Part shown: piece after piece, positions 1 through 24,253 of the stretch | Layout: each line of letters opens with the position of its first letter | How positions within the stretch are numbered: the stretch's first letter is position 1 | Origin: a virus | Strand: one strand, 5' to 3' | Virus record (IMG/VR): IMGVR_UViG_3300007540_000101 | Location: 1-24,253 of that record | DNA: 24,253 bases | The notes under the pieces: generated by a model | Databases searched by the model: none | Told to the model about the DNA's origin: nothing | What the model saw: only the letters and a program-made list of their open reading frames with translations | Translations under genes and position numbers: made by a program

Positions 1-4
1 CCTT

Positions 5-286
5 ATGGCTAAAGTTGAGTGCCCAATCGAACCCAACCTCTGTCCCATCTCGTTTTACTTCATAGCGGCTTACGCTTACTATATGGAAGACGAGCCTATC
101 ACTAGTGATCACATATTTGACACCTTGTGCCGTTATTTGCTACAAGAGTTTGACAACCTCCATGATCACAAGCATAAGCACTTGCTCACTCAAGAAAATT
201 TACGGGCTGGCACTTACCTCGGTGAGTACCCTGACTCTATAAAATTTGCTTGTTGGCACTACAAAACGCATCAATTAAAGTGGTAA
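5..286 (+). CDS. Hypothetical small protein, 93 aa
   Basis: I do not recognise this protein. It is 93 residues, rich in aromatic residues, His and Cys, with a His/Lys-rich stretch near residues 53-60 (HDHKHKH). No signal peptide or convincing membrane segment is visible. The first ATG is only four bases from the window start, so the true start may lie upstream and no ribosome binding site can be judged. It ends 72 bases before the next gene, and the promoter-like repeat at 286-323 follows its stop codon directly, so it probably belongs to the previous transcription unit. Confidence 0.55.
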   Translation: MAKVECPIEPNLCPISFYFIAAYAYYMEDEPITSDHIFDTLCRYLLQEFDNLHDHKHKHLLTQENLRAGTYLGEYPDSIKFACWHYKTHQLKW

Positions 287-323
287 AAAAGTAAGAAAAA
301 TGATGTATCTATAATGGAAAAAT
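286..323 (+). promoter_or_regulatory. Putative phage promoter, copy 1 of a 38-bp repeat
   Basis: This 38-bp element recurs at 2397-2434 with only two mismatches. The shared core, ATGTATCTATAATGG plus AAAAAT, is identical. It lies in an intergenic gap 35 bases upstream of a start codon, in the coding direction. The core resembles the CTATA-GGxA layout of T7-family promoters but also contains a perfect TATAAT (-10 hexamer) without a matching -35. It could be read by the phage RNA polymerase encoded at 4021 or by host sigma70; which of the two is inference. Confidence 0.6.
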
Positions 324-357
324 AAATTAACCACTCCCTATTAAAAGGAAATAAAAT

Positions 358-498
358 ATGTCTGAGCAAGATCAAGCTACTTTAAAATACCTAGAAGCCC
401 TGCTCGTCAAACAACTTGCTCGTACTAAAAAGAGCGATAGAGGAGACGAAATCATTATGTCAATCAACCTAATCAAAGGAAAATACAATGCCAATTAA
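358..498 (+). CDS. Hypothetical small protein, 46 aa
   Basis: A 46-residue ORF starts at an ATG preceded by a good Shine-Dalgarno (AAAAGGAA) and lies first after the promoter-like repeat. The protein (MSEQDQATLK..., ending LIKGKYNAN) looks helical and charged, with no membrane segment or recognisable motif. It overlaps the next gene by 11 bases, and its 3' end supplies the AAAGGAAAA ribosome binding site of that gene, which suggests translational coupling. Function unknown. Confidence 0.6.
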   Translation: MSEQDQATLKYLEALLVKQLARTKKSDRGDEIIMSINLIKGKYNAN

Positions 499-694
499 AT
501 ACAAAGCTTCAATTAAAAACCGTCAAGGTCAAATGGAACACACCTACATTCACACTGTAAGCACTGAGGAACTCCAATCAGCATTAAACAACGATAATAC
601 TGCGCCTAAGCTGAAACAAAAGATCCGCAATGAACTTGTTCGTCGTCAAACTAATATACCCTCAATGGGATGGCAACGCACTATATTCCCTTAA
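488..694 (+). CDS. Hypothetical small basic protein, 68 aa
   Basis: This is a 68-residue basic protein (MPIKYKASIK...) of unknown function. It starts inside the end of the preceding gene with AAAGGAAAA about seven bases upstream of the ATG. The middle (residues about 25-52) looks like a helical stretch of charged residues ending in KIRNELVRR. There is no signal peptide, membrane segment or metal motif. The layout and size fit the early genes of T7-like phages, which often code for inhibitors of host proteins, but nothing in the sequence names a target. Confidence 0.6.
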   Translation: MPIKYKASIKNRQGQMEHTYIHTVSTEELQSALNNDNTAPKLKQKIRNELVRRQTNIPSMGWQRTIFP

Positions 695-695
695 T

Positions 696-720
696 ACTTA
701 AGTAATCCAAAGGAAAATAC
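696..720 (+). promoter_or_regulatory. AT-rich leader with AATCCAAAGGAAA ribosome binding block
   Basis: The bases before the next ATG carry AATCCAAAGGAAAATAC. Closely related leaders precede the SSB gene (6330-6350) and the MoxR ATPase gene (22019-22038). The GGAAA part is the ribosome binding site; the shared TAATCCAAA before it may be a translation-enhancing leader. Confidence 0.35.
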
Positions 721-721
721 T

Positions 722-907
722 ATGTTAAAATCTATACTTATAAATTCGTTATACGTACTATCTCTAGTAGCTGTTTTCTTCGTTGTAGAAAATCGTTTTG
801 AAGAATTAGAGATGCAATCTATGTACATGAAATGTGTCGCTGAAGAATTAAAAGACCATAACCTGTGTGTAACTAAAATCGAAAATGAATATCAAAGGAG
901 CCTATAA
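722..907 (+). CDS. Small membrane protein, 61 aa
   Basis: This 61-residue protein has one hydrophobic segment (residues about 5-22) followed by an acidic, helical tail with two Cys (about residues 38 and 49) and many Glu. The pattern is an N-terminal anchor without a clear signal-peptidase site, so a single-span inner-membrane protein is likely. It starts after an AAAGGAAA ribosome binding site and its stop overlaps the next ATG (TAATG), so the two are probably translated together. The function is not recognisable. Small membrane proteins of early phage regions can act in superinfection exclusion, but that is only context. Confidence 0.65.
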   Translation: MLKSILINSLYVLSLVAVFFVVENRFEELEMQSMYMKCVAEELKDHNLCVTKIENEYQRSL

Positions 908-1104
908 TGAATACTTGGTTTAATAATCTTAAAGTAAAATGTGCAGTAAATGTTAAGACCGCTAAAATACGCGCTTTAAAGAAAACTATTCGCCTTCTTG
1001 AAGAGGATATAGCTGACACTAAAGACCGTATTGAGCACTATAAAGCACAAATGGCTATGATCGATGGTAATCAAATGGATCTCTTTATCTCAGAGAAATC
1101 ATAA
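907..1104 (+). CDS. Coiled-coil protein with C-terminal sliding-clamp-binding motif, 65 aa
   Basis: This 65-residue protein is basic at the N-terminus and has a heptad-like helix from about residue 18 to 50, consistent with a short coiled coil. Residues 56-60 read QMDLF, which fits the pentameric consensus of bacterial beta-clamp-binding peptides (QL[S/D]LF). It sits near the C-terminus, as in many clamp partners. T7-type replication does not use the host clamp, so a plausible reading is that this early protein binds the host clamp and disturbs host replication or repair. That role is inferred. The gene is coupled to its neighbours by TAATG junctions at both ends. A chance match of five residues cannot be excluded. 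Confidence 0.6.
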   Translation: MNTWFNNLKVKCAVNVKTAKIRALKKTIRLLEEDIADTKDRIEHYKAQMAMIDGNQMDLFISEKS

Positions 1105-1304
1105 TGAAAGGCCGTATGTTTTATAAAAGAGGACCTAAAGATATTATTGAATATCGCCTTAATGTTAAACCTTATTCTGATGTGTTCCTTGTAAAATTTA
1201 AGCTTTTAAAAAAGCATGTATTGTTAGTTACAAAGGTGCCTGAAGAAGAACGTTTACAATTACGTCAAGATATCCTTGATGATATAAAGGAGAATACCTT
1301 ATGA
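1104..1304 (+). CDS. Hypothetical small protein, 66 aa
   Basis: This is a 66-residue basic protein of unknown function. Alternating hydrophobic residues around 16-44 suggest beta strands, followed by a C-terminal helix rich in Glu, Arg and Asp (residues about 47-63). No signal peptide or known motif is visible. It shares its start with the stop of the preceding gene (TAATG) and overlaps the next gene by four bases (ATGA type), so it sits in the middle of a tightly coupled early cluster. Confidence 0.6.
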   Translation: MKGRMFYKRGPKDIIEYRLNVKPYSDVFLVKFKLLKKHVLLVTKVPEEERLQLRQDILDDIKENTL

Positions 1305-1594
1305 AATATGTAATCGCTATTGTACTAATGAGCTTACTTTCCAGCTTTGCTAACGCTCAGATGTCGAAAGGCCAAGCTCGCAACTGTATGTTTGACCCTA
1401 TTGCTATAGGCCATACTACAATTGAAGGAGCAAAGTGTACTTTGAAAAATCGAGGATTTAAACTTATTAACACGTTTAAAATCCGAGACATTCAACTGGA
1501 TACTTATCAATACCGCTCTTCTCGATTTGAAAAAACCTCTTTAGTTTTTAAAGATAGAATGCTAGTTCAAATTTACAGAGCAGGTACGTCATGA
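1301..1594 (+). CDS. Secreted small protein with BamE-like look, 97 aa
   Basis: The N-terminus is a typical Sec signal peptide: Lys at residue 2, a hydrophobic core to about residue 14 and a cleavage site after ANA (residues 17-19). There is no lipobox Cys at +1, so the mature protein should be soluble in the periplasm. The mature part has two Cys (about residues 29 and 46) and a pattern IGHTTIEG... L ... Y.Y ... SLVFKDRMLVQIY. This resembles the layout of SmpA/BamE-type domains, where G-x-T begins a helix and the fold ends in strands. The similarity is by eye only and needs a profile search. The ribosome binding site AAAGGAG is strong, and the gene overlaps both neighbours by four bases. Confidence 0.65.
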   Translation: MKYVIAIVLMSLLSSFANAQMSKGQARNCMFDPIAIGHTTIEGAKCTLKNRGFKLINTFKIRDIQLDTYQYRSSRFEKTSLVFKDRMLVQIYRAGTS

Positions 1595-1704
1595 ACGAGA
1601 AGACTAAGGTACGCATAGCAACATGGATACTGTGTGCTTTAGCTATTCTCGCTTACCATATCAACAGTGTTGATGTAACCAAACTAAATGTAAACCTCTT
1701 GTAG
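1591..1704 (+). CDS. Tiny membrane protein, 37 aa
   Basis: A 37-residue ORF begins at ATGA, overlapping the stop of the secreted-protein gene. Residues about 8-22 form a hydrophobic helix (IATWILCALAILAYH), preceded by a basic N-terminus (MNEKTKVR), so it is a likely single-span protein with its N-terminus in the cytoplasm. The placement directly behind a periplasmic protein suggests that the two act together at the inner membrane, but this is only context. The ribosome binding site is weak, so expression may depend on coupling to the upstream gene. Confidence 0.5.
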   Translation: MNEKTKVRIATWILCALAILAYHINSVDVTKLNVNLL

Positions 1705-1713
1705 GAGTCTACT

Positions 1714-2115
1714 ATGATTGAACAAAGTACTATAAAAGAAATGGAGGACATTATGTTATCTTATCTTACGAAAGAGATGAACCCTGCCTCTGTAGGCTTT
1801 GTTCATATCGAGTATGAGGAAGACGAAGAAGGTATTGAGGAAGGAACTGCGTACACTACGAAATTAGGTCAGTGTGCGATTACTCAACTCAAGGCTTTCG
1901 CGATATCGTATGACCCCCAGTTAAAAGAAGACTTCAAGTTATTCGTCACTATGCTTGCTCACGAGCTAACACATGTGATGCAAGTATTGCGTGGTGATAC
2001 ATTTGATTATTCTAAACCATACCGAGAACAGCCACACGAAATCGAAGCCTATGGCAGAGAAGACGAAGTCGCAACCCACTATTTGAACCTCATTAAGGAG
2101 AGGAAAACTAAATGA
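1714..2115 (+). CDS. HExxH zinc-metallopeptidase-like protein, 133 aa
   Basis: This is a small zincin-like protein. The motif HELTH spans residues 83-87 (His83, Glu84, His87), with hydrophobic residues just before it as in true zinc-protease helices. A second conserved-looking block, PHEIEAYGREDEVA (residues 107-120), could supply the third metal ligand from one of its Glu residues. An acidic stretch (EYEEDEEGIEEG) lies at residues 33-44. No signal peptide is present, so it should act in the cytoplasm. Similar short HExxH proteins are common in phages but their substrates are generally unknown. The start has GGAG nine bases upstream and the end overlaps the next gene by four bases. Confidence 0.7.
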   Translation: MIEQSTIKEMEDIMLSYLTKEMNPASVGFVHIEYEEDEEGIEEGTAYTTKLGQCAITQLKAFAISYDPQLKEDFKLFVTMLAHELTHVMQVLRGDTFDYSKPYREQPHEIEAYGREDEVATHYLNLIKERKTK

Positions 2116-2330
2116 AACACCCATTTTTATTTGCTTTGTTATTTGCAGTTTCGGCTGCATCTGCTTTACCCCCGCTATACCCCTCTGGATTTCAAATTAC
2201 TAAAGATAAAGAAATAATTATAGTAATTAACGTAGTAAAACCAGAAGAAGATTTAAAGAAAAAACAAAAGCCTAAAAAAGAAGAAGAAGAAGACCCTTCT
2301 ATCAAGCTTAATTGTTCTCCAATAAATTAA
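2112..2330 (+). CDS. Small secreted protein with Lys/Glu-rich tail, 72 aa
   Basis: A clear Sec signal peptide covers residues 1-19 (MKHPFLFALLFAVSAASAL) with an A-x-A cleavage site (ASA at about 16-18). The mature protein is about 54 residues: a Pro-rich start (LPPLYPSG), a beta-like segment (EIIIVINVV, about 34-42), then a run of Lys and Glu (about 44-62) and one Cys near the end. It is the second exported protein in the early region. It closes the first early cluster, since the promoter-like repeat at 2397 follows. Function unknown. Confidence 0.6.
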   Translation: MKHPFLFALLFAVSAASALPPLYPSGFQITKDKEIIIVINVVKPEEDLKKKQKPKKEEEEDPSIKLNCSPIN

Positions 2331-2445
2331 TCTAGGAATCTAATTTCGCTATTGATTCACAAAAGAAAGTATCTTTTGGCTTTGGTTTAGACCTGTAAAA
2401 AGTGAGAAAAATTATGTATCTATAATGGAAAAATTCTTTCCTAGA
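2331..2445. repeat. Inverted repeat TCTAGGAA...TTCCTAGA flanking the second promoter-like element
   Basis: TCTAGGAA at 2331-2338 and its exact reverse complement TTCCTAGA at 2438-2445 are separated by 99 bases and enclose the promoter-like repeat at 2397-2434. A smaller hairpin (AAAAGA/TCTTTT) lies between. The right arm lies within a segment of about 12 bases that is absent after the first promoter copy, where the common AAATTAAC follows directly. Confidence 0.4.
2397..2434 (+). promoter_or_regulatory. Putative phage promoter, copy 2 of a 38-bp repeat
   Basis: This copy matches 286-323 at 36 of 38 positions (differences at 2404 and 2413) and lies 43 bases upstream of the next start codon. 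Strong conservation of a non-coding sequence in two intergenic gaps, both in coding orientation, argues for a promoter. A TATAAT hexamer at 2421-2426 lies in the core. No further copy was found by eye in the window, so later transcription would need another element or read-through. Confidence 0.6.
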
Positions 2446-2477
2446 TAAATTAACTTAACCTAAAGAGAGTAATTATT

Positions 2478-2777
2478 ATGTATACTTATTATCGCGCTAC
2501 TGAGCGTTCTGAAGCAAATGCGATCGTAACAACTGACCAGTTACTCTCTGAAAGGGGCGTAAGTTATTGGACAGATGGCATTGAGCCTGCACGAGGATAC
2601 AAGTTAGATGGTCGTGTAATTGTTAAGATTGTGTTAGACAAACCCCTTCCCGAAGGCTACAAAGGTGTGGCCCTCGGTGAAGAAGTTAAAGACAACCACA
2701 TTGAGTGGGTAGTACCTAAATCTGAGATGAACCTTTGTCTCTGTAATTTAATCGAAGAAGCAACTATTATGGAGTAA
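2478..2777 (+). CDS. Small protein, possible ADP-ribosyltransferase-like fold, 99 aa
   Basis: I cannot assign this protein firmly. It begins YTYYRATERSEA, then SYWTDGIEPARGY (about residues 29-41), VIVKIVLDKPL (about 47-57) and ends with EWVVPKSEMNL. The order YR(A/G)T, a YWT-x(5)-A turn, and a strand pair before a final E-x-(V/I)-P block recalls small ADP-ribosyltransferase-like domains, in which an Arg on strand 1, an aromatic/Ser-Thr motif and a late Glu line the NAD pocket. This is a pattern judgement, not a profile match. T4 uses ADP-ribosyltransferases to modify host RNA polymerase, so an early position would suit it. It is the first gene after the second promoter-like element and has AAAGAGAG before its ATG. 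Confidence 0.6.
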   Translation: MYTYYRATERSEANAIVTTDQLLSERGVSYWTDGIEPARGYKLDGRVIVKIVLDKPLPEGYKGVALGEEVKDNHIEWVVPKSEMNLCLCNLIEEATIME

Positions 2778-2780
2778 TGT

Positions 2781-2891
2781 ATGAAAGAAGATATTTTAGT
2801 AAAAGTAATTGGTATGTCAATACTTACAGTAGGTGCCTTCGGTGGAGTATGTGCAGGCATTGCTGTAACTCGTTTTCTATTTTTAATATAG
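2781..2891 (+). CDS. Tiny membrane protein, 36 aa
   Basis: This 36-residue ORF consists mostly of one hydrophobic, glycine-rich segment (residues about 9-29, including TVGAFGGVCAG) after a short charged N-terminus (MKEDILVK). It starts three bases after the stop of the preceding gene, whose last codons contain GGAG as ribosome binding site. A single-span inner-membrane protein is likely. An alternative ATG four bases upstream, in another frame, gives a Cys/Arg-rich sequence with no plausible fold, so I prefer this start. Confidence 0.5.
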   Translation: MKEDILVKVIGMSILTVGAFGGVCAGIAVTRFLFLI

Positions 2892-2900
2892 GAGTATTGT

Positions 2901-3104
2901 ATGACTTTTGAAGATAATGCAACGTTAACCCAATTAGAGCTTGAAGAAAGATTTGATGAAGCAGTCGGGGAGTTGTTAGAAGCCTGTGCTCTTGTAGATG
3001 AACCTTTTGAAGATCACTATAATCCTCATTGGGATGTCAGTGAGTGCGACATCGAAGAGATAGAACACGCCGCTTGGCGAATTGCCCACAATCAACACCT
3101 ATAG
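2901..3104 (+). CDS. Very acidic small protein, 67 aa
   Basis: This 67-residue protein is strongly acidic, with roughly a third of its residues Asp or Glu and very few basic residues. It looks helical in the first half (TQLELEERFDEAVGELLEAC, about 10-29) and again at the C-terminus. There is no membrane segment. Small highly acidic early phage proteins sometimes mimic DNA and block DNA-binding host enzymes (the Ocr principle of T7), but there is no sequence evidence beyond charge. The ribosome binding site TAGGAG is good. A structured intergenic region follows. Confidence 0.6.
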   Translation: MTFEDNATLTQLELEERFDEAVGELLEACALVDEPFEDHYNPHWDVSECDIEEIEHAAWRIAHNQHL

Positions 3105-3109
3105 TCGAA

Positions 3110-3157
3110 ACGGCCTCGTGCCGTCATCCGGATTGACATTCCGGGTCTGATGATGAC
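3110..3157 (+). promoter_or_regulatory. Two stacked hairpins in an intergenic gap
   Basis: The 92-base gap after the acidic-protein gene holds two inverted repeats. The first is ACGGC/GCCGT (3110-3124) with loop CTCGT. The second is GTCATC-CGGA (3123-3132) pairing with TCCG (3140-3143) and GATGAC (3152-3157), with loop TTGACAT and an eight-base bulge on the 3' side. They share two bases, so they are alternatives or stack. No U-tract follows, so this is not an intrinsic terminator. An RNA processing site or a translation control element for the gene at 3197 is possible. Confidence 0.4.
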
Positions 3158-3196
3158 TGTCACTAATATAACTTAAACTGTATAAGGAATAAACTT

Positions 3197-3457
3197 ATGA
3201 AAACTCTATCTGTATTAGAAGTAGTAAACTCTGTAGAATTAAACGTTGAATCTTTATTTGACTTAGTTAACATCTATGGTTTAGAACGCGCTGTTGAAAT
3301 CCAAGCTAAAATGGGCTTGTTTTACGCTATTAAAGAAAGTGACGATGAGTACTTGAAAAGCTTAAACATTGTAAAGCTAACCAATAACCTTTACAAGCTA
3401 CACAGTAATGCTTTTAAAGCTCAGGCACAAGAAGTATTTGCAAAGGAGTACAAGTAA
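3197..3457 (+). CDS. Hypothetical protein, 86 aa
   Basis: This 86-residue protein of unknown function appears largely alpha-helical, with amphipathic segments (LEVVNSVELNVESLFDLVN and a Lys/Ala-rich end). No motif, signal peptide or membrane segment is seen. It has a good ribosome binding site (ATAAGGAAT) and its stop codon overlaps the next start (TAATG). Its leader contains the hairpins at 3110-3157. Confidence 0.6.
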   Translation: MKTLSVLEVVNSVELNVESLFDLVNIYGLERAVEIQAKMGLFYAIKESDDEYLKSLNIVKLTNNLYKLHSNAFKAQAQEVFAKEYK

Positions 3458-3612
3458 TGGATGCTTTATTTCAAGATTCATTCGAGCGTATGTCACTCCG
3501 CCAAAAAGCTTATTTTCCGTTCACTGATGCACAATGGCAATCCCTAAGTAAAGATCAGAAGAAACGTGTGTTCTTTGCACGTAAGAAATTTTTTGTTAAT
3601 AAACTCAAATAA
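3457..3612 (+). CDS. Small basic protein, 51 aa
   Basis: This 51-residue ORF starts in a TAATG junction with the preceding gene and has AAAGGAG upstream. The sequence (MDALFQDSFERMSLRQKAYF, then a helix KDQKKRVFFARKKFF) is basic and aromatic in its C-terminal half, which could bind nucleic acid. It is not recognisable as a known family. It is the last gene before the long hairpin at 3672-3766. Confidence 0.5.
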   Translation: MDALFQDSFERMSLRQKAYFPFTDAQWQSLSKDQKKRVFFARKKFFVNKLK

Positions 3613-3663
3613 GGATTTAATCATAAAAACTTTAATAACTGTTGTACTTGCTATGTTATAGCA

Positions 3664-3773
3664 ATCCCCCTACCCCCTGTGCTAACAGGATTATGCATGT
3701 TATCTTTGCCGACTTAGAAATAAGTCTGGTTAAAGAGACATACATAATCTTGTTAGTGCAGGGGGTCTTTTTA
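3664..3773 (+). ncRNA. Long hairpin RNA with GAAA tetraloop and U-tract; candidate small RNA, processing site or terminator
   Basis: Bases 3672-3700 pair with 3738-3766 over 29 positions: 25 Watson-Crick, three G-U and one C-A. Inside, 3703-3710 pairs with 3728-3736 with one bulge, and GACTTA (3711-3716) pairs with TAAGTC (3721-3726) around a GAAA tetraloop. The strand ends in ACCCCC/GGGGGT followed by CTTTTTAATTTTTTTT. The G-U pairs and tetraloop indicate a structure kept at the RNA level. A TGCTATGTT box at 3649-3657 resembles an extended -10 with a start near 3664, without a convincing -35. It may be a small RNA ending in its own terminator, an RNase III site, or the early terminator before the polymerase gene. 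Confidence 0.65.
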
Positions 3774-3796
3774 ATTTTTTTTGCTTGGAGGTAATT

Positions 3797-4009
3797 ATGC
3801 AAAAGACATTTGATGAATTAAACCCCAACGCACAAGAGGAAGTCACTCAAGTCATTCGTGAAGAGCTAGACTTCCTTATATCAAACATGTTTAATAATCC
3901 ACAAGACTTCTTTGACTTAGTCGGCGATTATGATTATCCTGAAGAGTTTGATAACTATGTATCAGACTTAGTAGCTATCGGTTTACAAACAGCACTAGGT
4001 CGCAACTAA
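3797..4009 (+). CDS. Small acidic helical protein, 70 aa
   Basis: This is a 70-residue acidic protein without a recognisable family. I chose the ATG at 3797 because GGAGG lies six bases upstream; the longer reading from TTG at 3785 would include the ribosome binding site itself. The N-terminal half is helical and rich in Gln and Glu, and the middle (FFDLVGDYDYPEEFDNYV, about 40-58) is rich in aromatic and acidic residues. It lies between the long hairpin and the RNA polymerase gene with 11 bases to spare, so the two genes are likely co-transcribed. Confidence 0.6.
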   Translation: MQKTFDELNPNAQEEVTQVIREELDFLISNMFNNPQDFFDLVGDYDYPEEFDNYVSDLVAIGLQTALGRN

Positions 4010-4020
4010 GGAAACTAACT

Positions 4021-6291
4021 ATGCGAGAAAACATTATCCAGAGTATATCAGCAAGATTGCTCAGTACACAAGATGGTCGCAATAAAACAAACTGGTTATG
4101 GCAACATATTCAAGAGTCTGAAAAGACCATTGATGAATTTGCTGAAGAAATATACAGTTTAATTATTGGTAAGGTAGCTATTGCTGTTCTCAAAGGCGCA
4201 CCCTTTGTTGGAACTGCTATCTCGATTGGTCAAGCTATTCGCTTAGATTTTGGTATTGAATCTGTTGAAGAAGAAACAAAAATGTGTTTACACTGTGGCT
4301 CTAAAATACTCGAAGCTTTTTGCAATATCGATTATCCTAGTCGTGGTGTACAACTCTTTGATATCAACAAGGTAAACCCTCGTACTGCTTACAAGAATAA
4401 CGCGCTATACGTTCTGGAATGTAAGGATCACGAATTGCTCGATGAGATCATCAATGGTGAAGATATTGAACAGTCTCCTGAGTTCCCACTCTTAGAACCC
4501 GCGTCCGACTGGACGTCTGGATATAACCCCTCAATCAAAGCACAACTAATCAGAGGTGCCTCTAGTAGTACATTGAAGAAGTGTACTCCTAACTCTGCCC
4601 CTCGTGTTTATAAGGCGTTAAATAAGCTACAGAAAACCGAATTCGTTATCAACCCGGATGTCTTTAAAGTCTACAAAACACTAATGTCTCAACAAGACAA
4701 AAAAACAATAATGCGTAAAGAATACACTATATCCGATCTGTCTCCGTTTAAACACGAGAAAGAAGAGATACTTGGCTCTCGTGCCGGTATGTTTCTTGAA
4801 GCTAAATTTATTCTTGCTCTTGCGAGTAATATTGGTGAACGCCCGTTTTATCAAGCGTACAACACTGACTTCCGTGGTCGCATATATCCTCTTACCCCTT
4901 ATCTACACGAGCAATCGTCTGATAACGCGAAGGGTTTATTGACATACGGAAAAGGTGTCCCTCTTGGTGAACAAGGCATCTACTGGCTCGGCGTACACTT
5001 AGCTAACTCAATCGGCGAAGATAAACTTAAGCTAGATGAGAGAGCGCAGTATGTCGAAGATAGGATGGATGAGATCATAGCGTGGGCTGAAGATCCTCTA
5101 GTGAATACTGGATGGATGGAAGCTGATAAGCCGTGGTCTTCTCTTGCTTGTGCCTTCGAACTTAAGAAGATACAAGAGTTTGTACTCATAGGAGGTAACG
5201 ATGTTGCTGATTATGTGTGCCATGTACCTATCTTTATCGATGGTTCTAATAACGGTGTTCAGCATCTAACCGCTTTGTCGCTTGATGAAAAGATTGCTCC
5301 TCTCGTAAACCTTGTGCCTACTGAAGTCCCCGGTGACGTATACATGTATGTCGCTGATAAAACATGGGAAGCACTTGATGTCCTTTATGAAGAAATGGGG
5401 GATAACCCTGTTAAGAAAGAGTTGCCTCGTTTGTTAGAGGAAATTAAAGGTCACAAAATGAAGCGAGAAGTAGCTAAGAACAAAGCAGAAGCAGATGAAG
5501 CTTTTGCTGGGTTAGATGCTTGGCGTAAAGAAAATGCTGAGTTATTGTCTGACATTCATGTACCCTTCTGGCGTATATTTAAGGAGGACAAGAAGCTTCA
5601 GCGTAAAACCGTTAAGAGACCAGTAATGACTCTCGGTTACGGTGTAACAAAGCGTGGTGTCCAAGATCAAGTATTTGAAGACACTAAAGGGTTATCTGAA
5701 GAGCTTAAGTTTAAAGATAAGCCTAACTGGACTACTCCGTTTGCTGATCTACTACGAGACACAATGTTAGAAAAGCTTAAAGGCCCTGCAACAATGCTTG
5801 AACTGTTTAGAAACTTAGCAGAGAAAGCAAATATAGAAAATCGTTACTTAGCGTGGAATGTCCCCCTAACTAATTTCTCTGCAGTCCAAGAATATAATCG
5901 ACTGAAGAAGGTAGAGGTTCGTGTCCAATTCTGTAACAAAAAGAAGAAAGGTCTCCAATTAGTTATACAGCCTGAAGAATCAGGAAAGCTCAATAAGAGT
6001 AAACAACTAACTGGTGCCGCTCCAAATATCATTCACTCTTTCGATGCCGCACACTTAACATTGATTGTGAATGAATCACCCTTCATAGTAACTACTGTCC
6101 ACGATTCTTTCGGTTGCCATCCCGGTAACATGGAAGACTTGTTTAGAGTTACTCGTGAAGAGTTCGTAAGGTTCTATGAGTCTGACCCGTTAGCACAATT
6201 GTTAGCGCAGACTGATTGCCTTGAGTTATACCCTGAGAGAGGCTCTCTCACCTTAACTGACGTCATGGACAGTGACTTCGCATTCTGCTAA
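4021..6291 (+). CDS. Single-subunit DNA-dependent RNA polymerase (T7 family), 756 aa
   Basis: This is the phage RNA polymerase that would transcribe the middle and late genes. The order of motifs matches T7: a DFRGRIYPL block (about residues 284-292), motif A IDGSNNGVQH with Asp407, motif B KRPVMTLGYG with Lys532 and Tyr540, APNIIHS before motif C, and motif C VHDSF with Asp695. The protein ends in SDFAFC, close to the SDFAFA end of T7 polymerase, whose C-terminal foot helps catalysis. At 756 residues it is about 130 shorter than T7 (883), mostly in the N-terminal domain, which binds promoter AT-rich DNA and nascent RNA. The promoter it reads is unknown; the 38-bp repeat is a candidate. AAGGAAA is the ribosome binding site. 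Confidence 0.97.
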   Translation: MRENIIQSISARLLSTQDGRNKTNWLWQHIQESEKTIDEFAEEIYSLIIGKVAIAVLKGAPFVGTAISIGQAIRLDFGIESVEEETKMCLHCGSKILEAFCNIDYPSRGVQLFDINKVNPRTAYKNNALYVLECKDHELLDEIINGEDIEQSPEFPLLEPASDWTSGYNPSIKAQLIRGASSSTLKKCTPNSAPRVYKALNKLQKTEFVINPDVFKVYKTLMSQQDKKTIMRKEYTISDLSPFKHEKEEILGSRAGMFLEAKFILALASNIGERPFYQAYNTDFRGRIYPLTPYLHEQSSDNAKGLLTYGKGVPLGEQGIYWLGVHLANSIGEDKLKLDERAQYVEDRMDEIIAWAEDPLVNTGWMEADKPWSSLACAFELKKIQEFVLIGGNDVADYVCHVPIFIDGSNNGVQHLTALSLDEKIAPLVNLVPTEVPGDVYMYVADKTWEALDVLYEEMGDNPVKKELPRLLEEIKGHKMKREVAKNKAEADEAFAGLDAWRKENAELLSDIHVPFWRIFKEDKKLQRKTVKRPVMTLGYGVTKRGVQDQVFEDTKGLSEELKFKDKPNWTTPFADLLRDTMLEKLKGPATMLELFRNLAEKANIENRYLAWNVPLTNFSAVQEYNRLKKVEVRVQFCNKKKKGLQLVIQPEESGKLNKSKQLTGAAPNIIHSFDAAHLTLIVNESPFIVTTVHDSFGCHPGNMEDLFRVTREEFVRFYESDPLAQLLAQTDCLELYPERGSLTLTDVMDSDFAFC

Positions 6292-6300
6292 TCATTAGCA
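6286..6300. repeat. Perfect dyad TGCTAAT-C-ATTAGCA over the RNA polymerase stop codon
   Basis: Two seven-base arms are perfect inverted repeats around a single C, covering the TAA stop of the polymerase gene. The centre is too tight for an RNA hairpin with all pairs, so a DNA-binding dimer site is one reading. Chance is also possible at this length in AT-rich DNA. Confidence 0.35.
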
Positions 6301-6329
6301 TAAAACACTTAACTAAATCTTAATTTTAA

Positions 6330-6350
6330 TTAATCCAAAAGGAAATAAAC
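6330..6350 (+). promoter_or_regulatory. Leader TTAATCCAAAAGGAAATAAA before the SSB gene
   Basis: This AT-rich leader shares TTAATCCAAA-n-GGAAA with the leader of the MoxR ATPase gene (22019-22038) and with 701-716. The AGGAAA part is the ribosome binding site of SSB, which is needed in large amounts. No promoter copy like 286-323 lies in this gap. Confidence 0.35.
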
Positions 6351-6351
6351 T

Positions 6352-6849
6352 ATGTCAAATTCAATCGTAATCCGTTCTGCTGAGTTGTTCTGGGCCAAGC
6401 TAGATGCACCTGTTAACCCGTTCAACGCGCCACAACCTCACTGGGAACTACAAATCCGTACTCGTGAAAAAGCGGAAGCAAAACAGTGGAAAGACCATGG
6501 TATGACTGTAACGATGAAAGAAGATGATAACGGCTCTTTTTACCAAGTAAACCTAAAGCGTAAAGCGTTTACCCGTAACGGTGATCCGCGTGATCCAGTA
6601 AAAGTTGTTGATGGCCAGTTGATGCCTATCGATGCTGAGATTCTTGGTAACGGTTCGGTCGGTAACGTTCAAATTGATACTTACAAGTATACAATGAACG
6701 GCAAGGACGGTATTGGCTTCTCTCTAAAAGCTGTACAGGTAACCAAGCTGGTTGAATACAAGAACGGTAACGGTCTTAGCTTTGAAATCGAAGGCGAGAC
6801 AGAAGTCGTAGTACCTACTGACACTAACACTGATGATTCAGACTGGTAA
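6352..6849 (+). CDS. Single-stranded DNA-binding protein, gp2.5-like, 165 aa
   Basis: This protein most likely coats single-stranded DNA at the replication fork and contacts polymerase and helicase, like T7 gp2.5. Evidence: a block that starts with ELFWAKLDAPVNPF (about residues 11-24), a beta-rich OB-fold-like body with QVNLKRKAFTRNGDP and VDGQLMPIDAEILGNGSVGNV, and an acidic tail ending TDDSDW. A terminal aromatic residue after an acidic tail is the signature of gp2.5-type SSBs, in which the tail binds partner proteins. The length (165) is shorter than T7 gp2.5 (232). It directly follows the RNA polymerase gene and has its own leader with AAAGGAAA. Confidence 0.85.
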   Translation: MSNSIVIRSAELFWAKLDAPVNPFNAPQPHWELQIRTREKAEAKQWKDHGMTVTMKEDDNGSFYQVNLKRKAFTRNGDPRDPVKVVDGQLMPIDAEILGNGSVGNVQIDTYKYTMNGKDGIGFSLKAVQVTKLVEYKNGNGLSFEIEGETEVVVPTDTNTDDSDW

Positions 6850-6854
6850 GAATT

Positions 6855-7058
6855 ATGGTTATTCGCTGGTTAGCTACGACAGTAATCTTAAGCGGGGCAA
6901 TAATGGCGGCACTGGGGTATGTTCCTCAGTGCTTCCTTTTATTATCGCTTGGGAACATATTGTGGTCATTCGGAGCCTACAAAGACAGAGATTACCCTTT
7001 GCTAGTTCTTAACCTTTCGATGACCGTTTTAAATATAATAGCATACGTAAATAATTAG
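6855..7058 (+). CDS. Small membrane protein, two to three spans, 67 aa
   Basis: The 67 residues form two hydrophobic segments (about 6-38, which could be two spans split at the Pro near residue 24, and about 48-65) separated by a polar turn AYKDRDYPLL. The pattern P...GNILWSFGAYKDRDYPLLVLN recalls half-SWEET or PQ-loop-like short membrane proteins, in which a conserved Pro and Asn line the bundle. This is only a visual resemblance. The ribosome binding site is weak (GTAAG overlapping the stop of SSB), so translation probably depends on coupling to the SSB gene five bases upstream. Confidence 0.6.
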   Translation: MVIRWLATTVILSGAIMAALGYVPQCFLLLSLGNILWSFGAYKDRDYPLLVLNLSMTVLNIIAYVNN

Positions 7059-7067
7059 GAGATATTT

Positions 7068-7517
7068 ATGAAAATTGCACTTAAAGACTACGTGTATGTA
7101 GCAGGCCCAATGGAAGATTGTACCAAAGACTTTATGAAAGGCTGGCGCGATATGGTTACTGAAGAACTAAATGCCGAAGGTATTGACGTTCTTGACCCTA
7201 CTCGCCGTGTATCCTTCCATGACCAACTCGGTGGTAACCTTGAAGATGAAGTACGTAACATGAATACTTGTAAGCGTATTTTCAAACAAGACCTACAAGA
7301 CATTGCTGAGAGCCGTATTGTTTTTGCTGATGTTCGAAGAGACTCTGGTAGAGGTACCGGTACTTCTTGTGAGCTTATGTTTGCACACATGAAGAATAAA
7401 ATCATAATTATTGTTGCTAATAAAGAGGACTTTATTCATCCCTTCTATGAAGCAATGTACACTGAAAAGCACTATGATTTTGAGAGTGCTGTTGAAGCTG
7501 TAAAGAGTTACTACTAA
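7068..7517 (+). CDS. Nucleoside 2-deoxyribosyltransferase-like protein, 149 aa
   Basis: Members of this superfamily cleave or exchange the N-glycosidic bond of deoxynucleosides or nucleotides. The sequence shows the two signature sites: YVAGPM (residues 10-15) near the N-terminus, and a later D-S-G-R-G-T-G-T-S-C-E block (residues 92-102) whose Glu102 fits the catalytic Glu. A core strand KIIIIVANK (about 111-119) follows. The length of 149 is usual for the family. Located between SSB and a nuclease-like gene in a replication cluster, it could salvage or sanitise nucleotides for phage DNA synthesis; the exact substrate cannot be told. It may equally belong to the DUF4406-type proteins that share the fold. 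Confidence 0.75.
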   Translation: MKIALKDYVYVAGPMEDCTKDFMKGWRDMVTEELNAEGIDVLDPTRRVSFHDQLGGNLEDEVRNMNTCKRIFKQDLQDIAESRIVFADVRRDSGRGTGTSCELMFAHMKNKIIIIVANKEDFIHPFYEAMYTEKHYDFESAVEAVKSYY

Positions 7518-7951
7518 TGAATATATTTTATCTTAGCGATTGTCCAAAAGAAAGCGCAGTACAACAACATAACAAGCATGTTGTCAAAATGATACTTGAG
7601 TCTGCCCAAATGCTATGTACTGCTCATCATGAGTTCGGTCTTGAAGATGAAAGACTTTATAAGCGTACTCATACAAATCACCCATCATGTGTATGGGTTC
7701 GTCAGTCTGTCCCTCATTACGTGTGGTTGTATACTCACATGCTTGAACTCGGTGAAGAATATACTCGCCGTTATGGACGGACTCATTTAACTATTACAAA
7801 AATGAAAGATCTGTTAGTGACACCTCCAGTAGAGATGCCTAACGCTGGGTTTGTACCGCCCCCTCAGTGTATGCCAGATGAATATAAAGCGGAGGACACT
7901 GTAGAAGCGTATCAAAATTACTATACTTTTAAAAGAGAACTATTAGGATAA
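7517..7951 (+). CDS. Conserved phage protein of pyrimidine-dimer glycosylase-like type, 144 aa
   Basis: The start MNIFYLSDCPKESAVQQHNKHVVKMILESAQML and the later blocks THTNHPSCVWVRQS and YTRRYGRTH match a family of phage proteins that I know by look (N-term MNIF.L, then D/NKHVVKMI, NHP..VW.R, YG..H). Automated annotations often call it pyrimidine dimer DNA glycosylase-like, but the fold assignment is indirect. Conserved His, Arg and Trp suggest a DNA- or nucleotide-binding enzyme. The start overlaps the stop of the deoxyribosyltransferase-like gene (TAATG), linking the two. I am sure that the gene is real and less sure of its activity. Confidence 0.65.
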   Translation: MNIFYLSDCPKESAVQQHNKHVVKMILESAQMLCTAHHEFGLEDERLYKRTHTNHPSCVWVRQSVPHYVWLYTHMLELGEEYTRRYGRTHLTITKMKDLLVTPPVEMPNAGFVPPPQCMPDEYKAEDTVEAYQNYYTFKRELLG

Positions 7952-7957
7952 TATATT

Positions 7958-8326
7958 ATGAAGAATCTAGTCTTGAGAAATAGCTTTGTAAAACATATTA
8001 AGTATAACCCTTTTAAACGACCAGAGAATCGTTATGTTGAAGGAGATAAAAATATAGCAAAAGGATGGGTAAAAGGGAGTAGTGTTAGAGTACACTTTCG
8101 TAATTCACAAGGAGATAAAAGCCACGTTGTAGGAAAAGTTCTGCGTATAGGAAGGCTGTGGTTGCTTTCAGGATATGCGTTCGGTTATAAAGACTTTAAG
8201 TCAGGCCGTCCGTGTGTTGCTATTATGTGGAGGGGAAAAAAATACATACATCTGCGTGTACCAGCCACAAACTGGGAATATTTAGCTATCCGTATCGGAT
8301 ACAAACCTGTTGAGGAGAAAAAATAA
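7958..8326 (+). CDS. Hypothetical basic protein, 122 aa
   Basis: This 122-residue protein is strongly basic (many Lys and Arg throughout) and seems beta-rich in the middle, with VRVHFRNSQGDKSHVVGKVLRIG followed by WLLSGYAFG. A charged protein of this type could bind nucleic acid or ribonucleoprotein. No known motif is visible. It follows an AGGATAAT ribosome binding site and its stop overlaps the next start codon (TAATG). Confidence 0.6.
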   Translation: MKNLVLRNSFVKHIKYNPFKRPENRYVEGDKNIAKGWVKGSSVRVHFRNSQGDKSHVVGKVLRIGRLWLLSGYAFGYKDFKSGRPCVAIMWRGKKYIHLRVPATNWEYLAIRIGYKPVEEKK

Positions 8327-8616
8327 TGCCATATATTGCACAAGAAGATCGGCAAGAGTTTATGGACTTTGTTGAAGCGGTTGTTGAAATACAACCAAAA
8401 ACCGCTGGAGAAATCCAGTTTATGATAGCTGTTATTATTGCTGAATTTATGAAAAACAGTGACTACCGTTATCAAAATATGAATGATGTTATGGGTGCCT
8501 TGAATGGTGCCAACCTTGAGTTTTATCGTCGTTATGTAGCTCCCTACGAAGATGAATGCATTGCCAAAAACGGTGATGTATTTTTTAACAGAAACCAAGA
8601 TGACCGAGGATATTAA
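8326..8616 (+). CDS. DUF6899-like small conserved protein, 96 aa
   Basis: I recognise the end of this protein, NDVMGALNGANLEFYRRYVAPYEDECIAKNGDVF, as the hallmark of a widespread small protein family (N-E-V-x-G-x-L-x(3)-K-L-E-F-Y-R-R-x-V-A-P-Y-E-D) found in phages and bacteria and listed, to my memory, as DUF6899. The N-terminus MPYIAQEDR also fits. No function is known. It is alpha-helical and slightly acidic. Its start overlaps the preceding stop (TAATG), and its end lies one base before the next start codon. Confidence 0.7.
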   Translation: MPYIAQEDRQEFMDFVEAVVEIQPKTAGEIQFMIAVIIAEFMKNSDYRYQNMNDVMGALNGANLEFYRRYVAPYEDECIAKNGDVFFNRNQDDRGY

Positions 8617-8617
8617 T

Positions 8618-9196
8618 ATGAATGTATCACAACCAATGTTAGACAAAGCAAGCCCTACAGAAGCACTTAACTACCTGCGTGATAGTAATTATCAATTTAA
8701 AGAGTCAGGTATGATGTATGCTTGCGCTAAAATAGCAGGAGTGGAGATTCTTTCTTTCTATGAGGTATACGGAAATCCTCCGCATCACCGTTATGATCTT
8801 GTTGATCTCGAGGGTATGCAAATGGACGGGCAGATGCTTCGTGTAAGTTTAGATAAAAAACCAAAGTTAGTAGATGTTAGTAAAGGGAAGCTGTCTAAAG
8901 CCGCTGAACCTCTACGTGGCGCTACTAAATATGAACTAGATGACATTTCTAAAGCGGTATCCGGTTCTCACTACAACGATGTAGTTCCCGGCTATCAGTA
9001 CATGGAGATGATGCAATACATGCTTGACAGCAAAGAGGGCGTTGAGTCTCACTTGCTCGGGCAGGTATACAAGTATCTAATGCGTGCTGGTAAGAAAGAT
9101 GATGTTGAACAAGAATATCGTAAAGCTAGATGGTATTTGAACTGCCTTGTTAAGTACAAGAAAACCGGTGAAATTGACCCAAACAACAACGACTAA
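8618..9196 (+). CDS. DUF3310-domain protein, 192 aa
   Basis: The C-terminal third (about residues 115-182) has the pattern of DUF3310: SGSHY, then GQVYKYLMRAGKKDDVEQEYRKARWYL, with the K-Y-L-x-R-A-G-x-K-D block. Proteins with this domain are common in phages and have been described as nucleotide kinase-like, without proof of activity. The first 110 residues have no match that I recognise. I chose the ATG at 8618 because GAGG lies eight bases upstream; reading from 8552 would overlap the preceding gene by 65 bases with no ribosome binding site. It sits among nucleotide-metabolism genes. Confidence 0.75.
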   Translation: MNVSQPMLDKASPTEALNYLRDSNYQFKESGMMYACAKIAGVEILSFYEVYGNPPHHRYDLVDLEGMQMDGQMLRVSLDKKPKLVDVSKGKLSKAAEPLRGATKYELDDISKAVSGSHYNDVVPGYQYMEMMQYMLDSKEGVESHLLGQVYKYLMRAGKKDDVEQEYRKARWYLNCLVKYKKTGEIDPNNND

Positions 9197-9210
9197 GAAA
9201 GGAAGAGAAG

Positions 9211-9819
9211 ATGATTACTTTACAAAAACGAGCTGGTTTTGCTTTACTAAAGTCCCTTTCATCACTCCTCAAAACGGAGGCATATCTTGCTGGAGGTATG
9301 CTCCGTGATCACTATTTTCAGCGTGCAGGAAACGACTTCGACGCCTACATAAAGAAAAACCACACTTTCGACTATGATGCATTTATGATACCCCTCCTTA
9401 ATGGAACACACGGGTACTCAGACTTTGTACGTATGTCAAAGGAAGATGTGTATAATCGGTATGCAGACACTGGGAGAATATATGCTATTTATGAAGGTTA
9501 CTTTAAAGCGCATAATATTAAAACCCAAACGCAAGTCATTGTGTTAGACGTTAAACCCCGCGACTACATTGAAAATTACTTTTGTTGTTCTCTTAGTAAA
9601 GTATGGCAAACCCAAGAGTATCAGCCTGTATACACGACAGAGTTTATAGAAAGTGTCGAACAAAAAGTAGTAACGTTTAATTTTAGTAAATTAGGTAAAA
9701 TCAATTATGACTACATTAACAAGATATTAGGAAGATTTCCTGATTTTGAAGTTGATGAAGAAACTAAAAAGTACTATATTGAAAAATTCACAAGAGAAGC
9801 CTATTGGCAAAATGAGTAG
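9211..9819 (+). CDS. Minimal nucleotidyltransferase of the poly(A)/CCA polymerase type, 202 aa
   Basis: The N-terminal segment has the nucleotidyltransferase signature of the CCA/poly(A) polymerase superfamily: AGGMLRD (residues 27-33) followed by NDFDAYI (41-47), where Asp42 and Asp44 would bind the metal. Beyond this, the protein is only about 200 residues and lacks a recognisable RNA-binding C-terminal domain, so it resembles the small stand-alone head domains found in some phages. The substrate could be tRNA, another RNA or a protein (AMP transfer). The strong ribosome binding site AAAGGAAGAG supports the start. No tRNA gene is seen in the window. Confidence 0.7.
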   Translation: MITLQKRAGFALLKSLSSLLKTEAYLAGGMLRDHYFQRAGNDFDAYIKKNHTFDYDAFMIPLLNGTHGYSDFVRMSKEDVYNRYADTGRIYAIYEGYFKAHNIKTQTQVIVLDVKPRDYIENYFCCSLSKVWQTQEYQPVYTTEFIESVEQKVVTFNFSKLGKINYDYINKILGRFPDFEVDEETKKYYIEKFTREAYWQNE

Positions 9820-9862
9820 GGAATGACCTGCGAAAGCAAAGTTGACCCTGAAGGAGAAAATA

Positions 9863-10168
9863 ATGGATACAAAAACTAAATATAAGCTGTTAACTCAACA
9901 GTTAGTTGTTTCTGGACTCAGAACATTGTTAGAGAGCCAGATAAGAATAAAAGAAGCGACTTACCCCTCTTTTAACGGGACAGTAGCTCCTTTTAAGCTG
10001 CTTGAGATAACTATAATTCCTGAAAACCCTCGTATTCTTTTAGATGTTGAATACCTTAGCTTTGTTACTGCTATGGATTTAATGCCTATTGGTTCGTCCG
10101 GTAAAGTGTTTGAAGGTAAATTAAAAAATGAAATAGTTATTTTGGCTATTTGTAACGAGGTGCTATAA
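9863..10168 (+). CDS. Hypothetical protein, 101 aa
   Basis: This is a 101-residue protein of unknown function. I start at the ATG at 9863 (AAGGAG seven bases upstream); a longer reading from TTG at 9842 adds seven residues that overlap the ribosome binding site. It appears to be mixed alpha/beta with strands such as LLEITIIPE and ILLDVEYLSFVTA. It ends in a TAATG junction with the DNA polymerase gene, whose ribosome binding site (GAGG) lies in its last codons, so it is coupled to polymerase synthesis. Confidence 0.6.
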   Translation: MDTKTKYKLLTQQLVVSGLRTLLESQIRIKEATYPSFNGTVAPFKLLEITIIPENPRILLDVEYLSFVTAMDLMPIGSSGKVFEGKLKNEIVILAICNEVL

Positions 10169-12045
10169 TGAAGCTAATATATGATATTGAAGCAAATGGC
10201 TTGTTACGGGGCCAAAAGAACAAGCCCCCTGCTGATACAGTATGGATGGTAGTAGCAAAAGATATTGAAACACAAATGGAGTATGTTTTTTGTGATCATA
10301 CTGAGCTAAAAACTGACAAAGAAAATAACCTCATTGTTAGGCCTTTGTTAGATTTTAAAGTTATATTTGATAAGGCAAGTGAGTTAATTGCTCATAACCA
10401 AATCCAATATGACCTTGCTGTACTAAAGAAGCTAATGAACTGGACTCCGAAGCGGACTACAACTATTCGTGATACTATGCTTATGTCTCAAATACTAGAC
10501 TACAACCGCTTTAATGGGAGGCATGGTCTAGCCTTGTGGGGTGAGTACTTAGGAGTTAAAAAGCCTGAGCATGAAGACTGGATGAACTTTTCAGAAGACA
10601 TGGTTCACCGTTGTAGAGAAGACGTAAAGATTAACGAAAAGGTGTATCGTTTACTTGCTCGTCAACTTACTGAGTTTCTTAAGACAACTAAGAATCCGGA
10701 GTATATGAAAAAGAGCCTTCGAGTTGAACACCGCTTATCTGAGTTTCAATCTCTTTGTACTGAGAACGGTTGGAAGTTTGACATGAAAAAGGCCTTGCGT
10801 TTAGAAAAAGAAATGGAAGAGGAATTAGAAGCGATCCGTCAAAAGGTCGAACCTAAGATGAGCAAGCGTATTCATGTTATGGATAAAGAGCCTAAAGAAC
10901 CTGAATATAGAAAAGACGGCGCGTATATGGCTCGCACTGTGTATCACTTCGATATAGACCAAGAGGTAGGTAAGACTGATAGACCCCTCGATGGCCCTTA
11001 TCAGCGCATTAAAATTTTAGATCCTGATTTAGGTTCTATGGAATACGTTAAGGAATACTTGTATAGCATTGGCTGGGAGCCACTTGATTGGAACTGGGAA
11101 AAGAAGGGCAGAGAGTTTAAGAAGAAATCACCTAAGTTATGTGAAGAGTCACTAAAGGCTCTTGGTGAAGACGGTGAGCTGCTTAACCGTTTTTATACTA
11201 CTCGTTCTCGATTAGGCATCATACAAGGCTGGATTTCTAACACGGATGAAGATGGGCATCTTCGTGGTGAAATGTTTACTATTTCTACCCCGACAGGTCG
11301 TGCTAGACACAAGATCGTTGTTAATGTGCCCTCGCCCAATGCGGCATGGGGTGCAGAAATGCGCTCTTTGTTTGGTTGTGAAAAAGGTTATAAAGTAATC
11401 GGCGCTGACAGTGCTGGTAACCAATTTAGGGCATTATGCCATTATATTAAGGACGAGGAGTTTACTAATGAAGTTATTAATGGAGATGTACATCAGAAAA
11501 ATGCAGACATCTTGGGTTGCTCACGATCAACTGCTAAACCTTGGATTTATGCTTTTTTGTTTGGTGCAGGTCTTGAAAAGTTAGGTTTGATATTAACAGG
11601 TAAGCGTGATAGTAAAGCAGGTAAGGAGTCCCGTGCTAAATTTGCGGCGGCTATTCCCGGCTTTAAGCGTCTTACAGATAGACTAATGGAGATTGTTAAA
11701 ATGTCTGAAGCAAGAGATCGTAGAGCGTCTATACCTGCCCTTGATGGTAGGCGCATTTATTTGGACTCTGGACATAAAGCGCTTAACTATTTACTACAAT
11801 CTGCTGAAGGTATTACTTGTAAAGCAGCTGTTGCATACACTATGGATAAGTTTGAAGAGGAAGGCATTGATGCTAAACCTTTAATCTTTTACCATGATGA
11901 GATGCAGATAGCAGTACGGGAAGATCAAACAGCACGAGCCGCTGAGATTATGGCTGAGTCGTTTAGAGAAGCACCAAAGTGGTTCGGTGTTACTTGCATG
12001 GACGGTGAAGCAATGATCGGCGATAACTGGTATGATACTCACTAA
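10168..12045 (+). CDS. Family A DNA polymerase with 3'-5' exonuclease (T7 gp5-like), 625 aa
   Basis: This is the replicative polymerase. The exonuclease site is intact: DIEANGL (Asp6, Glu8), AHNQIQYD, and the REDVKIN block. Polymerase motif A is ADSAGNQFR with Asp414, motif B is R453-x3-K457-x3-Y461-x3-F465 (SRSTAKPWIYAFLFGAG), and motif C is HDEMQ with Asp577. The spacing equals T7 (475, 518, 522, 526, 530, 654). Two key residues differ from T7 and E. coli Pol I: Gln419 replaces the Glu of DxSxxE (T7 Glu480) and Phe465 replaces Tyr530. Tyr461, as in T7 Tyr526, should permit ddNTP use. It is about 80 residues shorter than T7 gp5, partly in the thioredoxin-binding region, so its processivity factor may differ. 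Confidence 0.97.
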   Translation: MKLIYDIEANGLLRGQKNKPPADTVWMVVAKDIETQMEYVFCDHTELKTDKENNLIVRPLLDFKVIFDKASELIAHNQIQYDLAVLKKLMNWTPKRTTTIRDTMLMSQILDYNRFNGRHGLALWGEYLGVKKPEHEDWMNFSEDMVHRCREDVKINEKVYRLLARQLTEFLKTTKNPEYMKKSLRVEHRLSEFQSLCTENGWKFDMKKALRLEKEMEEELEAIRQKVEPKMSKRIHVMDKEPKEPEYRKDGAYMARTVYHFDIDQEVGKTDRPLDGPYQRIKILDPDLGSMEYVKEYLYSIGWEPLDWNWEKKGREFKKKSPKLCEESLKALGEDGELLNRFYTTRSRLGIIQGWISNTDEDGHLRGEMFTISTPTGRARHKIVVNVPSPNAAWGAEMRSLFGCEKGYKVIGADSAGNQFRALCHYIKDEEFTNEVINGDVHQKNADILGCSRSTAKPWIYAFLFGAGLEKLGLILTGKRDSKAGKESRAKFAAAIPGFKRLTDRLMEIVKMSEARDRRASIPALDGRRIYLDSGHKALNYLLQSAEGITCKAAVAYTMDKFEEEGIDAKPLIFYHDEMQIAVREDQTARAAEIMAESFREAPKWFGVTCMDGEAMIGDNWYDTH

Positions 12046-12055
12046 GGTGCAATAA

Positions 12056-12406
12056 ATGAATATACTGGAACATATAAAAGCGGCGCATGAAGCTATGCGT
12101 GAAGTTGATTGGCGTTTAGAAAATGCTAACATTTGCACAACTATAGTTGATTGGCGCTTAATAGATGATGTGTACCCGTTCTATTCTAAAATTGTTTTCG
12201 ATTCTGATTTAGACTCATTTTGTACTGTGATAGGTACCTTGGACGACACTTACCATGTCCGAGATATCTTTCACGGTATAGAGTTCTTTCATCATTTCGA
12301 TGACTTGCAGTTATATAAAGAAGACACTACTCTATTTGAGCGGTTTCTCAAGTCTATTTCTGCTGAAGATATGAACGAATTAATACATAACGAAATGGGA
12401 GTTTAA
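12056..12406 (+). CDS. Hypothetical acidic protein, 116 aa
   Basis: This 116-residue protein is acidic with a helical N-terminus (ILEHIKAAHEAMREVDWRLEN) and an aromatic- and His-rich middle (VRDIFHGIEFFHHFDD, about 77-92). No family is recognised and no membrane segment is seen. It starts 10 bases after the DNA polymerase stop with AAGGTG as ribosome binding site and ends one base before the next gene. It is probably co-translated with the polymerase. Confidence 0.6.
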   Translation: MNILEHIKAAHEAMREVDWRLENANICTTIVDWRLIDDVYPFYSKIVFDSDLDSFCTVIGTLDDTYHVRDIFHGIEFFHHFDDLQLYKEDTTLFERFLKSISAEDMNELIHNEMGV

Positions 12407-12407
12407 T

Positions 12408-12740
12408 ATGAATATTAAAACTTTAAAAGTCTTAGCTTATATTGGTGAATCAGAGGTAATTAGTTACTATGACACCGCTATAACTGAAGACAAATATGAC
12501 ATCTTAGATCTTCTAAGCTTTAAGTTAGACGAATCAGAGTATTTCACTAATTGGAAGATTTTCGATGGGGAAAAACAAGTAGCGGCTAAAGCTACAGTAG
12601 CCACAGAGGTCACAGACAAGGTCACTGAGCTACTTAAAGAAAGATGCAGGGAACTGTATGCACTACATGAGAACTATGCACAGGTTGCAAAGCTGGTAGG
12701 TAAGCACCCTACTACTGTACGCACTTGGATTAACTCATAA
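12408..12740 (+). CDS. Protein with C-terminal helix-turn-helix, 110 aa
   Basis: The last 35 residues, with CRELYALHENYAQVAKLVG followed by KHPTTVRTWI, form a good HTH of the helix-turn-helix/transposase-like class: AQVAKLVG is the first helix and TVRTWI the recognition helix. The first 70 residues are acidic and mixed in structure. The protein may bind DNA as a regulator or a replication accessory factor. It is located between the DNA polymerase and the exonuclease genes and starts after GGAG. No dyad was noticed in its own leader that would suggest autoregulation. Confidence 0.6.
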   Translation: MNIKTLKVLAYIGESEVISYYDTAITEDKYDILDLLSFKLDESEYFTNWKIFDGEKQVAAKATVATEVTDKVTELLKERCRELYALHENYAQVAKLVGKHPTTVRTWINS

Positions 12741-12759
12741 ACGAATATAGGAGAATACT

Positions 12760-13347
12760 ATGCCAAATTGGTGTGGAAACAAAATGATTATCGATGTTTC
12801 TGAGTGCGAAAAAGGAAACGAATTCGAAGAAAAATTAGTCTGGTTAAAGATCCAAACAGAACAGCCTGATGTAGGTTTGTTCGAGTATATGTGTCCAGCC
12901 TCTGACTACCCCGGAGAAGAAGATAGCTACGGGGGTTTGTATGGAACTAAGTGGGACACTGACATACCTGATGTATCAGACTTTGACGAGTATTCGATAG
13001 AAGGTTGCGGTGGTACTGAAATATTTAAGGACGATGATGGGCGCTATGTGTTGTTGTTTAAGACAGCATGGAGTCCTGCAACAGGTTTCTTTGATAAGCT
13101 TATGGGCCGTAACGAAGGCATGACAGGTATACTACTGTATTGTGAGCAGGGGCAAGACTTCTGTGGTGCTTACAACAGTGACATCGAGTACCACTATGAT
13201 ATGACCGAAATCTGTGAAGAGAACGGTATTAAACAAGAAGATGAAGAAGACCCTGATTTCTGGGGTGACGAATACATCGATGAAGTTTTAGAAGTAGTCG
13301 GTGATGAAGTCGGCGAATCATTTGCGTATATTGATTACGGCGGCTAA
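12760..13347 (+). CDS. Api92/YubB ferredoxin-like domain protein, 195 aa
   Basis: The opening MPNWCGNKM, followed by LFEYMCPAS, YGTKWDTD, and FKTAWSPATGFFDKL, matches the Api92-like (YubB, DUF1281) family, in which the pattern is MPNW(C)xN, LF..P, WGTKWD and TAWSPP. These proteins are found on plasmids and phages and adopt a ferredoxin-like fold; their role is unknown. The C-terminus here (about 165-195) is very acidic. It has an ATAGGAGA ribosome binding site. Its job in a replication cluster is unclear. Confidence 0.75.
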   Translation: MPNWCGNKMIIDVSECEKGNEFEEKLVWLKIQTEQPDVGLFEYMCPASDYPGEEDSYGGLYGTKWDTDIPDVSDFDEYSIEGCGGTEIFKDDDGRYVLLFKTAWSPATGFFDKLMGRNEGMTGILLYCEQGQDFCGAYNSDIEYHYDMTEICEENGIKQEDEEDPDFWGDEYIDEVLEVVGDEVGESFAYIDYGG

Positions 13348-13367
13348 ACTAAAATAAGGAAAATAAT

Positions 13368-14117
13368 ATGTCTGAAGATAGTAAGACGATACTAATAGTC
13401 GATGGCGACCCTCTAATGTTTAGAGCCGCTTATAATAAGAACTCAGCGGAAGAAGCATTTGAGGCTTATATGGAAAGGTTGGAAGACCTTAAACTCGATA
13501 CCTTCTGTGATGACTTTATGGTTGCAGTGTACGGCGTAGATAACTTTCGTCATGACTTTTTTGCCGATTATAAAAACACCCCTAATCGTCATAAGTCAAA
13601 AGCTAACAACCCGTATTTCTTCGAGTTAAGAGCAATGATCGTCGAACAAGGTCTCGGTGTTCCTGCTGATGGTATGGAAGCAGATGATTTGGTACGTATA
13701 TGGTCTGAAGAACAGAAAGCACTAGGTAACACTACTGTAATTGCTTCTGTTGATAAAGATCTACAATGCATACCCGGCGCTCACTTCTTGATTCACAGAG
13801 ATACATTGATTCATGTAGATGAAGACACAGCAGATAATCACTACTGGACACAAATACTTACTGGTGACAGTGTTGATAACATCCGTGGCCTTAAAGGTAT
13901 CGGCCCTAAGAAAGCTCAAGCAATCTTAAAAGGTGCCAAAACATCTGAAGAGCGTAAACAGAGAGTGATTGATAAGTATTATGAAGTATATGGTGGTAAC
14001 TGGAAAACAGAGATTACCCATACAGGTACTTTGATTCACATTATGCGAACCCCAACTGACATGTTTAATGTCGGCGATGGTTTGCCAACTAACCTGAAGG
14101 AAGCCGTTGAAGTTTAA
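13368..14117 (+). CDS. 5'-3' exonuclease (FEN/T7 gp6-like), 249 aa
   Basis: This enzyme would remove RNA primers and degrade DNA from 5' ends, as T7 gp6 does. The acidic metal-binding residues are all present: VDGD (Asp12), EADD (Glu104, Asp106, Asp107), SVDKD (Asp129, Asp131), and GDSVDN (Asp167, Asp170), followed by the helix-hairpin-helix GIGPKKAQAIL (177-187) that binds DNA. The length of 249 is shorter than T7 gp6 (300). It lies between DNA polymerase and primase-helicase, with AAGGAAAA as ribosome binding site, matching the T7 gene order. Confidence 0.93.
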   Translation: MSEDSKTILIVDGDPLMFRAAYNKNSAEEAFEAYMERLEDLKLDTFCDDFMVAVYGVDNFRHDFFADYKNTPNRHKSKANNPYFFELRAMIVEQGLGVPADGMEADDLVRIWSEEQKALGNTTVIASVDKDLQCIPGAHFLIHRDTLIHVDEDTADNHYWTQILTGDSVDNIRGLKGIGPKKAQAILKGAKTSEERKQRVIDKYYEVYGGNWKTEITHTGTLIHIMRTPTDMFNVGDGLPTNLKEAVEV

Positions 14118-14138
14118 CGGTTTCTCAAGGAGAAATAT

Positions 14139-14660
14139 ATGAGTAAGTTTGTAGCTAAGAAAGAATACATTAAGTCTGATTTAGGCCATTGGGAGTATAC
14201 CGGGGTTAATGCCGATATGTCTAAGTGTTTCGGTTTTTGTTATCTTGTTATTAATAAAACCCGAAATAAGTTTTACATAGGCAAGAAGCAACTATGGACT
14301 TATAAGAAAAATACACATGTTAAGACCGGAAAGGCTCCTTGGCGAGTGTATGCTACATCTTCGTCCCATGTTAAAGCAGACGCTAAACTGGGAGATGAAA
14401 TTGAATACCACATGTTGGGTGTGTTTAACACCCGTGCGTGGTGCAACTATACTGAGGCGTATTTACAAATGGCACTACAAGCCATTACTGATCGTGATGA
14501 AAAAGGCGAAAGACGTTGGTACAATAATCAAGTTGCCGCTGTTCGATTTATACCTAAAGAGGATAAAGAACAACACGAAGTAATGGAGAAGTGCTTATCG
14601 AAAGCGTCTCGATTAATTAAATCCGGGAGGAAATCAAATGTTAAAGCTAATGATGCGTAG
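14139..14660 (+). CDS. GIY-YIG nuclease of SegE-like type, 173 aa
   Basis: A GIY-YIG nuclease core is visible: GFCYLVINKTRNKFYIGKK (residues 32-50, with Tyr35 for the GIY Tyr and Tyr46-Ile47-Gly48 for YIG), VYATSS (70-75) and the catalytic Glu candidate Glu106 in TEAYLQ. The YxTSS spacing resembles the T4 SegE group. It may be a homing-like endonuclease, or a domesticated nuclease that takes the place of T7 gp3 endonuclease I, which lies at a comparable point and cuts junctions and host DNA; no separate gp3 homologue is seen in the window. The ribosome binding site is AAGGAGAA. The end overlaps the next gene by 23 bases. Confidence 0.75.
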   Translation: MSKFVAKKEYIKSDLGHWEYTGVNADMSKCFGFCYLVINKTRNKFYIGKKQLWTYKKNTHVKTGKAPWRVYATSSSHVKADAKLGDEIEYHMLGVFNTRAWCNYTEAYLQMALQAITDRDEKGERRWYNNQVAAVRFIPKEDKEQHEVMEKCLSKASRLIKSGRKSNVKANDA

Positions 14661-14841
14661 TATTGCGGTTTTGATCATGGTCGGCTCTATGGTATACACA
14701 CCTTTAATGATAGGCTATCTTAATATTCGAGGCGAAAGTCTGAGTGTTGTCGATGCGTTTATCGCTGGCATAGCGGTAATGTGCTATTTAGGTTTTATGT
14801 ACCGAGGAAAGACTAATGAAAAAGAAGTTAGCAAAGGCTAA
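14638..14841 (+). CDS. Small membrane protein with two spans, 67 aa
   Basis: This 67-residue protein has two hydrophobic segments (about residues 7-27 and 39-56) joined by a polar loop (NIRGESLSVV) and ends in a charged tail (YRGKTNEKEVSKG), giving a hairpin topology with both ends in the cytoplasm. It starts inside the nuclease gene with a strong GGGAGG upstream and ends inside the primase-helicase gene (26-base overlap). Overlaps at both ends imply tight coupling. It might tether something to the membrane, or be a holin-like small protein, but nothing supports a specific role. Confidence 0.65.
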   Translation: MLKLMMRSIAVLIMVGSMVYTPLMIGYLNIRGESLSVVDAFIAGIAVMCYLGFMYRGKTNEKEVSKG

Positions 14842-16468
14842 GTTCCTATACCACATGTCATGTATTAAGTGCGATAGCAGTGATGGCTATGGCGCTTATG
14901 ATGATGGTTGGGGTAAATGCTTTTCTTGTGGTGAATCTTATAAATGGGATACTAAAGAGGAGAAGCCCGTGGAACAAACAATATTTAAGAAAGAAGTAAT
15001 GTCAGGGCCGTCTCTTACTGTTGAAGAGATAGGTCAATATGCTACACGAGGTTTTCGTGAGCGAAATATTCCAAAACAAATCACTGAGTTTTTCGGTGTA
15101 AAAGCGGGGGTAGACATTAATGGCGACATTATTGAACACTACTATCCTTATGGAGTAGATCAGACTGTAGGCTACAAAATACGAAAGCTCCCTAAAGAGT
15201 TTCGATCTGTAGGTACGATAGAAGGTCTATTTGGTCAACAACAATTTAACGGTGGTAGGAGATTAGTTATAGTCGAGGGCGAAATAGACGCTATGTCTGT
15301 TGCTTACGCGTACCACCAACGCCACAAAGGGAAGATCTACCCTGTAGTATCTCTTCCAAGCGCAAGTGGCTTGAAACAATTATTAGCACAACGTGACTGG
15401 GTTCGTAGATTCGATGAAGTTGTGTTGATGTTAGATAATGATGAAGCAGGCCAGAAGGCGCTTGCTGAAGCATGTAAGATTATCGGTGTTGATAAGGCTC
15501 GCATAGCTAAGCTGCGTTGTAAAGATGCTAATGAAGAGTTACTTACACACGGGCCTAATGGTATCTTAGAAGCCATTTGGGATGCTCAACCGTGGTCTCC
15601 AGCAGGTATTTTACAAGGTGATGAACTTTGGGAAAAACTAATGGAACGGCAGTCTACAAAATCTATCCCTTACCCTCCCTGCTTACAGGGCGTAAATGAA
15701 AAGACTAAAGGTATGAGATTCGGTGAAGTAGATTTGTTTACTTCGGGTACTGGTTCAGGTAAATCAACCGTTATTAAAGAAATTATATTGCACCTTAAAA
15801 ATACAACTGAAGACGGCATCGGAATAATCTCCCTCGAAGAGTCTCCCGGTGATACTGTAGAGAAGTTTATTGGTATGCAATTAAATCAAAACTTAGCAGA
15901 TGTTGAGATCTCAGAAGAGGAACAACGTAAGGCGTTTGAAGAAGTCTTTGGTGACAACCGCATTAAGCTGTTAGATCACCAAGGCTCTGTATCAGACGAC
16001 TCCTTGATGGATAAGATTGAGACCCTTGCTCTAATGGGTTGTAAATATCTAATCCTTGATCACCTTACTATTGCTGTGTCAGAGGTAGAAGCTAACGATG
16101 CTAACCAAGCGGTTGACAAAGTTATGTCTGACCTACTAAAGACAGCTAAAAAGCATGATGTATGGTTAGGAGTTATCTCTCACCTGCGTAAAACAGGTAT
16201 GGGTTCTAAATCATTTGAAGAAGGTAAAATGCCTTCTATGGATGATATCAAAGGCTCCGGTTCTGTTAAGCAAATTAGCTTTCAAATTATAGCATTTGCT
16301 CGTAACATGATTGCTTCAAGTGAGGCTGAACGTAACACAATTAAAATACGGGTTCTTAAATCAAGATTCACAGGTCGTACCGGTGATGCGGGTGGTGCAT
16401 TCTATAATGCAGATACAGGCAGATTAGACTATGTAGACCACGAATTTAACGAAGAACCTGAACTGTAA
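14816..16468 (+). CDS. Primase-helicase (T7 gp4-like), 550 aa
   Basis: This bifunctional protein unwinds DNA and makes RNA primers. The zinc-binding domain has Cys16, Cys19, Cys35 and Cys38, with the same spacing as T7. The Toprim primase core has EGEID (Glu154, Glu156, Asp158) and DNDEAG (Asp207, Asp209). The helicase Walker A is GTGSGKST (311-318, Lys316), followed by the SLEES and LILDH blocks of RecA/DnaB-type hexameric helicases. The length of 550 is close to T7 gp4A (566). An internal Met62 (ATG 14999) lies where T7 makes its primase-less form gp4B. GAGGAAA upstream supports the start. It overlaps the membrane-protein gene by 26 bases. Confidence 0.96.
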   Translation: MKKKLAKAKFLYHMSCIKCDSSDGYGAYDDGWGKCFSCGESYKWDTKEEKPVEQTIFKKEVMSGPSLTVEEIGQYATRGFRERNIPKQITEFFGVKAGVDINGDIIEHYYPYGVDQTVGYKIRKLPKEFRSVGTIEGLFGQQQFNGGRRLVIVEGEIDAMSVAYAYHQRHKGKIYPVVSLPSASGLKQLLAQRDWVRRFDEVVLMLDNDEAGQKALAEACKIIGVDKARIAKLRCKDANEELLTHGPNGILEAIWDAQPWSPAGILQGDELWEKLMERQSTKSIPYPPCLQGVNEKTKGMRFGEVDLFTSGTGSGKSTVIKEIILHLKNTTEDGIGIISLEESPGDTVEKFIGMQLNQNLADVEISEEEQRKAFEEVFGDNRIKLLDHQGSVSDDSLMDKIETLALMGCKYLILDHLTIAVSEVEANDANQAVDKVMSDLLKTAKKHDVWLGVISHLRKTGMGSKSFEEGKMPSMDDIKGSGSVKQISFQIIAFARNMIASSEAERNTIKIRVLKSRFTGRTGDAGGAFYNADTGRLDYVDHEFNEEPEL

Positions 16469-16485
16469 TATATAAGGATAAAAGT

Positions 16486-18198
16486 ATGGAAGATAAAAAG
16501 GTAGTAGTAGATTTAAGCGCACTTTACATTGCTATGTGCTACGCGTACACTTGTTTAGACTTTGAAAAGAAGGTAGTTTTAAACGGGTACAAAACTTTAT
16601 CAAGCCTTTACACTGAGGAAGCAGGAGAGCAATTCCCTGAAGAAATACTTGAGCCACTCCCTTTAGAAGATATCCACTCTGGCATCTACTTTAGCTTAGT
16701 TGATTGCATTGAAACCTCTTTTGACTTTAAAGAACTAATGCGAGTAGATAGAAAAGCTTATGGGTATGTTAAACGTTTAATCGATCACATTGAGAAACAA
16801 GGCAAAAAGCAGGAAAAAGCAGACAATGAAAAACTTCGTATAGAAGACGCTAAAACTTTGTCTCTTGCAGATGCTGCTAAACTTGTCCAAGACTTTATGA
16901 ATGGTTCTTGGATTAAAACTTTAATTGTACAACGTGCAGGCATAGCAAGGAATTCGTCTAGCAGAGTGCCTGAAACTTTTGGCATTTATGATAAGGCTAA
17001 AAATACTTGCACTTGTGTACTTGATGATGACAAACCGTTTGCTTACATGAATCGAACTAATTCAATATCTCACTGGTTCGCATATGAGCTTGGTAACTAT
17101 TCACAATACTTAAAAGGAAAAGCAGGAGGGCAAGATGAGGACGAAGAAGAAGTTTACTCTATGCTATCCTCTATCCTTGAGGGTGTAGTGAATACAGGTA
17201 GTAATGCTTCTGAAAGAGATTGGGCAGAAGGTAAGGTATGTGCTGTGACTCTAAAAGGTGTTAACCTGCCCGGTGTTGCATTGCGTGTTGACCCTTTGGC
17301 TTTCTCTCTTGCTGAACTACGTTACATGGCACAACAGATTCAAGCTCTAAATGAAATAGCAGAGAAAGCAGAAGGTATGTGTGTAACCCCTAACGAAATT
17401 TACTATGGTAAAAATGTTAGAGTTGATCTCACTGAGACACACGCCGCTTTTACTACTTCACAAAAGTTTGAACGTTATGATTTGTCATTAGTTAACATTG
17501 ATAGACCAGCAGAAGCTTTAGTTGAGCAGATAAAAGGTATCCTAGCGAAACCTGAAGATGAGCGACCCGATCTTATTACTGGCCTGTTATACGGTGTTCC
17601 CGGTTCAGGTAAATCTATGTTGGCAAATTACTTAGGTCAACAACTAGGTGTTCCTGTACTTAAGAAAACTTATGCAGATCTTCAATCTATGTATGTAGGT
17701 GAAGGTGAAAAGAATCTGAAGGAAGCTTTCCAAGAAGCGGAGATCAAGCAGGCTATTTTGTTAATCGATGAAATTGATTCTATTGCTGGCAACCGTCAGA
17801 ATGCAGACAAGAACTACCAGAAAACCTTTACTAATCAGCTACTTACTGAGCTTGATAACTTTAAAGGCATATTCTTAGCTACCTCTAACTTTATGGAGGG
17901 TCTTGATTCCGCTATCCTGAGACGTTTATTCTTGAAAATTAAATTTGATTTTCTCACAGAAGAACAACAGCAATCTGCGTTTGAGTTGTACTTCCCTAAG
18001 TTAAAGCGTAGCAAATTAGGTCAGATACCTTACTTGACCCCCGGTGACTTCCGTGCAGTACGTGAAGCGGCACAATTTGATGTTGAGAAACTTAATGTCA
18101 AACGTGTTCGTGAACTATTGCAAAAAGAAGTTGATTTAAAGAAATTAACTCTGCGAGAAGTACTTAAAGCAGAAAAGACTGTAGGATACCACTTATGA
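16486..18198 (+). CDS. Classical-clade AAA+ ATPase with a long unique N-terminal region, 570 aa
   Basis: The C-terminal part is a complete AAA+ module of the classical (FtsH/Cdc48/Vps4-type) clade: Walker A GVPGSGKS (370-377), a pore-loop-like MYVGEGEKN (402-410), Walker B LLIDEID (Asp428, Glu429), sensor 1 ATSN (Asn468) and Arg479/Arg480 in ILRRL as arginine-finger candidates. The first 340 residues match no family that I know and include a Glu/Lys-rich segment (about 98-122). The pore-loop pattern suggests translocation or remodelling of a protein substrate rather than DNA unwinding. It stands between primase-helicase and dCMP deaminase and overlaps the latter by four bases. No protease domain is attached. 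Confidence 0.85.
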   Translation: MEDKKVVVDLSALYIAMCYAYTCLDFEKKVVLNGYKTLSSLYTEEAGEQFPEEILEPLPLEDIHSGIYFSLVDCIETSFDFKELMRVDRKAYGYVKRLIDHIEKQGKKQEKADNEKLRIEDAKTLSLADAAKLVQDFMNGSWIKTLIVQRAGIARNSSSRVPETFGIYDKAKNTCTCVLDDDKPFAYMNRTNSISHWFAYELGNYSQYLKGKAGGQDEDEEEVYSMLSSILEGVVNTGSNASERDWAEGKVCAVTLKGVNLPGVALRVDPLAFSLAELRYMAQQIQALNEIAEKAEGMCVTPNEIYYGKNVRVDLTETHAAFTTSQKFERYDLSLVNIDRPAEALVEQIKGILAKPEDERPDLITGLLYGVPGSGKSMLANYLGQQLGVPVLKKTYADLQSMYVGEGEKNLKEAFQEAEIKQAILLIDEIDSIAGNRQNADKNYQKTFTNQLLTELDNFKGIFLATSNFMEGLDSAILRRLFLKIKFDFLTEEQQQSAFELYFPKLKRSKLGQIPYLTPGDFRAVREAAQFDVEKLNVKRVRELLQKEVDLKKLTLREVLKAEKTVGYHL

Positions 18199-18635
18199 GT
18201 AAAATTATCGGCAAATTAAATCCGTTAAACCCCCGATTAAAAGAGCATACATTTATGATGGATATTGCTCAAAGAGTTGCCGATGAGAGTCACGATCCTA
18301 AAACAAAGGTAGGTGCTGTTATAGCTAAGGATAGGAATATACTTTCATATGGCTATAATGGCACAGTACAGGGATCTAGTAACGTCATGCGTTGTAGTGA
18401 TAACAAGTGCTTAGATACTGTTATTCATGCAGAGATGAACGCTCTGGCGAAGCTCGCTATGTCTACACATTCCGGAAAGGGTTCAACACTATATTGCACT
18501 CTGTTCCCGTGTATGCCTTGTTCTCTTTCTCTTATTCAAGCGGGAATTGATACTGTAATATACAAAAACGACTATAAAGAAAATGAGGCTGAAGACTTAC
18601 TTCGGTCAAGTAATGTTAAACTATTTAAATTATAA
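18195..18635 (+). CDS. Deoxycytidylate (dCMP) deaminase, 146 aa
   Basis: This enzyme converts dCMP to dUMP, the precursor of dTTP. Zinc-binding and catalytic residues are seen: HAEMNAL (His78, Glu80 as the proton shuttle) and PCMPC (Cys106, Cys109). KTKVGAVI near residue 36 is typical of the cytidine deaminase fold in this family. At 146 residues it is short; T4 dCMP deaminase (193) has extra sequence for allosteric control. The start overlaps the AAA+ gene stop (ATGA) and it precedes the ribonucleotide reductase genes, so this is a dNTP supply operon. No thymidylate synthase is seen in the window. Confidence 0.92.
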   Translation: MSKIIGKLNPLNPRLKEHTFMMDIAQRVADESHDPKTKVGAVIAKDRNILSYGYNGTVQGSSNVMRCSDNKCLDTVIHAEMNALAKLAMSTHSGKGSTLYCTLFPCMPCSLSLIQAGIDTVIYKNDYKENEAEDLLRSSNVKLFKL

Positions 18636-18646
18636 GAGGAACTATT

Positions 18647-20638
18647 GTGCTAGCAATTTATGGAATCAATATTGATTTGACAAGAGACAACCGTTTGTCA
18701 AGTCAGGCTCTTAAGCTACTAAAGGATTTTTACTTGGAAACAGGGGAGACAAGCCCCCAAGAAGCCTTTGCGAGAGCCGCTGTAGCATATTGTGATGGGG
18801 ATTTAGAATTAGCCCAACGCATCTATGACTATGTATCTAAAGGTTGGTTTATGTATAGCAGTCCGGTTCTTTCTAATGCGCCTCTTCCCGGAGAGGCCTT
18901 TAGAGGGTTACCTATTAGCTGTTTTCTATCCTATGTACCTGACACTGTAGAAGGTTTAATTTCCCATCATGCAGAGACCGCTTGGTTATCTGTAAAAGGT
19001 GGTGGTGTTGGGGGTCATTGGTCCGATGTTCGTGGTATAACTGAGAAGTCTGCTGGTGTAATACCTATGATGAAAGTCTCTGATGCTCAGATGACCTCAT
19101 ACAAACAAGGTAAGACTCGCAAGGGTTCTTATGCCGCTTATCTCGATGTATCACACCCTGATATTGTTGAGTTTATTAACTTTAAAGTACCTACTGGTGG
19201 TGATGTTAATCGCAAGTGTTTTAACCTATTTAACGCTGTTAACCTCAGTGATGAGTTTATGGAAGCGGCTAAATCCGGACAAAACTGGGATTTGATTTGT
19301 CCAGATAAGAATGTTGTTATTGATACGGTTAAAGCAAGAGACCTTTGGGAACGCATACTTGATGCTCGTTTCCGTACTGGTTCACCGTACATGAACTTCA
19401 TTGACACAGCTAACAGAGCGTTACCCGAATATCAGAAAGACTTAGGTCTGAAGATACACGGCTCTAACTTATGTAATGAGATACACCTTGCTACTGATGA
19501 TGATCGTACTGCTGTTTGTTGTTTGTCTTCTGTTAACATTGAAGCTTATGATGACTGGAAGGGCACTACTATCATAGAAGACTTAGTGACTTTCTTAGAT
19601 AACGTACTGGATGTATTTATTGCAAACGCACCAGACGATATGCAGAAAGCTAAGTACTCTGCTGAAAGAGAAAGATCTATCGGTATTGGCGCTATGGGTT
19701 TCCATGGTTACTTAATGAAAGAAAACGTTGCTTGGGAATCAGAAGCGGCCTCTGCTATTAACAGAAGTATATTTGGAGACATGAATGAAAAAGCAACTAA
19801 ACAAACTAAGTTCCTTGGTCGTGTTAAGGGAGTCGCCCCGGATGCTAAAGGGTACGGTGTACGCAATGCTCACCTCTTTGCTATTGCTCCAAACGCCAAT
19901 TCATCAATACTCTGTAATTGCACTGCCTCCATTGAGCCGCTTAAGGCAAACGTATATGTTCACAGAACACGAGCTGGAGCAGATGTAATTAAGAACCAGT
20001 ATCTCGGACCTGTCTTGGATACGTATGACATGAATAATGAGGATGTTTGGTCATCTATTATGGATAATGATGGCTCTGTTCAACACCTTGAGTTCCTTTC
20101 TGATCACGATAAAGATGTGTTTAAAACCTCATTTGAATTAGATCAGATGTGGGTTGTAGAACACTCTGCTCAACGTCAAAAGTTTATCTGTCAAGGACAA
20201 TCTGTAAACCTGTTCTTCCCTAGTGGAACCGAAAAGAGCTACGTTAATAAAGTACACCTTAAAGCATGGTCTGATGGCTTGAAAGGTTTGTATTACTTGC
20301 GTACTACTGCTGGTCGTACTGGTGATAAGGTAGGTCAAGCGGTAGAACGTGATGCTCTCGCTACTGACAAGAGCAGCATTGTATACGGTAGACCTGATTG
20401 CCCTTATTGTGAACAAGCTAAAATGTTGTTAAAAATCAAGGGTGTAGAGTTTGAATACATTGACCTAGCAGAAATCGGTAAGACTGCGGCACAAGTTACT
20501 GGACGGAAAGACGTAAGGACTGTACCTCAGATCTATCTCGGTGGCGAGTACATCGGTGGATTCACTGAACTTCAGAAGTATTTTAATAAACCAATAACTA
20601 ACGAAGACGATGATGATTGTCTCAATTGCCAAGGATAA
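18647..20638 (+). CDS. nrdA: Class I ribonucleotide reductase large subunit with built-in glutaredoxin domain, 663 aa
   Basis: This subunit reduces ribonucleotides to deoxyribonucleotides. Catalytic residues align with E. coli NrdA: Cys92 (Cys225), Asn274-Leu-Cys276-Asn-Glu278 (Asn437, Cys439, Glu441), Cys291 (Cys462), APNANSS, and the Tyr549-Tyr550 radical path (Tyr730/731). The N-terminal ATP-cone is missing, so dATP feedback should be absent. After residue about 575 comes a complete glutaredoxin domain, beginning VYGRPDCPYC (active-site Cys585, Cys588) with TVPQIYLGG and GGF, and only then the redox tail DDDDCLNCQG (Cys658, Cys661). The fusion may let the enzyme reload electrons internally. 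The start is GTG after AAGAGGA. NrdB follows after four bases. Confidence 0.95.
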   Translation: MLAIYGINIDLTRDNRLSSQALKLLKDFYLETGETSPQEAFARAAVAYCDGDLELAQRIYDYVSKGWFMYSSPVLSNAPLPGEAFRGLPISCFLSYVPDTVEGLISHHAETAWLSVKGGGVGGHWSDVRGITEKSAGVIPMMKVSDAQMTSYKQGKTRKGSYAAYLDVSHPDIVEFINFKVPTGGDVNRKCFNLFNAVNLSDEFMEAAKSGQNWDLICPDKNVVIDTVKARDLWERILDARFRTGSPYMNFIDTANRALPEYQKDLGLKIHGSNLCNEIHLATDDDRTAVCCLSSVNIEAYDDWKGTTIIEDLVTFLDNVLDVFIANAPDDMQKAKYSAERERSIGIGAMGFHGYLMKENVAWESEAASAINRSIFGDMNEKATKQTKFLGRVKGVAPDAKGYGVRNAHLFAIAPNANSSILCNCTASIEPLKANVYVHRTRAGADVIKNQYLGPVLDTYDMNNEDVWSSIMDNDGSVQHLEFLSDHDKDVFKTSFELDQMWVVEHSAQRQKFICQGQSVNLFFPSGTEKSYVNKVHLKAWSDGLKGLYYLRTTAGRTGDKVGQAVERDALATDKSSIVYGRPDCPYCEQAKMLLKIKGVEFEYIDLAEIGKTAAQVTGRKDVRTVPQIYLGGEYIGGFTELQKYFNKPITNEDDDDCLNCQG

Positions 20639-20642
20639 ACAA

Positions 20643-21596
20643 ATGTCAGTAATAGAACCAAGCTTGGCTTACAAACCCTTTCATTACCCGTGGGCTGTGA
20701 ACTACTCGATAGACCACGAGAAGATCCACTGGGGTGAGTGGGAAGCTAAGTTACAAGACGATGTAACACAATGGAAAACAAAGTTAACAGAAATAGAAAT
20801 TAATCATATTACTCAAATACTTAGGTTGTTTACTCAATCGGATGTTGCTGTAGGTACTAACTACTTAGAGCATTACATTCCTAAGTTTAAGAATAATGAG
20901 ATTAGATCGATGCTAACCTCTTTTGCTAACCGTGAGTTTACACACCAGAGATCTTACGCGTTACTAAATGACACTCTAGGATTGCCTGAAGATGACTTTA
21001 CGGCTTTCTTAGAGTTTCAAGAGATGGCCGACAAAGTAGAGTTTATGACAGATATCAACGTTAGTTCACACGCTGGTCTGGCTCAGGCCGTGGCCCGTAG
21101 TGCTATTAATGAAGGTATGTCATTATTCTCTGCGTTTGTTATGTTGATCAACTATTCTCGTTTCGGTAAGATGCGGGGGATGTCAGAGATTGTTCAATGG
21201 TCTATTCGAGATGAATCTTTACACTGTGAAGGCATGACTCGTTTATTCCGGACGTTCTGTGCCGAACATCCTCGTATTGTAAACGATGAGTTTAAAGCGA
21301 ACATATATGACATGGTTCGCCAAGCTGTCGAGCTTGAGGACAAGGTAATTGAACTCGCATACGAGATGGGGCCTATCGAAGGTCTCAGTAAAGAAGAGGT
21401 CAAGCTGTACATCCGTTACATTGCTGACCGCCGTCTAATCGAGTTAGGATTAAAAGGCAACTATGGCGTTAAGGAAAACCCTTTGCCTTGGTTAGAACCT
21501 CTAATCGCTACTACCTCACATGATAACTTCTTTGAAACAGTTGTCACCGAATACAACGCCGATGGAATGATTGGCGATTGGGGATGGGACAAGTAA
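20643..21596 (+). CDS. nrdB: Class I ribonucleotide reductase small subunit (NrdB), 317 aa
   Basis: This subunit houses the metal centre and the tyrosyl radical. The ligand set is complete: Asp67, Glu98, His101, Glu157, Glu191 and His194, and Tyr105 sits seven residues after Glu98 exactly as E. coli Tyr122 does after Glu115. Thus it is a normal class Ia-type protein by residue pattern; metal identity (Fe or Mn) cannot be told. I use the ATG at 20643 (AAGGA upstream, 317 residues) rather than an ATG 33 bases earlier that lies inside nrdA. The C-terminus (DWGWDK) should bind NrdA. A hairpin and a small membrane-protein gene follow. Confidence 0.95.
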   Translation: MSVIEPSLAYKPFHYPWAVNYSIDHEKIHWGEWEAKLQDDVTQWKTKLTEIEINHITQILRLFTQSDVAVGTNYLEHYIPKFKNNEIRSMLTSFANREFTHQRSYALLNDTLGLPEDDFTAFLEFQEMADKVEFMTDINVSSHAGLAQAVARSAINEGMSLFSAFVMLINYSRFGKMRGMSEIVQWSIRDESLHCEGMTRLFRTFCAEHPRIVNDEFKANIYDMVRQAVELEDKVIELAYEMGPIEGLSKEEVKLYIRYIADRRLIELGLKGNYGVKENPLPWLEPLIATTSHDNFFETVVTEYNADGMIGDWGWDK

Positions 21597-21604
21597 TAAA
21601 ACGC

Positions 21605-21626
21605 TAGCCCTCGTTCTAGAGGGTTA
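21605..21626 (+). other. Hairpin after nrdB
   Basis: TAGCCCTC (21605-21612) pairs with GAGGGTTA (21619-21626) including one G-U, with loop GTTCTA. No U-tract follows, so it is unlikely to be a full terminator. It could stabilise the 3' end of nrdB mRNA or be a processing site. Just downstream CCTATACTAGG is another short dyad. Confidence 0.45.
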
Positions 21627-21650
21627 CACCTATACTAGGATACTTATATA

Positions 21651-21917
21651 ATGAAAGCACTATTTAACAAATTCAAAACACATTCAACTAATGCAAAAGA
21701 CTATGTAGAAGAGGGTCTTGCTACTGAAGAGGGTAAAGCCTTTAAGCAAAAGACTCTACAATTCATTGCCAGAGGTGTCCGGAACAAGCATGTAGCAAAC
21801 ACGCTTGGCGCTGGATTAGTTGGTGTTTTAATTAGCCTGATTACGTTCCTTCCCATGCAACTATGCTTTACATTAGGAGTAGTGCTGGGCGCGTACAAGT
21901 CGCTAACAAGTAACTAA
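21651..21917 (+). CDS. Small membrane protein, 88 aa
   Basis: The first 45 residues are polar and helical with basic character (KALFNKFKTH, TEEGKAFKQKTLQFIARGVRNKH). Residues about 51-82 form one long or two short hydrophobic segments (TLGAGLVGVLISLITF and LCFTLGVVLGAYK), ending SLTSN. This is probably a membrane-anchored protein with a cytoplasmic N-terminal domain. The ribosome binding site is weak (TAGGATA, about ten bases upstream). It is the last gene before the intrinsic terminator. Function unknown. Confidence 0.65.
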   Translation: MKALFNKFKTHSTNAKDYVEEGLATEEGKAFKQKTLQFIARGVRNKHVANTLGAGLVGVLISLITFLPMQLCFTLGVVLGAYKSLTSN

Positions 21918-21927
21918 GTAACATTAT

Positions 21928-21961
21928 ACCCCTTTGACTCTTTAGTCATTGGGGTTTTTTT
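21928..21961 (+). terminator. Intrinsic terminator after the RNR block
   Basis: ACCCC (21928-21932) pairs with GGGGT (21951-21955). Inside, GACT (21936-21939) pairs with AGTC (21944-21947) around the loop CTTT, with a small internal loop. Seven T residues follow directly (21955-21961). This is the clearest intrinsic terminator of the window, lying 11 bases after the membrane-protein stop and before the MoxR/VWA unit. Confidence 0.85.
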
Positions 21962-22018
21962 AAGCAGATCAGCGCAATGCTAGATGTTTAAATTTCATAC
22001 TACTAAACTTAATAATAC

Positions 22019-22038
22019 TTAATCCAAATAGGAAAAAC
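22019..22038 (+). promoter_or_regulatory. Leader TTAATCCAAATAGGAAAAAC before the MoxR gene
   Basis: This leader repeats the TTAATCCAAA-n-GGAAA block found before the SSB gene (6330-6350) and at 701-716. It includes the ribosome binding site AGGAAA. As a terminator lies just upstream, a promoter must lie between about 21962 and 22018, but no copy of the 38-bp repeat is present there. Confidence 0.35.
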
Positions 22039-22042
22039 CGAT

Positions 22043-23071
22043 ATGAAACTTTCACAAGCAAAAACAATCATCAAAGCAATGATCCAACACAACCTTAACC
22101 TGAAGCCCGGTGCCTCTAATGCAGAGTTCTTGATCCCTATGTTGTGGTCTCAGCCCGGCGAAGGTAAAACTACTATGGTTGAAGACCTTGCAAAAGAGCT
22201 TTCACTTGAAGTAGAAACAGTTATTGTAGCTCAGTTTGACTATGCTGAGTTAGGTGGCTTCCCTAAATTATCTGAAGACGGAGAAGAGTACAACCGTGCG
22301 CGTCCGTTCTTCTTACCACGAGAAGGCTGTGCAGACACTCTTGTATTCTTAGACGAACTACCTCAAGCAGTAACCGCTAACCAAAACGTTATGGCTCAGT
22401 TAGTTAACGAACGCCGTATTGGTGAGCACGTATTACCCTCTAACGTTACTTTAGTTGGTGCCGGTAACCCTATGACCTCACGAGCGGGTACCTCACAGAT
22501 GCCTTCACACCTTAAAGACCGATTGACTCACTTGGATATCGAGACTGATCACGAAGGTTTCCGTACTTATGCCTTGTCTAAAGGTTTCCTCCCTGAAGTA
22601 ACAGGCTTTATTAATGACCGCCCTGAGTGGTTGCAGAAGTTTGACCCTTCAGCTAATGCATCTCCTACTCCACGTTCGTGGGAAAGAGCTAACACAATTC
22701 TACGCCTTGGGCTAAATTCAAGCGAAGAACGTCATGCTCTTAAAGGTCAAATTGGTGAAGCCGCTTTGACTGACTTTGTTGGATACCTGCGTATCTGGCG
22801 TGATCTTCCTTCTGCTGAGTCTATCTTTGATATGCCTGAGACAGCTGAGATTCCCGGATCACCTGATATCCTGTATGCCCTATGCTCTAACTTGGCACAC
22901 AAAGTAACTTCTGAAACTGCTGAAGCGCTAGTTACGTTTGTTAAGCGTTTCCCTTCTAAAGAGTTTGCCGCCTTCTGTATGCGCGATACTCTATCTCGTA
23001 ACCCTTCTCTCAAGAAGGATAAGAATGTTGCTGGCTGGGTTGTAACTGAAGGTAGAGACTTGTTGCTATAA
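22043..23071 (+). CDS. MoxR-family AAA+ ATPase, 342 aa
   Basis: This is an AAA+ ATPase of the MoxR/helix-2-insert type that acts as a chaperone with VWA-domain partners. It shows Walker A SQPGEGKTT (Lys42), the FDYAELGGFPK block after it, Walker B LVFLDELPQA (Asp104, Glu105), NERRIGEH and sensor 1 GAGNPM, where bacterial MoxR proteins have ATQNP. SHLKDRLTHLDIE (about residues 155-167) holds the arginine-finger region. The gene begins a new transcription unit after the terminator, with a conserved leader, and is followed 17 bases later by the VWA/HExxH gene. The pairing is typical of MoxR-VWA systems such as RavA-ViaA and CbbQ-CbbO. The target of this phage pair is unknown. Confidence 0.9.
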   Translation: MKLSQAKTIIKAMIQHNLNLKPGASNAEFLIPMLWSQPGEGKTTMVEDLAKELSLEVETVIVAQFDYAELGGFPKLSEDGEEYNRARPFFLPREGCADTLVFLDELPQAVTANQNVMAQLVNERRIGEHVLPSNVTLVGAGNPMTSRAGTSQMPSHLKDRLTHLDIETDHEGFRTYALSKGFLPEVTGFINDRPEWLQKFDPSANASPTPRSWERANTILRLGLNSSEERHALKGQIGEAALTDFVGYLRIWRDLPSAESIFDMPETAEIPGSPDILYALCSNLAHKVTSETAEALVTFVKRFPSKEFAAFCMRDTLSRNPSLKKDKNVAGWVVTEGRDLLL

Positions 23072-23088
23072 ATAATAGGAGAAGTACA

Positions 23089-24253
23089 ATGGAAGCACAA
23101 TTAAAGATAAGCAGAGCGGTAACGAACCTTGCGTTCAATAACCCGTTCTTTGGCTCTTGCCTTATGCAATTAAAGCTTGAGGAAAGAGCAGATGTCCCTA
23201 CTATGGCTACTAATGGTACTCATGTATACTGGGGGCGAGACTTTGTAGACAGCATCTCTGAAGAGGAGGTGCGGTTTGTATTGGCACACGAGGTAATGCA
23301 CGTTATATTAAAGCATTGCCAAAAGTTCGAGGGTAAAGACCCTCAGTTATGTAATGTTGCTATGGACTATGTTATTAACCCCCAGCTACTTGATGCTGGA
23401 TTTAGCATGGTAGAAGGTGCATTGTATGACAAGTCAGGTAAGTTTCACAATATGGCTTGGGAAGAAGTTTATCGTTGTTTAGATGACCTTAAGAATGACA
23501 GGGAACCCCCTGTTGATCTTTCCCTAGGGAATAAAAATGATATCAAAAATGATATTGCTAACTCTACTGACCACTTAGAGCAATCAGCAAGTGGTTCAGC
23601 TTCAGAGATAGCTGACGCGTCAGATAAGATCGACGATATGGTAATCCGTGCCGCTACTGCTCAAGAGATGAGCGGTAAGGGCGGGATGCCTCATGGAGTT
23701 CGAGAGCGTATTAAATCTATACGTGAACACCAAGTAAACTGGGCTGAAAAGTTAGAATTACTGGTAAAAGCTAAATACCCAGAAGATTTTACTTTTGCAA
23801 AACCTAACCGTAGGCACCTTGGTTCTGGCTTATACCTTCCTACTATGGATGGCCACAAGGCAGGCCCGATTGCTATTGCAGTGGACACGAGCGGTTCTGT
23901 TTCTACAGAAGAACTAACTTTATTTATTTCAGAAATTAATAATATAATCAATGACATACGACCAGAAAAGGTTTATCTCATGTCAGCAGATTGTCAAGTA
24001 GCCGATGTAGTTGAATACGATTCAGATCATTACTTCGAAGACTTTAATGCTGTTGGAGGAGGGGGTACTTCTTTTGTTCCTGTGTTTGATCATGTAGAAA
24101 AAGAGAACTTACAAATAGATCAGCTGATTTACTTCTCTGATATGTATGTATATGATTCTGATTTCCCTGAGAAACACCCTGATTATCCTGTTATATTCTG
24201 TAGTTCTCGTAACGAGCGTGAAGTACCGTTCGGCGACTTAATCAAAATAAAGG
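23089..24253 (+). CDS. VWA-domain protein with N-terminal HExxH metallopeptidase-like domain, 3' partial
   Basis: At least 388 residues are encoded before the window ends, with no stop. The N-terminal domain has LAHEVMHVILKH (His67, Glu68, His71), and AMDYVINPQLL near residue 90 may add the third ligand, as in the DUF2201 metallopeptidase-like domain. A low-complexity acidic linker (about 140-190) follows. The C-terminal domain is VWA-like with a full MIDAS: VDTSGS (Asp266, Ser268, Ser270), GGGGTS (Thr327) and FSDMY (Asp351). The two-domain layout, HExxH then VWA, is known from bacterial DUF2201 proteins next to MoxR ATPases. The AGGAG ribosome binding site and 17-base gap place it in an operon with the ATPase. 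Confidence 0.88.
   Translation, partial: MEAQLKISRAVTNLAFNNPFFGSCLMQLKLEERADVPTMATNGTHVYWGRDFVDSISEEEVRFVLAHEVMHVILKHCQKFEGKDPQLCNVAMDYVINPQLLDAGFSMVEGALYDKSGKFHNMAWEEVYRCLDDLKNDREPPVDLSLGNKNDIKNDIANSTDHLEQSASGSASEIADASDKIDDMVIRAATAQEMSGKGGMPHGVRERIKSIREHQVNWAEKLELLVKAKYPEDFTFAKPNRRHLGSGLYLPTMDGHKAGPIAIAVDTSGSVSTEELTLFISEINNIINDIRPEKVYLMSADCQVADVVEYDSDHYFEDFNAVGGGGTSFVPVFDHVEKENLQIDQLIYFSDMYVYDSDFPEKHPDYPVIFCSSRNEREVPFGDLIKIK

Follow-up and report, generated by a model that had tools for sequence, protein, structure and literature searches.

Site conservation and co-inheritance of a phage MoxR ATPase and a metallopeptidase-like VWA protein, with a linked third gene family downstream

The closest described relatives of the gene pair analysed here are found in other phages. 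The genes gp24 and gp25 of phage N4 (Schitoviridae) are listed as core genes of N4-like phages in PMC4193335, and for the MoxR and vWA/metallopeptidase pair of the group 2.2 jumbo phages, a chaperone and peptidase acting in virion assembly and structural-protein processing was proposed in 2021 (PMC7824862). The sequence-only reading of this locus had taken combined unfolding and cleavage to be new for phage pairs; given these two publications, that claim is not supported, and both the pair and its unfold-and-cut reading are already known. We found no report of a biochemical or genetic test of the pair, N4 gp24/gp25 included, and no earlier description of the third gene family, the variant in phage OLIVR1 or the quantified co-inheritance and site conservation presented below. 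Mechanistically, the best-described comparison is NorQ/NorD, in which a finger of NorD that a single strand links to the MIDAS reaches into the pore of NorQ, the C-terminus of the NorD VWA domain binds the NorQ post-sensor-1 loop, and the NorD MIDAS is required for the target but not for NorQ binding (PMC13036017, PMC9976466).

The window, that is, the whole stretch of DNA analysed (24,253 bases), is an IMG/VR fragment of a marine T7-like phage. Its plus strand encodes a single-subunit RNA polymerase, DNA polymerase A, a primase-helicase and both RNR chains, followed at the end by the pair, the second gene of which is cut by the 3' end of the window:

22043–23071, plus strand: MoxR-type AAA+ ATPase, 342 amino acids (N4 gp24 family, PHROG 1297)
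23089–24253, plus strand: DUF2201_N plus DUF2201 (metallopeptidase-like plus VWA) protein, 388 of 389 codons (N4 gp25 family, PHROG 1314)

The MoxR gene comes first and its stop lies 17 bases before the start of the VWA partner, so that the gap and coordinates first read from the sequence were confirmed. The contig IMGVR 3300013010_001958 (L003/L004), which is 99.9% identical to the window over 12.2 kb, completes the VWA gene at 389 amino acids, and the window therefore misses only one residue and the stop codon. Both genes are real and, apart from this cut, intact.

The assignment of the two proteins to the MoxR and DUF2201/VWA families was borne out by Pfam and PHROG profile matches. The partner matched DUF2201_N, described in Pfam as a "putative metallopeptidase", with 123.7 bits (cut-off 23.2) and DUF2201, described as "VWA-like", with 77.6 bits (cut-off 26.4), and both domains were matched by all seven members of an alignment of close relatives; its residues 2–388 matched PHROG 1314 (E = 6e-100). 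The ATPase passed the Pfam AAA model (27.1 bits, cut-off 21.2) and missed AAA_3 by sequence alone (20.5 versus 27 bits), and its residues 31–334 matched the phage ATPase family phrog_1297 (E = 5.7e-72). All marks of the AAA+ family are present in it, namely Walker A and B, the sensor 1 Asn, the Arg finger, the helix-2 insert and the AAA lid. PHROG 1314 carries the label "HNH endonuclease", which we rejected for the partner, in which no Pfam HNH match was detected. Many public phage records carry the same label for this metallopeptidase–VWA family, apparently a misannotation that has spread. Elsewhere in the window, a second AAA+ ATPase of 570 amino acids (16486–18198), located between the primase-helicase and a dCMP deaminase, matches IetA defence ATPase models and phrog_10401, and a 133-amino-acid protein (1714–2115) with an HExxH-like AHELTH motif weakly matches DUF6782, a putative metallopeptidase.

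N4 gp24/gp25 share with the pair both domains, the MoxR-then-VWA order, the conserved residues and a near-adjacent arrangement; however, their identity to it is 26–30%, the N4 genome is without the third gene, and the window phage is T7-like and encodes RNR. The group 2.2 jumbo phage pair has the same domain architecture (PMC7824862) but belongs to a different type of phage, and searches of PA5oct, RaK2 and phage G gave no third gene. The likeness to NorQ/NorD and CbbQ/CbbO is a works-like relation: they provide the best match to the MoxR fold and possess a MIDAS-bearing VWA domain with a hairpin preceding MIDAS strand 1, whereas no metallopeptidase domain has been described in them and they act on nitric oxide reductase and Rubisco. 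Midasin (Rea1/MDN1), ranked first among the PDB profile matches of the ATPase, likewise has a substrate-gripping MIDAS domain, but it is a single giant eukaryotic ribosome-assembly protein, whereas the phage has two small proteins and a zincin-type domain. Around the HExxH, the partner resembles the minimal metallopeptidases selecase and MJ1213 in local sequence and fold, although these are short stand-alone proteins lacking a VWA domain. In bacteria, genes encoding DUF2201_N plus DUF2201 (PF13203) had an adjoining MoxR gene in 10 of 13 loci; unlike in the phage, the HExxH Glu was missing in three of the 13 (HVILH, HTVLH and HAYLH, read by pattern rather than aligned), and a sample of 300 genomes from one phylum contained such genes in only 19.

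Each gene of the pair was found in about 790 phage records. Carriers of the pair include the N4-like phages, Vequintavirinae, PA5oct, RaK2, Bacillus phage G, cyanophage S-TIM61, Thermus phage phiFa, Planktothrix phage Pag-Yong1 and Roseobacter phage CRP-7. Loci were gathered twice, in MoxR-anchored and in VWA-anchored searches, and the collection was scanned with closer alignments, the wide alignment A1 being too diverse. Both genes were present in 162 loci, and every single-gene locus ended before the partner could appear: MoxR-only loci extended at most 231 bases beyond MoxR, and VWA-only loci at most 1.85 kb upstream. Separate inheritance of the two genes, which the sequence-only reading had named as a refuting observation, was thus not seen in any locus long enough to show both, all single-gene loci being contig ends; Pag-Yong1, an apparent MoxR-only case, proved to have its VWA gene 2.2 kb further on. 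After the removal of identical proteins, 112 pairs remained, and MoxR was upstream on the same strand in 109 of them. Two pairs, in the Vequintavirinae phages naswa and GAP31, were on opposite strands, and the one reversed gene order fits the bacterial locus L184. Seven genes separate MoxR from VWA in CRP-7 and about 4.4 kb does so in phage G, indicating that the linkage survives separation. The distance matrices of MoxR and VWA were correlated at r = 0.94 (n = 60 loci), compared with 0.81–0.82 for either gene versus the primase (about 30 loci), and whole-genome relatedness accounts for part of this agreement. In Vibrio phage VCO139 (L044:700-3411), an Rfam group I intron (709–953) and HNH genes are present and one HNH gene divides the MoxR gene into two pieces, so that the pair locus seems to be a target of homing elements.

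The site residues of both proteins were examined in 29 diverse representatives, 20–67% identical to the VWA protein of the window, and in a larger set of 151 rows, in which the 29 recur under locus ids:

22148–22171, plus strand: Walker A, SQPGEGKT (Lys42); G41 and K42 in 138 of 138 readable rows
22340–22357, plus strand: Walker B, ending in FLDE (D104, E105); E105 in 139 of 139 readable rows, D104 missing in OLIVR1 alone
22520–22522, plus strand: Arg160, candidate arginine finger; 143 of 143 readable rows
23287–23301, plus strand: HExxH (H67, E68, H71); 28 of 29 phage representatives and 148–149 of 151 rows of the larger set
23314–23379, plus strand: H76, N89, D93 and N97, candidate further metal-site residues; 27–29 of 29 representatives
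23884–23898, plus strand: MIDAS DTSGS (D266, S268, S270); 143 of 143 readable rows and 29 of 29 representatives
24067–24069, plus strand: MIDAS T327; 141 of 141 readable rows
24139–24141, plus strand: MIDAS D351; 140 of 140 readable rows

The HExxH and the intact MIDAS first noticed in one partner protein are both present, as H67-E68-x-x-H71 and D266-T-S-G-S270, and the loss of these sites in relatives, a second way in which the early reading could have failed, was not seen in either set apart from one phage exception for HExxH. These columns stand out against a mean column identity of 32%, most columns of the alignment being variable, which means that the site residues are not a matter of chance. 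In the ATPase, the sensor Asn142 was invariant in the readable rows, as were the Walker Lys, the Walker B Glu and Arg160, the last of which is a candidate arginine finger, a role taken from the AAA+ family. In the N-terminal part of the partner, A91 and N97 were found in all 29 representatives, N89 and D93 in 28 each and H76 in 27, and D93 or H76 is a possible third metal ligand beside the HExxH.

The exception is Agrobacterium phage OLIVR1, the only phage whose sequence does not retain the HExxH Glu. Its partner (L045:2399-4685) carries H67S, E68L, H71K, N89Q and D93S together with an intact MIDAS, and its MoxR carries D104S (Walker B), A140D and R211G. The loss of these partner residues as a block suggests that HExxH, N89 and D93 form one metal site, and also that the MIDAS can be retained without it. 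Since OLIVR1 keeps the pair without the metal site, and some bacterial relatives are without the Glu, peptidase activity appears dispensable in some members.

AlphaFold2 models were built from own-locus sequences (52 for the VWA partner and 46 for MoxR) and reached a pLDDT of 86.3 and pTM of 0.62 for the partner and a pLDDT of 90.7 for MoxR. In Foldseek searches, the partner model matched VWA domains, among them human MDN1-MIDAS and NorD, while the match of its N-terminal part was to selecase; the query-normalised TM-scores were low (0.16–0.28). The best folds for the MoxR model were NorQ and CbbQ, and the best PDB sequence match of its profile was midasin; the MoxR model has strands 74–76 and 83–85 after a short helix (67–71). 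One element of the partner model recalls the NorD finger:

23770–23862, plus strand: beta-hairpin before MIDAS strand 1 (model strands 228–239 and 251–257), tip PNRR; candidate pore finger

P239 and R241 of this hairpin were each conserved in 125 of 144 sequences and P251 in 138 of 144, with the tip pattern PNR(R/K), and by its likeness to NorD the hairpin is a candidate pore finger. A PxG motif is conserved near the C-terminus of the partner.

Upstream, the pair is set apart from the RNR-side genes by a predicted terminator:

21928–21962, plus strand: intrinsic terminator, hairpin at 21928–21955 plus T run; fold -15.2 kcal/mol, z -3.68

The position of this hairpin is kept, with an altered stem, in the relatives L005, L006 and L009. 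Downstream, in the sister contig L003, a 369-amino-acid gene starts three bases after the VWA stop and is followed by seven more genes on the same strand, including those for a ClpP-like protease and an endolysin, and no good terminator candidate was found just 3' of the pair. With so short a gap and no terminator found, the pair stands first in a longer string of genes. Its description as a transcription unit of its own therefore holds at the upstream side, where the position of the terminator is conserved, but not at the downstream side, where the string continues. No promoter was identified before MoxR: AGCGCAATGCT, which follows the terminator, is partly conserved in relatives but was rejected as a phage promoter, its repeats in the window not exceeding chance, and a repeat search yielded no clear promoter family. 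A 38-base intergenic direct repeat with 95% identity (286–323 and 2397–2434) is possibly a promoter.

The gene immediately downstream (L003:11174-12283) lies just beyond the end of the window, and its product had no match in Pfam or PHROGs at E < 0.01. The profiles of the genes following VWA in different phage groups nevertheless matched one another (hhalign probability 90–94%, E of about 1e-6 to 1e-7). In single-pass profile searches of the loci with VWA, all matches to the third gene were downstream, from an overlap with the VWA end to 3.5 kb away, and reversed decoys gave no matches. The third gene was present in 68 of the 97 protein-unique VWA loci in which the sequence continues for at least 1.3 kb beyond VWA, and in 41 of these 68 it comes immediately after VWA. 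These 68 all belong to the 77 marine-type loci, from uncultured contigs or CRP-7; the gene was found in none of the 19 named phages (N4-like, jumbo and other), nor in the one bacterial locus. A search of the whole records of 15 of these named phages also gave no convincing third gene, the best match (E = 0.0045) being far from the pair in naswa. Conversely, when loci were collected by way of the third gene, VWA was present in every one that extends more than 2.3 kb upstream. The contigs with the third gene are mutually related, so synteny may account for part of this linkage. The gene evolves fast, with 26–27% identity where VWA has 53–67%, and a C-terminal motif resembling ESLLRRRIK occurs in several subgroups of its product. 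These patterns make the product a candidate third component of the machine.

Taken together, the pair is best explained as a phage-encoded MoxR/VWA remodelling complex with a side domain that probably cuts or metal-loads the target, a reading to which we assign a probability of roughly 0.5. That the pair is a remodelling complex at all, as had been suggested from the sequence, is highly probable, being supported by the co-inheritance, the site conservation and the fold matches to NorQ/CbbQ and NorD/MDN1. By analogy with NorQ/NorD and midasin, the ATPase would assemble as a hexamer on which the VWA partner would dock with its pre-MIDAS hairpin in the pore; the MIDAS metal would grip an acidic residue of the target, and ATP hydrolysis would twist or pull it. 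Less surely, the N-terminal zincin domain beside the ring may bind zinc and clip the exposed target, or may instead load or hold a metal; we slightly favour an active peptidase. The target would most likely be a phage protein produced at a later stage of infection, and here too we lean only a little towards a phage over a host protein. A second structural module lies near the gp24/gp25 homologues (PMC4193335), and the PA5oct MoxR entry carries the note ESI-MS/MS. In this lineage, the third gene product is a candidate target or adaptor. For marine phages of the present type, a more speculative extension is that the pair and the third protein (250–385 amino acids) form a three-gene machine, in which the third protein would be the target or adaptor that is held by the MIDAS, unfolded by the ATPase and cut by the HExxH domain.

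In the excerpt of PMC4193335, the transcripts of N4 gp24/gp25 belong to the middle rather than the late class, which counts against the late phage target, and the RPP1 virion proteins named there do not include their homologues. Both points fit a complex that strips or cleaves a host transcription, envelope or defence assembly in mid-infection, as do the location of the pair among nucleotide-metabolism genes in many phages (N4, Axy04, N38, RG-2014 and OLIVR1) and the fast evolution of the third gene, as expected of a host-facing protein. However, hosts as different as E. coli, Thermus, cyanobacteria and Bacillus argue for a conserved phage-side target, and neither protein matched a defence family; we regard such a takeover tool as possible but rather unlikely. 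As the PADLOC models matched neither protein, membership of a known anti-phage or counter-defence family was also rejected, and the link to anti-phage systems drawn at the outset is not supported. A similarly doubtful alternative is a chaperone without proteolysis, in which the HExxH would hold a structural or delivered metal and the target would be folded or metal-loaded, as nitric oxide reductase is by NorQ/NorD. Known MoxR/VWA pairs often serve metal insertion or enzyme activation (PMC13036017, PMC9976466), and some bacterial DUF2201_N members have the two His without the Glu; yet this Glu, superfluous for mere metal holding, is kept in all phages but one, and the N-terminal domain resembles the metallopeptidase selecase in fold. 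Nor is the upstream di-metal RNR, the metalloenzyme nearest to the pair, a general partner, since CRP-7, N4, SBP1, phiFa, LIT1 and EE36phi1 carry the pair without the RNR small chain, and RNR maturation was accordingly rejected as a general role.

Cleavage by a separate phage protease fed by the pair is very improbable. A CLP_protease gene does lie within the same gene string, a few genes downstream, in close relatives (L003:13001-13570), but it is confined to these, none having been found in N4, CRP-7, LIT1, SBP1, phiFa, EE36phi1 or S-TIM61, and by PHROGs it is nearer to head maturation proteases; ClpP was therefore rejected as a general partner, being absent from most of the pair-bearing phages searched. 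The idea that the genes are decayed or neutral passengers could draw on OLIVR1, in which several site residues are lost in both proteins, but it is contradicted by the conservation of the functional residues at 17–30% overall identity and by co-occurrence that is universal among the assessable loci, and we consider it extremely improbable. The remodelling complex with a cutting or metal-loading side domain remains our preferred reading.

The N4 genes gp24 and gp25 belong to the core of a large phage family and also turn up in giant phages, cyanophages and Thermus phages. For these genes, the present analysis supplies residues to target by mutation, a variant found in nature (OLIVR1) in which the metal site and the MIDAS are uncoupled, and a third gene product as a candidate component. 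Should the HExxH domain cut the target, the pair would unfold and cut proteins with ATP as a machine of a build other than that of Clp or FtsH, and if the three-gene arrangement is true, it would be a self-contained ATP-driven processing machine of the phage, with gripping and cleaving combined in a single protein.
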